Source: Devosia sp. Root413D1 | Lineage (GTDB): Bacteria > Pseudomonadota > Alphaproteobacteria > Rhizobiales > Devosiaceae | Assembly: GCF_001425235.1 (NCBI RefSeq) | Contig: NZ_LMEA01000008.1 | Location: 310,001-374,000 of the forward strand | Length of the DNA: 64,000 nt | Direction of reading: 5' to 3' | Translations under genes and position numbers: made by a program | The notes under the pieces: model-generated | Told to the model about the DNA's origin: nothing | Seen by the model: only the letters and a program-made list of their open reading frames with translations | Databases searched by the model: none | Shown: positions 1-64,000 of the stretch, piece by piece | How positions within the stretch are numbered: position 1 is the stretch's first letter | How the letters are laid out: the number at the start of each line of letters is the position of its first letter

Positions 1-2
1 CC

Positions 3-722
3 CCCAACGGCGGTAATGTCGGCATCGCCTTTGCCATCCCGGCCAGCGTCGTCAAGCAGGTGACCGGCCAGCTGATCCAGAGCGGCACCGTGACCCGCGG
101 CTTCCTCGGCGTCGGCATCCAGGACGTCAACCGCGACATCGCCGACAGCGTCGGTCTGAAGGATGCGGCTGGCGCACTGGTCACCGAACCCACCAAGGAC
201 AGCCCGGCCGACAAGGCCGGCGTCAAGTCCGGCGACGTGATCACCGCGGTGGATGGCCAGGCCGTCACCAACGCGCTCGACCTGAGCCGCACCATTGCCG
301 GCAAGAACCCCGGCACCGCTGTGGAACTGTCGGTGTGGCGCGACGGCAAGGAGCAGAAGATCTCGGTGACCCTGGGCAAGCTCGAAGAGGCGGCCAAGCC
401 GTCCGAAGAGCAGCAGCAGGCTCCTGCCGAGGAACCGGCCGCTCCGGCCCCGACCAGCGTCGGCCTGACCCTCGTGCCGAACTCGGGCGGTGAAGGCCTC
501 TTGATCCAGGACGTCGATCCGAATTCGGCGGCTGCCGAGAAGGGCTTCGCCGTGGGCGACACCATTCTCGAGGTCAACAACCAGGCCGTGTCGTCGGTCG
601 CCGACTTCGAGAAGGCCGTGCAGGGCGTCAAGGACGCCGGCCGCAGCACTGCCCTGGTCAAGGCGCAGCGCGACGGCAACACTCGCTTCATCGGCTTGCC
701 GATCACCGAAGCCAAGTCTTAA
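3..722 (+). CDS. HtrA/DegP-family periplasmic serine protease, 3' part
   Basis: The reading frame is open from the first complete codon of the window, so the gene is cut at its 5' end. The first visible residues, GGNVGIAFAIP, match the end of the trypsin-like domain of DegP/HtrA proteases, just after the catalytic Ser, which lies outside the window. Two PDZ domains follow: roughly residues 25-125 (motif RGFLGVGIQ, then PADKAGVKSGDVI) and 150-235 (GLLIQDVDPNSAAAEKG, VGDTILEVN), joined by a linker rich in Glu, Ala and Pro. The family degrades or refolds damaged proteins in the periplasm. A terminator hairpin follows the stop codon. The two-component pair downstream may respond to envelope stress, but that is inference from position only. 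Confidence 0.93.
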   Translation, partial: PNGGNVGIAFAIPASVVKQVTGQLIQSGTVTRGFLGVGIQDVNRDIADSVGLKDAAGALVTEPTKDSPADKAGVKSGDVITAVDGQAVTNALDLSRTIAGKNPGTAVELSVWRDGKEQKISVTLGKLEEAAKPSEEQQQAPAEEPAAPAPTSVGLTLVPNSGGEGLLIQDVDPNSAAAEKGFAVGDTILEVNNQAVSSVADFEKAVQGVKDAGRSTALVKAQRDGNTRFIGLPITEAKS

Positions 723-730
723 TCACTGCC

Positions 731-765
731 GGGCTCCGGGGCATCTGCTCCGGAGCCCGTTTCCC
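731..765 (+). terminator. Rho-independent terminator after the HtrA gene
   Basis: A perfect 9-bp inverted repeat, GGGCTCCGG at 731-739 and its complement at 750-758, has a 10-nt loop and is followed by a pyrimidine run (GTTTCCCTT). It begins 8 bases after the stop codon. The T-tract is weak. Confidence 0.7.
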
Positions 766-768
766 TTA

Positions 769-832
769 CGTCGTCCTCGCCAAGACCGGGATCCGCAAGG
801 GTTCCGGTCTTTGCCGGAATGACGCAGAATAG
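769..832. repeat. REP-type palindromic intergenic element
   Basis: Two imperfect complementary arms of about 26 bases surround a short GCAA turn. The right arm, read on the minus strand, is CGTCATTCCGGCAAAGACC, a motif typical of extragenic palindromes in alphaproteobacteria. Longer relatives with a slightly different core sit at 21440-21526 and 55374-55463. It lies between the HtrA terminator and the response regulator gene. Confidence 0.6.
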
Positions 833-847
833 CGTGGGGCCTGTCAC

Positions 848-1519
848 ATGAAGATTCTGCTGATCGAAGACGACCGCGAGGCAGCGAGCTACCTGATCCA
901 GGCGCTCGACGAAGCGGGTCACATCACCCACCACGCCAGCGACGGCGAGACCGGCTACGCCATGGCGTCGTCGATGGATTACGACGTGCTGGTGGTCGAT
1001 CGCATGCTGCCGCGCCGTGATGGCCTCTCCATCATCGAGAGCCTGCGTGCCGAGGATGACAAGACCCCGGTGCTGATCCTCTCGGCGCTCGGCGAGGTCG
1101 ACGACCGGGTGACCGGCCTCCGGGCCGGCGGCGACGACTACCTGGTCAAGCCCTATGCCTTCACCGAACTGCTCGCCCGCATCGAAGTGCTGGCCCGCCG
1201 CTCGTCGCCGGCCGAGGCCGCGACCAGTTTCGAGGTCGGTGGGCTGGCGCTCGATCGGCTCAGCCGCAAGGTGGAGCGCGACGGCGAGCAGATCCTGTTG
1301 CAGCCGCGTGAGTTCCGGCTGCTCGAATACCTAATGAAGAATGCCGGCAAGGTGGTGACCCGCACCATGCTGCTCGAGAACGTCTGGGACTATCACTTCG
1401 ACCCCCAGACCAACGTCATCGACGTGCACATGTCGCGGCTTCGCGCCAAGATCGACAAGGGTCACGCCAACCCGCTGCTGCACACCATCCGCGGCGCGGG
1501 CTACATGATCCGCGACTGA
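848..1519 (+). CDS. OmpR/PhoB-family response regulator
   Basis: This 223-residue protein has an N-terminal receiver domain (about 1-118). The acidic pocket is at E8-D9-D10, the phosphoacceptor Asp is D51 in VVDRMLPRRDG, and the conserved Lys is in DDYLVKPY. A C-terminal winged-helix DNA-binding domain follows (about 125-221), with the family motifs LQPREFRLLEYL and VIDVHMSRLRAKID. It should be phosphorylated by the kinase encoded 3 bases downstream and then bind direct repeats in its target promoters. The order RR-HK-(short gap)-glnE next to a degP-like gene is, as I recall, common in Hyphomicrobiales. The signal is not evident from the sequence. Confidence 0.95.
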   Translation: MKILLIEDDREAASYLIQALDEAGHITHHASDGETGYAMASSMDYDVLVVDRMLPRRDGLSIIESLRAEDDKTPVLILSALGEVDDRVTGLRAGGDDYLVKPYAFTELLARIEVLARRSSPAEAATSFEVGGLALDRLSRKVERDGEQILLQPREFRLLEYLMKNAGKVVTRTMLLENVWDYHFDPQTNVIDVHMSRLRAKIDKGHANPLLHTIRGAGYMIRD

Positions 1520-1521
1520 CG

Positions 1522-2934
1522 ATGTTCAGGCTCGCCCAGCTCTGGCGCACCACCACCGTGCGCCTCACCGCGCTCTTCATCGCAATCTTCGTGATCTTCG
1601 CGGTGGTGCTGCTCGGGCTGATTACCTGGCAGACCTCGGTACAGTTGCAGCGGCAGCAGACCGATGCCATCGACCGCGAGGCGGTGCAGTTCAAGCGGCT
1701 CGACAGCGACGGCGGCTTCCGCGCCACTATCATTGCTGTGCAGCGTCTGGCGAGCCAGCCGGGGCCGGGCATCTACTACCTCGCCGATCCCGCTGGGCAA
1801 CTGATCGTCGGCAACGTCACCGACCTGCCGCCTGAAGTGCTGGCCGAGCCCGGCACCTACAGTTTCAACTATTCCAAGCCCCGGCTGTTCGACGATCCGG
1901 ACGGCGAAGCCGACGACCCGACGCCGCAGCGCCAGGGCTACGCCATGGTGCGCTCCGACAAGCTGCCGAGCGGGCTGATCCTCGTGGTCGGGCGCGACGT
2001 GGTCGAGCGGCGCGGCTTCACCGCCATCGTGCTGCAATGGTTTGCGGTCGGCGCCGGCGGCATCCTGCTGTTCTCGCTGGTGGCTGGTGTGCTGACTGCG
2101 GTGCGCGTGCTGCGCCGCATCGACACCATCTCGTCGACCTCCAACAAGATCATGTCAGGCAACCTCAGCGAGCGCGTGCCGGTCACTAGGCGCAACGACG
2201 AGTTCGACGCGCTCGCCACCAACCTCAACCTCATGCTCGACCGTATCGAAAAGCTGATGCAGGGGATGAAGGAGGTGACCGACAATGTCGCCCACGATCT
2301 CAAAACCCCGCTCACCCGGCTGCGCAACCAGGCAGAATCGGCGCTGCGCGATGGGCAGGGCGAAGAGACGCGCAAACAGGCGCTCGAGACGACGATCGAG
2401 GAGAGCGACAAGCTCATCAAGACCTTCAATGCGCTGCTGATGATCGCCCGCGCCGAGGCCGGTACGCCATCGGGCGCACTGAGCGAGATCGACCTGAGCG
2501 CGGTGGTGACCGACGTCGCCGAACTCTACGGCCCATTGGCCGAAGATGAAGGGCTGACCATCGAGACCGACATCGCCGAGGGCATCAGGATCAACGGCAA
2601 CCGCGAACTGCTCGGGCAGGCGCTGGTGAACCTGATCGAGAACGCGCTGAAATACTATGAGCCAGAAGCGGGCAAGGCGGGCCGGATAGCGGTGAGCCTC
2701 AAGCGCGACGGCAGCAAAGTCCGCATCGAGGTGGCCGATAACGGCCCGGGCATTCCCGCCGAAGACCGCGGCCGCGTGGTCGAGCGCTTCGTCCGGCTGG
2801 AAAAAAGCCGCACGGAGCCCGGGTCGGGGTTGGGCCTGTCGCTGGTGGCGGCGGTGGCGCAGCTGCACAAGGGCGAGCTGCGGCTCGAGGACAATGCTCC
2901 GGGCGTACGGGCGGTGGTCGAGCTGCCGGGCTGA
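1522..2934 (+). CDS. Membrane sensor histidine kinase
   Basis: This 470-residue kinase starts 2 bases after the regulator stop codon, so the two are co-translated. It has a transmembrane helix near residues 15-37, a periplasmic sensor of about 130 residues with no recognisable fold, a second helix near 170-193 and a HAMP linker. The dimerisation/phosphotransfer domain carries H258 in DNVAHDLKTPLTRLR. The ATPase domain shows the N box (NLIENALKYY), G1 box (VADNGPGIP) and G2 box (GSGLGLSLV). It presumably autophosphorylates H258 and passes the phosphate to D51 of its partner. The ligand cannot be read from the sequence. Confidence 0.95.
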   Translation: MFRLAQLWRTTTVRLTALFIAIFVIFAVVLLGLITWQTSVQLQRQQTDAIDREAVQFKRLDSDGGFRATIIAVQRLASQPGPGIYYLADPAGQLIVGNVTDLPPEVLAEPGTYSFNYSKPRLFDDPDGEADDPTPQRQGYAMVRSDKLPSGLILVVGRDVVERRGFTAIVLQWFAVGAGGILLFSLVAGVLTAVRVLRRIDTISSTSNKIMSGNLSERVPVTRRNDEFDALATNLNLMLDRIEKLMQGMKEVTDNVAHDLKTPLTRLRNQAESALRDGQGEETRKQALETTIEESDKLIKTFNALLMIARAEAGTPSGALSEIDLSAVVTDVAELYGPLAEDEGLTIETDIAEGIRINGNRELLGQALVNLIENALKYYEPEAGKAGRIAVSLKRDGSKVRIEVADNGPGIPAEDRGRVVERFVRLEKSRTEPGSGLGLSLVAAVAQLHKGELRLEDNAPGVRAVVELPG

Positions 2935-2965
2935 GCGCGCCAAACTCCATGCAATTTGCAATCGT

Positions 2966-2989
2966 CTTGTAAACCTGTGGAGATACAAG
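2966..2989. promoter_or_regulatory. Inverted repeat upstream of a small gene
   Basis: The arms CTTGTA (2966-2971) and TACAAG (2984-2989) are exact complements separated by 12 bases, within an AT-richer patch between the kinase gene and the small ORF at 3008. A second partial palindrome, TGCAATTTGCA, lies just upstream. Either could be a regulator site; no regulator can be named. Confidence 0.35.
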
Positions 2990-3007
2990 CCGTGGCATGA
3001 GGCAAGC

Positions 3008-3217
3008 ATGACCACCTTCGTTGTCCACATACCGGCCGCGGAAGTCCACCGGTTCTACATGTTCGATCAGGGCGCCGTGCAAAGGGTGCCCGCACCTCAC
3101 GTGGTGAGCCTCCGGCCGGACCGCTCGATCATGGTCGTGCGCACCACCTTCCGCACCGTCAGCAAGATGGCCAAGATGTTCCCCGACTGGCATTTTCAGG
3201 CACTGCTCGGGGCTTAG
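3008..3217 (+). CDS. Hypothetical small protein
   Basis: This encodes 69 residues with no recognised domain, signal peptide or membrane helix. The sequence is basic and of mixed hydrophobicity, beginning MTTFVVHIPAAEVHRF. I chose the ATG at 3008 because upstream in-frame sequence runs back into the kinase gene. The ribosome site is weak (GAGGC, 7 bases before the ATG). An AT-rich patch with an inverted repeat upstream and a strong hairpin 32 bases downstream of the stop are compatible with a separate transcription unit. A longer frame on the opposite strand looks like a shadow. It may not be translated. Confidence 0.45.
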   Translation: MTTFVVHIPAAEVHRFYMFDQGAVQRVPAPHVVSLRPDRSIMVVRTTFRTVSKMAKMFPDWHFQALLGA

Positions 3218-3248
3218 TGGGCCTGGCCCAAAGGTATCAGTCGGCGGC

Positions 3249-3270
3249 CCTCCCCCGTAAACGGGGGAGG
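3249..3270. terminator. Hairpin between convergent genes
   Basis: CCTCCCCCGT and its exact complement ACGGGGGAGG are separated by only AA, giving a very stable 10-bp hairpin. It lies between the small gene ending at 3217 and the convergent gene ending at 3295, so it may stop transcription from both sides. There is no clear T-tract, and it also resembles the C-rich palindromes at 27231-27304 and 58904-59028. Confidence 0.5.
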
Positions 3271-3294
3271 ATCACAGAAGACTGCACGTCCGGT

Positions 3295-3915
3295 CTAGTG
3301 CGCGGTCTGTACCGACGTCTCGCCGATACCGATGCCGGCGACTTTGCCGCCCTTGATCAGGTAGCCGATATACTGCGCGATGTCCGAATAGCCGCCCGGG
3401 CGGTCGGAGCGGTAGGCGATCTTGCTGCCCGAGGCGGCGCCGAAGGTGGCCTTGAGCTCGGCGGTGGAGGCGCCGAGGCCCGGGATGCCGAAGTTCGGCG
3501 CGGTGAGCCCGGCTGGCGCGGCGTCACAGCTCTTCGACGGCTTGCTGGCAGCTTCCGCGGCCACCATCATCACGAACTCGTATCCGCCCAGTGCGTTCGA
3601 GATGAACCACACATTGGCGCCCTCGGCGCCGTAGCACAGCCAGTCGGCGCGGCCGGTGCCGTCGCCCTCGCGCCGGATCGTGCCGCCAAAGGCCTTCTGC
3701 ACGTCCTTGAGCTTGGTGCGCTGCAACTGCACGGTCAGCTTGCCGACGCCGATCGCCTTGACCGGCGCCTTCTCGATATTGGCTTTGCTGAAGTTGAAGC
3801 TGTTGCCGAAGATCGCCTCGCCCATGCCATCGAGACCGGCAGCGGAGGCAGGGATGGTCGTGAGGACGAGGGCGGCCAGAAGGGTGACAGTAAGGGCGGC
3901 AATACGGGTGCGCAT
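3295..3915 (-). CDS. Secreted hypothetical protein
   Basis: This 206-residue protein begins with a clear Sec signal peptide: basic start MRTR, a hydrophobic stretch to about residue 22, and a likely cleavage site after ASA at residues 24-26. The mature part is neutral to basic, with two cysteines (in WLCYGAEG and SKSCDAA) that could form a disulfide in the periplasm. I recognise no domain. It is flanked by convergent genes on one side and by the divergent glnE on the other, so it is probably a single-gene unit. Its function is unknown. Confidence 0.8.
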   Translation of the reverse strand: MRTRIAALTVTLLAALVLTTIPASAAGLDGMGEAIFGNSFNFSKANIEKAPVKAIGVGKLTVQLQRTKLKDVQKAFGGTIRREGDGTGRADWLCYGAEGANVWFISNALGGYEFVMMVAAEAASKPSKSCDAAPAGLTAPNFGIPGLGASTAELKATFGAASGSKIAYRSDRPGGYSDIAQYIGYLIKGGKVAGIGIGETSVQTAH

Positions 3916-4038
3916 GCGGGGCTCTTCGGATTTGGCTGGCGCGGGAACATAGCGGGACCGATGCCGAAATCCAGTGACTTTTAGGCTTAGCGCCTGCGCC
4001 GCAATGACATCCGGGGTGGGGCAGGGTATCGAGGGGGC

Positions 4039-6810
4039 ATGAAAGTCGCGCTCGAAACCCTTCTCGCTTCAGCCCCTTACCTCCAAAGTCTCGCCGATCG
4101 TCACGCCGACTGGTTCGCCGCGGCGCGAAAGCTGTCGCCCGATACGGCGCTGGCGGCGGTGCTCGATCAGGTGGCGAAGGCCGGGCAGGCAGCGTCGACT
4201 GAGGACGAGATCGGGCGCGAATTGCGCATTGCCAAGGGGCGTGTCGCGCTGCTGGCGGCGGTGTCGGAAGTCGAGGGGCGCTGGACCACGGCACAATCCA
4301 CAGCGGCACTCTCCGATCTCGCCGATGCGGCGCTCGACGCCGGGCTCGAGGTGCTGCTGCGGCTTGCCGCGGCGCGTGGGCTGACCGGGGCGACGGCGGC
4401 CAATTCGGGGCTGGCGCTGTTCGCGCTCGGCAAGCATGGCGGGCGCGAGCTCAACTATTCGAGCGACATCGACATCGTGGCGTTCTTCGATCCCGACAAG
4501 GGGGCAGTGAAGGAGCGCGGTGAGGAGACAAAGTTCTTCACGCGCATCGTGCAGCGGCTGGCGAGCCTGATGCAGGACCGCACCGAGCACGGCTACGTGT
4601 TCCGCACCGATCTGCGGCTCCGCCCCGACCCCGGCGCCACCCCGGTGGCGCTGCCGACCGAGGCGGCGCTCGCCTACTACGAGAGCCGCGGGCAGAACTG
4701 GGAGCGGGCGGCCTGGATCAAGGCGCGGCCCTGCGCCGGCGACAGGGAGGTGGGGGAACGGTTCCTCAAGGACCTCGCCCCCTATGTGTGGCGGAAGCAC
4801 CTCGACTTCGCGACCATCGCCGACATCCAGGCGATGAAGCGCCAGATCAATATCACCAAGAATGTCGGCGATGCGCGCGTCGCCGGGCACAACGTCAAGC
4901 TCGGCCTGGGCGGCATCCGCGAGATCGAGTTCTTCACCCAGACCCAGCAACTGATCGCCGGCGGGCGCGACCAGGCGCTACGCGTCCGCCCTACGGCACT
5001 GGCGCTGAAGGCGCTGGCGGCGGCCAACTGGATTTCGAGGCGGGCGGCCGAGGATCTGACACGGATCTACTGGTTCCTGCGCGGCGTCGAGAACCGGCTG
5101 CAGATGCTGCGCGACGAGCAGACCCATGTGATGCCCGAGGCCGAGGCGGATATCGCGGTGATCGGCACACTGATGGGCGAAACCAATCTGCCAGCGTTCG
5201 AAACGGCTTATCGGGCGGCGTTGAATCAGGTTGTGGGGTACTATTCCGACCTCTTCGCCGAGGGCGAAAGCCTCGCGGCGGGCGGCGGCAACCTGGTGTT
5301 CACCGGCTCGGACGATGACCCCGAGACCATCGAGACGCTGAGCGGCATGGGCTTCAAGGCCCCCTCCAAGGCCATCGAGACGGTGAAGAAGTGGCACTAT
5401 GGCAGCTACGCTGCGACCCGCGCTGCGGCAGCGCGAGCCCATCTCACCGAGCTCTTGCCAGCTCTGCTCGCGACCATTTCGGGTGCCGGCAATCCCGACG
5501 AGGCGCTGGCGCGCTTCGACGACTTCCTCTCCCGTCTGCCCTCCGGCGTGCAGCTCTTCGCGCTCCTCCGCAACCACGAGAACCTCAGGAGCCTGCTCGT
5601 CGCGCTGATGGCCTCGGCGCCGCGCATGGCCGACGCGGTGATCCACCGCGCGCATGTGATGGACGGGCTGATCGACCCGGCTTTCGCCGACGACGTGCGG
5701 CGACGCGAGACGCTGCTCGGCAAGATCGAGGCGTTCTTCGCCGATGCGCGCGACTACCAGGATGTGATCGACCGGGCCCGCATCATCGGCCAGGAGCAGA
5801 TGTTCCTGATCGCCGCGGGCTTGCTCGCCGGCTCGATGGACGCGGCGCGGGCCGGGGAGCAGTTCACCACTTTGGCCGAAGCGTTGCTGACCCGGCTGTT
5901 CGACGCCGTGCGGCGCGAGTTCGAGAAGCGGCATGGCGTGGTGCCCGGCGCGCGGGTAGCGCTGCTCGCCTTCGGCAAGATGGCGAGCCGCGAAATGACG
6001 GCGCGCTCCGACCTCGACTTCATCATGCTCTACGACACCGCCAGCGCCGACGAGTCCGATGGCGAGAAGCCACTGGCGGCTAGCCAATACTATGCGCGGC
6101 TGACGCAGCGACTATTGGCGGCGCTGAGCGCCCCGACCTCCGAGGGGGTGCTCTACGAGGCCGACATGCGGCTGCGGCCGTCGGGCAATGCAGGCCCCTT
6201 GGCCACCAGCCTTTTGGGCTTCATCCAGTACCACCACGAGAGCGCCTGGACCTGGGAGCACCTGGCGCTGAGCCGGGCCCGCGTCGTCTATGCCGATGGC
6301 GAACTGGGCGCCAAGGTCGATGCGACCGTGGCCGAAATCTTGGCCCGACCACGCGACAGGGCAAAGACCATCGACGACGTGCTGACCATGCGCGCCCTGA
6401 TGAGCAAGGAGCGGCCGCCGCGCCACGCCTTCGACCTGAAGCTCGCGGCGGGCGGGCTGGTCGATCTCGAGTTCATCGCGCAATCGGCACAGCTGGTGGC
6501 CGGCGACACGGTAGCGGCACCGCAGGCTACCACCGGCGTGGTGCTGCGCCGCCTGGCCGAAACCGGCTTGGTGCCCGAAGGGCTGCGGCTGGCCGAGATC
6601 CTCGAGCTTTACTCCACCGTGCTGCAGGTGATGAGTGCGGCGCTGGCCGACCCGTTCAAGGACGAAGGCTGGACCGAAGCCTTCCGCGAACTGCTGGCGC
6701 AGCGCACCAACACCCCGAATTTCGAGCGGCTCGCCGCCGATATCAGCGAGATGGAAGCCGAGGTCAGCGCCGCAGCCGGGGCGTGGTACGCCAAGGCGCG
6801 CGGGCTCTAG
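4039..6810 (+). CDS. glnE: Glutamine synthetase adenylyltransferase/deadenylase
   Basis: The 923-residue protein has the two nucleotidyltransferase halves of GlnE. The N-terminal deadenylating half has GKHGGRELNYSSDID near residues 130-145; the C-terminal adenylylating half has FGKMASREMTARSDLD near 643-658. Helical bundles occur in between and at the end. Length fits the family (about 950). It attaches AMP to, or removes it from, a Tyr of glutamine synthetase in response to PII, lowering ammonia assimilation when nitrogen is plentiful. It is a single-gene unit divergent from the secreted protein and convergent with the next gene, whose stop codon lies 3 bases away. Confidence 0.97.
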   Translation: MKVALETLLASAPYLQSLADRHADWFAAARKLSPDTALAAVLDQVAKAGQAASTEDEIGRELRIAKGRVALLAAVSEVEGRWTTAQSTAALSDLADAALDAGLEVLLRLAAARGLTGATAANSGLALFALGKHGGRELNYSSDIDIVAFFDPDKGAVKERGEETKFFTRIVQRLASLMQDRTEHGYVFRTDLRLRPDPGATPVALPTEAALAYYESRGQNWERAAWIKARPCAGDREVGERFLKDLAPYVWRKHLDFATIADIQAMKRQINITKNVGDARVAGHNVKLGLGGIREIEFFTQTQQLIAGGRDQALRVRPTALALKALAAANWISRRAAEDLTRIYWFLRGVENRLQMLRDEQTHVMPEAEADIAVIGTLMGETNLPAFETAYRAALNQVVGYYSDLFAEGESLAAGGGNLVFTGSDDDPETIETLSGMGFKAPSKAIETVKKWHYGSYAATRAAAARAHLTELLPALLATISGAGNPDEALARFDDFLSRLPSGVQLFALLRNHENLRSLLVALMASAPRMADAVIHRAHVMDGLIDPAFADDVRRRETLLGKIEAFFADARDYQDVIDRARIIGQEQMFLIAAGLLAGSMDAARAGEQFTTLAEALLTRLFDAVRREFEKRHGVVPGARVALLAFGKMASREMTARSDLDFIMLYDTASADESDGEKPLAASQYYARLTQRLLAALSAPTSEGVLYEADMRLRPSGNAGPLATSLLGFIQYHHESAWTWEHLALSRARVVYADGELGAKVDATVAEILARPRDRAKTIDDVLTMRALMSKERPPRHAFDLKLAAGGLVDLEFIAQSAQLVAGDTVAAPQATTGVVLRRLAETGLVPEGLRLAEILELYSTVLQVMSAALADPFKDEGWTEAFRELLAQRTNTPNFERLAADISEMEAEVSAAAGAWYAKARGL

Positions 6811-6813
6811 TCT

Positions 6814-7542
6814 TCACGCCCCGATCGGCGCGTGACCAATGGCATAGGCGCCGAGGAACAGCGCCCAGTCGTTGATGATATGCGCGCCCGCCGACACCCA
6901 GAGGTTGCGCGTGACGAGGTATGAGAGCGTCAGCACGATACGCGCCGTGCCGATGATGCCGAGGCACTGCACGATGTTCCAGCCATAGGTCGGCAGGTGC
7001 AGGGCGGAGAACCACAGGGTCGAAACGACGACGGCGATGGCGAGGCCGACGCGCTTCGACAGGCCGAACCGGCTGACGCAGAGCCACAGCACCGCCAGCA
7101 GCGGCAGGATGGTGGTCACCTCCTCGCCGATCAGCTGGATGAAGGTGCGGGCGAGGAACAGCACGAGCTCGGCCGGCCCAATCCCGGCGAGCGACGTCAC
7201 CGCCGGATTCGCCACCATCGGGGTCAGCAGGCCGAGCAGGAAGCCCGCCGTCCCGGAGACGACGATGGTGAGCACTCCAAAACCGAGCGACTGGCCGAAC
7301 TGCTTGATGCCATAGCGGCCAAACAGCGCCCTCCAATTGGAGCCGGCGACCATTGCGAGAGCGCCGAGCGGGATGGCGACGAAGAGGACCGTGGGGACGA
7401 AGTTGAGGGGAGCATCGCGGAGCGGCAGGGCGACCAGGGCCGCGAAGCCGAGAGCCACGGCCAGCAGAATCAGCAGCCAGCCGCGGCCGGAAATCTCGAC
7501 CGGCCGTCCATCATAGAACGGCAGGTCCGTGTGTTCGCTCAT
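6814..7542 (-). CDS. CPBP-family intramembrane protein (degenerate protease motif)
   Basis: The 242-residue hydrophobic protein has about 6-7 membrane helices and the three regions of the CPBP (Abi/Rce1-like) family: Glu pair in LIGEEVTTIL, FSALH, and GAHIINDW. The classical first motif is EExxxR; here the Arg position is not Arg, while the second-motif His and the third-motif His/Asn are present. Members cleave membrane-embedded peptides or CAAX-like substrates, or act in bacteriocin self-protection. Whether this one is active is doubtful. Its 3' end almost abuts glnE on the opposite strand. No partner gene suggests a substrate. Confidence 0.85.
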   Translation of the reverse strand: MSEHTDLPFYDGRPVEISGRGWLLILLAVALGFAALVALPLRDAPLNFVPTVLFVAIPLGALAMVAGSNWRALFGRYGIKQFGQSLGFGVLTIVVSGTAGFLLGLLTPMVANPAVTSLAGIGPAELVLFLARTFIQLIGEEVTTILPLLAVLWLCVSRFGLSKRVGLAIAVVVSTLWFSALHLPTYGWNIVQCLGIIGTARIVLTLSYLVTRNLWVSAGAHIINDWALFLGAYAIGHAPIGA

Positions 7543-7604
7543 CTCTGCCCCCGGTGCTCTATCGGCCCACTAGGCCATGGAACCCCTGGTGGCGTCGAGG
7601 TGGC

Positions 7605-8030
7605 TCAGGCGGGGGCGTACGCGACTTCCACATCCAGCACCCAGGTGATGCCGAAGCGGTCCCTGAGCATGCCGTAGAGCGGCGACCAGTTGGCCGGGGC
7701 GAGCGGCTGCAGGACCGTCGCGCCAGCCGCGAGCTTCTGCCAGTAGGGGGCGACTTCCTCGGCGTTGCTGCCGCGCACCGAGACGAAGACCGGGATTTCG
7801 CCCGGGTTCCAGCCGAGGCGCGATGGCACGTCGTAGGCCATGATGCGGAAGCCGCTCTCGGCCTCCACCTGGCCCCACATCACCTGGTCGGCCTCGTCGG
7901 GGCTCTGCACCGCGCCGGCGTCCCTGTAGGTGACGACTGCTTGCTGGCCGCCGAACACCGACTGGTAGAAGGCGAGGGCGGCGCGGGCATCGCCGCGGAA
8001 GTTGAGGTGGGTGGTGGTCTTGATGGTCAT
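7605..8030 (-). CDS. PhnB-like VOC superfamily protein
   Basis: This encodes 141 residues starting MTIKTTTHLNF, with the PhnB-type VOC pattern: FRGDARAALAFYQSVFGG near the start and DRFGITWVLDVE at the end, each from one beta-alpha-beta-beta-beta module. PhnB-like proteins are annotated as 3-demethylubiquinone-9 3-methyltransferase-like but mostly lack an assigned reaction. The ATG at 8030 opens the protein right at the conserved beta-strand. It is divergent from a YafY-type regulator, and the palindrome at 8079-8101 lies in the shared promoter, so the regulator probably controls it. Confidence 0.9.
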   Translation of the reverse strand: MTIKTTTHLNFRGDARAALAFYQSVFGGQQAVVTYRDAGAVQSPDEADQVMWGQVEAESGFRIMAYDVPSRLGWNPGEIPVFVSVRGSNAEEVAPYWQKLAAGATVLQPLAPANWSPLYGMLRDRFGITWVLDVEVAYAPA

Positions 8031-8078
8031 GGCATGGCTCCTGTTTGCTGGCCTGATGCGACCTGCTATAGCCGGGGC

Positions 8079-8101
8079 CAACTGCCACTTTCTGTCAGTT
8101 G
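8079..8101. promoter_or_regulatory. Palindromic operator between the PhnB-like gene and the YafY regulator
   Basis: CAACTG (8079-8084) and CAGTTG (8096-8101) are exact inverted copies, and the flanking inner bases CCA/TGT extend the dyad to 8 of 9 positions around a 5-base centre. It ends one base before the regulator start codon and about 50 bases from the divergent gene, where a repressor could block both. TATAGC, read on the minus strand at 8065-8070, is a possible -10 for the PhnB-like gene. Confidence 0.55.
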
Positions 8102-8102
8102 G

Positions 8103-8798
8103 ATGATGGCCCGACCCGACCGGCTTTTCCGCCTGCTGCAGGCGATGCGCGTGCTGCCCGCCCCGATCACCGCCGCTCGCCTCGCCGAGGAGACCGAGGT
8201 GTCGCTGCGCTCGCTGTATCGCGACATCGACAGCCTGCGCGCTGCGGGGGCGCGCATCGAGGGCGAGCGCGGCTATGGCTACCGGCTGATCGAGGACTAT
8301 GCGCTGCCGCCGCAGACCTTCGACCGTGATGAGATCGAGGCGCTGGCGCTGGGGCTGGCCGAAGTGAAGCGGATGGGCGATCCCGCGCTGGCGAAGGCCG
8401 CAGCCTCGGTGCTGGCCAAGGTTGCGGCGACGCTGCCGGACGATCGCGAGCAGCATCTGTTCCACGCCGTCTCGCAGGTTTACCGACCGGACGCCCGCTT
8501 TGCCGCCGGGCTCGATATGGACCTCGTGCGCCAGGCCTGCTGGCGCGAAGAAGCGCTCGCCATCCGCTACACCGACAAGGCCGGCGCAACCTCCGAGCGC
8601 ACCATCCTGCCGCTGGCCGTCGTCTACACCGAAGGCACGCTCACCGTTCTCGCCTGGTGCTGCCTGCGCGAAGCGTTCCGGATGTTTCGGGCGGATGGGA
8701 TCAGCCAGCTGCGGCTGGCCGGGACCAGCTTTCGGCCGCGACGCGTGGTGCTGCTGCGGGAGTATCTGGCGGAGCTGCAGGGGAGGAGGACGGGATAG
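8103..8798 (+). CDS. YafY-type (HTH + WYL) transcriptional regulator
   Basis: The 231-residue protein starts MMARPDRLFRLLQAMR, the typical opening of YafY/DeoR-like regulators. A winged helix covers about 1-60 (RLAEETEVSLRSLYRDIDSL) and a WYL ligand-binding domain covers about 130-215 (REEALAIRYTDK, LPLAVVYTEGTLTVLAWC). WYL domains sense small ligands or nucleic acids. It is divergently paired with a PhnB-like gene, an arrangement I know from many proteobacteria, and it probably regulates that gene and itself through the palindrome upstream. The ATG at 8103 and the next codon, also ATG, are equally possible starts. Confidence 0.9.
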   Translation: MMARPDRLFRLLQAMRVLPAPITAARLAEETEVSLRSLYRDIDSLRAAGARIEGERGYGYRLIEDYALPPQTFDRDEIEALALGLAEVKRMGDPALAKAAASVLAKVAATLPDDREQHLFHAVSQVYRPDARFAAGLDMDLVRQACWREEALAIRYTDKAGATSERTILPLAVVYTEGTLTVLAWCCLREAFRMFRADGISQLRLAGTSFRPRRVVLLREYLAELQGRRTG

Positions 8799-8867
8799 CG
8801 GTAATGTCGCCTTGCGGCTTCACCAAGCTCGACATGGGGGGGACGAGCCCGGTGGCTACCGAAGTCC

Positions 8868-10124
8868 CTAAGCCGCCTTCGCCGCTTCCTCGGCCAACAC
8901 CGGCAGGCTCACCGCCACCGTGGTGCCGAGGCCCTGCCGGCTGTCGATGGCGAGGTGGCCGCCCGACAGCTCGGCAATGGCGCGGGCGATGGCGATGCCC
9001 AGCCCGGCGCCTTCGCGGTCACGGGTGAGGGCGGCGTCGCCGAACACGAACGGCTGTGACAGCGTGGCGAGGCGTTCGGCGGTCATGCCGATGCCGGTAT
9101 CGGTGATTTCGAGCACCACGCCGTCGCTGCCGGCATAGGCTGCGAGGGTGACCTTGCCGCCGCGCGGGGTGAAGCGCACCGCATTCTCGACCAGGTTCGA
9201 GACCATCCGTTCGAGCGCGAAGCGATCGGCGGTGAGTGGGGCTGTGCAGGGGCCGCCGAGGCCGAAGATCACTCCGGCGTGCTGTGCCTGGCCGGCAAAG
9301 CGGCGGAACACCCCAACCAGCAATTCGTCGGCAGTGAAGCGGTCGCTCTTCAGCTCACGCCGGCCGCCTTCGAGTTCGGCCAGCTCGAGGATCGAGCCGA
9401 AGAAGCCGAGCAGCCGCTCGCCCGAGGTTTTTACCGCTTCGACGTAACCGAGGTAGCGCGGGTCGCCGAGCGACCCATAGGGCTGCTGCCGCATCATGTC
9501 GGCAAAGCCGATAATGTGGTTGAGCGGGGTGCGGATGTCGTGGCTGAGATGGGCGAGGAAGCTGGTCTTGGAGCGGCTGGCGGCCTCGGCGCGGAGCTTT
9601 TCCTCATGGTAGCGCCGGGCAAGCAGGCGCTGCTCCTCGCGCACCGTGGTCAGCAGCTGATTGGTGCGGCGGCTCTCGGTGACATCCATCAGCAGCGTGA
9701 CGAAGCCGGAGCCGGCGAGCGGGCGCTCCTCGATGAGGAGGGTCGAGCCGTCCTCGCGATGCAGCTCGAGCAGGCGGTTCTCGAAATCCTCGCGCACCGA
9801 TTGCATGTAACCGCCCTGCGCCAGGCTCTTCACCACTTCGTGGTAGGCCGCGCCGGCCGCCAGTGCGTCGGGCGCCACGCCCAGGCGCTCGGCGAAGCGG
9901 TCGTTGCTGGCGAGGAGCCGCGCATCGGCGCCCCAGCAGGCGACCCCGAACGGCAGCGTGTCGATCAGCGCGGCATAGCCGCTGGCGGTGTCGCGGCCGG
10001 TTGCGCGGACGAGCAGCCACTCCAGCGCGCCGATGATGGTGCGGCGCAGCCAGTTGCCGCGCATCAGTCCATCAGGCGCGCGGAATCGCTTCGCCTCGTC
10101 GCCGGATTGCTCCGTCGGCCGCAT
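8868..10124 (-). CDS. PAS-domain sensor histidine kinase
   Basis: The 418-residue kinase has no clear membrane helix. A PAS domain at about 35-145 begins YAALIDTLPFGVACWGADAR. A short coiled coil leads to the HisKA domain, whose phosphoacceptor is H195 in FLAHLSHDIRTPLNHI, then an ATPase domain with NLVENAVRF, ITDTGIGM and GAGLGIAIA. The phosphotransfer site resembles the PleC/DivJ group of alphaproteobacterial cell-cycle and stress kinases. I chose the ATG at 10124 because GGAG stands 6 bases before it; a TTG one codon upstream is less likely. No response regulator lies next to it, so it is an orphan kinase here. Confidence 0.9.
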   Translation of the reverse strand: MRPTEQSGDEAKRFRAPDGLMRGNWLRRTIIGALEWLLVRATGRDTASGYAALIDTLPFGVACWGADARLLASNDRFAERLGVAPDALAAGAAYHEVVKSLAQGGYMQSVREDFENRLLELHREDGSTLLIEERPLAGSGFVTLLMDVTESRRTNQLLTTVREEQRLLARRYHEEKLRAEAASRSKTSFLAHLSHDIRTPLNHIIGFADMMRQQPYGSLGDPRYLGYVEAVKTSGERLLGFFGSILELAELEGGRRELKSDRFTADELLVGVFRRFAGQAQHAGVIFGLGGPCTAPLTADRFALERMVSNLVENAVRFTPRGGKVTLAAYAGSDGVVLEITDTGIGMTAERLATLSQPFVFGDAALTRDREGAGLGIAIARAIAELSGGHLAIDSRQGLGTTVAVSLPVLAEEAAKAA

Positions 10125-10156
10125 CAAGTTCTCCGTCTATGTGATTGGAGCGACCC

Positions 10157-10265
10157 AGTGATTTGCCCCTTGGCGGGGACTTTGAATCGGCTTCGCCGTC
10201 ACTGTCCAGAGGGGTTTCTGAACGGGAAGACGGCGAAGCCAAAATCATGAGTCGGCTGAATCACT
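10157..10265. repeat. Multi-hairpin palindromic element
   Basis: AGTGATT at 10157-10163 pairs with AATCACT at 10259-10265. Inside lie a small CCCC/GGGG hairpin near 10166-10178 and a perfect 12-bp inverted repeat, GGCTTCGCCGTC at 10189-10200 with its complement at 10229-10240. It sits between pepN and the kinase gene, both on the minus strand. It could end pepN transcription or be a mobile palindrome. Confidence 0.5.
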
Positions 10266-10303
10266 TAGCGGGAAAGAAAAATTCTTCTAGCGCTAAGGTT
10301 CTG

Positions 10304-12943
10304 TTAACCAGCCAGCGTCCGCTCGAGGATATCGGCAGTGTTGCGGCTGAGCCCACCCGATTCCTGCAGCGATTTCAGCGCTTTCTCCGCCTCGCCGCGA
10401 CGTACGGATTCGAAGCTGCGCCATACGCGGAAGGCCGTAAGCACGCGCGCCGCGACCTGCGGGTTGCGTTTGTCGACATCCCCGACGAACTCGGCGAGGA
10501 AGCGGAAGCCCGCGCCGTCCTGGCGCGCGAACTGCGTCGGATTGTTCATGCCGAAGGTCGCCATCAACGCCCGCAGCCGGTTCGGGTTGTTCCGTGGGAA
10601 ATCCGGCGAAGCAAGGATGGCCTTGATGCGCTCGAGCGCCGCGTCGTCGGCGGCGAGCGCATTGAGCGACAGCCACTTGTCGAGCACCAGCGGGTCGGCG
10701 GTGTACTGCCGGTAGAAATCCGACAGCAGCGTATCGGCATCGGCGGTCCAAGACTGCACCACCGTCGAAAGCGCCGACAGCCGGTCGGTCATGTTGAGCG
10801 CCCGCTGATATTGCTCGCGCGCCAGCTTGTCCGCGCCCTCGGCCTTGCCGAGCACCAGGAGGGCAAGAGCGGTGTTCTTCATCGAACGCCGGCCGGTCTG
10901 CTGGAAATCGGGCGAATAGGCGAGACGGCTGTCATTGGTCAGATAGACCTTCTCCAGCGTCGGGGTGAGGCGGGCAACCAGGGCTGTCACCAGCCCGGTA
11001 CGCACTTCGTGCACGCGGTCGGGGTCGACATCGCTGCCGACCGCCCGGGCGATGGTCTGTTCGTTCGGCAGGTTCAGCGCCAGCGCCTTGTAAGCCGGGT
11101 CGAGCTCCTTGGAAGCCAGCGTCTCCTCCAACGCGTCGGCGATGGCGACGACCTGTGCGTCGCTCCATGGCCTGCCGCCGATTGCCTCGAGCATCAGCCG
11201 CATCGACACGTCCTGTAGCGCCTGCCAGCGGTTGAACGGATCGGCATCGTGACGGGCTAGGAACAGCTGGTCGGCTTCGCTGGCGCTGCTGCTCAGCTGC
11301 ACCGGCGCCGAAAAGCCGCGGAACAGCGACGGCACCGGGCGGTTGGGGATGCCGGTAAAGCTGAGGCTGAGCCTGTTGGTATCCATGACGATCAGGTCGT
11401 CGCGCACCTCGCCGCCGGACACCGAGGCCCAGCTCATCGGGCTGCCGTTCGGACCGATAAGGCCGAACTTGATCGGCAGCACCATCGGTTGCTTTTCGTC
11501 CTGGCCAGGGGTCGGCTTGTTCTCCTGCACGATATCGAGCGTATAGGTCTGCGTCGCCGCATCGAACCGGTCGGTGACGCTGACCTCGGGCGTGCCGGCC
11601 TGCAGGTACCACTGCTGGAAGTGCTGCAGGTTCTGGCCAGAAGTGTCCTCGAACACCTTGATGAAGGCCTCGATGGTGGTGGCCTCGCCGTCATGGCGCT
11701 CGAAATAGAGGTCCATCCCCTTGCGGAAGCCGGCTTCGCCGAGCAGCGTTGCCAGCATGCGGACGATCTCGGCGCCCTTCTCGTAGACGGTCGCCGTATA
11801 GAAGTTGTTGATTTCCTTGTAGCGGTCGGGCCGCGCCGGATGGGCGAGCGGGCCGCCATCCTCGGGAAACTGCGTCTGGCGCAACTGCCGCACGTCGTCG
11901 ATGCGGTTCACCGGGCGCGAGCGCTCGTCCATCGAGAACTCCTGATCGCGGTAAACCGTCAGGCCCTCCTTGAGGCAGAGCTGGAACCAGTCGCGGCAAG
12001 TGATTCTGTCGCCTGTCCAATTGTGGAAATACTCGTGCGCGATGACGCTCTCGATATTGATGTAGTCGGCGTCAGTGGCGCTCTCGGGTTTGGCGAACAC
12101 CAGCTTGTCGTTGAAGATGTTGAGCCCCTTGTTCTCCATCGCGCCGAAATTGAAATCGGAGACGGCGACGATGTTGAACACGTCGAGATCGTATTCACGG
12201 CCGAAGCGGCGCTCGTCCCAGGCCATGGAGCGCTTCAGCGAATCCATGGCGTAGAGGCACTCGCTCTCCTTGCCGTGCGCGCAGTAGATGCCGAGCGCCA
12301 CCTTGCGCCCCGAGGCGGTGGTGAACTCGTCATGGATCGAGCCGAGATCGCCCGCCACCATGGCGAAGAGGTAGGCCGGCTTCGGAAACGGATCTTCCCA
12401 CACCGCGAAATGCTTGCCGTCGGGCAGGGCGCCCTTCTCGACCAGGTTACCGTTGGAGAGCAGGATCGGCGCCAGCACCCGGTCGGCGGTCATCCGCACT
12501 TTGAACGGCGCCAGCACGTCGGGGCGGTCGAGATAATAGGTGATGCGGCGGAAGCCCTCGGGCTCGCACTGCGTACACCAGGTGCCGCTGGAGCGGTAAA
12601 ACCCCATCAGCCGGATGTTCTTTTCCGGCTCGACCGCCACTTCGGTCTCGAGCACGAAACGCTTGTTCGGCGGCTGGTGTATGGTGAGGCTGGTGGCAGT
12701 CGCCTCGTAGGCGGTGAGCGCCTGCGGCAGCCCGTCGATGGCGACAGTGCGCAGGGTCAGCTCTTCGCCATCCAGCACCAGCGGCGTGCCGGGCGCGGTG
12801 TTGGCGCGCGGCACCAGCGTCAGGAGGGCACGGATCACCGAGGTGTCGGGGGCGATCCGGACGTCCAGTTCGACCTTCTCGATGGCGTAGGGGGTCTCGG
12901 CATAATCCTTGAGGAAGACCGTCTCTTCGTTCTCGCCGCGCAT
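10304..12943 (-). CDS. pepN: Aminopeptidase N
   Basis: The 879-residue M1-family metallopeptidase carries the substrate-recognition motif GAMEN (in FNFGAMENKG) and the zinc motif HEYFH at residues 303-307, with the third ligand Glu 19 residues further on in LKEGLTVY. Length and the C-terminal helical domain match the PepN type of proteobacteria (about 870-885). It removes N-terminal amino acids from peptides in the cytoplasm. The ATG at 12943 is preceded by GGAG at 6 bases. The gene stands alone on the minus strand and is divergent from the ABC-exporter cluster. Confidence 0.97.
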   Translation of the reverse strand: MRGENEETVFLKDYAETPYAIEKVELDVRIAPDTSVIRALLTLVPRANTAPGTPLVLDGEELTLRTVAIDGLPQALTAYEATATSLTIHQPPNKRFVLETEVAVEPEKNIRLMGFYRSSGTWCTQCEPEGFRRITYYLDRPDVLAPFKVRMTADRVLAPILLSNGNLVEKGALPDGKHFAVWEDPFPKPAYLFAMVAGDLGSIHDEFTTASGRKVALGIYCAHGKESECLYAMDSLKRSMAWDERRFGREYDLDVFNIVAVSDFNFGAMENKGLNIFNDKLVFAKPESATDADYINIESVIAHEYFHNWTGDRITCRDWFQLCLKEGLTVYRDQEFSMDERSRPVNRIDDVRQLRQTQFPEDGGPLAHPARPDRYKEINNFYTATVYEKGAEIVRMLATLLGEAGFRKGMDLYFERHDGEATTIEAFIKVFEDTSGQNLQHFQQWYLQAGTPEVSVTDRFDAATQTYTLDIVQENKPTPGQDEKQPMVLPIKFGLIGPNGSPMSWASVSGGEVRDDLIVMDTNRLSLSFTGIPNRPVPSLFRGFSAPVQLSSSASEADQLFLARHDADPFNRWQALQDVSMRLMLEAIGGRPWSDAQVVAIADALEETLASKELDPAYKALALNLPNEQTIARAVGSDVDPDRVHEVRTGLVTALVARLTPTLEKVYLTNDSRLAYSPDFQQTGRRSMKNTALALLVLGKAEGADKLAREQYQRALNMTDRLSALSTVVQSWTADADTLLSDFYRQYTADPLVLDKWLSLNALAADDAALERIKAILASPDFPRNNPNRLRALMATFGMNNPTQFARQDGAGFRFLAEFVGDVDKRNPQVAARVLTAFRVWRSFESVRRGEAEKALKSLQESGGLSRNTADILERTLAG

Positions 12944-13254
12944 TAAATTCTCCGCAACATCAACTCGTTAACCAACTGTGGCGCAGGAGCAACAGCCGAA
13001 TCCCATGGTTAGTGTATTCTGTGCGGCTGACAACCAGCCAATTTGGACACGATCCTTGCCGATTCCGGCGGTAATGGGATTGGCGCCTGGCTGGCCCGCC
13101 AGCACGCACCTCCGTCACGCTATTGGCGTGGCGTGTGCGTAATCCAAAATACAGAAGAGGGCAAAGCCCTCGGATGGCAAGAGCCGCTTGACCTCAACCT
13201 ATGTTGAGGTCGTAGCCGTGCCGCCATCCTGACGATGGGACGAGGGAGACGGCC
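12944..13254. other. 311-base intergenic region between pepN and the ABC exporter cluster
   Basis: No gene is seen. The pepN-proximal half has no obvious motif. A GAGGGC-AAA-GCCCTC hairpin lies at 13157-13171. A MerR-type promoter palindrome is at 13188-13218, and a purine-rich ribosome site (GAGGGAGA) precedes the GTG start at 13255. The region must hold the divergent promoters of pepN and the exporter cluster. Confidence 0.7.
13188..13218 (+). promoter_or_regulatory. MerR/SoxR-like promoter with palindromic operator
   Basis: A -35 like TTGACC (13188-13193) overlaps a perfect palindrome: GACCTCAAC (13190-13198), spacer CTAT, then its exact complement (13203-13211). A weak -10 (TAGCCG, 13213-13218) would give a 19-base spacer. 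MerR-family activators such as SoxR use exactly this layout, a dyad inside an over-long spacer starting at the -35, and the CCTCAA half-site resembles known SoxR boxes. It lies 37 bases upstream of the first ABC exporter. No merR/soxR gene is in the window, so the regulator would be encoded elsewhere. Confidence 0.65.
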
Positions 13255-15117
13255 GTGTTCGACAGAGTGTTCAAGTGGTTCGAGGATCGGCTCAACCCCT
13301 ATCCGCTCGGTGAGCCGCAGCAGCCGCCCAAGGGGCTGGTGGCGTTCTGCCTGCACTACTGCAAGGGCGCCAAGCGCTGGCTGATCGCGATGGCGGTGCT
13401 GGGCGCGTGCATCGCACTGGGCGAGATTCTGCTGTTCAGCTTCATGGGCTCGATCATCGATTGGCTCGGCACGGCGGACCGCGCCACGTTCTTACAGACT
13501 GAAGGCTGGAAGCTCATCCTGATGGCGGTGGTCCTGCTCGCCATCCTGCCGTCATTGCAGATCTTCGACACGCTGATCATCCACCAGACGCTGATCGGTA
13601 ACCTGCCGCAGCGCATCCGCTGGATGGCGCATCGCTACCTGCTGCGCCAGTCGATGAGCTATTTCCAGGACGAGTTCGCCGGCCGCATCGGCGCCAAGCT
13701 GATGCAGACCTCGCTGGCCGTGCGCGAAGTGGTGATGAAGCTGCTCGACGTGACGGTGTTCGTGGTCGTCTACTTCGCCGGCGCCGTGGTGCTGGCGGCG
13801 ATGAGCGACCTGTGGCTGGCCGTGCCGTTCCTGGTGTGGCTCGCCATCTACGTTTCGCTGCTCTGCTACTATGTGCCCAAGCTTGGCAAGGTCGCCGAGG
13901 CGCAGGCCGACGCGCGCTCGCTGATGACTGGGCGCATCGTCGACAGCTACACCAATATCGCGACAGTAAAGCTGTTCTCGCATTCGCACCGCGAGGAAGC
14001 CTACGCGCACGAGGCCATGGATCAGTTCATGGGCACCGTGCACAAGCAGATGCGGATGTTCGCCCTCTTACAGATCGTCATCCCGCTGATGAACAACCTG
14101 CTGCTGTTCGCGGTCATGGCGGTCGGCATCAACCAGTGGCTCAACGGTTCGATGACCCCTGGGGCGATTGCCGTCGCCACGGCGCTGGTACTGCGCTTCC
14201 AGGGCATGAGCCAGTGGGTGATGTGGGAGATGTCGCAGCTGTTCGAAAATATCGGCATCGTCCGCGACGGCATCAACTCGATCTCGCTGCCGCGCGTCGT
14301 CGCCGATCAGCCCGGCGCCAAGCCGATCGGCCCGGTGAAGGGCGACGTGCGCTTCGACGATGTCGGGTTCCACTACGGCAAGGCGTCCGGCGTCATCGAC
14401 CATCTCGAGCTCGCCATCAAGCCGGGTGAGAAGATCGGTCTCGTCGGCCGCTCCGGCGCCGGCAAATCGACCATCGTCAACCTGCTGCTGCGCTTCTACG
14501 ACCGCGAGAGCGGCAGGATCACCATCGACGGCATCGACATCGCCACCGTGCAGCAGGATACGCTGCGCGAGCAGATTGGCGTGGTGACGCAGGATACCTC
14601 GCTCCTGCATCGCTCGGTGCGCGAGAACATCCTCTATGGCCGTCCCGACGCGACCGAGGCGGAGATGCTTGCCGCCGCCCGCCTCGCCGAAGCCGACGTG
14701 TTCATCGACGGGCTGGTCGATTTCAAGGGCCGCAAGGGCTACGACGCCCATGTCGGCGAGCGTGGCGTGAAGCTCTCGGGCGGCCAGCGGCAGCGCATCG
14801 CCATCGCCCGGGTGCTGCTCAAGAACGCGCCGATCCTGGTGCTCGACGAAGCCACCTCGGCCCTCGACAGCGAGGTCGAGGCGGCGATCCAGGGCCAGTT
14901 GCAGCTCCTGATGCAGAACAAGACGGTGATCGCCATCGCGCACCGGCTCTCGACCATCGCCATGATGGACCGCCTCGTGGTGCTGGAGCAGGGCAAGATC
15001 GTCGAGCAGGGCACCCATGCCGAGCTGATCACGCTGGGCGGAGTCTACGCCAAGCTCTGGGCCCGCCAGTCCGGCGGGTTCCTCGAGATGGACGTACAGG
15101 AGGAGGCGGCCGAGTAG
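13255..15117 (+). CDS. ABC exporter half-transporter (TMD-NBD), first of three
   Basis: The 620-residue protein has a six-helix exporter domain (about 30-330) fused to an ATPase. Walker A GRSGAGKST is near 398, the signature LSGGQRQRIAIARVLL near 507, Walker B ILVLDEATSALDS follows, and the switch His is in AHRLSTI. Before the first helix it has a short amphipathic segment with W, F and R (FKWFEDRLNP) followed by QPP, also seen in its two paralogues at 15305 and 17833. Such half-transporters dimerise, as homodimers or in pairs. The start is GTG with GAGGGAGA upstream. The MerR-like box in its promoter hints at drug- or redox-induced export. The substrate is unknown. Confidence 0.93.
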   Translation: MFDRVFKWFEDRLNPYPLGEPQQPPKGLVAFCLHYCKGAKRWLIAMAVLGACIALGEILLFSFMGSIIDWLGTADRATFLQTEGWKLILMAVVLLAILPSLQIFDTLIIHQTLIGNLPQRIRWMAHRYLLRQSMSYFQDEFAGRIGAKLMQTSLAVREVVMKLLDVTVFVVVYFAGAVVLAAMSDLWLAVPFLVWLAIYVSLLCYYVPKLGKVAEAQADARSLMTGRIVDSYTNIATVKLFSHSHREEAYAHEAMDQFMGTVHKQMRMFALLQIVIPLMNNLLLFAVMAVGINQWLNGSMTPGAIAVATALVLRFQGMSQWVMWEMSQLFENIGIVRDGINSISLPRVVADQPGAKPIGPVKGDVRFDDVGFHYGKASGVIDHLELAIKPGEKIGLVGRSGAGKSTIVNLLLRFYDRESGRITIDGIDIATVQQDTLREQIGVVTQDTSLLHRSVRENILYGRPDATEAEMLAAARLAEADVFIDGLVDFKGRKGYDAHVGERGVKLSGGQRQRIAIARVLLKNAPILVLDEATSALDSEVEAAIQGQLQLLMQNKTVIAIAHRLSTIAMMDRLVVLEQGKIVEQGTHAELITLGGVYAKLWARQSGGFLEMDVQEEAAE

Positions 15118-15162
15118 GCCGCCTCGCAACACATAATTTCAACCACCCCAAGGAGGGGACAA

Positions 15163-15264
15163 ATGGAAACTCGCAATCAACCCGGATTCATCGACCTCAG
15201 CGCGGGCCCCAACGCCAGCCGGTCCAAAGTGAAGCGAAAACAATCCGTTAGAGCCCTGACCTGA
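15163..15264 (+). CDS. Predicted 33-residue small protein between two ABC exporters
   Basis: ATG at 15163 is followed by 33 sense codons and TGA at 15262-15264. Seven bases upstream is AAGGAGGGG, an almost perfect ribosome binding site and stronger than that of either neighbouring exporter. The peptide is hydrophilic, opens METRNQPGFIDLSAGP and ends in a basic tail (KVKRKQSVRALT). It has no Cys, no signal peptide and no membrane helix. It lies 45 bases after the first exporter and 40 bases before the second, so it is presumably in one transcript with them. It could be an exported peptide, a regulator or a leader ORF controlling the next gene. No family is recognised. Confidence 0.6.
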   Translation: METRNQPGFIDLSAGPNASRSKVKRKQSVRALT

Positions 15265-15304
15265 CTCGGATAGTCAGTTACCGGGCTCGGAAAATGAGTT
15301 CAAA

Positions 15305-17173
15305 ATGCTCAACCGAGTCATTGCCTGGTTCGATGCCCGCTACTCTCCGGTAGCGCTGGCCAAGGACACCCAGCCCCCGATGGGGGTTACCAAGTTCACC
15401 ATGTATTTCGTCAACCAGTTCCGCGGCGCGTTCCTGCTCCGCATGGTGCTGGTGGCCATCGGCTCGATTGCCGATGCGATGATGCCGGTCTTCGTCGGCG
15501 TCGTCGTCGGCCTGCTCGCCACGACCCCGCCGGGGCAGATGTTCGAGCTGCACTGGCAGACCTTCCTCTGGATGATCCTGGTGATCGCCGTGATCCGGCC
15601 GATCACCTTCCTGCTCGATACGCTGGTGCGTAACCACGCGATCGTGCCCAACCTCGTCGACATTGTCCGCTGGCAGAGCCATTGGCACGTCATCCGGCAG
15701 ACCTGGAGCTATTTCCAGAACGACTTCGCCGGGCGCATCGCCAACAAGATCATGCAGGCCGGGGAATCGATCGAAACCTCGGTCAACATGACCATCGATG
15801 CCGTCTGGTACGCCGGCATCTTCGTCATCGTGGCGGTGGTCGTGCTGGCCCGGCTCGATTGGGTGCTACTGGTGCCGATTGCCGTCTGGCTGGTGCTCTA
15901 CGGCATCCTGTTCACCATCGTCATGCCGCTGATCGCCAAGCATTCCGAGGATCTCTCGGAGGCCAAGTCCGTGATGACCGGCCGCGTCGTCGACAGCTAC
16001 ACCAACATCCACACGCTGAAGACGTTCTCGACCGACGGTCACGAGGATGCCTATGTGGCGGACTCGGTGAACGAGCACGCGGTGGAGTTCCGCAAACTCA
16101 TGCGGGTGTTCACCTACATGTGGTCGACGCTGTTCCTGCTCAACGCCGGCCTCGTGATCTCGATCGCCTGGATCGCGCTCAGCAGCTGGAACGCCGGAAC
16201 GCTGAACGCCGCCGCAGTGGCGACGGCCATTCCGTTCGCGTTGCAGATCATGAACATGAGTGGCTGGATCCTCGATGTCGGCTCCAACATCTTCCGTCAG
16301 ATCGGCACCACGCGGGATTCGATGATCACCATCGCCCAGCCGATCACCATGCTCGACAAGCCTGAGGCCAAGCACCTGGTGGTGAAGGAAGGCGGCATCG
16401 CCTTCGACAACGTCACCTTCAACTACTGGCGCGGCAAGGAAGGCACTGTGATGGAGGGGTTCAACCTCACCATCAAGCCGGGCGAGAAGGTGGGTCTGGT
16501 CGGTCGTTCCGGCGCCGGCAAGTCGACGCTGGTCAACCTGATGCTGCGTCTGTTCGACGTGGAGTCCGGTTCGATCCGCATCGATGGGCAGGACGTTCGC
16601 GACGTCACGCAGGAAAGCGTGCGCGCCGCGATTGGCCTGGTCAGCCAGGACACCTCGCTGCTGCACCGTTCGGTGCGCGAGAACATCAAGTACGGCCGCC
16701 AGACCGCGACCGACGAGGAGATGATCCGCGCTGCCGAGCACGCCAAGGTGGCCGACGTGATTGCCGGGCTGATGGACCCCAAGGAACGACGGGGCTACGA
16801 CGCCCATGTCGGCGAACGGGGCGTCAAGCTCTCGGGTGGGCAGCGCCAGCGCGTCGCCATTGCCCGGGTGCTGCTGAAGAACGCCCCGATCCTGGTGCTC
16901 GACGAGGCGACCTCGGCGCTCGACAGCGAGGTCGAGGCGGCGATCCAGGAACAGCTGGTGTCGCTGATGCAGGGAAAGACCGTTATCGCCATCGCCCACC
17001 GCCTCTCGACCATCGCCGCGATGGACCGGCTGGTGGTGCTCGAAAAGGGGCAGATCGTCGAAGAGGGCACCCATGCCGAGCTGCTCGCCGGCGGTGGGCA
17101 CTATGCCCAGCTCTGGGAGCGCCAGTCCGGCGGGTTCCTCGACATGAAAGCCGAGGCAGAAGCCGCGGAGTAA
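15305..17173 (+). CDS. ABC exporter half-transporter (TMD-NBD), second of three
   Basis: The 622-residue protein has the same build as the gene at 13255: an amphipathic N-terminal segment (IAWFDARYSP, then QPP), six membrane helices to about residue 330, and an ATPase with GRSGAGKST, LSGGQRQRVAIARVLL, ILVLDEATSALDS and AHRLSTI. All catalytic residues look intact, so ATP hydrolysis should not be asymmetric as in degenerate-site heterodimers. Its ATG follows the small ORF by 40 bases and has only a weak ribosome site, which could mean translational coupling or control. A hairpin terminator follows 5 bases after the stop. Confidence 0.93.
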   Translation: MLNRVIAWFDARYSPVALAKDTQPPMGVTKFTMYFVNQFRGAFLLRMVLVAIGSIADAMMPVFVGVVVGLLATTPPGQMFELHWQTFLWMILVIAVIRPITFLLDTLVRNHAIVPNLVDIVRWQSHWHVIRQTWSYFQNDFAGRIANKIMQAGESIETSVNMTIDAVWYAGIFVIVAVVVLARLDWVLLVPIAVWLVLYGILFTIVMPLIAKHSEDLSEAKSVMTGRVVDSYTNIHTLKTFSTDGHEDAYVADSVNEHAVEFRKLMRVFTYMWSTLFLLNAGLVISIAWIALSSWNAGTLNAAAVATAIPFALQIMNMSGWILDVGSNIFRQIGTTRDSMITIAQPITMLDKPEAKHLVVKEGGIAFDNVTFNYWRGKEGTVMEGFNLTIKPGEKVGLVGRSGAGKSTLVNLMLRLFDVESGSIRIDGQDVRDVTQESVRAAIGLVSQDTSLLHRSVRENIKYGRQTATDEEMIRAAEHAKVADVIAGLMDPKERRGYDAHVGERGVKLSGGQRQRVAIARVLLKNAPILVLDEATSALDSEVEAAIQEQLVSLMQGKTVIAIAHRLSTIAAMDRLVVLEKGQIVEEGTHAELLAGGGHYAQLWERQSGGFLDMKAEAEAAE

Positions 17174-17178
17174 ATAAG

Positions 17179-17215
17179 GGGCGGCGGACACCAATCCGCC
17201 GCCCTTGCTCTTCCC
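17179..17215 (+). terminator. Terminator after the second ABC exporter
   Basis: GGGCGGCGGA (17179-17188) pairs perfectly with its complement at 17195-17204 across a 6-base loop, followed by a pyrimidine-rich tail (TTGCTCTTCCCTT). It closes the exporter-small ORF-exporter unit, so the cupin gene and third exporter have their own promoters. Confidence 0.75.
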
Positions 17216-17298
17216 TTGGGAATATCGTTACTACCGGTATCAATATCGGAACTGTCTTGTCTGCGGCAATGATGCAAGCCGCCAACAGGGAGTAGTCG

Positions 17299-17712
17299 AT
17301 GAGCGCTACCGATGAGGGTCGAGCGTCTATTGTTAAGGGGCAGAAGAGCGAAGCTGCTGTGCAAGGCTCGGTATATGCTGCCGGCGTCAGCGCAGAGACC
17401 GTCGGAGCGAGATCTCTGTTCCTGGGCGTCGTGACACTGCCGCCCGGCAAACGCACGAAGGCTCACGTGCATGAGTTCCACGAAACGGCGATGTACATGC
17501 TGTCCGGCGAGGCGGTGGACATGTACTCGGGTCCCAATCTCGAACACCATGAGCAGCTCAACATTGGCGACTACGTCTATATCCCCGCCAACGTTCTGCA
17601 TGTCGCCGTCAATCGCAGCTCGACGCCCGCCGTTTTCGTCGGATCCCGCAACGAGGCGACCGTGAACGAGAGCGTGGTCCTGTTCCCCGAGATGGATGGA
17701 GTCGTTCCCTAG
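17299..17712 (+). CDS. Cupin-domain protein
   Basis: The 137-residue single-domain cupin has its first motif near 55-75 (HVHEFHETAMYMLSG) and its second near 90-105 (GDYVYIPANVLHVAVN). The His/Glu/His pattern could hold a metal ion. Stand-alone cupins of this type can be sugar or amino-acid enzymes, dioxygenases or binding proteins, and no reaction can be assigned. GGGAG lies 6 bases before the ATG. It sits between the second and third ABC exporters behind a terminator, so its link with transport is positional only. Confidence 0.85.
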   Translation: MSATDEGRASIVKGQKSEAAVQGSVYAAGVSAETVGARSLFLGVVTLPPGKRTKAHVHEFHETAMYMLSGEAVDMYSGPNLEHHEQLNIGDYVYIPANVLHVAVNRSSTPAVFVGSRNEATVNESVVLFPEMDGVVP

Positions 17713-17832
17713 GCCCGTCCTTCACGATGGCGGCAATTTTCGTTCACGCGAAAACCCTCGAGAACACCCTTTCCGCGATTTCACGTTCCCTTCGTTAGGA
17801 CTCAAGCTATTGAGTGTTCAACGAGAACACCC
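17713..17832. promoter_or_regulatory. Intergenic region with an 11-base direct repeat before the third exporter
   Basis: CGAGAACACCC occurs at 17759-17769 and again at 17822-17832, directly abutting the ATG of the third exporter. The second copy lies where the ribosome site should be, and no AGGAGG-like sequence is present. The repeats may be regulator half-sites or chance. Confidence 0.35.
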
Positions 17833-19701
<1,869 letters not shown>

Positions 19702-19705
19702 GGGG

Positions 19706-20311
19706 CTACTTACGCACCCGGTAGTGCAGGTGCGTGACGCCTTCGCCCTCGAGCACCCGCAGCCGCTCCAGGTTGCGCAGGCCAAACCCCAGCGTGTCGA
19801 ACAGTCGCGTGCCGTCGCCGAGCAGGAACGGCACCTGGTGGAGCATCAGTTCGTCGAGCAAGCCGGCCTTCAGCGCCATCGGCACCAGCGTGCCGCCGCC
19901 ATGCATCATCACGTTCCGCTCGCCAGCTGCCACCTTGGCTTCGCGCATCGCGACACCGAGATCGTCGACATAGTGCACGTTCGGCCATTTGCGCACCCAC
20001 TCCGGCGCCTCGTGCCGGCTGACGATGAAGATCTCGACGCCGTCGTGATGATCGCCGTTCCAGCCGCCGGCGGGCTCGAACGTATGGCGCCCGGCGACCA
20101 CCGCGCCGGTCGCCATCATCTCGTCCCAGATCTGCCGGTTGACGCCCTTGAGCTGCGCGACCGCGGCATCGAAATCGCCGCCTTCGGCATCGCCGAACAC
20201 CCAGTCGTGGAGGTGCTGGCCCTCGTCGCCGAGACCGTTGTCCGGCCGGACGTTCGGCCCGGTGATGAAGCCATCCACCGATATCGACATGTACAATACG
20301 CTCGAACCCAT
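19706..20311 (-). CDS. Dihydrofolate reductase-like (RibD C-terminal domain) protein
   Basis: The 201-residue protein starts MGSSVLYMSISVDGFITG, the usual opening of RibD-C-domain reductases. It contains VVAGRHTFEPAGGW, a nucleotide-binding MHGGGTLVPMALKAGLLDEL and the closing strand pattern LHYRVRK. Relatives are NADPH-dependent reductases related to DHFR and riboflavin synthesis, but most stand-alone copies have no proven substrate. GAGGAGA stands 6 bases before the chosen ATG. It is convergent with the third exporter. Confidence 0.9.
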   Translation of the reverse strand: MGSSVLYMSISVDGFITGPNVRPDNGLGDEGQHLHDWVFGDAEGGDFDAAVAQLKGVNRQIWDEMMATGAVVAGRHTFEPAGGWNGDHHDGVEIFIVSRHEAPEWVRKWPNVHYVDDLGVAMREAKVAAGERNVMMHGGGTLVPMALKAGLLDELMLHQVPFLLGDGTRLFDTLGFGLRNLERLRVLEGEGVTHLHYRVRK

Positions 20312-20388
20312 CGTCTTTCTCCTCGGTTGGGCGGCGTTGGCCGCTCTCACCATCCCGACGAGTGAACGCAGCCGGGATCGACAGGCTG

Positions 20389-20946
20389 CTAGGCTATTTC
20401 TCGCAGGATCGTCTCGAGGCTGGAGTCGAACGCCTCCTCGATGCTGCCGCCGAGATTGAAGGCGTTGCCGATCTCCATCAGCACGAAGCCGTGCAGGAAC
20501 GCCACCAGCGTGCGCGACAGCGGCAGGATGCGTGCCTCGGCAATGCCCGCGGCTTTCAGTTCCTCGAACAACGGTTGCGCCGAGAACAGGCAAGCGGTGC
20601 GGATCTCGGGGTCGGTGAAGGCGTTGCCGCTGTAGATCGCCTTGTAGCGATTGGGCGCGGCAAGGCCGAAGCGGCGATAGGCAGTGGCCATGGCGATCAG
20701 CCGCGCCTTGGGCGCCACCCCCTTCGTCTCGCGCCGGAGATAGGCCTCGAGCTCGTGGAGGATCCCGATCTCGACCACCTTGAGGATCGCCGCACGGTCG
20801 GCGAAGTGCTTGTAGAGCGAAGGCGGCTTGATGCCGGCGCTCGCCGCTACGGCGCCCATGGTGAGGGCGTCGGGACCCGTGGTTTCGACCAGCGTCCGAG
20901 CTATGCTCGCCAACTGGGCAGGGGAGGTCTTAGCGGGCGTCGGCAC
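20389..20946 (-). CDS. TetR-family transcriptional regulator
   Basis: The protein has 185 residues if it begins at the GTG at 20946, which overlaps the end of the upstream gene by 17 bases and so implies coupled translation. The helix-turn-helix lies in residues 12-55 (TMGAVAASAGIKPPSLYKHFADRAAIL), and the rest is an all-helical ligand domain. It probably represses its own operon with the DUF4260 gene through the large palindrome at 21361-21397. Upstream in-frame start codons would bury the start deep in the neighbouring gene. Confidence 0.88.
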   Translation of the reverse strand: MPTPAKTSPAQLASIARTLVETTGPDALTMGAVAASAGIKPPSLYKHFADRAAILKVVEIGILHELEAYLRRETKGVAPKARLIAMATAYRRFGLAAPNRYKAIYSGNAFTDPEIRTACLFSAQPLFEELKAAGIAEARILPLSRTLVAFLHGFVLMEIGNAFNLGGSIEEAFDSSLETILREIA

Positions 20947-21346
20947 TGCGTGCGGCCTTCTTCGCCGGGCCAATGAGGCCGAGATGGGTGTGGTGGGCGA
21001 CGCCCGGATATTTGAGGCCATAGCCGACGGCCCGGTCCATGCCGATATGGGCGGCCCAGATCAGTGCGACTTCCGTCAGCCAGAAGATGCCGCCGAACCA
21101 GCCGATGGCGCCGAGCACGGCGGGGACCGCATAGGTATGGGCGAGGTTGTAGATTTTCGCCCCGGCCGTTTCGCCGGCATAGAGCCCGAAGAAGCTGAGA
21201 TCGGGCGCCAGCAGCAGCACCGCGAACAGCCACCAGTTGCCGCCGAGGAACCAGTAGGCGGTGACGGCCGCAATGAGCGCCACCAGCCCTTCGACGCGCA
21301 GCGTGGTCACGACGGACTTCGGCGGGAAACCGGTAGTGGTGGGCAT
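20930..21346 (-). CDS. DUF4260-family membrane protein
   Basis: This 138-residue membrane protein has about four helices and the DUF4260 pattern: WWLFAVLLLAPDLSFFGLYAG, YNLAHTYAVP, and ALIWAAHIGMDRAVGYGLKY. It has conserved polar residues within helices (D, H, H) but no known function. I chose the ATG at 21346 because GAGG stands 7 bases upstream; a TTG four codons earlier lacks such support. It is the first gene of a two-gene operon with the TetR regulator, so it may be induced by whatever ligand that regulator binds. Confidence 0.88.
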   Translation of the reverse strand: MPTTTGFPPKSVVTTLRVEGLVALIAAVTAYWFLGGNWWLFAVLLLAPDLSFFGLYAGETAGAKIYNLAHTYAVPAVLGAIGWFGGIFWLTEVALIWAAHIGMDRAVGYGLKYPGVAHHTHLGLIGPAKKAARSADAR

Positions 21347-21360
21347 GGAAAACCTCAATG

Positions 21361-21397
21361 GCTAACGTATGTAGCTATGATAGCTATATTCGTTAGC
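21361..21397. promoter_or_regulatory. 37-base palindromic operator of the DUF4260-TetR operon
   Basis: Two 18-base arms (21361-21378 and 21380-21397), starting and ending with GCTAACG and its complement, match at 16 of 18 positions around a single central G. TAGCTA recurs inside each arm. It lies 14 bases upstream of the DUF4260 start codon. Size and position fit a site for two TetR dimers or one long-footprint dimer. Confidence 0.7.
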
Positions 21398-21439
21398 TAT
21401 GAGAGTCAAGCAGTCGTGTTGCTCTGCCGTCTCACCGAA

Positions 21440-21526
21440 CTCGATGTCATCCCAGCGAAAGCTGGACCCAACTCACAGCCGCGCCAGCCGATAGATGGTC
21501 CCAGCTTTCGCTGGGATGACATCGAG
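21440..21526. repeat. REP-type inverted repeat
   Basis: The arm at 21440-21465 begins CTCGATGTCATCCCAGCGAA and recurs as its complement at 21501-21526, with a 35-base variable centre. A close relative is at 55374-55463. It lies between the promoter region of the DUF4260 operon and the end of the next TetR gene, with no gene in it. Confidence 0.75.
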
Positions 21527-21570
21527 TGGCTAAGGGACCTGGTAGCCTGTCATCACCACTGAAGACGCCC

Positions 21571-22137
21571 TCACTTCCGCACAAACGCCTCGCCGATGGC
21601 GTGGAAGGCCTTCACGATGTCGTCGGGGGTAGGGGAACGCACGGGATCGACCAGCCACTGCGCGATGACGCCGGTGGTGACGGCCAGCATCAGCGAGCCG
21701 ACGGCGCGTTTCGTTTCGACATCGGCATCCGGTTCGGCGAAATCGTCGCCGAGCCCGACTCGCGCGTCTTCCTGGCCGGCCGCTATGATGTGGATGAGCT
21801 CGGGCATGCGGATGGCGGTGGCGGCGTTTTCAAAACTGGCAGCCGACAACTGGCGATCGCCTGATACGGCAGCGGCGAGGTCGCGCCAGTGCCTTGCGAA
21901 GCGCTCGCCATAATCGGCAATCGATGCCGCCGGCTCACTACCGAACTGGTCGCCCCACTCCCCAAGCATCTCGACGATCGCCTGGGTCATCAGCGCGTCT
22001 TTCGAGCCGAAATGGTAGCCGATGGAGGCGAGATTGGTGCCCGACGCGGCGACGATGTCGCGTGCCGTGGTGTTGGCGTAGCCCTTCTCGCGCAGGCATT
22101 TTTTGGCGCCGGCGAGCAGATCTTCCTTGTGTCCCAT
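21571..22137 (-). CDS. TetR-family transcriptional regulator
   Basis: The 188-residue protein starts MGHKEDLLAGAKKCLREKGY. The N-terminal helix-turn-helix is at about 20-48 (TTARDIVAASGTNLASIGYHFGSKDAL), followed by a helical ligand domain. The start at 22137 has AGGAAGGATC directly upstream; an in-frame upstream codon would lie in the operator region. It is divergent from a flavin monooxygenase gene, and two similar palindromes lie in between, so it most likely represses that gene and itself. Confidence 0.9.
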   Translation of the reverse strand: MGHKEDLLAGAKKCLREKGYANTTARDIVAASGTNLASIGYHFGSKDALMTQAIVEMLGEWGDQFGSEPAASIADYGERFARHWRDLAAAVSGDRQLSAASFENAATAIRMPELIHIIAAGQEDARVGLGDDFAEPDADVETKRAVGSLMLAVTTGVIAQWLVDPVRSPTPDDIVKAFHAIGEAFVRK

Positions 22138-22170
22138 GATCCTTCCTAGCGGCTGCGACGAGTCGTTTCT

Positions 22171-22220
22171 ATACGATCGTATGAAATTCATCTAGACAGA
22201 TGTTTTATACATACGTATGA
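22171..22220. promoter_or_regulatory. Pair of TetR-type palindromes in a divergent promoter
   Basis: ATACGATCGTATGA (22171-22184) and ATACATACGTATGA (22207-22220) are two related palindromes 36 bases apart, centred on GATC and ACGT. They lie between the TetR gene and the monooxygenase gene. One copy near each start fits repression in both directions. Confidence 0.65.
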
Positions 22221-22249
22221 ATATCGACATCGCAACAGGAGATGCCGTG

Positions 22250-23418
22250 ATGACCCACCACCCGATCCGTACCGTGCTGATCTCCGGGGCCAGCGTCGCC
22301 GGCCCGTCCCTCGCCTTCTGGCTCAGCCGCTATGGCTTCCAGCCGACCATCGTCGAGCGGGCCAGGCAGCTGCGCGAGGGCGGCTACGCGGTGGATTTCC
22401 GTGGCACCTCGATGGAGGCGCTGCGCCGCATGGAGCTGCTCGATGCGGTGAAGGCCGAGGCGACCAATATGGGCGACATGTACTATGTCGATCGCCACGA
22501 CCGCGAAGTCGCCACCATGCCGGCCGCCGCCTTCAGCGGCGAACTCGAGATCATGCGCGGCGACCTGGCGCGCATTCTCTACGATGCCACCAAGGCCGGC
22601 GCCGAATACATCTTCGGCGACTCGATCGCCGAACTCACCGACCTGGACGACGGCGTCGAAGTCCGTTTTGAGAGCGGCAGGGTCCGGAGCTTCGACCTGG
22701 TGATCGGCGCCGATGGGCTGCATTTGTGCGCCGATTGGCCTTCGGTCCGGAGGAGCAGTTCGTCCGCGATCTAGGGCTCTATGCCTCGATCTTCACCGTG
22801 CCCAACCGGCTGAACCTCGACTATTCCGGCCGGCTGTTCAGCGCCCCCGGCACCATCGCTGGCGTCTACAGCGCCCGGCAGAACCGCGAGGCGCGGGCGC
22901 TGATGTTCTTCGACGGCGATTTCGGCGATTGCGACTATCGCGATGTCGGGGCGCAGAAGCAGTTCGTACGGCAGCGCTTTGCCGGGCAGGGCTGGCACGT
23001 GCCGCAGATCCTCGCGGACATGGAGTTCGCCCCGGATTTCTACTTCGACACCATCAGCCAGGTGGTGATCGAGCGCTGGTCGCGGGGCCGCGTCGCATTG
23101 CTGGGCGACGCCGCGCATTGCGCTTCGCCGCTCTCCGGCATGGGCACCGGGATGGCGGTGGTGGGGGCGTATGTCCTCGCCCAGGAGCTGAACGCCTCGC
23201 CCGACAATCGCCAGGCGGCGTTCGCGAACTACCAGCGCAGGCTGCAGCCGTTCGTCGATGCCAGCCAGACGCTGGCGCACAAGGCCGTCGGCGGCTTCGT
23301 GCCGAAAAGCAAGTTCAGCATCTGGATGCGCAACCTGATGATGAAGCTGCTGCCGCTGCTGCCGGTAGAGGCGATGCTGAAGGAGACCTACGCCGCGGCC
23401 AACGCCATCAGCATCTGA
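22250..23418 (+). pseudogene. FAD-dependent monooxygenase with a frameshift
   Basis: The gene starts at ATG 22250 (AGGAGA 7 bases upstream). The first part has the FAD-binding turn ISGASVAGP and ends in IGADGLH; the frame then runs into nonsense and stops at 22774. From GTG 22726 the next frame continues with VRRLAFGPEEQF and carries GDAAHCASPLSGMGTGMA, the second FAD motif, to 23418. Two residues are normally found between the His and the Val but only two bases remain, so four bases seem to be missing. Together the parts make a complete group A hydroxylase of about 390 residues. Either the gene is broken or the sequence has an error. It is paired with the divergent TetR regulator. Confidence 0.82.
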
Positions 23419-23456
23419 GGGAAGGGGGCGGCGTCGCGGGGGCGCCGCCCTTCGTA

Positions 23457-23765
23457 TTACATCGGCATCAACTCGGCGACTTCAACCGAGCCGCCGGCGG
23501 CATAGATCGGGCAGCCGCGCGCCAGGGAGATCGCGTCGTCGAGGCTTTTGGCCTCGAGGATGGAATAGCCGGTCAGCGCGTTGCCGTTGGTGCTGGCCAC
23601 ACGACCGTCGGCGCCGATGGTCTTGCTCGGCCCAGCCGGGTTGCCCATGTCGGCGACGGCGCTGCCCATGCCCTGGTACCAGGCGACCCATTTCTCCATT
23701 GAGCCTTCGAGGTCTGCCGGTGAGGTGGCGGGCGATCCGTGAAAGCCCAGAATGTATTTCGCCAT
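23457..23765 (-). CDS. YCII-related domain protein
   Basis: This encodes 102 residues with the ferredoxin-like YCII fold: KYILGFHGSP at the start, an active-site-like segment TGYSILEAKSLDDAISLARGCP, and AAGGSVEVAELMPM at the end. Related proteins are annotated as DGPF-domain or PhnB-associated and often sit beside sigma factors or ArsR-SRPBCC genes, as here. The reaction is unknown. It lies 33 bases downstream of the ArsR-SRPBCC gene on the same strand, so the two probably form an operon. Confidence 0.88.
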   Translation of the reverse strand: MAKYILGFHGSPATSPADLEGSMEKWVAWYQGMGSAVADMGNPAGPSKTIGADGRVASTNGNALTGYSILEAKSLDDAISLARGCPIYAAGGSVEVAELMPM

Positions 23766-23798
23766 TTTCTTTTTCCCTGTTTTGCCGCTGCTTGATGG

Positions 23799-24545
23799 TC
23801 ACATGCTGGTCGGCAGGTTCAGCGGTTTGCCTGTCTCGAGCAGCGTCTTCAGACCCGCGACGACCACCGGCCAACCGGTGTCGATGCCGGCATTGGCTTT
23901 CTCGTAGTCGTGGTGGGTGATGGTGAACTTGACGACCTCGCCCATCGGCTCGATCGCGAAGGTGACGAGGGTCGGCTGCGAATTTTCGGCCCAGCTCGGA
24001 ATGAAGCTCGAGACGATTTTCTTCAGCGGTTCGACCTCGATGACTTCGCCATCAAGCATCACCTGCCCGTCGCCGGTAAGGTAGCGGAACGGCCCCCCGC
24101 GCTTCAGCGCGCTGTCGATCCGGGTGCCGTAATAGTAGAGCGCCGTCAGCTCGGGTCGGGTGAGGGCATCCCACAGCGCCTGCGGCGTCGTCCGGATATA
24201 GGTCTCGAGCACGAAATTCGGTTTGTCGGCCATCGGTACTGAACTCTCCAACTGGTTCTTCAAATCGAGTGCGAAGCGCGCGAACGGCTTTTGGTAGGGC
24301 GCGATCCACCGGTCCGCGACTTCCTGGATCGGGGAGGCGTTGAGGTAGTGGTACTTGAACCGCCCCTCCTTGCGGCTCGTCACCAGCTTCGCCTCTTCCA
24401 GCACCTTGAGGTGCTTCATCACCCCGAACCGCGTCATCCCGAGCCCGCTTTCGAGCTCGGTCAGGGTCTGTCCGGCCTTGTCGCGCAGGCTGTCGAGCAG
24501 CTGCCTTCGGGTCGGATCGGCCAGGGCTTTGAAGACGGCATCCAC
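23799..24545 (-). CDS. ArsR regulator fused to an SRPBCC (AHSA1-like) domain
   Basis: Residues 1-90 form an ArsR-type winged helix (DAVFKALADPTRRQLLD, LGMTRFGVMKHLKVLEEA). About 105-240 form an AHSA1-like START/SRPBCC ligand pocket (VLETYIRTTPQALWDAL, GWPVVVAGLKTLLETG). The fusion is common: the SRPBCC half may bind a hydrophobic ligand that changes DNA binding. The start is uncertain because several GTG codons occur. I chose 24545, right at the conserved VDAVFKAL; the farthest upstream one lies inside a palindrome that is probably the operator. The length from this start is 248 residues. Confidence 0.88.
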   Translation of the reverse strand: MDAVFKALADPTRRQLLDSLRDKAGQTLTELESGLGMTRFGVMKHLKVLEEAKLVTSRKEGRFKYHYLNASPIQEVADRWIAPYQKPFARFALDLKNQLESSVPMADKPNFVLETYIRTTPQALWDALTRPELTALYYYGTRIDSALKRGGPFRYLTGDGQVMLDGEVIEVEPLKKIVSSFIPSWAENSQPTLVTFAIEPMGEVVKFTITHHDYEKANAGIDTGWPVVVAGLKTLLETGKPLNLPTSM

Positions 24546-24559
24546 AGTCACCACAATAG

Positions 24560-24575
24560 GTGACCAGATGGTCAC
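24560..24575. promoter_or_regulatory. Palindromic operator upstream of the ArsR-SRPBCC gene
   Basis: GTGACCA and TGGTCAC are exact inverted copies around a 2-base centre, 14 bases before the chosen start codon. This fits an ArsR-type autoregulatory site. The half-site with flanks (ATGTGACCATC) recurs at the end of the same gene near 23795-23805, upstream of the YCII gene. Confidence 0.55.
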
Positions 24576-24705
24576 ATGTCAAGAGTGGGAGGTTGCCGGA
24601 GCTACGGGGAGGGGGATTGGCAGCTGGAATGGCAGCGGCTACATCAGTCGCCTGCCGGCGCTGCAATCGATTGCGCGTCGGGCATCTATCGGAGGAACTC
24701 CCCAC

Positions 24706-27198
24706 ATGGCGAAGACCAGGACCGCGGCTGTGCCTGCCACGACCGGCTACGGCGAACTCGATCTCGCGGGGCAGTTCCAGCTGACGTCGCCGAAGCTGAA
24801 GCTCAAGGCGCCGATCACGCTTCCCGGCGACGTGCATACTGCGCTGCTCGACGCCAATGAGATCCCCGACCCATATTTCGGCCAGAACGAAGTCGACGTT
24901 ATGTGGGTCAACAAAACCCCGTGGACGGTGGAGCGGAAGTTCGAGGCGAGCGCCGCCGACATCGACGGCTACCTGACGCTGACCCTCGACAACGTCGATA
25001 CCATCGCCACGGTGATCCTCAACGGCGAGGCGGTCGCCGAGACGCAGAACCAGTTCATCCGCTACGACATCGACGTCACCGGCAAGGTGAAGGTAGGGGT
25101 CAACACGCTACGCATCGAGTTCGCGGTGACCCGCGATGTGGCCAAGGCCCGCTCCGACGCCCACCCGTTCCCGATCCCCTTCACCTACAACTATCTCTCG
25201 AACGGCCTCGAAGGCGTGCACATGAACTTCGTGCGCAAGGCCGCCTGCCACGCCGGCTGGGATTGGGGCATCTGCCTGATGCCGACAGGTGTCTACGGCA
25301 AGATGGCGATCCGCCGCTCGCGCCTCGCCCGCCAGGAGAGCGTGACGGTCGAGCAGGCGCATGGCAAGAAATCCGTCGAACTCTCGATCACGACTCGGGT
25401 TTTCGCCTTCGCCGAGGGTTCGGTTGAGCTGATGCACGAGGTCGATGGGCAGAAGCTTGTCGACAAGGTGGTGGTGCGGCCGGGCGAGAACGTCTTCACC
25501 CACAACGTTACCATCAAGAACCCAAAGCTCTGGTGGCCGAACGGGCAGGGCCAGCAGCCGCTCTACGAGCTCTGGACCACACTCGACGGCGAAGTGACGA
25601 AGCGCAAGCTGGGTCTGCGGAAGCTCGAATGGCTGGTCGAGAAGGACGAGATCGACCACAGCTTCAAGGTGCGGATCAACGGCCGCGACATCTCGATGTT
25701 CGGCGCCAACTGGATCCCGGCCGACGCCATCCCGTCGCGTATCACTCCCGACACCGTTCGCGACCTGCTCGAAAGCGCCCGGGCGGTAAACATGAACATG
25801 CTCCGCATCTGGGGCGGCGGGCAGTACGAGCCGGACTATTTCTACGAGATGTGCGACGAGCTCGGCATCCTCATCTGGCACGACTTCATGTTCGCCTGCA
25901 TGAGCTACCCATCCGATCGGGCCTTCCTCGCCGATGTGCGCACCGAGATCACCCAACAGATCCGCCGCCTCAGCCACCACGCCTCGATCGCGCTCTGGTG
26001 CGGCGACAACGAGGTGATCGGCTCGCTCCACTGGTACCCCGAGACCAAGGCGGCGCCGGAGCGCTACGTCGCCAACTACGACCGGCTCAACTCGATGCTC
26101 GGCTATATCGTCGAGGACGAGGATCCGACCCGCCGGTTCTGGCCGTCCTCGCCCTCGCTCGGCTACATGGATTATTCCGACGGCTGGCTGATGGATACGC
26201 GCGGCGACACGCACTACTGGAGCGTCTGGCACTCGGCCAAGGACTTTTCCGCCTATCGCGAGGTGAACCCGCGCTTCGCCTCGGAGTTCGGCTTCCAGAG
26301 CTTCACCTCGATGAATGTCATCGAGAGCTTCACCAAACCCGAGGATCGCAACCCGACCTCGCCGGTGATGGAAGCGCACCAGCGCAATACCGGCGGCAAC
26401 TCGCGCATCCTCGAGACCATGACGCGCTATTTCCGCTTCCCCTCGGGCTTCGAGAACATGGTGTTCCTGAGCCAGATCCAGCAGGGCCTCGCCATCAAGA
26501 CCGCCATCGAATACTGGCGCTCGACCAAGCCGCGCTGCATGGGCACGCTCTACTGGCAGATCAACGACGTCTACCCCGTCGCCAGCTGGTCGAGCCTCGA
26601 CTATGGCGGGCAGTGGAAGCTGCTGCATTACATGGCGAAGCGCTTCTACAATCCCATCAACGTCGTGGCCGTGCCGGACGGCGACACCATCCTCCTCAAA
26701 GCCATCAACGATACCGCCGAAAAGGCTGAAATCGCTGTGGAAGTTCAGGCGGTAGATGCCAATGGCAAGGCCCGCGTCATCGCCACGGCAAAAGTGAAGA
26801 GCAACCCCGACAAGGCAGTGGTGGCAACCAAGCTGAAGCTTGCCGATCTGGGGCCCAACGAGTTCCTGTTCTTCTCCTGGACCGCCGAGGACGGCAAGCT
26901 GCTGGGCGAGAACGACTACTTCCCCAAAGCGTACAAAGCGTACGATCTTGCCGAAGCCAAAGTGAAGGCGAGCTGGTCGGGCGGCGACAAGGCGCCGGTG
27001 CTGACCCTCACCGCCGACAAGCCGGCGGTCTTCGTCACCGCCACGGTCGATGTGCCCGGCTATTTCTCGGACAACGCCGTGACGCTGCTGCCGGGGCGGG
27101 AGGTGAAGCTAAGCTTCACGCCGCGCAAGGGGGCGGCGGTGACGAAGGATGCACTGGCCAACAGCCTCAAGGTTGGGCACCTCAGGCAGACGTACTGA
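24706..27198 (+). CDS. Beta-mannosidase (glycoside hydrolase family 2)
   Basis: The 830-residue protein has a family 2 layout: an N-terminal jelly-roll sugar-binding domain (about 10-190, with WVNKTPWTVERKF), Ig-like domains, a TIM barrel (about 310-620) and C-terminal beta domains. The acid/base is E436 in LWCGDNEV and the nucleophile is E527 in FASEFGFQS, both in mannosidase-type contexts. It would release terminal beta-mannose from oligosaccharides. There is no signal peptide, so it should work in the cytoplasm on imported sugars. The ATG has GGAGGA 9 bases upstream. No sugar transporter lies beside it. Confidence 0.93.
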   Translation: MAKTRTAAVPATTGYGELDLAGQFQLTSPKLKLKAPITLPGDVHTALLDANEIPDPYFGQNEVDVMWVNKTPWTVERKFEASAADIDGYLTLTLDNVDTIATVILNGEAVAETQNQFIRYDIDVTGKVKVGVNTLRIEFAVTRDVAKARSDAHPFPIPFTYNYLSNGLEGVHMNFVRKAACHAGWDWGICLMPTGVYGKMAIRRSRLARQESVTVEQAHGKKSVELSITTRVFAFAEGSVELMHEVDGQKLVDKVVVRPGENVFTHNVTIKNPKLWWPNGQGQQPLYELWTTLDGEVTKRKLGLRKLEWLVEKDEIDHSFKVRINGRDISMFGANWIPADAIPSRITPDTVRDLLESARAVNMNMLRIWGGGQYEPDYFYEMCDELGILIWHDFMFACMSYPSDRAFLADVRTEITQQIRRLSHHASIALWCGDNEVIGSLHWYPETKAAPERYVANYDRLNSMLGYIVEDEDPTRRFWPSSPSLGYMDYSDGWLMDTRGDTHYWSVWHSAKDFSAYREVNPRFASEFGFQSFTSMNVIESFTKPEDRNPTSPVMEAHQRNTGGNSRILETMTRYFRFPSGFENMVFLSQIQQGLAIKTAIEYWRSTKPRCMGTLYWQINDVYPVASWSSLDYGGQWKLLHYMAKRFYNPINVVAVPDGDTILLKAINDTAEKAEIAVEVQAVDANGKARVIATAKVKSNPDKAVVATKLKLADLGPNEFLFFSWTAEDGKLLGENDYFPKAYKAYDLAEAKVKASWSGGDKAPVLTLTADKPAVFVTATVDVPGYFSDNAVTLLPGREVKLSFTPRKGAAVTKDALANSLKVGHLRQTY

Positions 27199-27215
27199 GA
27201 AGCCGGCGAGGGCAG

Positions 27216-27320
27216 CCCCCCACCCTTAATCCCTCCCCGCAAGGGGGAGGGAGACGCGAACTGAGATGGTGGTGAGAGGGTCTCCCTCCCCCTTGCGGGG
27301 AGGGGGCAGGGGTGGGGGTC
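27216..27320. repeat. C-rich palindromic repeat element
   Basis: A 25-base arm at 27231-27255 (CCCTCCCCGCAAGGGG...) recurs as its exact complement at 27280-27304, and outer sequences pair imperfectly to 27216 and 27320. Each arm is itself a small hairpin. It lies between convergent genes and may act as a bidirectional terminator. Similar C-rich elements are at 51485-51517 and 58904-59028. Confidence 0.75.
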
Positions 27321-27338
27321 CACAGCCACCGGCCTCGC

Positions 27339-28328
27339 CTACGGCACCAGCACAATCTTCCCCACCGACCCCCGGCTTTCGATCAGCCGATGCGCCTCGG
27401 CAGCGTCGGCCAAAGCAAAGCGGTGACCGATCTCGACCGTCAACGAACCGTCCGCCACCGCGCCGAACAGCCGCTCGTACGATGCCGCGAGGGCAGGGCC
27501 CCGCCGCATGGGATCACCGAGCAGCGACCACAGCGAGAACCCTGCAATGGTCTGCGCTGCGGCGGTGACACCGGCCATCTGCGCCGGGCTGAAGCCCGGG
27601 TAGACCCCGCTCGCCCCGCCATAGACCGCATAGCGCCCCTCCGGCGCGAGCAGGGGCAGGCTCGCCGCGGTGATCTCGCCGCCGGCCGCATCGAAGATCA
27701 CATCGTAGGGACCGGGCGCTTCCGTGCTCCAGTCCGGCGTCGCCGACAGCACTACGTGATCCGCACCTGCCGCCATCGCCGCGTCCCGCTTCGCCGCACT
27801 GCCGACCGTGCCGACAATCCTGCCAACGCCACCAAGCCGGGCCAGCCGCACCAGCAATTGCCCAACGCCGCCGGCTGCCGAATGCACCAGCACCGACTTG
27901 CCCGCGACCGGGTTGCGCGCCAGCAGCTGCTCCGCCGTCAGCCCCTGCACGGCCAGCGCTGCAGCGACGTCGAACGACACCGCGTCGGGCAATTTGAACG
28001 CCACGTCCGACGAGAGCGCCACGAACTCGGCATAGCCGCCATCGAGCCGCGGCTCAGCAAAGATCGCGCCCAGCACCCGATCGCCGACCCTCAGCCCGCT
28101 GACGCCGTCGCCGACTGCTGCCACCGTTCCGGCCACCTCACCACCGGGGATGAACGGCATCGGCAACTCAAGCCCCGAGTGGCCCGAGCGGATGATGGCG
28201 TCGCCGAGGTTGAGCCCGATCGCCTCCACCTTGATCAGCACCTGACCCGGCCCGGCGGTAGGTGTCGGCACTACGCCAACCCGTAGCTCCTCGGGACCGC
28301 CGAACGCCGAGATCGAAACAACCTTCAT
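27339..28328 (-). CDS. Zinc-independent quinone oxidoreductase (MDR superfamily)
   Basis: The 329-residue protein starts MKVVSISAFGGPEELRV. A GroES-like domain covers about 1-120 and a Rossmann NADPH domain about 125-260, with the motif VHSAAGGVGQLLVRLARLGG. No structural-zinc Cys cluster is visible, which fits the quinone reductase/enoyl reductase branch of the medium-chain dehydrogenases. It would reduce quinones or reactive enones with NADPH. The ATG at 28328 has GGAGA 8 bases upstream. It is divergent from an HxlR regulator, which probably responds to such compounds and controls it. Confidence 0.92.
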   Translation of the reverse strand: MKVVSISAFGGPEELRVGVVPTPTAGPGQVLIKVEAIGLNLGDAIIRSGHSGLELPMPFIPGGEVAGTVAAVGDGVSGLRVGDRVLGAIFAEPRLDGGYAEFVALSSDVAFKLPDAVSFDVAAALAVQGLTAEQLLARNPVAGKSVLVHSAAGGVGQLLVRLARLGGVGRIVGTVGSAAKRDAAMAAGADHVVLSATPDWSTEAPGPYDVIFDAAGGEITAASLPLLAPEGRYAVYGGASGVYPGFSPAQMAGVTAAAQTIAGFSLWSLLGDPMRRGPALAASYERLFGAVADGSLTVEIGHRFALADAAEAHRLIESRGSVGKIVLVP

Positions 28329-28403
28329 GACAAAATCTCCTTGTCGAAGGCGTCCCTTGTTCCGATATCGTCCTCTGCCCGCTACAGACTTTCTGGTGTC
28401 ATA

Positions 28404-28419
28404 CGCACCATCAGGTGCG
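28404..28419. promoter_or_regulatory. Palindromic operator between quinone oxidoreductase and HxlR regulator
   Basis: CGCACC and GGTGCG are exact inverted copies around ATCA, 15 bases before the HxlR start codon and within the divergent promoter. HxlR dimers bind such short dyads. TTGTCG and TACAGA near 28340-28388 may be promoter elements, but none is convincing. Confidence 0.5.
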
Positions 28420-28434
28420 CTTGGAGAACCCGCG

Positions 28435-28815
28435 ATGAACCGCCTTTCGACCTGGCCGCTCGAACGCACCCTGCAGATCATCGGCGGGCGCTGGAAACTC
28501 TACATCCTGTTCCATGTGCTGGGCGGCCCGCAGCGGCTCTCGCAGTTGCAGCGCGGCATTCCCGGCATCTCGCAGAAGGTGCTGGTGCAGCAGCTGCGCG
28601 AGATGGAGGAGCACGGGCTGATCGTGAGGACGGTGTTCGCGGCAGCGCCTCCGCATGTCGAATACAGCGCCACCGAGCTCGGCCTGTCGCTGGCGCCGCT
28701 GATGGATACCCTGCAGAACTGGGGTATCCGCCACGCCAAGGCCTCTGGCGACCACGGCCGCATGGTCTATTGCGACGGCTTCGCCGCACAGAACCGGGCA
28801 GCAACCGCCGCCTGA
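28435..28815 (+). CDS. HxlR-family transcriptional regulator
   Basis: The 126-residue winged-helix protein starts MNRLSTWPLERTLQIIGGRWKLYILFHVLGG. Its HxlR hallmark is GRWxxxIL followed by LQRGIPGISQKVLVQQLREME and the wing VEYSATELG. It has no Cys at the start, unlike redox-sensing YodB/HypR types. GGAGAA precedes the ATG by 7 bases. The divergent pairing with a quinone oxidoreductase suggests it controls a response to quinones or electrophiles. Confidence 0.9.
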   Translation: MNRLSTWPLERTLQIIGGRWKLYILFHVLGGPQRLSQLQRGIPGISQKVLVQQLREMEEHGLIVRTVFAAAPPHVEYSATELGLSLAPLMDTLQNWGIRHAKASGDHGRMVYCDGFAAQNRAATAA

Positions 28816-28823
28816 ACGGTTGA

Positions 28824-29246
28824 TGCTGGCTCGGCGCCTACGCCATCCGCAGCCCCTGGCTGGCGGCGTTCGTCCCTGTTGCAGTGATGGCGCTGGCCGA
28901 CATCGTGCTCGGCTGGCACAGCTCGGCGCTGTTCACCTATGCCGGCATGCTGGCTGGCGCACTGATCGGGCGCGGACTGCTGCGGCAGCTCTCGGTGCTC
29001 CGGCTCGGCGGCGCTGCCATCATCGCCAGCCTCGCCTTCTTCCTCATCTCGAACTTCGGCGTCTATCTCGGCGGCTATTACGGTCTCGGCCTCGACGGGC
29101 TGGTCGCCTGCTTCATCGCTGCCCTCCCGTTCTGGGGCCTGAGCCTGATCGGTGATCTTGGCTCCACGGTGATCCTCTTCGCGCTGTTCGTCCTCGCCCG
29201 CCGCACTGTCGAGCGTGACACCGGCGCAGCAGGCTCCAGACTTTAG
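28824..29246 (+). pseudogene. Membrane protein of the DUF6580 type, 5'-truncated
   Basis: From 28824 to 29246 the open frame encodes about 140 residues with three to four membrane helices. It matches, from memory, the middle and end of DUF6580-like proteins: GAYAIRSPWLAAFVPVAVMALADIV..., then LISNFGVYLGGYYG and LVACFIAALPFWG. Homology appears to extend upstream of any start codon: GTG 28884 or ATG 28887 would cut into a helix, and a stop at 28821 blocks the frame. The N-terminal part seems lost next to the HxlR gene. A functional short form starting at 28887 (119 residues) cannot be excluded. Related proteins sit beside vitamin or cobalt transport genes; no such neighbour exists here. Confidence 0.5.
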
Positions 29247-29349
29247 TTCAACTGAACCGATTGCCGCCGCCCTGCCATTGACAGGCCGGGGCGGCGCGCC
29301 CTTTGGTGGATCGGCGCCCGCATCCCTCAGCGGCGCACCGGACCTGTCA

Positions 29350-30261
29350 ATGACCTCCACCATCGCCCCCGTCGAGGAGCGCCGCAATCTCGGCATCGGC
29401 ATCCTGCTGATCTCGCAGCTGTTCTTCGCCACGCTCGATACCTCGGCGAAATACCTCTCCTTCATCGGCCTGCCGTTGGGCGAGATCGTCTTCGTGCGCT
29501 ACGCCATCCACGTCGTGCTGGCGATTGCACTGTTCCTGCCGCTGCAGCGCGACCTCTTCGTCACCCGCAACTGGCCGCTGCAACTGCTGCGCGGGCTCTG
29601 CCTCCTGGGCGTGACGGGCGCCAACTTCCTCGCCATGCGCTTCCTGCCGCTGACCGTCACCGGCGCACTGATGTTCACCATGCCGCTGATGGTGACGGCG
29701 CTTTCCGGCCCGTTCCTTGGTGAAAAGATCGGCTGGCGCCGCTGGGCCGCGGTGGGCGCGGGGTTTGTCGGCATCCTGATCATCGTGCGCCCCGGCACCG
29801 AGGCCTTCCATCCGGCCTCGCTGATCTGCCTCGCGGGCGCTCTCTCGGCCGCCTTCTACAGCATCATCACCCGCAAGCTCGCCGGCGTCGATTCCGCCGC
29901 GACGCAGCAGGTCTATTCGGGGCTGATCGCTCTCACCTGCATCACCCCGTTTGCCTTCAACGAATGGGTCTGGCCCTCGACCGGCGCCGGCTGGTTCGCC
30001 TTCATTGCCATCGGCGTCACCGGCATGATCGCCCACCAGCTCAACACCATCGCCCACCGCTATGCACCGCCCTCGGCGCTGGCGCCGTTCAGCTACACCG
30101 AACTGCTGCTGCTGGCGCTGGCGAGCTGGCTGATCTTCTCCGAGCCGCCGGACGTCTGGTTCTATGTCGGTGCGCCGGTCATCATCGGCTCCGGCGTCTA
30201 CATCTGGTTCCGCGAGCGCCAGCTTAACCGCACCGTCACCGTTGCGCCGGTGGAGGACTGA
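29350..30261 (+). CDS. EamA-family permease (DMT superfamily)
   Basis: The 303-residue protein has ten predicted membrane helices in two EamA repeats, with the family hallmarks GEIVFVRYA in the first repeat and ALAPFSYTELLLLALASWLIF in the second. Such proteins export or import small metabolites (amino acids, nucleotides, drugs). I chose the ATG at 29350 since the in-frame sequence before it overlaps the previous gene and is Ala/Pro-rich. The ribosome site is weak. The next gene is a close paralogue starting 2 bases after this stop, so the two may form a pair or be a duplication. Confidence 0.92.
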   Translation: MTSTIAPVEERRNLGIGILLISQLFFATLDTSAKYLSFIGLPLGEIVFVRYAIHVVLAIALFLPLQRDLFVTRNWPLQLLRGLCLLGVTGANFLAMRFLPLTVTGALMFTMPLMVTALSGPFLGEKIGWRRWAAVGAGFVGILIIVRPGTEAFHPASLICLAGALSAAFYSIITRKLAGVDSAATQQVYSGLIALTCITPFAFNEWVWPSTGAGWFAFIAIGVTGMIAHQLNTIAHRYAPPSALAPFSYTELLLLALASWLIFSEPPDVWFYVGAPVIIGSGVYIWFRERQLNRTVTVAPVED

Positions 30262-30263
30262 GC

Positions 30264-31181
30264 GTGGCCGGCCTGGTGAAACCCGTCGAGGATCGCCGAC
30301 CCTTCGCCATTGGCCTGATGGTCGCGGCGCTGTTCTGTTACACGGTGATCGACAGCTGCGCCAAACTCATGGTGCAGGCCGGGTTGCCGCCGATGGAGGT
30401 GGTGTTCGTCCGCTATGCCGGCCAGTTCATCCTGGTGCTCGCCTTCTTCCTGCCGCGCGAACGCAAGGCGCTGGCAAGAACGCGGAACCTGAAGCTCGAG
30501 GTGGCGCGCGGGCTGTTCCTGCTGGGCTCGACCATCTTCAACTTCATTGCCGTGGTCTACCTGCCGCTGACCATCACCTCGGCGATCTCCTTCACCATGC
30601 CGCTGATCCTGTGCGCCCTGTCGATCCCGCTGCTGGGGGAGACGGTGGGCTGGCGGCGCTGGCTGGCGATCGGCGTCGGCTTCCTCGGCGTGATGATCAT
30701 CGTGCGGCCGGGCACTGAGGCCTTCCATCCGGCCGTATTGCTCTCGCTCGGCACTGCCGTCTGCGCCGCCCTCTACAACCTCTCGACCCGCCGCCTGGCT
30801 GGCGTCGATAGCACCTCGACGCAGCAGTTCTATGCCGCCGGCGTGGCGACAGTCTGCGTGCTGCCCTTTTCACTGGGCGGCTGGACCTGGCCGACCGATC
30901 CGGTGATCTGGGGTTGCTTTGCCGGCATCGGCGTCGCGGCGCTGATCGGCCACCTGTTCGTCACCACAGCACACCGCTATGCGCCGGCCTCGGTGTTGGC
31001 GCCGTTCGGCTACCTGCAGATATTCTTCATGACCGGCGCCAGCTGGCTCGTTTTCAACCAGCCGCCAGACATCTGGATCTACATCGGCGCGCCGATCGTC
31101 ATGGCCTCCGGCCTCTACATCTGGCTGCGCGAGCGCCAGCTGTCGAAGAGCGTGATCACCGAAGTGGCGGTGCAGGACTAG
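30264..31181 (+). CDS. EamA-family permease, tandem paralogue
   Basis: The 305-residue protein starts with GTG. It has ten helices and the same landmarks as the preceding gene (PPMEVVFVRYAGQF, TEAFHPAV, ASVLAPFGYLQIFFMTGASWLVF, WLRERQL), about half the residues being identical by eye. The 2-base gap to the upstream gene implies a single transcript. EamA proteins usually have ten helices within one chain, but paired paralogues can act together. The substrate is unknown. Its last four bases overlap the end of the convergent ccdB remnant. Confidence 0.92.
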   Translation: MAGLVKPVEDRRPFAIGLMVAALFCYTVIDSCAKLMVQAGLPPMEVVFVRYAGQFILVLAFFLPRERKALARTRNLKLEVARGLFLLGSTIFNFIAVVYLPLTITSAISFTMPLILCALSIPLLGETVGWRRWLAIGVGFLGVMIIVRPGTEAFHPAVLLSLGTAVCAALYNLSTRRLAGVDSTSTQQFYAAGVATVCVLPFSLGGWTWPTDPVIWGCFAGIGVAALIGHLFVTTAHRYAPASVLAPFGYLQIFFMTGASWLVFNQPPDIWIYIGAPIVMASGLYIWLRERQLSKSVITEVAVQD

Positions 31182-31474
31182 AAGCCGTTGAAGATCATGT
31201 CATAGGCAAGCTTGATCTGGTCGTAGTAGCGATCGAGGTTGTCGACGCGGACGCCCAGTTCGTGACGGTCCAAGGCAATCATGAATTGGGCGACGGGCAC
31301 GCAGGTTTGCCCGTCGATGACCACTTCGGGGTTCAGTCGGGGGTGCCGGACCGGAGCGTCGCCGGGCTACATTAGTGGGATAACAAGTCGGTTGTCGAAC
31401 GAACCAAGCAGGTCCGTTTGAACGTCCAACGCGAGTTCGCCATCTGCCAACCGGTAGACGTCGAACTGCGCCAT
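31178..31474 (-). pseudogene. ccdB: CcdB-like gyrase toxin gene with an internal stop codon
   Basis: ATG at 31474 directly follows the TGA of the antitoxin. The frame reads MAQFDVYRLADGELALDVQ, continues to VIPLM, and meets TAG at codon 36 (31367-31369). The same frame goes on as PGDAPVRHPRLNPEVVIDGQ and ends LAYDMIFNGF at a TAG at 31178-31180. The full frame of 98 residues and its end (DMxFxGF) match CcdB toxins, which poison DNA gyrase with the extreme C-terminus. With the nonsense codon only 35 residues are made, so the toxin should be dead. The terminal stop overlaps the end of the EamA gene on the other strand. Confidence 0.82.
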
Positions 31475-31678
31475 TCAGAACGAGCGGTACTTTCGCAGCG
31501 GCAGCCCGTGGCGTGCGACGTACTCGTTGTTGCTCCGGATGACATCGGCGTTTTCCTCAGCCCATTGGCGCGCCGTCTTCTCCGCGACAATGGCCCGGGC
31601 GATACCAGCCTCCGCTGCGCGGGAGAGATTGATGTTCATCGACCTCGCCTCTTCAATGAGGTCGCTGTCCAGGGTCAC
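31475..31678 (-). CDS. ccdA: CcdA-like antitoxin, start codon uncertain
   Basis: From GTG 31678 the frame gives 67 residues: VTLDSDLIEEARSMNINLSRAAEAGI and a C-terminal toxin-binding tail ending LPLRKYRSF, as in CcdA. The ribbon-helix-helix part, however, should begin about nine residues earlier: upstream codons read TATRRSTK, typical of the family start, but the codon in the start position (31703-31705) is ATA, with GGAGG four bases before it. A former ATG may have mutated, leaving either poor initiation at ATA or a shortened GTG form lacking the first DNA-contacting strand. With the toxin gene also broken, this is probably a decaying locus. Confidence 0.75.
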   Translation of the reverse strand: MTLDSDLIEEARSMNINLSRAAEAGIARAIVAEKTARQWAEENADVIRSNNEYVARHGLPLRKYRSF

Positions 31679-31754
31679 CTTCGTTGAGCGTCGTGTAGCC
31701 GTTATGTCGCCTCCGGCCTGAGCTGCATAATGATGGGGTGGGCAGCGTGTTGCG

Positions 31755-32597
31755 TCAGGCCACCCGTCGCCGCAGCAATCCGCTGCCCGGCGCGAACAGC
31801 AGCGCCATGAGGAACACCCCGGCCTGGATCAGCACGATGCACGGGCCCGTTGCGCCGTTGATGCTGAAGCTGATCAGCGTACCCAGTACGCCCGAGGCGA
31901 TGGCGACGGTCATGGCGATGGCGAGCATCGCCTCGAAGCGCTTGGCCAGCAGGAACCCGATGGCGCCTGGGGCGATCAGCATGGCGACGACCAGGATGAT
32001 GCCGACCGCCTTGAGCGAGGCGACGATGGTGATCGAGAGCAGCGCCAACAGGCCGTAATGCAGCAGCTTCACCGGCAGGCCGATGGCGCGGGCGTGTTGG
32101 GGATCAAAGGCATAGAGCAGGAAGTCGCGACGCTTGGCGAGGACGATGAGGAGCGTGCCGAGCGCGATGATCGCCGTCTCGATCAGGTCCTGCCAGGTGA
32201 CGCCGAGCATGTCGCCGAACAGGATGTGGCTCAAATGCTGGTCGGTCTCGATGCGTGAGAACAGCACCAGGCCCACCGCGAACATGCCGGTGAAGACGAT
32301 GCCCATGGCGGTGTCTTCCTTGATCCGGCTGTTGTCCTTCAGATACCCCGTGCTCACTGCCGCGAACAGTCCGGCGACGAACGCCCCGATGGCTATCGGC
32401 AGGCCGATCACATAGGCGATGACAATGCCCGGCAGCACGGCATGCGAGATGGCGTCGCCCATCAGCGACCAGCCCTTCAGTACCAGGAAGCACGACAGCA
32501 CCGCCGAGACCGCGCCGACGAGGATAGCGACGAGCAGCGCGCGCTGCATGAAGTCGTAAGTCAGCGGCTCGACGAAGAAGGCGTAGAGCGCGTCCAT
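31755..32597 (-). CDS. sitD: Manganese/iron ABC importer permease
   Basis: The 280-residue, eight- or nine-helix permease belongs to the ABC-3 (ZnuB/SitC/SitD) family, starting [22 protein letters not shown] with the landmarks MGDAISHAVLPGI and GIILVVAMLIAPGAIGFLL. It is the last gene of a four-gene operon. Its ATG shares a base with the TGA of the preceding permease, so translation is coupled. Together with the other permease it forms the membrane channel of the importer. Confidence 0.93.
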   Translation of the reverse strand: MDALYAFFVEPLTYDFMQRALLVAILVGAVSAVLSCFLVLKGWSLMGDAISHAVLPGIVIAYVIGLPIAIGAFVAGLFAAVSTGYLKDNSRIKEDTAMGIVFTGMFAVGLVLFSRIETDQHLSHILFGDMLGVTWQDLIETAIIALGTLLIVLAKRRDFLLYAFDPQHARAIGLPVKLLHYGLLALLSITIVASLKAVGIILVVAMLIAPGAIGFLLAKRFEAMLAIAMTVAIASGVLGTLISFSINGATGPCIVLIQAGVFLMALLFAPGSGLLRRRVA

Positions 32598-33454
32598 CAG
32601 TTCACTCCCGCTTCGCGCAGCGCCCGGCGCCGCGCCGCGAGCCGCCCGTGCTTGGGGGCAAGAAAGAAGGCGAGGAGGAACAGCGCCGTCTGCAAGGAGA
32701 CGATGACGCCGCCGGTGGCGCCGTCGAGGAAGAAGCTGATATAGGCGCCCACCGCCGCCGTGGCCGAACCAAGGATCACCGCGATGATGAGGAGGTTCCG
32801 GAACCGGTCGGTGAGGAGATAGGCGGTGGCGCCCGGCGTCACCACCATGGCGATCACGAGAATGGCGCCGACCGTCTGTAGGGCGGCAACGGTACAGGCG
32901 GCGAGCAAAGCGAAGAACAGCACCTGCAGCGCCCGCGGGTTGAGCCCGACGGTCCGCGCATGGTTTTCGTCGAAGAACACCAGCATCAGGTCCTTCCACT
33001 TGAGGATGAGGATCGCCAGCGACACCAGCGAGATGATCACCACCTGGATGACGTCGCCGTCTGAGATGCCGAGGATGTTGCCCATGACGATCGCCTGCAC
33101 GTCTACCGCGGTGGGGTTGAGCGACACGATGAGCAGGCCCAGCGCAAAGAACGAGGTGAAGATGATACCGATGACGGCGTCCTCCCTCAGCCGGGTGCGC
33201 GCCCGCACCAGCACCATCGAGGCGGCGGCGAGGCCACCGGCAACGAATGCGCCGGCGGAGTAGGGGAGGCCGAGCAGGTACGCCGTGGCAACGCCGGGGA
33301 CGACAGCGTGTCCGAGCGCGTCGCCGATCAGCGACCAGCCCTTCAGCATCAGGTAGGCCGAGAGGAAGGCGCAGACGGCGCCGACCAGCGCCGACACCCA
33401 CATGGCCTTGACCATGTAGTCATAGGTGAAGGGGACGAGCAGCTCCTCGATCAT
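32597..33454 (-). CDS. sitC: Manganese/iron ABC importer permease
   Basis: The 285-residue ABC-3 family permease starts [19 protein letters not shown] and contains [21 protein letters not shown], the inner-membrane core repeated in its partner at 31755, and [19 protein letters not shown]. It has eight to nine helices. Two different permeases in one operon are typical of SitABCD and related manganese/iron importers rather than of ZnuABC, which has one. Its start overlaps the end of the ATPase gene by 4 bases. Confidence 0.93.
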
Positions 33455-34374
33455 TTCTCGTCCCGCTGCGTCTCTTTGCTGGGCGATGCCGGCTTGCTGC
33501 CGCCATTCTCGCCGTAGAACACCACCGGGCGCTCGTCGTCGGTCAAGACGGTGACGCGGCGCTGATCTTTGTCGTCGTGGAGATCTTCGCCGGCGAGATG
33601 GAAGTGCCGCAGCACGCCGCCGAACGCTTTCTCGAGATTGGTCTGGGTGAACACTTCGGCGGTGGGGCCGAAGGCCAGCACCGTGCGGTTGACCAGCACC
33701 ACCTGGTCGCAGAAATCCGGCACACTGCCGAGGTTATGGGTCGAAACCAGCATCAGGTGTCCCTGGCTGCGCAACTCCTGCATCAGCGTAATGATCGCCG
33801 CTTCGGTCTGCACGTCGACGCCGGTGAACGGCTCATCGAGGAGGATAATCCGGCCTTCCTGGGCCAGTGCGCGGGCGAGGAACACGCGTTTCTTCTGCCC
33901 GCCCGACAGCTCGCCGATCTGGCGCTTGCGATAGTCGCTCATGCCGACCCGGGCCAGCGACTGCTCGACCAGCTCGCGGTCGCGTGCCGAAGGCATGCGG
34001 AAAAAGCCCATATGGCCCTGCCGCCCCATCATCACCACGTCCTCGACCAGGACGGGGAAATTCCAGTCGACCTCTTCGGCCTGCGGCACATAGGCGACGA
34101 TGTTGCGCTTCAGCGCTTCGCGCACCGGCAGGCCGGCAATGCGAACCTCGCCGGCGATGGGCTGCACGAAACCCATAATCGCCTTGAACAAAGTGGATTT
34201 GCCGCTGCCATTGACGCCGACGAGGCCGGCAATGGTGCCAGCCCCGAGCCCGAAAGTTGCATCACGCAGCGCCACGTTGCCATTGGGGTAGGCGACCGTC
34301 ACGCCCTCGACCTCGAGGCTCGGTTGCGGCGCCGGATTCCATGCCTCGTGCGGCACGCTGGCGGTAAGGCTCAC
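33451..34374 (-). CDS. sitB: Manganese/iron ABC importer ATPase
   Basis: The 307-residue ATPase has Walker [10 protein letters not shown] near residues 55-63, the signature [15 protein letters not shown], Walker [14 protein letters not shown] and the switch His in VSTHNLG. A C-terminal extension of about 50 residues follows the fold ([17 protein letters not shown]), with several His and Asp that might bind metal; this is not present in all SitB proteins, and its role is inference. It overlaps both neighbours by 4 bases, so all four genes are translationally coupled. Confidence 0.93.
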
Positions 34375-35267
34375 TTCCCAAATCCCTTGGCGATGGTGTC
34401 GACGGTAACTTCGAGCAGCTTGAGGTAGGTGGGCGTCGGGCCGTCGGCCTCGCTCAGCGAGTCGACGTAGAGGATGCCACCATAGGCGGCGCCGGTTTCC
34501 TTGGCGACTTGCTTGGCCGGCTTGTCCGACACCGTGCTCTCGGAGAACACCACCGGGATCTTGTTAGCGCGCACCGCGTCGATGACCTTTCGCACCTGCT
34601 GCGGCGTCCCCTGCTGGTCGGCGTTGATCGGCCAGAGATAGAGTTCCTTCATGTCGTAGTCGCGGGTCAGGTAGCTGAAGGCGCCTTCGCTGGTGACCAG
34701 CCAGCGCTGCTCGACGGGAATCTGCTCGAGACGGGCCCGCAAAGGCGCGTCGAGCGCCTTGATCTGCTCCGAATAGGCCGCGGCGTTCGCGTCGTAAGTT
34801 GCAGCGTTCGCCGGATCGTACTGCACCAGCGCCTTGCGGATGTTCTCGACATAGATCAGCGCATTGTTCGGCGACATCCAGGCATGCGGGTTGGGCTTGC
34901 CGGTATAGGGCCCTTCGCCGATGCTCATCGGCTCGACCCCGTCGCTCACCACCACCTGCGGCACGTCCTTCACGTTGTCGAAGAATTTCACGAACCACTG
35001 CTCGAGGTTCATGCCGTTCCACAGCACCAGGTTGGCGCCCTGCGCCCTGACGATATCGCGCGGCCCCGGCTGGTAGCCGTGGATCTCGGCGCCCGGCTTG
35101 GTGATCGACTCGACCACTGCCGCGTCGCCCGCAACGTTGCGCGCGATGTCAGCGATGATGGTGAAGGTCGTCACCACCTTGAACTTGTCCTGGGCGAGAG
35201 CAGGCAAGGCCGTCATCCCGGCCAACAATGCGAGGGCCAGGACGGTGAGGCGGCGGCGCGTAATCAT
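34371..35267 (-). CDS. sitA: Manganese/iron-binding periplasmic protein of an ABC importer
   Basis: The 298-residue cluster A-I solute-binding protein has a Sec signal peptide ([17 protein letters not shown], cleavage after ALA near residue 26). The expected four metal ligands are visible in order: His in [11 protein letters not shown], His in NPHAWMSP, Glu in TSEGAFSYL, and Asp in LYVDSLSE. This pattern favours manganese or ferrous iron. I chose the ATG at 35267; an upstream ATG at 35309 would fall between the predicted -35 and -10. It heads the sitABCD operon. Confidence 0.94.
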
Positions 35268-35299
35268 CGGTCGGGGCAATCTCTTGTTGCGAATGGTTC

Positions 35300-35330
35300 T
35301 TAATAGCATCTAGTTTTCGACGCTTGTCAA
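35300..35330 (-). promoter_or_regulatory. Predicted sitA promoter
   Basis: On the minus strand TTGACA (35325-35330) is followed after 19 bases by TATTAA (35300-35305). The spacer is long. Sit operons of Hyphomicrobiales are usually repressed by Mur or Fur/MntR-type regulators; I did not find a clear box matching the known Mur site here. Confidence 0.45.
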
Positions 35331-35461
35331 CTCTCTCCAGCATTCCGGCGGTGGGGCAGGGAAAGCACCGTGCGCGGTTGCTTTCGCGGGCGGTTTCTTC
35401 CACGATTGCGAAAAACACCGAGCCGCGAACAAATCGCCTCGGGTTTGGGGGAATCCGTCCT

Positions 35462-36850
35462 ATGCCTGCCTTCCGCCTGATCGACGCCAAGCTGCCTGAC
35501 TTCGGCATTCCAGCAACGCGTCCGGAACTCGACCGTTCCGTCTATCTTGCCCGCTTCGCCGCCCTCGGCCGGGCCCGTCGTGCCGCCGGGCTCGATGCGC
35601 TGGTCGTCTATGCGGACCGCGAGCACTCGGCGAACCTCTGCTACATCACCGGTTTCGATCCGCGCTTCGAGGAAGCGCTGCTGCTGATCGCTCCCGACGC
35701 CACCCCGACCCTGCTGGCTGGCCCCGAGAATCTCGGCCGCGCCGCCAATGCCGCGATCGAGGTCGAGGCGCGTCTCTACCCCCCTTTCGGGCTGCTTGGG
35801 CAGGACCGCACCAAGACCCCGGCGCTGGCCGAGGTACTGCGCAACGCCGGCATCGCAGCGAACCAGCGTGTCGGCGTGCTCGGCTGGAAGTACTTTGGGC
35901 CCGATGAGGCTTCCAAGCCCGAGGCCTGGCTCGAGACGCCATCCTACATCGTCGACACGTTGCGCCAGATCGTCGGCGCCGACGGCCGCGTGGTGAATGC
36001 CAATGCCCTGCTGATGCACTCGGTGACCGGCCTGCGCGCCGTCAACGAGATCGTGCAGCTCGCCCAGTTCGAGTTCGGCGCCGTCGCCTGTTCGGAAGCG
36101 GTCAAGGCGGTGATCGCCAACGTGCAGCCCGGGATGAGCGAGTTCGAAGCGGTGCAGCAGATGCGCCTCGGCGTGCTGCCGCACTCCTGCCACACCATGT
36201 TCTCGTCGGGCGACAAGCTGGTCGGCCTCAACAGTCCGTCGGGCAAGAAGCTCAAGAAGGGCGATCCGATGACCTCGGCGGTCGGCTACTGGGGTGGCCT
36301 GTCGAGCCGCATGGGCTGGCTGGTCGAGGATGAGTCGGAGCTTCCATCCAATGTTCGCGACTATGTCGATCGCCTCGCCGGCCCGTACTTCGCCTGCGCT
36401 GCGGAATGGTACGAGACCATTGGCATCGGCGTCACCGGCGGTGAGCTCGACGCGCTGGCGCGCCGGCACCTCGATACGCCGTTCTTCAAGCTGGTGCTCA
36501 ACCCAGGCCACCTGATTCACCTCGACGAGTGGATGAACACTCAGGTCTATCCCGGCTCGAAGGAACCGTTCCTGTCGGGCCAGGCGGTGCAGTGCGACAT
36601 CATCCCGGCGGCCGGTCCGCCCTATTACGGCGCCAACATCGAGGATGGCATCGCGCTGCTCGACGAGCGGGGCAGGGCCGAGCTGAAGGTGGATTTCCCC
36701 GAGGTCTGGGGCCGCATCGAAGCGCGCCGGGCCTTCATGGGCGACGTGCTCGGCATTCGGCTGAAGCCGGAGGTGTTGCCGCTCTCCAACCTCGCCGGCG
36801 CGATGCCACCCTACTGGCTGTCGCCGAACCGTATCGTTTCCAAAGCGTGA
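35462..36850 (+). CDS. M24 (creatinase/prolidase-fold) protein with altered metal site
   Basis: The 462-residue protein has a creatinase-like N-terminal domain (about 25-190: ALVVYADREHSANLCYITGFDPRFEEALLLI) and a pita-bread domain (about 220-450). M24 enzymes carry two Asp in a motif like GDxVxxDxG...SD. Here the region reads KGDPMTSAVGYWGGLSSRMGW, with Ser or Gly at those places. The His (NPGHLIHLDEW) and a late Glu (IEDGIALLDERG) remain. It may be non-hydrolytic or use another reaction, as creatinase itself does without metal. The ATG has GGGGGA about 9 bases upstream. It is divergent from sitA. Confidence 0.85.
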   Translation: MPAFRLIDAKLPDFGIPATRPELDRSVYLARFAALGRARRAAGLDALVVYADREHSANLCYITGFDPRFEEALLLIAPDATPTLLAGPENLGRAANAAIEVEARLYPPFGLLGQDRTKTPALAEVLRNAGIAANQRVGVLGWKYFGPDEASKPEAWLETPSYIVDTLRQIVGADGRVVNANALLMHSVTGLRAVNEIVQLAQFEFGAVACSEAVKAVIANVQPGMSEFEAVQQMRLGVLPHSCHTMFSSGDKLVGLNSPSGKKLKKGDPMTSAVGYWGGLSSRMGWLVEDESELPSNVRDYVDRLAGPYFACAAEWYETIGIGVTGGELDALARRHLDTPFFKLVLNPGHLIHLDEWMNTQVYPGSKEPFLSGQAVQCDIIPAAGPPYYGANIEDGIALLDERGRAELKVDFPEVWGRIEARRAFMGDVLGIRLKPEVLPLSNLAGAMPPYWLSPNRIVSKA

Positions 36851-37044
36851 TGTGATCGTGCGCGCTCACTTGCCAATCTTGCGCGCGCCGATTATCTCGT
36901 TTGCCATCGACATTTGGCTGACTTCCGGCCGTATGCCCCCGCTCTCGGTCAGGCGCACGATAGGACTTCCAAAATTCGACTGACCGGGCAGGGTGATCGC
37001 ATGTCGTTCTGTCCACCACATCACTGCGAAGAGGGACTCCCCCG

Positions 37045-37254
37045 ATGGAAAAGGGCACCGTCAAATTCTACAACGATCAGAAGGGCTACGGCTTCATTCA
37101 GCCTGACAGCGGCGCGAAGGACGTGTTCGTGCACGCCACCGCTCTGCAGCGCGCTGGCCTGACCGGCCTGAGCGAAGGCCAGAAGGTCTCGTTCGAGACC
37201 GGCGAAGACCGCCGCACGGGCAAGATCGCCGTCACCGAGATTTCGGCCGCCTGA
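37045..37254 (+). CDS. Cold-shock domain protein, CspA family
   Basis: The 69-residue single CSD has both RNA-binding motifs, KGYGFIQ (RNP1-like) and DVFVHATAL (RNP2-like), and no C-terminal extension. Such proteins bind single-stranded RNA and melt secondary structure. Its 190-base upstream region holds no other gene and could include a long 5' leader as in other csp genes. A strong terminator follows 24 bases after the stop, so the transcript is single-gene. Confidence 0.97.
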
Positions 37255-37278
37255 TCTGGCGTAGAAATTGAGTTGAAT

Positions 37279-37310
37279 GGCCGGGTACCGCAAGGTGCCC
37301 GGCCTTTCTC
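37279..37310 (+). terminator. Rho-independent terminator after the cold-shock gene
   Basis: GGCCGGGTACC (37279-37289) pairs with GGTGCCCGGCC (37294-37304) with one mismatch across a 4-base loop, followed by TTTCTC. It also serves as the boundary to the convergent VOC gene. Confidence 0.85.
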
Positions 37311-37723
37311 TATTCAGGCCGCCGCCACGGGCTGTAGCTGCCGACGCTCCACAGGTGCCCCTCGGGGTCGAGGCAGGCGAAGCCCCGGCCGCCGTAACTC
37401 TCGGTGCGAATCTCGCGGACGATCTCGGCGCCGTTTGCCTTGGCCTTCTCATAGACCCCGTCCACATCGTCGACGATCACGTAGGGACTCTGCGTCGTGC
37501 CGCCCAGCTTGTCGGGTGTCGAGATGGCGCGGCCGAACTCGGTGTGCGGATGCGGCGAGCCCAGCATGATCATGCCGTCGCCGAGCCGCAGTTCGGCATG
37601 CGAGATGCCGCCATTGCCGTCGCTGTTGATCTCGTGCCGGACGAAGCCGAAATTCTCGCACAGCCAGTCGATCATGGCGGGTGCGTCCTCATAGGTGAGG
37701 CAGGGGATAACGGTGGAAGCCAT
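37310..37723 (-). CDS. VOC-family (glyoxalase-like) protein
   Basis: The 137-residue protein has two beta-alpha-beta-beta-beta modules, starting MASTVIPCLTYEDAPAMIDWLCENFGF and closing with FACLDPEGHLWSVGSY. This resembles YdeI/bleomycin-resistance-like glyoxalase domain proteins. A Glu in DPEGHLW and a His in the first module could hold a metal; the reaction is unknown. Of two in-frame ATGs I chose 37723, since GGAG lies 6 bases before it, while the earlier ATG touches the GGAG. Confidence 0.9.
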   Translation of the reverse strand: MASTVIPCLTYEDAPAMIDWLCENFGFVRHEINSDGNGGISHAELRLGDGMIMLGSPHPHTEFGRAISTPDKLGGTTQSPYVIVDDVDGVYEKAKANGAEIVREIRTESYGGRGFACLDPEGHLWSVGSYSPWRRPE

Positions 37724-37783
37724 TTTCATCTCCGTTGCTGCGGTGAGTCTGGCTCCTGCGCCCGCGCCGGTCTTGGAGATTTG

Positions 37784-38653
37784 TTACCTCGGCGGCGCCA
37801 GCACGCTCCCATCCGGCAGGCTGGCGCGCAGCAGCGCGGTTGGCGATTGGCCGCTCATCGAGCGGAACTCGCCGTTGAAGTGCGACTGGTCGGCATAGCC
37901 GCAGGCATAAGCGAGATCGGCCAGCGACTGCACCCGGCCGGAGCGCAGGCCCGCGAGCGCGGACTCGAACCTGAGCAGCCGCGCCACCGTCTTCGGCGCC
38001 ATACCGATCTCTCGCTGGAACAGCGTGCCGAGGTGCTTGCGGCTGACATCGAGCCTCGCCGCCAGCGCGCTGATATCGAGGTTTCCACCGGCCGCGACGA
38101 GTTGCGCATAGCCGGCCTCGACCAGCGGCGTGGGCGACGCGTTGCGGTCGAGCCGCTCGAGCAGGTAGCGCTCGATGATGGCGAAGCGCTGCGACCAGCC
38201 GATGGTATGCGCCAGTCGATCCTCGAGCCCACGGAACGCCGCGCCGAGCACAGCATCCGCCGGCACCACCAATCCCGCGATCTCGTGGAGGTCGAGGTCG
38301 AGGATGCGGCGGGCGCCGAGCGGGGTGAAGTTGACCTGCATGCAGAAGGCGTGGCCCGGCGAGCCGACCAGCGTCGGCTGGTCGGTGAGGCCGGCGATAA
38401 ACCCCTGTCCCAGCCGCACGCTTTCCGCGCCATCATCAGCGAAGACGCTGAAGTGATGCTCGAACACCAGGATTAGCGGGATGCCCGAGAATGGCAGCTC
38501 ATGCCGCACCAGCGGCGCGCCGCCGGTCTCGACATAGCCCTCGAGTTCGATGACGTGTGGTTGCAACAGCGCGGCGGCCTGCTTCCGCCACAGCGTCCAG
38601 CGGCCATGTTCCGATGCGTGATCGAACCTGTCGATGCCGGCCAGCTCGTCCAT
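37784..38653 (-). CDS. AraC-family transcriptional regulator
   Basis: The 289-residue protein has an N-terminal region of about 170 residues with no recognised ligand fold, and two C-terminal helix-turn-helices at about 190-285 (DISALAARLDVSRKHLGTLFQREIGMAPKTVARLLRFE and LADLAYACGYADQSHFNGEFRSMSGQSP). The second carries the AraC-family hallmark. It lies 60 bases upstream of the VOC gene on the same strand, so it may be co-transcribed with it or regulate it. Confidence 0.92.
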   Translation of the reverse strand: MDELAGIDRFDHASEHGRWTLWRKQAAALLQPHVIELEGYVETGGAPLVRHELPFSGIPLILVFEHHFSVFADDGAESVRLGQGFIAGLTDQPTLVGSPGHAFCMQVNFTPLGARRILDLDLHEIAGLVVPADAVLGAAFRGLEDRLAHTIGWSQRFAIIERYLLERLDRNASPTPLVEAGYAQLVAAGGNLDISALAARLDVSRKHLGTLFQREIGMAPKTVARLLRFESALAGLRSGRVQSLADLAYACGYADQSHFNGEFRSMSGQSPTALLRASLPDGSVLAPPR

Positions 38654-38690
38654 CCGGCAACTCTAGCTCTTCAGGTCGTTAGGCAAAACC

Positions 38691-39965
38691 TCACTTCTTG
38701 CCGCTGCCGGCCTCGCCCCAGGTGATCAGCCGGGCGCTGCGATGGCCGGTGAGGTAGATCCACAGCCAGCTGATCGCCACCGAGATGCGGTTCTTGAGCC
38801 CGATCAGGAAGTAGATATGGGCAAGGCCCCAGGTCCACCAGCCGATCCAGCCGGTGAGCTGGAGCCAGCCGAAGTCGATCAGCGCGGCGCTCTTGCCCAC
38901 CGTGGCGATGTCGCCCAGGTGCTTGTAGCGGAACGGACCGACCGTCTGCCCGGCGAGCCGGGCGCGGATCACCGAGGCCGCATACTTGCCGCCCTGCTTG
39001 GCCGCGTCGCCAATCCCCGGCACCGGCTTGCCGTTCGGCGCCAATACCGTGACCGTGTCACCGATGGCGAAGATATTCGGGCTGCCGGGAACGGTCAGGT
39101 CGGGTTCGACCTTGATCCGTCCGGCGCGATCCGCCTCGACCCCCAGCCACCTGGCCGCCGGCGAGGCCAGCACGCCCGCCGCCCAGATGATGGTGTTGGC
39201 GCGGAGCTCCTGGCCGTCGAAGCGCACGGTGTCGGTCGTCACCTCGGTCACCGGCTGGCCCAGCATCACCTCGACGCCGAGCTTTTCGAGCGCCGACTTG
39301 GCATAGCCCGAGAGGTTTTCGCGGAAGTTGGCCAAGACCCGCGGCCCGGCTTCGATCAGGACGACGCGCGCCTCCTCCGGCTTGATCGAGCGGAACTCGT
39401 GCCTCAGCGAGGTGCGCGCCAGCTCGATCACCGCTCCGGCCAGTTCCACGCCGGTCGGGCCGGCGCCGATGATGGCGAAGGTCAGCAGCGACTTGCGCTT
39501 GTCCGGATCGGTCTCGCGCTCCGCCGCCTCGAAGGCCAGCAGCAGCCGGCGCCGCATCGCGGTCGCGTCTTCGAGTGTCTTGAGGCCAGGGGCGAAAGGC
39601 TCCCAGTCGTCATGGCCGAAATAGGCATGCCGCGCCCCGGTGGCGATGATCAGGCTGTCATATGGCACCCGCCCGCCATCCTCAAGCTCGACCAGTTGGG
39701 TCGCCTTGTCGATGCCGGTGACATTGCCGAGCAGCGTTGTCACCTCCGGCCGGTGCTTCACCAGCATGCGGATCGGCCAGGCGATCTCCGATGGGCTGAG
39801 GGCGGTGGTCGCCACCTGGTAGAGCAGCGGCTGGAACAGGTGATGGTTGCGCCGGTCGATGACGGTGATGTCGACATCGGCGCCCTTGAGCCTCTGGATG
39901 GCAGCCAGACCGCCAAACCCGCCGCCGATCACGACGACCCGATGCCGTTGAGCCGAGTTGGTCAT
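38691..39965 (-). CDS. ndh: Type II NADH:quinone dehydrogenase
   Basis: The 424-residue flavoprotein has an FAD-binding turn GGGFGGLAAIQRL near the start, a second Rossmann fold for NADH around residues 160-195 (FAIIGAGPTGVELAGAV), and FAIGDT near the second FAD-binding region. The C-terminal part (LTGWIGWWTWGLAHIYFLIGL) is a membrane-anchoring helix region typical of NDH-2. It passes electrons from NADH to quinone without pumping protons. I chose the ATG at 39965; an upstream GTG has no ribosome site. Confidence 0.92.
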   Translation of the reverse strand: MTNSAQRHRVVVIGGGFGGLAAIQRLKGADVDITVIDRRNHHLFQPLLYQVATTALSPSEIAWPIRMLVKHRPEVTTLLGNVTGIDKATQLVELEDGGRVPYDSLIIATGARHAYFGHDDWEPFAPGLKTLEDATAMRRRLLLAFEAAERETDPDKRKSLLTFAIIGAGPTGVELAGAVIELARTSLRHEFRSIKPEEARVVLIEAGPRVLANFRENLSGYAKSALEKLGVEVMLGQPVTEVTTDTVRFDGQELRANTIIWAAGVLASPAARWLGVEADRAGRIKVEPDLTVPGSPNIFAIGDTVTVLAPNGKPVPGIGDAAKQGGKYAASVIRARLAGQTVGPFRYKHLGDIATVGKSAALIDFGWLQLTGWIGWWTWGLAHIYFLIGLKNRISVAISWLWIYLTGHRSARLITWGEAGSGKK

Positions 39966-40090
39966 TTCAAACCCCACTTGCAGTGCCCGCACTGCATGTA
40001 GGTCTTTGATCCGTAATGCTCAATGAACGGCGGCCGCGCCGGGCGCAGGCCTCACATGCGTTGCGGGCACACAAGCGGGATAAGAGAGAA

Positions 40091-40135
40091 CGGAGGGAGC
40101 CTTGCACGATCATGCATGGGGTAAGGCTCCCTCCG
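40091..40135 (-). terminator. Perfect 13-bp hairpin, probable terminator of the HxlR gene
   Basis: CGGAGGGAGCCTT (40091-40103) and its exact complement (40123-40135) flank a 19-base loop that itself contains GCA...TGC. Read on the minus strand the stem is followed by TTCTCTCTTAT. It is 50 bases after the HxlR stop and 126 bases before ndh, so it likely ends the upstream transcript, though control of ndh is possible. Confidence 0.55.
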
Positions 40136-40185
40136 GCCGGCGCTCTTCGCGCCATGCCCCGCCACGAACCGGCGGGGGGACTGAG

Positions 40186-40533
40186 CTAAGCGGCTGAGCC
40201 GTCGAAATCGCGGCGCGCCGCCTCGATGCTCTGTTGGTTGCGCACCGCGAATGAGCCGAGCGGGCGGACGCTGGCGGCGAAGTCGCGACCGAGCTCGGTC
40301 AGCTCGTATTCGACCCGCGGCGGGATGGTGGCGAAGGCGGCGCGCGCCGCGAAGCCGTGGCGTTGCAGGTTCCGCAGTGTCTGCGTCAGCTGCTTCTGCG
40401 AGATGCCGTCGACGGCGCGCGAGATCTCGTTGAACCGCAGCTTGCCGTCACGCATCACCGACAGCACGTCGACGGTCCAGCGGGCGCCGGCGAGATCGAG
40501 GAGGTCGTGAACAATCTCAAACTGGTTGGCCAT
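40186..40533 (-). CDS. HxlR-family transcriptional regulator
   Basis: The 115-residue winged-helix protein opens MANQFEIVHDLLDLAGARWTVDVLSVMRDGKLRFNEIS, then has GISQKQLTQTLRNLQRHG and the wing PPRVEYELTELG. It has no Cys in the sensing positions. It lies 58 bases after emrB on the same strand and may belong to the efflux operon or be a separate regulator. It has a probable terminator after it. Confidence 0.92.
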   Translation of the reverse strand: MANQFEIVHDLLDLAGARWTVDVLSVMRDGKLRFNEISRAVDGISQKQLTQTLRNLQRHGFAARAAFATIPPRVEYELTELGRDFAASVRPLGSFAVRNQQSIEAARRDFDGSAA

Positions 40534-40591
40534 GTCGTAATACCCTGTAGTTGTGGTGGTCCACCCGGCCGCGTGCGGCCGGGCTTGGTCG

Positions 40592-42145
40592 TTATTCGCC
40601 CATCGCGTGGGCGCGCTCTTCCGCCGTCATCGGCTTTGCCGCTTTCGGCCGGCGGAGCAGGAAGACGATCGGCAGCGACACGAAGGTCAGGATCATCATC
40701 AGGTGGAAGTCGTCGAGGAAGGCGAGCATCGCTGCCTGCTGGGTGATCATCCCGTGGATCGTCCCGACCACGTTGGCAAAGCCGCCATAGGCCGCCGCGA
40801 AGTCGCGCAGCGGGCCCGAATCGAGGGTGATCCGTTCCGCCAGTTCGCCATAGTTCACCACCTGCATCTGCGCGAGGATCGTCGTCACCACCGAGATGCC
40901 GACACCCTGGCCGACATTACGGATCAGGCTGAACATCGCCGTCGCATCGACCCGGTACTTCGCATTGATGGTGGCGAAGGCCAGCGAGTTGAGCGGCACG
41001 AACACAAAACCCATGCCGATGCCCTGCAGGAACCCCGAGATGAGGATCGGCCCCGAGCCCATGACGATGTCGAACTCGGTCATCATATAGAGCGAGTAGC
41101 CCATCACCAGGGTACCGCCGACCACCAGCAGGCGCGGGTCATACTTCGACACCAGCCGGCCGACGACGATCATCGACACCATCGTGCCGATACCGCGCGG
41201 TCCCATTAAGAGGCCTGTCTCGATCACCGGAAAGCCCATCAGGTTCTGCAGCATCGGCGGCAGCAGCGCGAGGCCCGAGAACAGCGTGATGCCGGTGATG
41301 AAGATCAGCACCAGCCCGGTGACCAGGTTCCTGTCCTTGAACATGGCCATGTCCATGAACGGGTTCTCGGCCGTCAGGCAATGGACGATGAACACCCACA
41401 GGCCCGAAATGGCGAGCAGCAAATAGAGCCAGATCTCGGCCGAGTCGAACCAGCCGACGCCCTGGCCGCGATCGAGCAGCATCTGCAGCGATGCCACCGC
41501 CAGCGCCAGCATGCCGAAGCCGAAGAAATCGAACTTGCGGATCTTGATCACGGTGTTCGGCATCAGCGCCGCCAGCATGAAGAAGGCGACGATCCCGACC
41601 GGCAGGTTGACGAGGAACACGGCGCGCCAGTTGAACGTCTCGGTCAGCCAGCCACCCAGCGTCGGCCCGATGATCGGCCCGAACATGATGCCGGCGCCGA
41701 AGATCGCCATCGCCTGCCCGAGCTGTTCGCGCGGGTTGATGTCCATCATCGTCGCCTGGGCCAGCGGCACCAGCATGGCGCCGCAGACGCCCTGGATGAC
41801 GCGGAACGCCACCATCTGCGCGAGGTTGGTGGCGATGCCGCAGAGCAGCGACGCCGCGGTGAAGCCAACGACGGCCGCGAGCAGCAGGTTGCGCCGGCCG
41901 AAACGGTCGGAGAACCAGCCGGTCAGCGGCGTCGCGATGGCCGCGGCGACGATATAGGAGGTCAGTACCCAGTTGATCTCGTCCTGCGACGCGCCGAGGC
42001 TGGCGCGCATATGGGGCAGGGCGACGTTTGCGATCGTGGTGTCGAGCACCTGCATGATCACCGCCACCATGATGGCGGCGGTGAGCAGGCCCTTGTTCTT
42101 GACGACGACTGTGGGGGCCGACACGGAGGCAGCGGCGGCAGCCAT
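40592..42145 (-). CDS. emrB: DHA2-family drug efflux permease (EmrB type)
   Basis: The 517-residue major facilitator protein has 14 predicted helices, starting after a cytoplasmic tail with LLTAAIMVAVIMQVLDTTIANVALP, the usual DHA2 first-helix motif. It has the antiporter motif GxxxGPxxGG near helix 5 (FGPIIGPTLGGWL) and SDRFGRRNLL between helices 2 and 3. With EmrA and an outer-membrane channel encoded elsewhere it pumps hydrophobic drugs out using the proton gradient. It starts one base after the emrA stop codon. Confidence 0.95.
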   Translation of the reverse strand: MAAAAASVSAPTVVVKNKGLLTAAIMVAVIMQVLDTTIANVALPHMRASLGASQDEINWVLTSYIVAAAIATPLTGWFSDRFGRRNLLLAAVVGFTAASLLCGIATNLAQMVAFRVIQGVCGAMLVPLAQATMMDINPREQLGQAMAIFGAGIMFGPIIGPTLGGWLTETFNWRAVFLVNLPVGIVAFFMLAALMPNTVIKIRKFDFFGFGMLALAVASLQMLLDRGQGVGWFDSAEIWLYLLLAISGLWVFIVHCLTAENPFMDMAMFKDRNLVTGLVLIFITGITLFSGLALLPPMLQNLMGFPVIETGLLMGPRGIGTMVSMIVVGRLVSKYDPRLLVVGGTLVMGYSLYMMTEFDIVMGSGPILISGFLQGIGMGFVFVPLNSLAFATINAKYRVDATAMFSLIRNVGQGVGISVVTTILAQMQVVNYGELAERITLDSGPLRDFAAAYGGFANVVGTIHGMITQQAAMLAFLDDFHLMMILTFVSLPIVFLLRRPKAAKPMTAEERAHAMGE

Positions 42146-42146
42146 T

Positions 42147-43298
42147 TTAGAGCGCCTTCTGGCTTTCGGCAGCCTCTGCCCCGGCGGGCTTGGTGTCGAC
42201 GTTGACGGTGGCGCTCATGCCGGCCCGGAGCAGGTCCGTGCCCGTATCGCAGGCGATGTTGACCGGCACGCGCTGCGTGACCTTCACCCAGTTGCCGGTG
42301 GCGTTCTGCGCCGGGATCAGCGCGAACTCCGCACCGGTTGCGGCGCCGATCGAGGCGACCTGGCATTCGATCGCGAGGCCCGGATAGGCGTCGACCTTCA
42401 CCTCGGCCGGCATGCCGACGGCCAGCGTGGTCAGCTGCGTTTCCTTGAAGTTGGCCTCGACCCAGGTGTCGCCGGTTTCGACCAGCGTCGCGATGGTCGA
42501 GCCGGTATTGATGAACTGGCCGACATTGAGGCTCGCGACCTGGCTAACGATGCCATTCGCCGGCGCGAGCACCGTGCTCTTGTCGAGGTTGCGCTGGGCG
42601 TTGTCGCGCGCCGCGAGGGCCGCACGCACTGCCGGGTGGTCGTCGGTCTTGATGCTGGGGTCGCCGCCGAGCGCTGCCGTGGCGTTGGCCACGTCCTGCT
42701 GCTCGAGCGCCACGTTGCTTTGGGCCTGCTGCAGCGCCAGCCGCGAGTCATCGAGCGCCGACTCGGCCGAAATTCCTTGCTTCTGCAGGTTGGAAGCGCG
42801 GTCCCACTCCTTCTGCCGGATGGCGAGCGTGGCGTTGGCGGCATCGAGTTTGGCGCTGGCGATCGAGTAGCCGACGCGCAACTGCTCGACATTCACCCGC
42901 GCCGTGGCGAGCGCCGCGTCGGCCTGGCTGAGCGCGATGCGATAGGGCTCGGGGTCGATGGCGAACAGCGCGTCGCCGGCCTTCACCGACTGGTTGTCCT
43001 TGACTGCCACCGAGACGATGCGGCCCGCCACGTCCGACGAGATCGACACCTTGGGCTGCTGCACATAGGCATTGTCGGTTTCGACATATCGCCCGCCGGT
43101 CAGCCAGAAATAGCCGCCACCCACCGCCAGCACCACCGGCACGGCCAGCATCAGCGCCAGCTGTCGACCCGAGCGCTTCTTCTTGGCCGGAGCCTCAGGC
43201 GCCGCGGCAGCTGCAGCCTCGGGCTTGCTGGCTTCAACGGCCGACGTGGCGACGGGCTTGGCTTCGCCGGGGGCAGGGGGCGTGACACGGGCGTTCAT
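42147..43298 (-). CDS. emrA: HlyD-family periplasmic adaptor (EmrA type)
   Basis: The 383-residue protein has an N-terminal Ala/Pro-rich cytoplasmic tail, one membrane helix (LALMLAVPVVLAVGGGYFWL near residues 46-66), then the biotin-lipoyl-like and coiled-coil hairpin of membrane fusion proteins (ETDNAYVQQPKVSISSDVAGRIVSVAVKDNQSVKAG is the lipoyl start). It links EmrB to an outer-membrane factor. It overlaps neither neighbour but lies 2 bases from the MarR gene and 1 base from emrB, all on one strand. Confidence 0.94.
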   Translation of the reverse strand: MNARVTPPAPGEAKPVATSAVEASKPEAAAAAAPEAPAKKKRSGRQLALMLAVPVVLAVGGGYFWLTGGRYVETDNAYVQQPKVSISSDVAGRIVSVAVKDNQSVKAGDALFAIDPEPYRIALSQADAALATARVNVEQLRVGYSIASAKLDAANATLAIRQKEWDRASNLQKQGISAESALDDSRLALQQAQSNVALEQQDVANATAALGGDPSIKTDDHPAVRAALAARDNAQRNLDKSTVLAPANGIVSQVASLNVGQFINTGSTIATLVETGDTWVEANFKETQLTTLAVGMPAEVKVDAYPGLAIECQVASIGAATGAEFALIPAQNATGNWVKVTQRVPVNIACDTGTDLLRAGMSATVNVDTKPAGAEAAESQKAL

Positions 43299-43300
43299 AA

Positions 43301-43765
43301 TCAGACTTCCTCGAGATCGGCCGTCTGGCCGGAAAGGTTTTCGCGCATCTTCGAGAGCGCAGTGATCACAGTCTGCCGTTCCTCGGGGCTGACCCCCTCG
43401 AGCGCGGCCTCATACATCGCCAGCCCGACTTTCCGGGCGGTGGTGAAAATCTCTTCGCCCTCGGCGGTCAGCCGGGCGAGCTTGGCGCGGCTGTCGGTGG
43501 GGTCGGGGTAGCGGTCGAGCAGGCCGCGTTTCTCCAGCCGGTCGAGCACGCCCGACACCGTCATCGGGTCGGTGTCGGTCGCCGCCGCGAGCGCCACCTG
43601 GGTGATGCCCTCGTTGATCGCCACCTGCGCCAGCACCCGCCATTGCGGTAGGGTGATGCCGTGAACCCGCGCCTCTTCCTCGAAGCGCCGCTTCATCAGC
43701 CGGGCTACTTCGTGGATCAGGTAGCCCATCGGGGCCTGGTGCTTGTACGTCTGGTTGGATTTCAT
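43301..43765 (-). CDS. MarR-family repressor of the EmrAB operon
   Basis: The 154-residue protein starts MKSNQTYKHQAPMGYLIHEVARLMKRRFEEEA. The winged helix is at about 45-125 (GITQVALAAATDTDPMTVSGVLDRLEKRGLLDR, then DPTDSRAKLARLT). It is the first gene of the emrAB operon and most likely represses it, with induction by the pump substrates. The tandem direct repeats at 43764-43791 overlap its start and promoter. The ATG chosen leaves the promoter region intact; an in-frame upstream start would lie in the divergent promoter. Confidence 0.92.
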   Translation of the reverse strand: MKSNQTYKHQAPMGYLIHEVARLMKRRFEEEARVHGITLPQWRVLAQVAINEGITQVALAAATDTDPMTVSGVLDRLEKRGLLDRYPDPTDSRAKLARLTAEGEEIFTTARKVGLAMYEAALEGVSPEERQTVITALSKMRENLSGQTADLEEV

Positions 43766-43800
43766 AAGCGCACATATAATAAGCGCACATACGAAGTCAA
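43764..43800 (-). promoter_or_regulatory. Promoter of the marR-emrAB operon with 13-base direct repeats
   Basis: ATAAGCGCACATA occurs at 43764-43776 and again at 43779-43791, two bases apart, so the copies sit on about the same face 15 bases apart. On the minus strand TTGACT (43795-43800) and TATATG (43773-43778), 16 bases apart, form a plausible promoter that overlaps both copies. They are candidate MarR binding sites. Confidence 0.55.
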
Positions 43801-43874
43801 CGAACGGAACTATTAGAAACCAAGCTAAATCTGCATGGCTGGCATTTTTGCGCCGCATGCCCTATCTCCCGGCC

Positions 43875-44873
43875 ATGGCACACGACCTCGCAACCGCCCG
43901 CCGCTTCTCGGTGGCCCCGATGATGGATTGGACTGACCGTCACTGTCGGGTCCTGCATCGGCTGCTCACCTCCGAGGCGCTGCTGTTCACCGAGATGGTG
44001 ACCAGCGCCGCGGTGGTGCACGGCCCGCGCGAGCGGCTGCTGGGCTTCGACCAGGTCGAGCAGCCGGTGGCGCTGCAGCTCGGCGGTTCCGATCCGAAGG
44101 AGCTGGCCGAGGCCACCCGCATCGCCACCGAGTTCGGCTATCGCGAGATCAACCTCAATGTCGGCTGCCCGTCCGATCGGGTGCAGTCGGGCCGTTTCGG
44201 CGCCTGCCTGATGGCCGAGCCGGAGCTCGTCGCCGAGTGCGTCCGCGCCATGCGCGATGCCACCGACCTGCCGGTAACGGTCAAATGCCGTATCGGCATC
44301 GACGACCAGGACACCGAGGAAAGCCTCGATCGCTTTGCTGACGCCATGGTGGCGGCCGGGGTCGACGCGCTCTACGTGCACGCCCGCAAGGCCTGGCTCA
44401 AGGGCCTCAGCCCCAAGGAAAACCGCGAGATCCCGCCGCTCGACTACCCGCGCGTTCATCGCCTCGCCGCGCGCCTCAGGCCGCTGCCGGTCATGATCAA
44501 TGGCGGCATCAAGACCATCAAGGACGCCGAAGCGCATATGGCGCACATGTCGGGCGTCATGCTCGGCCGCGTCGCCTACCATGAGCCGATGCTGCTGAGC
44601 CTGGTCGATGAGCGCTTCTTCGGCGCGCCCAAGAAATCGATCGAGCTGCGCGATGTGATGGTCGCGATGGCCGACTACGCCGAGCGCGAGATCGGCAAGG
44701 GCGCGCGGCTCAACAACATCACCCGCCACATGCTGGGCCTCGCCAACGCCCGCGCCGGCGCCCGCACCTTCCGCCAGATCCTCAGCGTCGACGCGGCGAA
44801 GCGCGGCGCTGGTCCGGAAGTGATCATGCGGGCGTTCGAGGCGCTCGAGCCGGAACTGCAGCTGGCGGTTTAG
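43875..44873 (+). CDS. dusA: tRNA-dihydrouridine synthase A
   Basis: The 332-residue TIM-barrel flavoprotein opens with FSVAPMMDWTDRHCRVLHRLL, the DusA hallmark, and carries the catalytic Cys in NVGCPSDRVQSGRFGACLM and the FMN-binding VKCRIGIDDQD. It reduces uridine to dihydrouridine in the D-loop of tRNA. Start choice is between 43857 and 43875; both lack a good ribosome site, and 43875 is nearer the family start. It is divergent from the MarR regulator. Confidence 0.95.
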   Translation: MAHDLATARRFSVAPMMDWTDRHCRVLHRLLTSEALLFTEMVTSAAVVHGPRERLLGFDQVEQPVALQLGGSDPKELAEATRIATEFGYREINLNVGCPSDRVQSGRFGACLMAEPELVAECVRAMRDATDLPVTVKCRIGIDDQDTEESLDRFADAMVAAGVDALYVHARKAWLKGLSPKENREIPPLDYPRVHRLAARLRPLPVMINGGIKTIKDAEAHMAHMSGVMLGRVAYHEPMLLSLVDERFFGAPKKSIELRDVMVAMADYAEREIGKGARLNNITRHMLGLANARAGARTFRQILSVDAAKRGAGPEVIMRAFEALEPELQLAV

Positions 44874-44883
44874 CTCGCCGCCG

Positions 44884-45168
44884 CTAGCGGTTTCGCCTCG
44901 AAGCGTAAGCGAGTGCGACCAGGCCGAGCAGGACGGCCAGGATAGGCACCGCCAAGCCGATTGCGCCAAGGACGATCGAAGACCAATCGAGGCTCGAGAC
45001 TTCGATGCCGTCTCGAACGTCGAATTTCAGGTAGTCGTCACCGATCTCGTTGGAAACGAGCAACGAGGTGATCGCTGCGGCTGCAATCAGCGAAACGGCA
45101 GCACAGATCGCGGCAGGGACCAGCAGTGCCGAGAGCGCTGGCCGGACGCTGGGGAGCTCGAACCTCAC
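44884..45168 (-). CDS. Small two-helix membrane protein
   Basis: The 94-residue protein starts at GTG 45168, which overlaps the TGA of the deaminase gene and is preceded by GAAGGAG, so translation should be coupled. Two membrane helices (about 12-32 and 62-85) flank a polar, Asp-rich loop. No family is recognised. Its presence right after the deaminase with a good ribosome site makes it likely to be real. Confidence 0.7.
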   Translation of the reverse strand: MRFELPSVRPALSALLVPAAICAAVSLIAAAAITSLLVSNEIGDDYLKFDVRDGIEVSSLDWSSIVLGAIGLAVPILAVLLGLVALAYASRRNR

Positions 45169-45656
45169 CCCTTCTCCTTCCAGAAATCCGCCTGCAGCTG
45201 CGCCGCTTCCTCCGCCAGCAACGGTCCGACGATCTCGGTCGGCCGCTGCCCGGCCTCGAACACGATATGGCACGGCAGATCCAGCGTCGGGTTTTCCTCG
45301 TGCGCACCAGTCTGCGCCTTCAGGTCGCGCTCGGTCTGGCCGAACACCACCCGGCCAATGCCGGCCCAATAGATGGCGCCCGAGCACATGGCGCAGGGCT
45401 CGGCCGAGGTGTAGAGCGTGCAGTCCTTCAGCTCTTCGAGGCTGAGGTTCTTGGCCGCCCACGAAGCCAGCAGCTTTTCGGCATGCGCGGTGCGGTCGCC
45501 ACCTTCCGAACTGTAGCCGTTCCCCTGTTCACGCAGCACCTTGCCGGCTTTGTCCGCCAGGAGGGAGCCGAACGGATGGTCGCCGCCATCGCGCGAGCGT
45601 TTGGCGACGGCAAAGGATTGGCGCAGCAGGGCTTCGTCATAGCTACGTTGTGGCAT
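45165..45656 (-). CDS. Nucleoside/guanine-type deaminase (CDA fold)
   Basis: The 163-residue zinc deaminase has HAE in DRTAHAEK and PCAMC in YTSAEPCAMCSGAIYW supplying the zinc ligands and catalytic Glu. Stand-alone members of this size deaminate guanine, cytosine or related bases; TadA-type tRNA editing cannot be excluded, but the sequence around the site (GDHPFGSLLAD) is closer to guanine deaminases. It begins with MPQRSYDEALLRQSFAVAK. The small membrane protein gene follows with overlapping ends. Confidence 0.88.
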   Translation of the reverse strand: MPQRSYDEALLRQSFAVAKRSRDGGDHPFGSLLADKAGKVLREQGNGYSSEGGDRTAHAEKLLASWAAKNLSLEELKDCTLYTSAEPCAMCSGAIYWAGIGRVVFGQTERDLKAQTGAHEENPTLDLPCHIVFEAGQRPTEIVGPLLAEEAAQLQADFWKEKG

Positions 45657-45697
45657 CGAGGTCTCCGTGATCTCGGGAGACTATGCCCCAGCGCTGC

Positions 45698-46384
45698 TCA
45701 GTCGACCAGTTCCAGCGCGTTGCCGCTCACCGCATAGCGGCTGAGCGTGCCGAGGAAGGTCATGCCGAGCAGGCTCTGCTCCAATGCTCCCTGTTCGGCG
45801 ATGAAGGCGCGCACATTGTTGCGCACGATCCCACCCACCTCGACCTGGTCGAGCGTCACCGCCGCCGCCTTGCCTGTGCCGTTGGCGGTGGAGACCGAGA
45901 TATCGTAGCGCAGTGTCTCCGTGGCGTAGCCGGCCTTCTGCGCGTCATCATGCGTCAGCACCACGGCGCTGGCGCCGGTGTCGAAGATGGTCCGGATGTC
46001 CGAGCCGTTGATGGTGGCGTTGATCTGGAAGTGCCCGTCGCGACCGCCGCGGAAGGTGGCGCTGCCACGTTCGCCGTCGACCACCGCGATCCCCGGCATC
46101 AGCTCGCCGAACACGCGTGACGCCACCAGGGTCAGGTCGTCGCGATAGGTGTAGCCGACCAGCACCACGCCGAAGATACCGGCCCACAGCACCAGGTTGC
46201 CGAACAGCTCGGAAAACTTGTAGCGCCGCGAGAACAGCCCGCCGGCGATAAAGATCAGGATCACCACCAGCGGCAGCAACTGCCCGAGCTGGTTCTGCGT
46301 GAGGCCAACCATCGACCCGGCGTCGGCGCTGACCAGCAGGGCCAGTCCGATGGCGATGACGAGGGCGAAACCGATGAACAGCAT
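45698..46384 (-). CDS. TIGR02281-type membrane-anchored retropepsin-like aspartic protease
   Basis: The 228-residue protein has three N-terminal membrane helices (about 1-22, 35-50, 60-80), then a periplasmic retropepsin-like domain with the active-site triad FDTGAS near residue 135 and the flap region LSRYAVSGNAL at the end. One such protease subunit dimerises. The family is common in alphaproteobacteria and of unclear target. I chose ATG 46384 with GGGGA 6 bases upstream over the TTG four codons earlier. Confidence 0.88.
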   Translation of the reverse strand: MLFIGFALVIAIGLALLVSADAGSMVGLTQNQLGQLLPLVVILIFIAGGLFSRRYKFSELFGNLVLWAGIFGVVLVGYTYRDDLTLVASRVFGELMPGIAVVDGERGSATFRGGRDGHFQINATINGSDIRTIFDTGASAVVLTHDDAQKAGYATETLRYDISVSTANGTGKAAAVTLDQVEVGGIVRNNVRAFIAEQGALEQSLLGMTFLGTLSRYAVSGNALELVD

Positions 46385-46398
46385 GCAGATCCCCAAGA

Positions 46399-46442
46399 GC
46401 GCTTTCAGGAAAAGTTGTGAGACTTTTCCACCTCGAAAGCGC
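46399..46442. repeat. Nested-hairpin intergenic element, copy 1
   Basis: The outer stem GCGCTTTC (46399-46406) pairs with GAAAGCGC (46435-46442). The inner stem GGAAAAGT (46408-46415) pairs with ACTTTTCC (46422-46429). One base separates the stems on the left and five on the right. The same core and spacing recur at 58061-58101 (opposite orientation) and 61750-61787, with different but still complementary outer stems. Confidence 0.7.
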
Positions 46443-46493
46443 GACTACTAAGCCACGGCGCTCTCCACGATAATGGGGAGCCCCAGACGCAAT

Positions 46494-47381
46494 TCAAGCA
46501 CCGCGCCGGCCGGAGAACAGTGAACTCTGCGCGACCAGCCCGTCGCCGACGATATCGAAGAAGGCCCTGACTCGCGCCGTCTTCCTGAGGTCAGCATGGG
46601 TGACGATCCACAGCTCGCGTGTCAACTCGATGACCGGCCCGGCGGCGGCGCGCATGAGGTCCGGCTCGATGTCGCCGAGGTAGCAGGGCAGCATCGCATA
46701 GCCGATTCCGGCCTTGGCGGCGGTGAACTGGTTGATCAGGCTGTTGGCGCGATAGACGATATGACGCGGCTCGATGTTTTCGCCCAGCCAGTCGGCGGCG
46801 GCGATTCCGGTCACCTCGGCGCCCCAGCCGATGAAGTCACGCCCGGCAATGTCGTCCAGCGGTCCGAGCGATGGCGCGCCATAAATGGCCCAGGCAATGT
46901 CGGCGAGCTTGCGTCCGAACAGGTCCGGCTCCTTGGGTCGCGTCACCCTGAGGGCAATGTCCGCCTCGCGCCGGCTGAGGCTCAGCACCCGGTTGTCGAC
47001 GACGAGTTCGACCACGATCCCCGGATGCGCCTCCCTGAACCGCGCCAGCTGCTCGGTCAGCACGCTATAGGCCAGCGTTTCGGACGAGGTGACGCGCAGC
47101 GCCCCAACCAGCCGCTGGTCCCGGCCCCCGACCTCGCGGCTCAGGGCATCCGCCTCGGTCTCCACCCGCTCGGCGGTGGTGGCGACCCGCTCGCCCTCGG
47201 TCGTTGTCTGGTAGACGCCGCCCGGCAGTCGCTCGAACAGCCGCACCCCGAGCTTTTCCTCCAGCGTATTGAGACGCCGGAAGGCGGTGGAATGGTTGAC
47301 GCCGAGCGCCGTGGCGCCGCCGCCGAGGGTGCCGGCCCGCGCGATGGCGAGCACCAGCTTCAGGTCGTTCCAGTTTTCCAT
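46494..47381 (-). CDS. LysR-family transcriptional regulator
   Basis: The 295-residue protein opens MENWNDLKLVLAIARAGTLGGGATALGVNHSTAFRRLNTLE, a LysR winged helix, and has a two-lobed effector domain (about 90-290). It is divergent from a glutathione S-transferase gene and probably regulates it in response to a ligand bound in the cleft. The palindrome at 47403-47424 is a candidate site. The ATG at 47381 was chosen because the start at 47420 would lie within that palindrome. Confidence 0.92.
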   Translation of the reverse strand: MENWNDLKLVLAIARAGTLGGGATALGVNHSTAFRRLNTLEEKLGVRLFERLPGGVYQTTTEGERVATTAERVETEADALSREVGGRDQRLVGALRVTSSETLAYSVLTEQLARFREAHPGIVVELVVDNRVLSLSRREADIALRVTRPKEPDLFGRKLADIAWAIYGAPSLGPLDDIAGRDFIGWGAEVTGIAAADWLGENIEPRHIVYRANSLINQFTAAKAGIGYAMLPCYLGDIEPDLMRAAAGPVIELTRELWIVTHADLRKTARVRAFFDIVGDGLVAQSSLFSGRRGA

Positions 47382-47402
47382 GCCGTAGACATAGCACTTC
47401 CA

Positions 47403-47424
47403 GCGTTTGCAATCATGCAAATGC
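47403..47424. promoter_or_regulatory. Palindromic site in the LysR/GST divergent promoter
   Basis: GCGTTTGCA and TGCAAATGC are inverted copies matching at 8 of 9 positions around ATCA, and TTTGCA-ATCA-TGCAAA in the middle is exact. It lies 22 bases before the LysR start. The second weaker dyad GGCGAA/TTCGCC at 47429-47447 may be an activation site. Confidence 0.5.
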
Positions 47425-47499
47425 TGATGGCGAAATCACCATTCGCCTTTCGTTGGTGCGGCAACTAGCTCTTCGGCATCACCAACCGGAGAGACTGAA

Positions 47500-48132
47500 A
47501 TGCAGCTCTACTACCACCCCTATGGATGCTCGCTCGCCCCGGCAATTGCCGCCGCCGAAGCCGGGATCGCGCTGGACCTCGTCTATGTCGATATCCTCGG
47601 CGAACCGCACACCCTGGCCGATGGCCTGCTCTATACCGAGATCAACGCCCGCAACTATGTGCCGCTGCTCGGGCTCGACGACGGCACCGAGGTCAGCGAG
47701 GCCGGGATCATCCTGCAATATCTCGCCGACCTGAATCCGGCGGCCGGGCTGGCGCCCGCCCAGGGCACGACCGAGCGGCGGGAACTCAACCAGTGGCTGA
47801 CCTTTCTCGGCACCGAACTGCACAAGACCTACTCGCCGTGGTTGTTCCACCCCGAGGTCGGGGAGGTGGCGCAGGACTATGCCCGCAAGCGCGTCGCCGC
47901 TCGCTACGCCATTGTCGAGCAGCAGCTCAGCGGCAAGACCTGGCTCTTGGGTGAGAGTTTCTCCATCGCCGACGCCTACCTGTTCGTGATGGTCAACTGG
48001 GCCGCGGCGGCGAAGACGCCGCTGACCGACTTCCCCAACATCCGCGCCTGGTTCGAGCGGATGAAGGCTCGCCCGCAGGTTCGCGCTGCGCTGAAGATGC
48101 ATTCGGCCAGCCCGGCTGCGCAGGCCGCTTAG
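47500..48132 (+). CDS. Glutathione S-transferase
   Basis: The 210-residue protein has an N-terminal thioredoxin-like domain (about 1-80, MQLYYHPYGCSLAPAIAAAEAGI) and a C-terminal helical domain (about 90-200, with SIADAYLFVMVNWA). The N-terminal Tyr and Cys/Ser at positions 4-11 are the candidates for activating glutathione, as in beta-class enzymes. It conjugates glutathione to electrophiles or reduces peroxides. GGAG lies 11 bases before the ATG. It is divergent from the LysR regulator and convergent with cobS, sharing 4 bases at the 3' ends. Confidence 0.93.
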   Translation: MQLYYHPYGCSLAPAIAAAEAGIALDLVYVDILGEPHTLADGLLYTEINARNYVPLLGLDDGTEVSEAGIILQYLADLNPAAGLAPAQGTTERRELNQWLTFLGTELHKTYSPWLFHPEVGEVAQDYARKRVAARYAIVEQQLSGKTWLLGESFSIADAYLFVMVNWAAAAKTPLTDFPNIRAWFERMKARPQVRAALKMHSASPAAQAA

Positions 48133-49001
48133 ACGAACACCAGCAGCACGGTCAGCACGGCGACCTCGATCAGCGCCTGCAGCGCCCCGATCAGGTCGCC
48201 GGTCTGTCCGCCGATCAGTTTGCGGCAGACCCACACCCACGCCGCCGCGACGCCTGCCGCCGCGGCGAGCGACAGGATCACCGCGACGACGCTGGTGAAC
48301 GGTGCGGCGAGGACGAATGCCAGCAGCACCGCAAATCCCATGCCCCCGAAGAACGCTTTCCGCGACACCCGTCCGACTGAGGCCGACGCCCCACCCTCGC
48401 GGGCATTGGGCAGCGCGACGCTTACCCACAACGACGCCGAGCGCCCGATCACACTCGAAGCCAGCCAGATCGCACCGGCGGCCAGCGGATTGTACGCCGC
48501 TACCGCGCCGATCGCCGTCACCCGCAGCAGCAGGTAAAGCCCGATCGCTGCCACTCCATAAGTGCCGTGCCGGCTGTCCTTCATGATCTCGAGCCGCCGC
48601 TCGATCGTCGCTCCGCCGATCAGCCCGTCGGCGCTGTCGGCCAACGCATCGTCCGCCATCGCCCCGGTGGCCACCAGCACCGCGGCGACCCCCAGCGTCG
48701 CTGCGAAATAGCTCGGCACCCCGAGCCAGGCGGCAATCATCATCAGCAAGGCCGGCAGGAACCCGATGGCGACGCTGGTGAAGCTGAGCCCCACCGCGAT
48801 GCGGTTGAGGTTCGGTTTCTCGAACGGACTGTCGCCGGTCGGCAGCCGCGAGAAGAACCTGAGCCCCATGATCAGGTCATCCGCCAGGCGCCAGCCATAG
48901 GCTTCGGGCTGCGGCGGCTGAGGCTCTGCGCCCGGGCGATGGTTGTCCTGCCGCGGGGGCGTCCGAGGCGCGTCGTCGCTCACTTGCAGTTCCCTTGCCA
49001 T
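48129..49001 (-). CDS. cobS: Adenosylcobinamide-GDP ribazoletransferase (cobalamin synthase)
   Basis: The 290-residue membrane enzyme has about 7 helices after a 35-residue Pro-rich cytoplasmic start, with family landmarks FFSRLPTGD near 50, DDALADSADGLIGG near 115-128 (usually DGxxDTxDG), and GTYGVAAIGLYLLLR. It joins alpha-ribazole to adenosylcobinamide-GDP, the last step of cobalamin assembly. CobT, encoded at 49589 on the other strand, makes the alpha-ribazole phosphate. Between them lies an SRPBCC gene. No cobalamin riboswitch was seen upstream. Confidence 0.93.
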   Translation of the reverse strand: MARELQVSDDAPRTPPRQDNHRPGAEPQPPQPEAYGWRLADDLIMGLRFFSRLPTGDSPFEKPNLNRIAVGLSFTSVAIGFLPALLMMIAAWLGVPSYFAATLGVAAVLVATGAMADDALADSADGLIGGATIERRLEIMKDSRHGTYGVAAIGLYLLLRVTAIGAVAAYNPLAAGAIWLASSVIGRSASLWVSVALPNAREGGASASVGRVSRKAFFGGMGFAVLLAFVLAAPFTSVVAVILSLAAAAGVAAAWVWVCRKLIGGQTGDLIGALQALIEVAVLTVLLVFV

Positions 49002-49044
49002 GGGTCGATGCTCGCTTGTCCTTCAGCCGAGGGGGCAATGCAAG

Positions 49045-49509
49045 GTGAGTGTCACTGAGTTCGAACTGGTGTCGCAGTGGCGGATTGCTGCGCCGCTGGA
49101 CCAGGTCTGGCCGGAGATCTTTGATGTCGATGCCTGGCCCTCGTGGTGGCGCGCCGTCCGCAAGGTGGAGCGGCTCCGCGACGGCGATGCCGGTGGTGTC
49201 GGGGCGCTCCGCCGTCTGACCTGGGCGACGGCGCTGCCCTACAGCATCACCTTCGATGTCCTTTCGACCCGTATCGAGCCGATGCACCTGATCGAGGGGC
49301 GCGCCACGGGCGAGCTCAGCGGCGTGGGGCTCTGGACCCTGGTTGCCGACGGAGCAGGAACGGCAGTGCGCTACGATTGGCGCGTCGACCTGGGCAAGCC
49401 CTGGATGCGAATCCTGGCGCCGGTGCTGCGTCCGGTCTTTGCCTGGAACCACAACGTCCTGATGGGCTGGGGCGAGGCCGATCTCAAGGCTCGGCTGGGC
49501 ATCGGCTGA
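49045..49509 (+). CDS. SRPBCC-superfamily protein
   Basis: The 154-residue protein has the START-like pattern: VSQWRIAAPLDQVWPEIFDVDAWPSWW at the start and VRYDWRVDLGKPWMRIL near 115-130, ending in a long helix of the fold (NHNVLMGWGEADLKARL). It would bind a hydrophobic ligand in its pocket. The start codon is uncertain: GTG 49045 or GTG 49051. It is divergent from cobS, but whether it has any role in cobalamin synthesis is unknown. Confidence 0.82.
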   Translation: MSVTEFELVSQWRIAAPLDQVWPEIFDVDAWPSWWRAVRKVERLRDGDAGGVGALRRLTWATALPYSITFDVLSTRIEPMHLIEGRATGELSGVGLWTLVADGAGTAVRYDWRVDLGKPWMRILAPVLRPVFAWNHNVLMGWGEADLKARLGIG

Positions 49510-49512
49510 GCT

Positions 49513-49554
49513 CCGGGTCAGTCTTGCTGATCCCCGGGTCAGTCTTGCTGATCC
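49513..49554. repeat. Two-copy 21-base tandem repeat upstream of cobT
   Basis: CCGGGTCAGTCTTGCTGATCC runs from 49513-49533 and again from 49534-49554. Each unit contains GGGTCAG and CTGATCC, an imperfect dyad. Related 24-base units (GGGTCAGCGACAAGAACTGA) follow cobT at 50609-50671. Confidence 0.75.
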
Positions 49555-49588
49555 CGATCGCGCTGGACTCTTGGGGCCGGACTCGCCC

Positions 49589-50629
49589 ATGAGTGGCGTC
49601 CCCGAGCCGGAGCCGAAATTGCCGTCCCCCTTCGCCGATATCATTGACCTCCTGCACATCGCACCCTCGGGTGATGAAAGCGCGGTCGCCGCCATCCGCC
49701 AGCGTGATCGCCAGCTTACCAAGCCGCCCGGCTCGCTCGGCGAACTCGAGCAACTGGTCGAGTTCCTCGGCCGCTGGCAGGGTAAGTCCAAGCCTACCCT
49801 GGACAACCCGATGGTCGCGATCTTCGCCGCCAATCACGGCGTCACCGATCAGGGCGTCTCCGCCTTTCCGCGCGAAGTGACGGCGCAGATGGTCGCCAAT
49901 TTCACTGCCGGGGGCGCCGCCATCAGCCAGATCTGCGCGCTGCATGAGCTGAACCTGCGCGTCTTCGAGCTGGCGCTGGAGCTGCCCACCGGCGACATCA
50001 CCCGTACCGCCGCAATGGACGATCGCATGTGCGCCGCCACCGTCGCCTATGGCATGGAAGCGGTAGCCGGTAAGCCCGATCTGCTTGCCATCGGCGAGAT
50101 GGGCATTGGCAACACCACCGTTGCCGCCGCCATCTACGCCGCACTGTTCGGCGGCACCGGTGCCGATTGGGTCGGCCGCGGGACCGGCGTCGACGATGCC
50201 GGCCTCGCCCGCAAGGCCGATGCCGTCGATCGCGCCCTGGCGCTGCACCGTGACGCGCTGACCGATCCGCTCGCCATCCTCGCCCGGCTCGGCGGCCGCG
50301 AGATTGCTGCCATGCTCGGCGCCATCATCTCCACCCGTCAGCAGAAAATCCCGGTGATCGTCGATGGCTTCGTCGCCACCGCCGCAGCCGCCATCGCGCA
50401 GGCGGTGAACCCGGAGGCGATCGAGCACTGTATCTTCGGGCACCTGTCGGGCGAGCACGCCCACGCCCGTGCACTCGAGGCGATGGGCAAGCGCCCGTTG
50501 CTCAACCTCGGCATGCGGCTGGGGGAGGGGAGCGGCGCAGCGCTGGCCGCCGTGCTTGCCAAGACCGCGCTCCACCTCCACAACAACATGGCCACTTTCG
50601 GCAGCGCCGGGGTCAGCGACAAGAACTGA
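49589..50629 (+). CDS. cobT: Nicotinate-nucleotide:dimethylbenzimidazole phosphoribosyltransferase
   Basis: The 346-residue protein has the family motifs LTKPPGSLGELEQL near 45-60, FAANHGVTDQGVS near 80, GEMGIGNTT near 175, and the active-site Glu in MRLGEGSGAALA near 315. It makes alpha-ribazole-5'-phosphate, the lower-ligand precursor of cobalamin. The last codons (SAGVSDKN) are encoded by the 24-base tandem repeat that continues past the stop. The ATG at 49589 lies within a region with no clear ribosome site. Confidence 0.95.
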   Translation: MSGVPEPEPKLPSPFADIIDLLHIAPSGDESAVAAIRQRDRQLTKPPGSLGELEQLVEFLGRWQGKSKPTLDNPMVAIFAANHGVTDQGVSAFPREVTAQMVANFTAGGAAISQICALHELNLRVFELALELPTGDITRTAAMDDRMCAATVAYGMEAVAGKPDLLAIGEMGIGNTTVAAAIYAALFGGTGADWVGRGTGVDDAGLARKADAVDRALALHRDALTDPLAILARLGGREIAAMLGAIISTRQQKIPVIVDGFVATAAAAIAQAVNPEAIEHCIFGHLSGEHAHARALEAMGKRPLLNLGMRLGEGSGAALAAVLAKTALHLHNNMATFGSAGVSDKN

Positions 50630-50671
50630 CCCGGGGTCAGCGACAAGAACTGACCCGGGGTCAGCGACAAG
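50609..50671. repeat. 24-base tandem repeats at the 3' end of cobT
   Basis: The unit GGGGTCAGCGACAAGAACTG plus ACCC repeats with period 24 from 50609, 50633 and (partial) 50657. In each, GGGTCAG pairs with CTGACCC around a 9-base loop, so the array forms serial hairpins. The first copy is the end of cobT, and the array runs to 13 bases before the next start codon. Confidence 0.85.
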
Positions 50672-50683
50672 GAGAGCTAGGCG

Positions 50684-51466
50684 ATGATCGTGGCCGGTGC
50701 GGAGGCAACCATTGACCTCGCTACTGGCCATTTCGTCAGCCTGCTGCAGCGCAACACCGCCGACCTGATCACCGGCCTTCATCTCATCGGCTCCATCGCC
50801 GACGGCGACTTCCGTCCGGCCATGAGCGATCTTGATTTCGTTGCCGTGCTGTCGCGCCCGCTGACCGACGAGGATGCCGAGGCGCTGGTGCTGGTTCACC
50901 GCAGCTACCGCACCGATCCGACCCTGCCCAACCTCGACGGCATCTGGCTCACCGAAGCCGAGCTCGGCGCCGGCCCCGACCCCATCGGCGATGGCCCGAC
51001 CTCGCAGCAGGGCGATTTCGTCATCGCGGCCCGGGGCAACCGCAACCCGGTCACCTGGCACGCGCTGCCTGGTGCGGTGACGCTGATCGGCGAACTTGAT
51101 CGCTCGGCCCTGTGGCAGGATCGCGCGCACCTGGTGAGCTGGGTCCGCGACAATGCGGCCACCTACTGGCGCCGTTGGCTGGCGCGGGCTTCGGGCATCT
51201 CGCCCGCCATGCTCGGCCGCGCCGCCCCGATGTGGGGCGTGCTCGGCATCAGCCGGCTGGCCTACACTGGGGTCACCGGCGAGATCGCTTCGAAGTCCGC
51301 CGCCGGCGAATGGGCGCTGACAGCGTTCGATCCGCGCTGGCGCCCGATCATCGAGGAAGCATTGGCTTATCGCCGCGGCCAGCCGTCGAACTACGGCAAT
51401 CCGTTCGCCAGGCGCAGAGATACGCTGGCCTTCGTCGAGATGGCGATCGGCGAGACCGTGGCCTGA
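50684..51466 (+). CDS. Nucleotidyltransferase with DUF4111-type C-terminal domain
   Basis: The 260-residue protein has a nucleotidyltransferase core with GLHLIGSIADGDFRPAMSDLDFVAVLS near 30-58: the GS dyad and the Asp pair (SDLDF) for metal and nucleotide. The helical C-terminal half resembles DUF4111 of AadA-type aminoglycoside adenylyltransferases (VSWVRDNAATYWRRWLARAS). It might adenylylate an aminoglycoside or another small molecule; AadA specificity cannot be asserted. GGAGA lies 9 bases upstream of the ATG. Confidence 0.85.
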   Translation: MIVAGAEATIDLATGHFVSLLQRNTADLITGLHLIGSIADGDFRPAMSDLDFVAVLSRPLTDEDAEALVLVHRSYRTDPTLPNLDGIWLTEAELGAGPDPIGDGPTSQQGDFVIAARGNRNPVTWHALPGAVTLIGELDRSALWQDRAHLVSWVRDNAATYWRRWLARASGISPAMLGRAAPMWGVLGISRLAYTGVTGEIASKSAAGEWALTAFDPRWRPIIEEALAYRRGQPSNYGNPFARRRDTLAFVEMAIGETVA

Positions 51467-51484
51467 CGTAGCTGCATGCTCGAT

Positions 51485-51517
51485 GCCCCATCTCCCCCGC
51501 AAGGAGGGAGATGGGGC
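51485..51517. terminator. Inverted repeat between convergent genes
   Basis: GCCCCATCTCCC (51485-51496) pairs exactly with its complement at 51506-51517 across a 9-base loop. It lies 18 bases after the nucleotidyltransferase stop and 19 before the end of the convergent kinase gene, so it can end both. It belongs to the C-rich palindrome family at 27216-27320 and 58904-59028. Confidence 0.65.
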
Positions 51518-51535
51518 CGGTACCTGCAGCCACCC

Positions 51536-53068
<1,533 letters not shown>

Positions 53069-53176
53069 TTACGCAGTACTCGACTAAACACTACGAACAG
53101 GAAACGCGTTCGTTACGCTTGTGCAAAAACCCTTAGCCTCGCATGGTTAAGTTAGGGTGAAGGGCGGGGGCTCGGG

Positions 53177-53851
53177 ATGGGAAAAGCCCGTGGCGAGAAG
53201 CAGTTGCAGCCGACCCTCCACCGGGCCATGCCCGCCTGGGCGAACGGCCGCCGCAACCCGCTGCCTCGCCGTCGCAGGTTTCGTTGGCGCAGCTGGCTGG
53301 TCATTCTCGCCGGGCTGGGGATCGTCGCCTATCTGCTGCTCGCTGATGCTCCATTCACGCTCGATGGCCCGCTGCTGACCGGTCAGGTCGAGCGGGTGAG
53401 CGACGGCGACACCATCGACATCAGCGGGCAGCGCATTCGGCTGCCGGGGATCGATGCGCCGGAATGGAACCAGACCTGCCGGACGGCCAATGGCGGCTCG
53501 TGGGATTGCGGCAAGGCCGCGGCCACCCGCATGCGGGAATTGACCCGTAACCGCACGCTGTCCTGCCGACCGGAGGGCCACGATCGCTACCGCCGGCTGC
53601 TGGCCGTCTGCCGCGCCGGCAAGGTGGATATCGCCGAGACCATGGTCACCGACGGACTTGCAACTGCAACGGACCGCTACGCGGGGGCCGAGAGCCAGGC
53701 GAGGCGGGCCAGGCGCGGGCTGTGGCAGGGGCAATTCGATACCCCGGCGGATTGGCGTCGGCGCGAGGCCGAGGGTGGTGCCGGCGAGGCCGGGAATCCC
53801 AGCCGCTTCGAGCGCTTTTTGGCCTGGCTTTGGGGGCTTCTACCCAGTTGA
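53177..53851 (+). CDS. Thermonuclease-like (SNase) membrane-anchored nuclease
   Basis: The 224-residue protein has a cytoplasmic basic tail, one membrane helix (SWLVILAGLGIVAYLLLA near 39-56) and an SNase-fold domain (about 65-185): VERVSDGDTIDISGQRIRLPGIDAPE, then DRYRRLLAVC. The catalytic Arg and Glu of staphylococcal nuclease appear as R in RIRLPGIDAPE and in the DRYRR region. It may degrade DNA or RNA in the periplasm. It is divergent from the kinase gene and lies upstream of the Lrp gene. Confidence 0.88.
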   Translation: MGKARGEKQLQPTLHRAMPAWANGRRNPLPRRRRFRWRSWLVILAGLGIVAYLLLADAPFTLDGPLLTGQVERVSDGDTIDISGQRIRLPGIDAPEWNQTCRTANGGSWDCGKAAATRMRELTRNRTLSCRPEGHDRYRRLLAVCRAGKVDIAETMVTDGLATATDRYAGAESQARRARRGLWQGQFDTPADWRRREAEGGAGEAGNPSRFERFLAWLWGLLPS

Positions 53852-53960
53852 CAGGCGCAAGATATTTGCGTTGTATGGCCACCTTATCCGACCATCTTTG
53901 CGTCGTGGCGCTGATTTTCTCACAGTCACGCAATCTGATTTCTAGGGGGCTGCCATAGCT

Positions 53961-54440
53961 TTGGACAAGATCGACCGCAAGATTCTGGCGCTCCTGCAGA
54001 AGGATGCGACGACTCCGGTTGCCGAAATCGGCCGCAAGGTGGGGCTGTCAACGACGCCGTGCTGGCGCCGCATCCAGAAGATGGAAGAGGACGGGATCAT
54101 CAAGGGCCGCGTCGCGGTGCTGGACCCCACCAAGATCAATGCCGGCGTCACGGTGTTCGTGTCGATCCGCACCAACGAGCACAACGATGCGTGGATGCGG
54201 AAGTTCGCCGCTGTGGTGGAAGATTTCACCGAGGTGGTCGAGTTCTACCGGATGAGCGGCGAGGTGGACTATCTGCTGCGTGTCGTCGTTCCCGATATCG
54301 CGGCCTATGACTCGTTCTACAAGAAGCTGATTTCGAAGATCAATCTGACCGACGTCAGCTCGTCCTTCGCCATGGGCCAGATCAAGTACACCACGGCATT
54401 GCCGCTTGAGTTCGCCATCGTCTCCGACGACGACAAGTAA
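53961..54440 (+). CDS. Lrp/AsnC-family regulator
   Basis: The 159-residue protein starts at TTG 53961: the frame reads LDKIDRKILALLQKDATTPVAEIGRKVGLSTTPCWRRIQKMEEDG, a textbook Lrp N-terminus with an ordinary Met position at the TTG. An AGGGGG run lies 12 bases upstream. The C-terminal RAM domain (about 65-150) binds effectors. It is followed within 2 bases by a hydrolase gene, so they are co-transcribed and it may control that gene. Confidence 0.92.
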   Translation: MDKIDRKILALLQKDATTPVAEIGRKVGLSTTPCWRRIQKMEEDGIIKGRVAVLDPTKINAGVTVFVSIRTNEHNDAWMRKFAAVVEDFTEVVEFYRMSGEVDYLLRVVVPDIAAYDSFYKKLISKINLTDVSSSFAMGQIKYTTALPLEFAIVSDDDK

Positions 54441-54441
54441 C

Positions 54442-55323
54442 ATGGCCATTACCCGTGAGAGGCTGCGCCAGCTCGTCGGGCTGGTGGAACCGGCTGTGTC
54501 GCTCAGCGCTGCCCGCATCCAAGAGCGCAACGGCTACGAGGTCGAACACCTGACCTTGCTGCTCGGCGACACCGAGGTACGTGGCATTCTTACCCGGCCG
54601 TTGCATGCCGAGGGTAGGCTGCCCGCGATCCTCTACGGGCACTCGCATGGCGGACGCTATGATATCGGCGCCGACGAGCTGCTCGATGGCCGCGAATATC
54701 TGCTCGATCCGCTCGGTCCGGTCTTCGCCCGTGCCGGCTATGTGACCCTCTCGATCGACATGCCGGTGTTCGGCAAGCGCTCTACCATCACCGAGAGCGC
54801 GGCCGCCAAGGCGCTGCTCTGGTACGGCAAGGGCCTGTTCGGGCAGATGCTCTGCGACCACTCGGCGGCGCTGACCTACCTCGCCTCGCGCCCGGATGTC
54901 GATCCTGCCCGCATCGGCGCCTTTGGCATCTCGATGGGCTGCACGTTGAGCTACTGGCTCGCCGCGATGGACGAGCGCATCAAGGCTGTCACCCACCTCT
55001 GTTGCTTTGCCGACCTCCGCAAGATGATCGAGCTCGGCAACCATGATGGTCACGGCGTTTACCTGATCGTACCGGGGCTGCTGAACGAGGCGGATGCCGG
55101 CGCCATCGGCGCACTGGTGGCGCCGCGCCCGCAGCTCATCTGCATCGGCGAGGCCGACTCCCTGACCCCGCCGGCCGCCGTGGCGCTGGCATGGGAAGAA
55201 ACCAGCGCCGCCTATGCGAACACGCCCAGCCGGCTGCAACTGGTGTCGGAGCCGGGTGTGAAGCACCAGGAGACGCCGCGCATGCGCGAAGCCGCGCTGA
55301 GGTTCTTCGCCGAGAACCTTTAG
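54442..55323 (+). CDS. Alpha/beta hydrolase (dienelactone hydrolase-like)
   Basis: The 293-residue protein starts 2 bases after the Lrp stop. It has the nucleophile elbow GISMGCTLSYW (Ser at G-I-S-M-G), an N-terminal strand region PAILYGHSHGGRYDIG that carries an extra HSHGG motif, an Asp in CIGEADSLTPP, and a His in GVKHQETPRM. The full triad is thus Ser-Asp-His. The HSHGG may belong to the oxyanion hole. It resembles dienelactone or acetylxylan-type hydrolases; the substrate is unknown. Confidence 0.88.
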   Translation: MAITRERLRQLVGLVEPAVSLSAARIQERNGYEVEHLTLLLGDTEVRGILTRPLHAEGRLPAILYGHSHGGRYDIGADELLDGREYLLDPLGPVFARAGYVTLSIDMPVFGKRSTITESAAAKALLWYGKGLFGQMLCDHSAALTYLASRPDVDPARIGAFGISMGCTLSYWLAAMDERIKAVTHLCCFADLRKMIELGNHDGHGVYLIVPGLLNEADAGAIGALVAPRPQLICIGEADSLTPPAAVALAWEETSAAYANTPSRLQLVSEPGVKHQETPRMREAALRFFAENL

Positions 55324-55373
55324 ATTCGGCTGGCTAGGTCGTTTCATGATTGGGCAGCACTATTGCTCCACCA

Positions 55374-55463
55374 ACTCGATGTCATCCCAGCGAAAGCTGG
55401 GACCCATCTGTCCGCTGGTGCAGGTGGCGAGTTGGGTCCCAGCTTTCGCTGGGATGACATCCG
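55374..55463. repeat. REP-type inverted repeat, second copy
   Basis: It begins ACTCGATGTCATCCCAGCGAA and ends with the complementary CAGCTTTCGCTGGGATGACA, with a variable centre. It is nearly identical in its arms to the element at 21440-21526. It follows the hydrolase gene. Confidence 0.75.
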
Positions 55464-55570
55464 GTGGGGAGGTGAAGCAGTGGGCCTACCTCGTCCGCCG
55501 CATCGCCGCAGGTAAGTGATCCGGTCGTACTGCTCCTGCGTCCCGTGGTTCAACTCACCCGTAAAACACG

Positions 55571-55852
55571 CTAGCTGCGCCCGGCGATCCCCAGACTGCC
55601 ATCGGAGTGGGTGACGAAGCGGACGCCATGACGGGTGAATGCTTGGCGGATCGCCGCGACATTCTCGTCGCGCACGGCTCGGTGCCCGGGCATCTCGACC
55701 CGGCGAACCGTGGAGAACGACACCCCGGACTCCTCGGCAAGTTCGAGCGCCGTCCAACCCAGATAGGCGCGCGCGGCGCGGATCTGAGCGTGTGACAGGG
55801 TATCTGTCGGAGTTTCAATCAGCCCCGGCTGCATGTGCGAATGCTGGTTCAC
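55571..55852 (-). CDS. XRE-family transcriptional regulator
   Basis: The small protein of about 93 residues carries a helix-turn-helix near 20-60: LSHAQIRAARAYLGWTALELAEESGVSFSTVRRVEM. The C-terminus (HGVRFVTHSDGSLGIAG) fits small XRE regulators such as HipB-like or stand-alone types. The start is uncertain: GTG 55852 has GGGAGG 10 bases upstream, while ATG 55834 has none. It could be the antitoxin half of a pair, but no toxin-like gene is seen next to it. Confidence 0.75.
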   Translation of the reverse strand: MNQHSHMQPGLIETPTDTLSHAQIRAARAYLGWTALELAEESGVSFSTVRRVEMPGHRAVRDENVAAIRQAFTRHGVRFVTHSDGSLGIAGRS

Positions 55853-56399
55853 GGGCGGGATCCCTCCCACCACAGATTCGTCCGGTCCTTCGCCTCGCAG
55901 TCGCTATGCCCAGTAATGCCTGGTCGCGTATTTATTATTGTCATTTCCCCCACATCAGAACGCTGGTTTGTTGCCCCCCAACGCCTGAAGTCACGCTATC
56001 GCCTTCATCACGCACCCTATGCGGCGAAATTGGATCGGGACAGTGCCGGCCACAATCACATTTTGCCGATGAGCAAAAATCGCTCAGTCGATGCAGTGTG
56101 TTGATCAAAAAAGAACAAAAACTGCTCTGGATGTATAGTTGCAGTAACTGGACACAATCGGCAGTCCAGTCCGTCGCAACAGAAAATGTAACTTGAGCCC
56201 GACTGTCAATGATCAATTGACCACAGGCCCGCCGGGCGCGGCGGTTTCCGTGTATCGGCGTGACGGACGCCAGGAGCAGGTGCGAAAAGTTCGGCGCCTG
56301 ACCGTTCGACATTTCCCGCGCGCCGTCTATTGTGCTCTGCCAGCAAGGACGAAAACGTCCGTCTGGCGCCGGTCGGCGCAGTCCTGGAGGGGGCGAGAG
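55853..56399. other. 547-base intergenic region upstream of the GMC oxidoreductase gene
   Basis: No gene is supported on either strand. Part of it (about 56090-56190) is AT-rich compared with the surroundings (ATCAAAAAAGAACAAAAA, then GTATAGTTGCAGTAACTGG), and it holds TTGACCACAGG near 56217. It must hold the promoters of the XRE gene and the GMC/SDR genes. A long open frame crosses it on the minus strand but looks like a shadow of the GMC gene. Confidence 0.6.
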
Positions 56400-58046
56400 A
56401 TGCGGGAGGAATTCGATCACATCGTGATCGGAGGGGGAGCGTCGGGCTGCGTTGCGGCGGCCCGGCTGGTGACCGATGGTGGGCGCCGCGTGCTGCTGCT
56501 CGAGGCGGGCCACTCGCACCACCACCCGCTCCTCGACATGCCGCCTGGCATCTTCAAGCTGATCAACGGCTCGAAATACATGACCTATCACCACACGGTG
56601 CCGCAGCAGCACCTGAATGGTCGCGTCCACGATATCCCGCAGGGCAATGTGCTCGGCGGCGGCACCTCGGTAAACGCCCAGGTCTATATGCGCGGCCGGC
56701 CATCGGACTATGACGAGTGGGACCAGATCCTGCGCGGCAGCAACGATGGCGCGGCCTGGGACTGGTCGACCGTGCTGCAGCACTTCCGCCGCATCGAAGG
56801 CAACAACAGGCTCAGCAATGATTTCCACGGCAACGATGGTCCGCTGCTCGTCTCCGATCCTGGCCATGTCGACGATGTGTCGCGCTGGTTCGTGCAGAGC
56901 GTGCAGCAGAAGGGCGAACCCTTCACCAATGATTTCAACGGTGTGACGCAGCGCGGGGTCGGCTTCTACCAGTTCATGAACAGGAAGGGGAAACGCTCCA
57001 GCGCCGCCTACGCCTATATCGAGCCGCTGAAAGACGACCCGCGCCTGACCGTGCGGCTCCGCGCCGCCGTGCAGAAAATCAACATCGAGAACGGCCGTGC
57101 CGTCAGCGTCACCTATCGCGATGGCAGAGGGGCCGAGCATACCGTCCATTCGTCCGGCGATATCGTGCTCAGTTCCGGCGCCTTGGTGACGCCCAAGCTG
57201 TTGATGCTCTCGGGCCTCGGTCCCGCCGAACAGCTCGACAGCCACGGCATCAAGACGCTGGTCGATCTGCCCGGCGTCGGGCGCAACCTGATCGACCACC
57301 CGGAGGTCCCGGTGATCTCTGTGGCCAACGGCCCCTACGGCTACTTCAGGCAGGGCGTCGGCTGGCGCATGCTGAAGAACGGCCTCAACTTCAAGCTGTT
57401 CGGCAACGGCCCGATCCTCTCCGCCGGCTTCGAGGCAGGCGCCTTCATCAACCCCGTCGACCGCGACGCACCGCCGTCCATCCAGGCCTTCTGCGTGCCC
57501 ATCGTCTATCTCGACCGCGACCTGCTCAAGGTGTTCGACGACACCTATGGGGTCACCATCACTACGGTGCTGGTGAAACCCAAGTCGCGCGGCTATGTCG
57601 AACTCCGCTCCGCTAACCCGGCCGATATGCCGCTGGTTTCGCCGCACCTGCTGCAACACCCCGACGATATGCGGATGATGGTCGAGGGCCAGCGCTTCTT
57701 CCGCGACGTGCTGCTGTCGGGCGCACTTGGCAAGCGTATCGAGAAGGTCATCGCGCCACCCGGTCCCGATCTCAGCGACGAAGTGATGGCCGAACATTGC
57801 CGACGCTTTGTCAAGACCAATTACCACCCGGCCAGCACTGCGAAGATGGGCGCCGACGGCGATCCGATGGCGGTGCTCGACGCGCGCCTGCGCGTCCGCG
57901 GCGTCGACAACCTCAGGGTCTCCGATATGTCGGCGGTGCCCAACATCAATGCCGGCAATACGACGGCGCCCGCCATGATGCTGGGCGACCGCTGTGCCGA
58001 TTTCATCCTCGGCCTCGATCGGCCGCCGCACGCCGCAACGCACTGA
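56400..58046 (+). CDS. GMC-family FAD-dependent oxidoreductase
   Basis: The 548-residue protein starts MREEFDHIVIGGGASGCVAAARL, with the FAD-binding turn, then NVLGGGTSVNAQVYMRGRPSDYDEW, the GMC signature, and C-terminal catalytic residues: His in NYHPASTAKMG and Asn in NINAGNTTAPAMMLGDR. It would oxidise an alcohol, as choline dehydrogenase and glucose-type GMC enzymes do. GGAGG lies 9 bases before the ATG. An SDR gene follows in the same direction 72 bases later and may act on the product or the same substrate. Confidence 0.94.
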   Translation: MREEFDHIVIGGGASGCVAAARLVTDGGRRVLLLEAGHSHHHPLLDMPPGIFKLINGSKYMTYHHTVPQQHLNGRVHDIPQGNVLGGGTSVNAQVYMRGRPSDYDEWDQILRGSNDGAAWDWSTVLQHFRRIEGNNRLSNDFHGNDGPLLVSDPGHVDDVSRWFVQSVQQKGEPFTNDFNGVTQRGVGFYQFMNRKGKRSSAAYAYIEPLKDDPRLTVRLRAAVQKINIENGRAVSVTYRDGRGAEHTVHSSGDIVLSSGALVTPKLLMLSGLGPAEQLDSHGIKTLVDLPGVGRNLIDHPEVPVISVANGPYGYFRQGVGWRMLKNGLNFKLFGNGPILSAGFEAGAFINPVDRDAPPSIQAFCVPIVYLDRDLLKVFDDTYGVTITTVLVKPKSRGYVELRSANPADMPLVSPHLLQHPDDMRMMVEGQRFFRDVLLSGALGKRIEKVIAPPGPDLSDEVMAEHCRRFVKTNYHPASTAKMGADGDPMAVLDARLRVRGVDNLRVSDMSAVPNINAGNTTAPAMMLGDRCADFILGLDRPPHAATH

Positions 58047-58060
58047 AGTCTTGGTTGTCG

Positions 58061-58101
58061 CGTGGTCGAGCTGGAAAGGTCTGCAACTTTTCCTGACCAC
58101 G
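58061..58101. repeat. Nested-hairpin intergenic element, copy 2 (inverted)
   Basis: The outer stem CGTGGTC (58061-58067) pairs with GACCACG (58095-58101). The inner core GGAAAGGT (58073-58080) pairs with ACTTTTCC (58086-58093) with one G-T wobble. Here the 5-base gap is on the left and the single base on the right, so the element lies in the opposite orientation to the copies at 46399 and 61750. It lies between the GMC and SDR genes. Confidence 0.65.
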
Positions 58102-58118
58102 CCTTGGAGGGAAATACG

Positions 58119-58886
58119 ATGATTTTCGATCTGTTTCGTCTGGACGGCAAAGTCGCGCTGGTCACCGGCGCCACCCGTGGCATCGGCCTCGGCATCGTCG
58201 AAGCGCTGAGCGATGCCGGCGCCCACGTCATTCTCTCGTCCAGGGTGCCCAAGCCCGATGTGGTGCAGCGCTTCAAGGACCTGGGCCGCCAGGTGGACTA
58301 CCTGCAGGGCGACGTGCAGGATCCGGCAGTGCCGGCGCAACTGGTGGCCGAGGCCGTAAAGCTCGGCGGCGGCAGGCTCGATATCCTCGTCAACAATGCC
58401 GGCGTTGCCCAGCACGGCGACACCCACAGCTTCCCCGAAGAGCAGTACCGCCGGCTGATGGATATCAACGTCGACAGTGTCTTCCGCGCCTGCCAGGCGG
58501 CGCTCGGCCCGATGCGGGCCCAGAAGAGCGGCGTGATGCTGAACATCGGCTCGATCTCCGGCCTCATCTCCAACATCCCGCAGCCGCAGGCCGCCTACAA
58601 TGCGTCAAAGGCCGCGGTGCACATGCTGACCAAGAGTCTCGCCTCCGACTATGCCGATGACGGCATCCGCGTGAACGCCATCGCCCCCGGCTACATTACC
58701 ACCGACATGACCAATGGCGGCCTCGCCGACCCGGTCTGGGGCCCGGTGTGGCGTGACATGACGCCGATGAAGCGCCCGGGCTCGGCCATCGATATCGGCG
58801 CCGCGGCGCTCTACCTTTGCTCGCCGGCGTCCGGTTACGTGACCGGCGAAGTGCTGGTGGTGGATGGCGGGTACACGGTTCGCTAG
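58119..58886 (+). CDS. Short-chain dehydrogenase/reductase
   Basis: The 255-residue classical SDR has the NAD(P)-binding TGATRGIGLG near residue 15-24, NNAG in LVNNAGVAQ, the catalytic Tyr-x-x-x-Lys in AAYNASKAAVH, and the substrate-side Ser in NIGSISG. It may act on sugar alcohols or ketones. GGAGGG lies 8 bases before the ATG. It is the second gene of a likely two-gene unit with the GMC oxidoreductase. Confidence 0.94.
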   Translation: MIFDLFRLDGKVALVTGATRGIGLGIVEALSDAGAHVILSSRVPKPDVVQRFKDLGRQVDYLQGDVQDPAVPAQLVAEAVKLGGGRLDILVNNAGVAQHGDTHSFPEEQYRRLMDINVDSVFRACQAALGPMRAQKSGVMLNIGSISGLISNIPQPQAAYNASKAAVHMLTKSLASDYADDGIRVNAIAPGYITTDMTNGGLADPVWGPVWRDMTPMKRPGSAIDIGAAALYLCSPASGYVTGEVLVVDGGYTVR

Positions 58887-58903
58887 TTGGGGCTGACGGA
58901 AAC

Positions 58904-59028
58904 AGACGGCCCCCTCCCATCCTCCCCCATGAAGGGGGAGGTGCCGCATCCAGTGCTGGGCACGATTGAAGACAGAGCCTCAACTCTTCACCTCCCCCTT
59001 CATGGGGGAGGCCGGGAGGGGGCCGTCT
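58904..59028. repeat. C-rich palindromic repeat element
   Basis: A 40-base arm at 58904-58943 (AGACGGCCCCCTCCC...) matches the complement of 58989-59028 at 38 of 40 positions; each arm also contains its own CTCCCCCAT/ATGAAGGGGGAG hairpin. It fills the gap between the SDR gene and moaA. It resembles the element at 27216-27320 in layout. Confidence 0.75.
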
Positions 59029-59063
59029 CTATCAGTAAGGCACTACTCCCCGCGGGCGAGACG

Positions 59064-60104
59064 CTACCCCCCCGTGACACTCATGTGCCGGCTCAAGGCC
59101 GGTGCAGTGTGGTCGCGATCCAGCACGAAATCGTGCCCTTTGGGCTTCAGCAGCATCGCCCGATCCAGCGCCGTGTCCAACGCTTCCGGGCCGCCCTCGC
59201 GGATCGCCGCGCGCAGGTCGACCATGTCGTCCTGTCCCAGGCACATATAGAGCTGACCGGTTGCGGTCAGCCGGACCCGGTTGCAGCTCTCGCAGAAATT
59301 GTGGCTCATCGGCGTGATGAAGCCGACCAGCCCGTTGGTCTCAGCCACGTAGTCGTAGCGCGCCGGCCCGCCGGTGCGGTGACCGGTGGGCTCCAGCGTG
59401 TACTTGGCCTGCAGCCGCTCGCGCATTTCCTTGAGCGGCAGGTAGGTGTCGACCCGGTCGATGCCGACCTCGCCCAGCGGCATGCCTTCGATCAGCGTCA
59501 GCCCGAAACCGCGGCCATGCGCCCAGTGCAGCATCGGCTCGATCTCGTCTTCATTGACGCCGCGCATCGCCACCATGTTGATCTTGATCTTGAGCCCGGC
59601 ATCATCAGCCGCGTCGATCCCATCGAGCACATCGGCGATCCGACCGCGACGGGTGATCTCGGCGAAGCGCTGCTCGTCGAGCGTGTCGAGCGATACGTTG
59701 AGCCGCTTCACTCCGGCGCGCGCCAGGCCCTCGGCATGACGGCGCAGCTGGCTGCCGTTGGTGGTGAGCGTCAGTTCCTCGAGCCCGTGCCCGATATGGG
59801 TGCCGATCTTCTCCACCAGTTCCATGATGTCGCGTCGCACCAGCGGTTCGCCGCCGGTCAGCCGCACCTTCCTCACCCCGCGGGCGACGAAGGCGTTCAC
59901 GATGGTGTCGATCTCCTCGAAGCTCAGCACGTCCTTTTTGGGCAGGAACGTCATGTGCTCCGACATGCAGTAGACGCAGCGGAAGTCGCAGCGGTCGGTC
60001 ACCGATACCCTGAGGTAGGTGATCCGCCGGCCATAGCGGTCGACGAGCGGGCGCTCCGCACCGGTCGGAGCGAGGTTCGGCTGTTCGAGAAGCGTCAGGG
60101 ACAT
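59064..60104 (-). CDS. moaA: GTP 3',8-cyclase (molybdenum cofactor synthesis)
   Basis: The 346-residue radical SAM enzyme starts [18 protein letters not shown]. The N-terminal cluster motif is CDFRCVYC near residue 35; the second cluster has [18 protein letters not shown] near 265. The C-terminal Gly pair (SVTGG) needed for activity is present. It rearranges GTP to 3',8-cyclo-GTP, which MoaC turns into precursor Z. The ATG is unusually close to an AAGGGG run on the minus strand, so the real ribosome site is not obvious. No other moa gene is near. Confidence 0.95.
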
Positions 60105-60195
60105 TCCCCTTTTTACCGCACGTTTGCCCGGACAGCAAAACAAGAAAGGGCCGGCTCCGTGGAGCCTGCCCTTCCGAATTCGCAGTGCTCTGCCG

Positions 60196-60801
60196 TTACT
60201 GGTGCACGACCACCAGGGCGCCGACCTTCACACGCTCGTAGAGATCGGTGACATCTTCGTTGGTGAGCCGGATGCAGCCCGAAGATACGGCCTGGCCGAT
60301 GGTCCAAGGCTCCGACGTGCCGTGGATACGGTAGAGCGTCGAGCCGATGTAGAGCGCGCGAGCGCCGAGCGGATTGTCCGGGCCACCCGGCATATAGGCC
60401 GGCAGGTCGGGAACACGCTTGCGCATCTGCGCCGGCGGCGTCCAGCCCGGCCACTCGGCGGTGCGGGTAATGCGGTGCTGGCCCGACCAGCGGAAGCCGT
60501 CACGGCCGACGCCGATGCCATACTTCATCGCCTTGCCGTCCTGGAGCACAAGGTAGAGCCGGCGCTCGGACGTCTCGACGACGATCGTGCCCGGCTTGAA
60601 CTTGCTGTCGTAGTCGACGATCTGCTTGGCGATTGCACTGCCGCGCCTGGAGCCGGCCTTGACCGCGCCAGCTTCCGACCAGGTGTCGGTGGCGGGATCG
60701 TAGACACGCCTCGCTGCCGTGGCCGGAGCGGCTAGTGACAGCGACAGGATCGCCGACAAAAGAGCGGCGACCACAATCTTGGTCTTGGAGATTTTCTTCA
60801 A
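60196..60801 (-). CDS. L,D-transpeptidase (YkuD domain)
   Basis: The 201-residue protein starts at TTG 60801, with AAGAGG 7 bases upstream, which gives a proper Sec signal peptide ([20 protein letters not shown], cleavage near TAA). The YkuD catalytic motif is [20 protein letters not shown] with the nucleophilic Cys. It forms 3-3 peptidoglycan cross-links or attaches proteins to peptidoglycan. An ATG at 60888 would add 29 residues before the signal peptide and lacks a ribosome site. Confidence 0.9.
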
Positions 60802-60977
60802 ACTGCGCCTCTTGACGTAATCGACCCTGATTCTGAGCCAGTTCCGGATGGTTGATAAACTGTTCCTAACAGGCAGTGAACGGGCCATGCCACGATTCGG
60901 ACAAACTCAGAACACCACAGCCACAATGTGTTGCCTCGATGTGACATTTCCATTCACCTCTGCGTGAAAAGGCTAGG

Positions 60978-61006
60978 TTGACAGGCCTTCGCGCCTCTCC
61001 TAGGTC
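60978..61006 (+). promoter_or_regulatory. Predicted rpiA promoter
   Basis: TTGACA at 60978-60983 and TAGGTC at 61001-61006 are separated by 17 bases. The -10 is poor. It lies 25 bases before the rpiA start. Confidence 0.4.
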
Positions 61007-61030
61007 CGGCCGGAAGGGGAGGACTGCTTG

Positions 61031-61723
61031 ATGAGCGATGACCAGAAGTACCGCGCCGCCGAGGCGGCAATGGCCGAAGTCACGAGCGGCATGCGATTGG
61101 GCCTGGGCACCGGTTCAACGGCCAAACACTTCGTCGATATCGTCGGCCGTGCCGTGCAGAACGGGCTGGATGTGATCTGCATCCCGACCTCTGAAGTCAC
61201 TGCGGCTCAGGCAAAGGGCCTCGGCATCCCGCTCACCGACCTCGAAAAGACGCCCGAACTCGATCTCACGGTCGATGGTGCCGATGAACTCGGCCCCGGC
61301 CTGGCGCTGATCAAGGGTGGCGGCGGCGCCCTGCTGCGCGAAAAGATCGTCGCTGCGGCCTCCAAGCGGATGATCGTCATTGCCGACCAGAGTAAGCGGG
61401 TCGAAATGCTCGGCCGATACCCCCTGCCGATCGAGGTCAATCACTTTGGTCTCGGCGCCACCGCGGCCGCCCTTGGCGCCGTGATGGCCGATTTCAATGC
61501 CGAGGGTGACCTGCGTCGCCGCCTGAAGCCCGATGGAACGCCCTTCGTCACCGACGGCGGACACGCCATCCTCGACGCTTTTTTTGGCCGTATTCCTCAG
61601 CCAGAAGCACTGGCGAAAGCCTTGGCCGACATTCCGGGCGTGGTCGAGCATGGCCTGTTCATCGGGCTCTGCAAGCGGGCCTACGTGGCTGGTTCCGCGG
61701 GTGTCGACGTTCTGGACGGCTGA
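61031..61723 (+). CDS. rpiA: Ribose-5-phosphate isomerase A
   Basis: The 230-residue protein has the RpiA motifs [13 protein letters not shown] near 22-34, [28 protein letters not shown] near 80-107, and [10 protein letters not shown] near 178. It interconverts ribose-5-phosphate and ribulose-5-phosphate in the pentose phosphate pathway. I chose ATG 61031 with GGGAGGA 9 bases upstream over the TTG one codon earlier. It begins a run of plus-strand genes that continues to gor. Confidence 0.96.
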
Positions 61724-61749
61724 TTGCCGCTCGGATAGAGGCTAAGAGA

Positions 61750-61787
61750 GCTTCCGGGAAAAGTGCAGACTTTTCCGGTTCGGAAGC
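61750..61787. repeat. Nested-hairpin intergenic element, copy 3
   Basis: The outer stem GCTTCC (61750-61755) pairs with GGAAGC (61782-61787). The inner core GGAAAAGT (61757-61764) pairs with ACTTTTCC (61769-61776). The left gap is 1 base and the right gap 5 bases, as in the copy at 46399-46442. It lies between rpiA and the DUF2059 gene. Confidence 0.7.
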
Positions 61788-61863
61788 GCGACAAACAACG
61801 ACTTGGGGATGTCGGCGTTTCACGGAAACGGCGATCAGCTCCAGCAGGGGAAACAAGAACCAG

Positions 61864-62403
61864 ATGGGCACCAAGCTGATGACGTCCACCTTCAAACGCG
61901 CGCCGATGCTTGTCGCCGCATTGCTGTCTCTGATCCTGTCGAGCTTCGCGGCGCTGCCCGCCCTGGGGCAGGGAGCCTCGGAAATCTCGCCCGAGCACCT
62001 CGCCCTGGCGCGCAAGTACGTCGATCTGACCGACACCGGCGGCCTCTACGAAGCCACCATCGTGCAGGCAGGCATCAACACCTATAAGCAGCTGCTGCCG
62101 CAGAACCCGGAGATCGCCGAGCCGCTGAACTCGGCGATCGAAAAGGTGATCGCGACCTACAAGGGCCGCAAGGGCGAGCTGTTCGACCAGTTCGCGCGGG
62201 TCTATGCGCTCTCCTTCACCCAGGAAGAGCTGCAGCAGATCGTCGATTTCTATTCGACTCCGACCGGCGTCAAGCTGGCCAAGTCGAACTCGGCGATGAG
62301 CGGCACCATCAATCGGATCATGGACGTCTACTCGGGCAACCTGAACACCGAATTCTTCACGGCCGTTCGCGCCGAACTGAAGGCCAAGGGTATCGACAGC
62401 TGA
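61864..62403 (+). CDS. DUF2059-domain secreted protein
   Basis: The 179-residue protein has a signal peptide (MGTKLMTSTFKRAPMLVAALLSLILSS, cleavage near ALG at residue 34-36) and a helical DUF2059 domain (about 90-165: GELFDQFARVYALSFTQEELQQIVDFYSTPTGVKLAKS). Function is unknown; family members are periplasmic and common in alphaproteobacteria. It is followed by a terminator. It lies between rpiA and gor. Confidence 0.92.
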   Translation: MGTKLMTSTFKRAPMLVAALLSLILSSFAALPALGQGASEISPEHLALARKYVDLTDTGGLYEATIVQAGINTYKQLLPQNPEIAEPLNSAIEKVIATYKGRKGELFDQFARVYALSFTQEELQQIVDFYSTPTGVKLAKSNSAMSGTINRIMDVYSGNLNTEFFTAVRAELKAKGIDS

Positions 62404-62426
62404 GCTTAGGCACCCTATCTGATTGA

Positions 62427-62516
62427 AGGCCCCGCCATCGCGCGGGGCTTTTTTACGTCCGGGGTAGGCCCCTAAGGCCCTGCCACCGCGCGAGGCTTTT
62501 TGGGTTCGGGGTAGGC
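62427..62516 (+). repeat. Tandemly duplicated terminator segment
   Basis: A 43-base segment (62427-62469, starting AGGCCCCGCCATCGCGCGG) recurs in diverged form at 62475-62516 (period 48). The first copy holds the working terminator; the second has a weakened stem and ends two bases before the gor ATG, so it also supplies the leader of gor. Confidence 0.75.
62429..62454 (+). terminator. Rho-independent terminator after the DUF2059 gene
   Basis: GCCCCGC (62429-62435) pairs exactly with GCGGGGC (62442-62448) across a 6-base loop, followed by six T. This is the strongest terminator in the window. Confidence 0.9.
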
Positions 62517-62517
62517 A

Positions 62518-63891
62518 ATGAGCGACAGTTACGATCTCGTGGTGATCGGCGCCGGTTCGGGCGGCGTGCGGGCGGCGCGGATCGCCGCGACCTATGGCGC
62601 AAAGGTCGCCATCATCGAGGAGTACCGGGTCGGCGGCACCTGCGTGATCCGCGGCTGCGTGCCCAAGAAGCTCTTCGTCTACGCCTCGCGCTACAAGGAT
62701 CTGTTCGAGATCGCGCCCAGCTTCGGCTGGGATGTCGGCACGCCAAGCTTCGACTGGGCAACCCTCGTTGCCAACAAGGACAAGGAGATCGCCCGGCTCG
62801 AGGCGGCCTATGTGGCGGGGCTCGAAAAGCCTGGCGCCGAGATCATCCGCGACCGCGCGACGGTGACCGGGCCGAACAGCGTGAAGCTGAGGTCGGGCCG
62901 GGAGCTGACCGCCAAGACCATCCTGATTGCCACGGGCGCGCATCCCTTCATCCCGGATATCCCGGGCAAGGAACTGGGCATCACCTCCAACGAGGCGTTC
63001 CATCTCGAAAAGCTCCCGCACTCCATCCTCATCGAGGGCGGTGGCTTCATTTCGGTGGAGTTCGCGACCATTTTCTCCGGTCTGGGGGTGCACACCACCA
63101 TCGTCTATCGCGGCGACCGGCTGCTGCGCGGCTTCGATGAGGACCTGCGGGTCGGGCTCGAGGCCGGGCTCGCAGCGCGCGGCGTCAAGATCATCCACCA
63201 GACCAACGTGCTCGGCCTGCGCCAGACCGGCAAGGACATTACCGTCAGCTTCTCCGATGGCGTCGATGCCCCGTTCGGCGCGGTGATGTTCGCCACCGGC
63301 CGTTCGCCCAACACCGCCGGGCTCGGGCTCGAAACTGCCGGGGTCGAGCTGGCCTGGGACGGCGCGGTGGTGGTCGATGCCTATTCGCGCTCCAGCGTGC
63401 CCTCTATCTATGCCGTGGGCGACGTCACCAACCGCGCCCAGCTGACCCCGGTCGCCATCCGTGAAGGGCACGCCTTCGCCGACACTGTATTCGGCGATAA
63501 GCCAACTGCCGTCGATCACTCGCTCATCGGCGAGGCGGTGTTCGCTGAACCCGAGGTCGGCACTGTCGGGCTCCCCGAGCATGACGCCGCCACGCATGGC
63601 GATATCGACGTTTACGTCACCCGCTTCCGCCCGATGATCAACACGCTGTCGCTGAAGTCCGACCGCATGATGATCAAGCTCATCACCAGGCCTGATGGCG
63701 GTGAGGTGCTGGGTGTCCACATCCTTGGCCCGGGCGCTGCCGAGATTATCCAGATGGCTGCGATCCCACTGGGCATGAAGGCGACGAAGGCCGATTTCGA
63801 CCGCGCCATGGCCATGCACCCGACCGCCGCCGAGGAGCTCGTGACCTTCAAGAAGCCGAGCTACGTCTATCGCGGCGGCCAAAAGCAGTAG
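62518..63891 (+). CDS. gor: Glutathione-disulfide reductase
   Basis: The 457-residue flavoprotein has FAD-binding GAGSGGVRAARIAA at the start, the redox-active pair C42 and C47 in GGTCVIRGCVPKK, a second Rossmann fold for NADPH (LIEGGGFISVEFA), and the C-terminal active-site His in MHPTAAEELV. It keeps glutathione reduced using NADPH. The ATG is preceded by GGGGTAGGCA, provided by the duplicated terminator segment. A DAHP synthase gene follows 65 bases later. Confidence 0.96.
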   Translation: MSDSYDLVVIGAGSGGVRAARIAATYGAKVAIIEEYRVGGTCVIRGCVPKKLFVYASRYKDLFEIAPSFGWDVGTPSFDWATLVANKDKEIARLEAAYVAGLEKPGAEIIRDRATVTGPNSVKLRSGRELTAKTILIATGAHPFIPDIPGKELGITSNEAFHLEKLPHSILIEGGGFISVEFATIFSGLGVHTTIVYRGDRLLRGFDEDLRVGLEAGLAARGVKIIHQTNVLGLRQTGKDITVSFSDGVDAPFGAVMFATGRSPNTAGLGLETAGVELAWDGAVVVDAYSRSSVPSIYAVGDVTNRAQLTPVAIREGHAFADTVFGDKPTAVDHSLIGEAVFAEPEVGTVGLPEHDAATHGDIDVYVTRFRPMINTLSLKSDRMMIKLITRPDGGEVLGVHILGPGAAEIIQMAAIPLGMKATKADFDRAMAMHPTAAEELVTFKKPSYVYRGGQKQ

Positions 63892-63956
63892 TGGGCGGCG
63901 GCTTCACACCGCCGCAATCCCCTGCTATTCCGCCCGCCGACTGGGAGATACGCGTG

Positions 63957-64000
63957 ATGCCGACGACTTGGACGCCGCAAAGCTGGAGACAGAAACCGAT
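63957..64000 (+). CDS. Class II 3-deoxy-7-phosphoheptulonate synthase, first codons
   Basis: Only 14 complete codons are present before the window ends: MPTTWTPQSWRQKP. The WTPxSWRxKP start is characteristic of plant-type (class II) DAHP synthases, which catalyse the first step of aromatic amino acid synthesis from phosphoenolpyruvate and erythrose-4-phosphate. GGGAGA lies 8 bases before the ATG. The assignment rests on this short piece and the family memory of its N-terminus. Confidence 0.75.
   Translation, partial: MPTTWTPQSWRQKP

Follow-up and report, generated by a model that had tools for sequence, protein, structure and literature searches.

The small open reading frame (ORF) that separates two ABC exporter genes in the window, the 64,000-nucleotide stretch of Devosia sp. 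Root413D1 DNA analysed here, most probably exerts leader-ORF control over the translation of the downstream exporter gene, ABC2. More specifically, we consider it likely to be a cis-acting leader ORF, a translational attenuator of ABC2 located inside the operon. The sequences and the computed energies reveal a conserved ORF, ribosome site, stop-codon position and C-terminus, as well as two rival RNA pairings; from these we infer translation, pausing, the direction of the switch and a signal. The functional tie to the exporters proposed in the initial annotation is well supported, but is more exactly a tie to ABC2, the gap being steadier on that side. Of the three roles that it left open (exported peptide, subunit or leader ORF), the last is favoured because the peptide body is variable, the C-terminus is kept, the stop codon lies in a predicted competing stem and protein-level selection is weak; the other two are disfavoured.

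The genes of the locus follow one another on the + strand in the order ABC1 (13255-15117), small ORF (15163-15264), ABC2 (15305-17173), cupin gene (17299-17712) and ABC3 (17833-19701). ABC1, which begins with GTG, was identified as an ABCB/MsbA-type half exporter by Pfam (PF00664 and PF00005) and NCBIfam (below curated cut-offs). ABC2, the exporter accompanied by the leader, begins with ATG at 15305 and was assigned to the same type by Pfam and NCBIfam, its closest named record being from Devosia insulae DS-56 (99%). ABC3, behind the cupin gene, is a third half exporter according to Pfam and NCBIfam. The small ORF runs, as initially annotated, from an ATG at 15163 through 33 sense codons to a TGA at 15262-15264, leaving 45 bases to ABC1 (stop ending at 15117) and 40 bases to the ABC2 ATG. 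The AGGAG core of its ribosome-binding site ends 7 bases before the ATG, the spacing first reported, and the full site AAGGAGGGG (15150-15158, + strand) ends 4 bases before it. Duplex energies with the 16S tail were -11.7 kcal/mol for the leader, -9.0 for ABC1, -3.5 for ABC2 and -3.0 for ABC3, so the claim that the leader site is better than those of both flanking exporters holds. The leader site also exceeded the ABC2 site in 63/63 genomes, in which leaders had been chosen for having a site.

Other structures were observed in the same locus. A perfect hairpin, GACCTCAAC/GTTGAGGTC, occupies 13190-13211, 43 bases before the ABC1 GTG, and a GAGGGC/GCCCTC hairpin lies at 13157-13171, also ahead of ABC1, which may thus possess a structured leader of its own. 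A GTGTTC/GAACAC hairpin at 17814-17830 ends two bases before the ABC3 ATG and overlaps the weak ABC3 ribosome site. A promoter scan of 12900-15400 returned none, which says little since shuffled sequences average only 0.4.

Conservation was assessed in Devosiaceae. With a cut-off of E <= 1e-200, 70 of 136 family genomes proved to contain ABC2, and the upstream region was read in 69 of them, ABC2 being cut by a contig end in the remaining one (G001). In 63 of these 69 regions, ABC2 is preceded at 34-106 bases by an ORF that has 22-34 codons and a strong ribosome site, while only 37 of 4140 dinucleotide-shuffled versions passed the same filter. A 64th leader was recovered in G001, on another contig, with an RNA model. 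The conservation of frame, start and ribosome site beside the exporters, on which the initial annotation had staked its proposal, was thereby confirmed, and by this comparison the small ORF is real and conserved. Searched by sequence, the peptide was detected in 9 of the 19 genomes of the window's genus; a tenth match, in G015 (L010, E 0.61), sits among other genes and was rejected as chance.

The leader ends with TGA in 62 of 63 genomes and with TAG in G109. Its distance to ABC2 is 34-54 bases in 58 of the 63 and 79, 81, 103, 103 and 106 bases in the other five. On the other side, its distance to the ABC1 end, visible in 62 genomes, spans 29-547 bases. In eight genomes (G005, G116, G117, G107, G008, G000, G002 and G109) the latter distance is only 29-45 bases, and ABC1 and the leader are therefore likely to share one transcript. 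In several genomes (L004, L003, L007, L018), the interval from ABC1 to the leader includes palindrome-like sequence, about 200 bases long. The six upstream regions without a leader belong to G108 and G110-G114. In G108 (L105) a similar start and ribosome site are followed by a frame that continues into ABC2 with no usual stop, either a natural variant or an assembly error. G110-G114, all of one genus, have ABC2 but neither a leader nor an ABC1 end in the 260 bases inspected.

The RNA model of the leader end (R1) gave matches in 68 of 136 genomes, 62 of them at ABC2 starts. Matches elsewhere, together with some second matches, were weak and chance-like on reading: 14 of the 15 matches away from ABC2 starts were read (all except that in G113) and lay in, across or between other frames, with no such leader. 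R1 failed to detect two known leaders, G008 and G109, so its silence where no close ABC2 exists is no proof of absence. Sixteen genomes that lacked a close ABC2 or gave doubtful matches were searched once more, and 15 have exporters 41-56% identical to ABC2; in G019 and G120, whose tandem exporters are not close to ABC2, the gap between these genes was read and contains no comparable ORF with the predicted stem described below. An ABC2 relative at E <= 1e-190 occurs in 60 of 397 genomes of the order, of which 50 lie outside the family, and no such leader was seen in the 20 of these 50 upstream regions that were read, four of which precede an ABC2 with 65-66% identity. As far as we looked, the leader appears to be a Devosiaceae trait.

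The peptide of the window, METRNQPGFIDLSAGPNASRSKVKRKQSVRALT, has no match in Pfam or NCBIfam, in agreement with the initial statement that no known peptide family fits. Comparison of the unique coding sequences (14 in the window's genus, hereafter g1; 41 in the main Devosia group, g5; 59 overall) revealed a body that varies in length (22-34 aa) and sequence between two conserved ends. The N-terminus is MGD in 39/41 g5 sequences and M[ED][ST] in 13/14 g1 sequences. The C-terminus, whose basic character had been noted from the start, reads KRKxxxRxxT-stop in the window (15232-15264, + strand), with codons that are rare by the codon table (CGA, AAA, CAA, AGA). The termini KRKQSxRALT, KRKPMDRFRT and KRKQYxKAxP have KRKxxx[RK]xx[TPS]-stop in common, KRK being only partly retained in many g5 members. 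A codon score as low as that of the last 13 codons, or lower, occurred in 3.1% of 1824 stretches from 32 long ORFs of the window; for the whole leader ORF this proportion was 7.9%.

The residue four positions before the stop is Arg in 54 of the 59 unique sequences, Lys in 3, Val in 1 and Leu in 1. As the aligned Arg is spelled by four codons in the 41 g5 sequences (CGA 23, CGT 13, CGG 3, AGG 2), the residue itself is kept and seems to be under selection in g5. For the last Arg, all g5 sequences use CGA, a constancy that the stem would impose; the aligned codon preceding it has a final C in 40/41 sequences, and the stem can explain this too. Pooled pN/pS was 0.60 in g1 (24 pairs) and 0.73 in g5 (181 pairs), or 0.67 in g5 without the last four codons; these values, uncorrected and from overlapping pairs, point to weak purifying selection on the peptide. 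Two further origins of the ORF were rejected. A decayed end of the ABC1 gene (RQSGGFLE versus NQPGFIDL, by eye) was discarded, given that the ORF possesses a ribosome site of its own and that its conserved C-terminus is a different one. A frame-shifted N-terminal extension of ABC2 is at odds with the stop-to-start gaps, which are spread over all three frames (16, 25 and 22 of 63).

The stop codon lies within a predicted stem, P1 (15251-15288, + strand). Its outer part pairs GAGCCC (15251-15256) with GGGCTC (15283-15288), and its inner part pairs CTGACT (15261-15266), which contains the stop codon, with AGTCAG (15272-15277). None of 200 shuffles was as strong for G000, and the mean pairing in free RNA is 0.72. 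At most 10 of 200 spacer shuffles were as strong in 53 of 60 distinct sequences, and at most 2 in 44; P1 was not significant in the other 7, the worst being G109 (87/200). The predicted helix spans the stop codon in 59/60 distinct sequences, with letters that vary by group (GAGCCC/GGGCTC, GAACCC/GGGTTC, CCTGAC/GTCAGG). Inserts were observed around it: a palindrome-like sequence, REP-like by eye, in the P1 loop of G063, G076 and G093 (L082, L083, L044), with both arms intact, and a GC-rich hairpin-like sequence between the P1 3′ arm and the ABC2 ribosome site of G039 and G049 (L045, L104). Rfam gave no match overlapping 15163-15330 at E up to 10.

A rival helix (15286-15317, + strand) would pair CTCGG (15286-15290) with CCGAG (15313-15317) in ABC2 codons 3-5, enclosing a hairpin TGAGT (15295-15299)/GCTCA (15307-15311). 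In g5, the outer part of P1 joins CCG of the leader to a CGG that, as part of CGCGG, is also able to pair with CCGCG in ABC2 codons 3-5. Two alignments were examined: A1, with 39 distinct g5 and g10 sequences (the five long-gap genomes left out), and A2, with 13 distinct g1 sequences; G109, G116 and G117 are in neither. CGCGG/CCGCG is present in 39/39 rows of A1, one of them with a G-U pair, and ABC2 codons 3-5 read AACCGCGTC, synonymous sites included, in 38/39. The counterpart CTCGG/CCGAG occurs in 8/13 rows of A2, its joint change relative to g5 counting as one event, and the five other rows have a GGTTCTCA/TGAGAG-like hairpin over the ABC2 site.

Covariation in A1 was slight: one pair, adjoining the stop, has both partners altered in 4 sequences; at least as many such pairs occurred in 424 of 500 shuffles, and 11 of 500 reached the score. 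On A1, RNAalifold accommodated the P1 core next to the start-site helix in one structure, so that exclusion of the rival is limited to the outer P1 pairs. With shorter flanks, the minimum fold of G000 contained the start-site helix and, of P1, the inner part only. On A2, RNAalifold did not choose outer P1 and preferred other pairs, namely leader GAGC with GCTC in ABC2 codon 2, where one pair has both sides changed in 4/13 sequences; this may be a third pairing in g1.

The effect of a ribosome at the leader stop was computed, by equilibrium folding throughout, as the energy to open the ABC2 ribosome site and start, in the free RNA and in RNA with a 28-base block around the leader stop; in the control, the leader end and the spacer were shuffled. 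Blocking raised the mean opening cost by 2.59 kcal/mol in g1 (n=15; shuffled +0.14) and by 0.80 kcal/mol in g5 (n=43; shuffled -0.04). The rise exceeded that of the sequence's own shuffles in 14/15 g1 and 37/43 g5 sequences. It was larger than 0.5 kcal/mol in 13/15 and 24/43, and the cost went down in 0 and 1, respectively. Individual genomes departed from this pattern, the ABC2 start becoming easier to open in G117 (group g14; 7.17 to 4.49) and in G093 (by 1.45); G116 was unchanged, and the cost rose in G107 and G109. A block over the leader ribosome site had no such effect (means 6.78 in g1 and 6.01 in g5, versus 6.88 and 6.30 free). A block about eight codons before the stop gave 8.02 and 6.47 versus the same free values; in g1, opening thus becomes costlier with a ribosome paused at KRK as well (6.88 to 8.02), and such an early pause would leave ABC2 incompletely opened in that group.

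Pairing probabilities changed in the same calculations. In the window, pairing between ABC2 codons 3-5 and the spacer went from 0.11 free to 0.98 with the leader end blocked; the means went from 0.25 to 0.56 in g1 and from 0.27 to 0.53 in g5. The gain of the start helix exceeded 0.1 in 9/15 g1 and 29/43 g5 sequences, and its pairing fell in none of g1 and in 7/43 of g5. For the ABC2 start, the mean unpaired fraction stayed nearly constant (0.52 to 0.50 in g1, 0.56 to 0.56 in g5). The calculations thus predict that a ribosome at the leader stop shifts the RNA towards the start-site helix and increases the cost of opening ABC2, though not uniformly.

These features suggest a mechanism in which the translated end of the leader and its stop codon would form one arm of P1. 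With the leader untranslated, or with a ribosome paused well before the last codons, P1 would form and sequester its 3′ arm, GGGCTC in the window and GTCAGG plus CGG in the main Devosia group. A ribosome on the leader stop would block P1, and the freed bases could then pair with ABC2 codons 3-5, creating a start-site helix around the weak ABC2 ribosome site and lowering ABC2 translation. The KRKxxxRxxT C-terminus with its rare codons would set the length of the ribosome pause. A bolder version, which we regard as doubtful, would make KRKxxxRxxT-stop a new nascent-chain arrest motif, responding to a drug or metabolite that is sensed by the leader peptide in the ribosome tunnel and removed by the exporter pair, and setting the ABC2/ABC1 ratio inside a single operon via the stop-codon switch.

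Plain translational coupling, in which ribosomes recruited by the leader terminate 34-54 bases short of ABC2 and reinitiate at that gene, P1 joining stop and start with no sensing, is a possible if on balance improbable account. It would draw on the very strong leader site, the weak ABC2 site and the short stop-to-start gap in 58/63 genomes, but it has no need of a conserved C-terminal motif, and in the five genomes with gaps of 79-106 bases the P1 helix is still predicted (significant in 3/5). An action of the peptide in trans, or as a small exporter subunit, seems unlikely: the peptide constantly accompanies ABC2 and has a basic, conserved C-terminus, yet P1 can account for part of that C-terminal conservation, the body varies in length (22-34 aa) and sequence with the pN/pS values of 0.60 and 0.73, and the window's peptide matches no Pfam or NCBIfam family.

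The low protein-level selection could be read as that of a chance ORF over a purely RNA element, which we hold to be very unlikely given that start, ribosome site and frame are kept in 64 genomes and the Arg near the end is kept through four codons. An exported substrate, that is, a bacteriocin- or RiPP-like precursor, would suit an ORF placed between two exporter genes, and is nevertheless extremely improbable. What is conserved is the C-terminus, not a long N-terminal leader, and a predicted RNA stem includes the stop codon. The window's peptide has no Cys, as initially annotated (some relatives have Cys), and no double-Gly site, and the exporters have no peptidase domain match in Pfam; for want of a double-Gly site and of a peptidase-bearing exporter, the RiPP/bacteriocin precursor class was rejected.

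If true, control of ABC2 by the small ORF would be a leader-peptide switch of an ABC exporter pair in Alphaproteobacteria, intra-operon and acting on translation. Some 60 natural variants are at hand for direct tests of the rival pairings and of the conserved C-terminus, and whatever alters the leader switch would point to what the exporters carry.

Among open-licence PMC papers, judged by title and start of abstract, no description of the Devosia leader was found. An attenuator of amino-acid biosynthesis was rejected, there being no single-residue run in the alignments, no terminator and an exporter gene downstream. In translational attenuators of the erm/cat type, a ribosome stalled on the leader ORF by a ligand determines which helices form, and with them whether the following start site is masked or exposed. 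A paper on MsrD (PMC10314930) is placed with this type. The Devosia leader may work in a similar way: rival pairings are predicted, with an energy shift above shuffles, alongside an unchanged unpaired fraction, a P1 core that can coexist with the start helix and slight covariation. It differs in being predicted to block when the ribosome is at the stop. A report on Sinorhizobium meliloti (PMC7298713) describes peTrpL as the leader peptide of a transcription attenuator that acts in trans. It resembles the present case as an alphaproteobacterial leader peptide linked to multidrug efflux genes, whereas the Devosia leader is proposed to act in cis.

BmrB (PMC4191407) is a translated leader peptide of the Bacillus subtilis multidrug ABC exporter BmrC/BmrD and works at the operon head via an intrinsic terminator inside its frame. 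The Devosia leader, by contrast, sits between two exporter genes and shows no terminator pattern on the + strand: no terminator-like site was found on that strand in 12900-15400, and T runs of at least 4 occur in 6/63 leader-ABC2 spacers. As the terminator that defines BmrB was not found at the Devosia leader, we do not place it in the BmrB type. The two share a small ORF and alternative stem-loops, predicted in the Devosia case, just before ABC exporter genes, as well as rare codons in the leader (PMC4191407), and the Devosia ORF, with its own ribosome site, directly precedes an ABC exporter gene. BmrB before bmrCD is the nearest known arrangement that we found.
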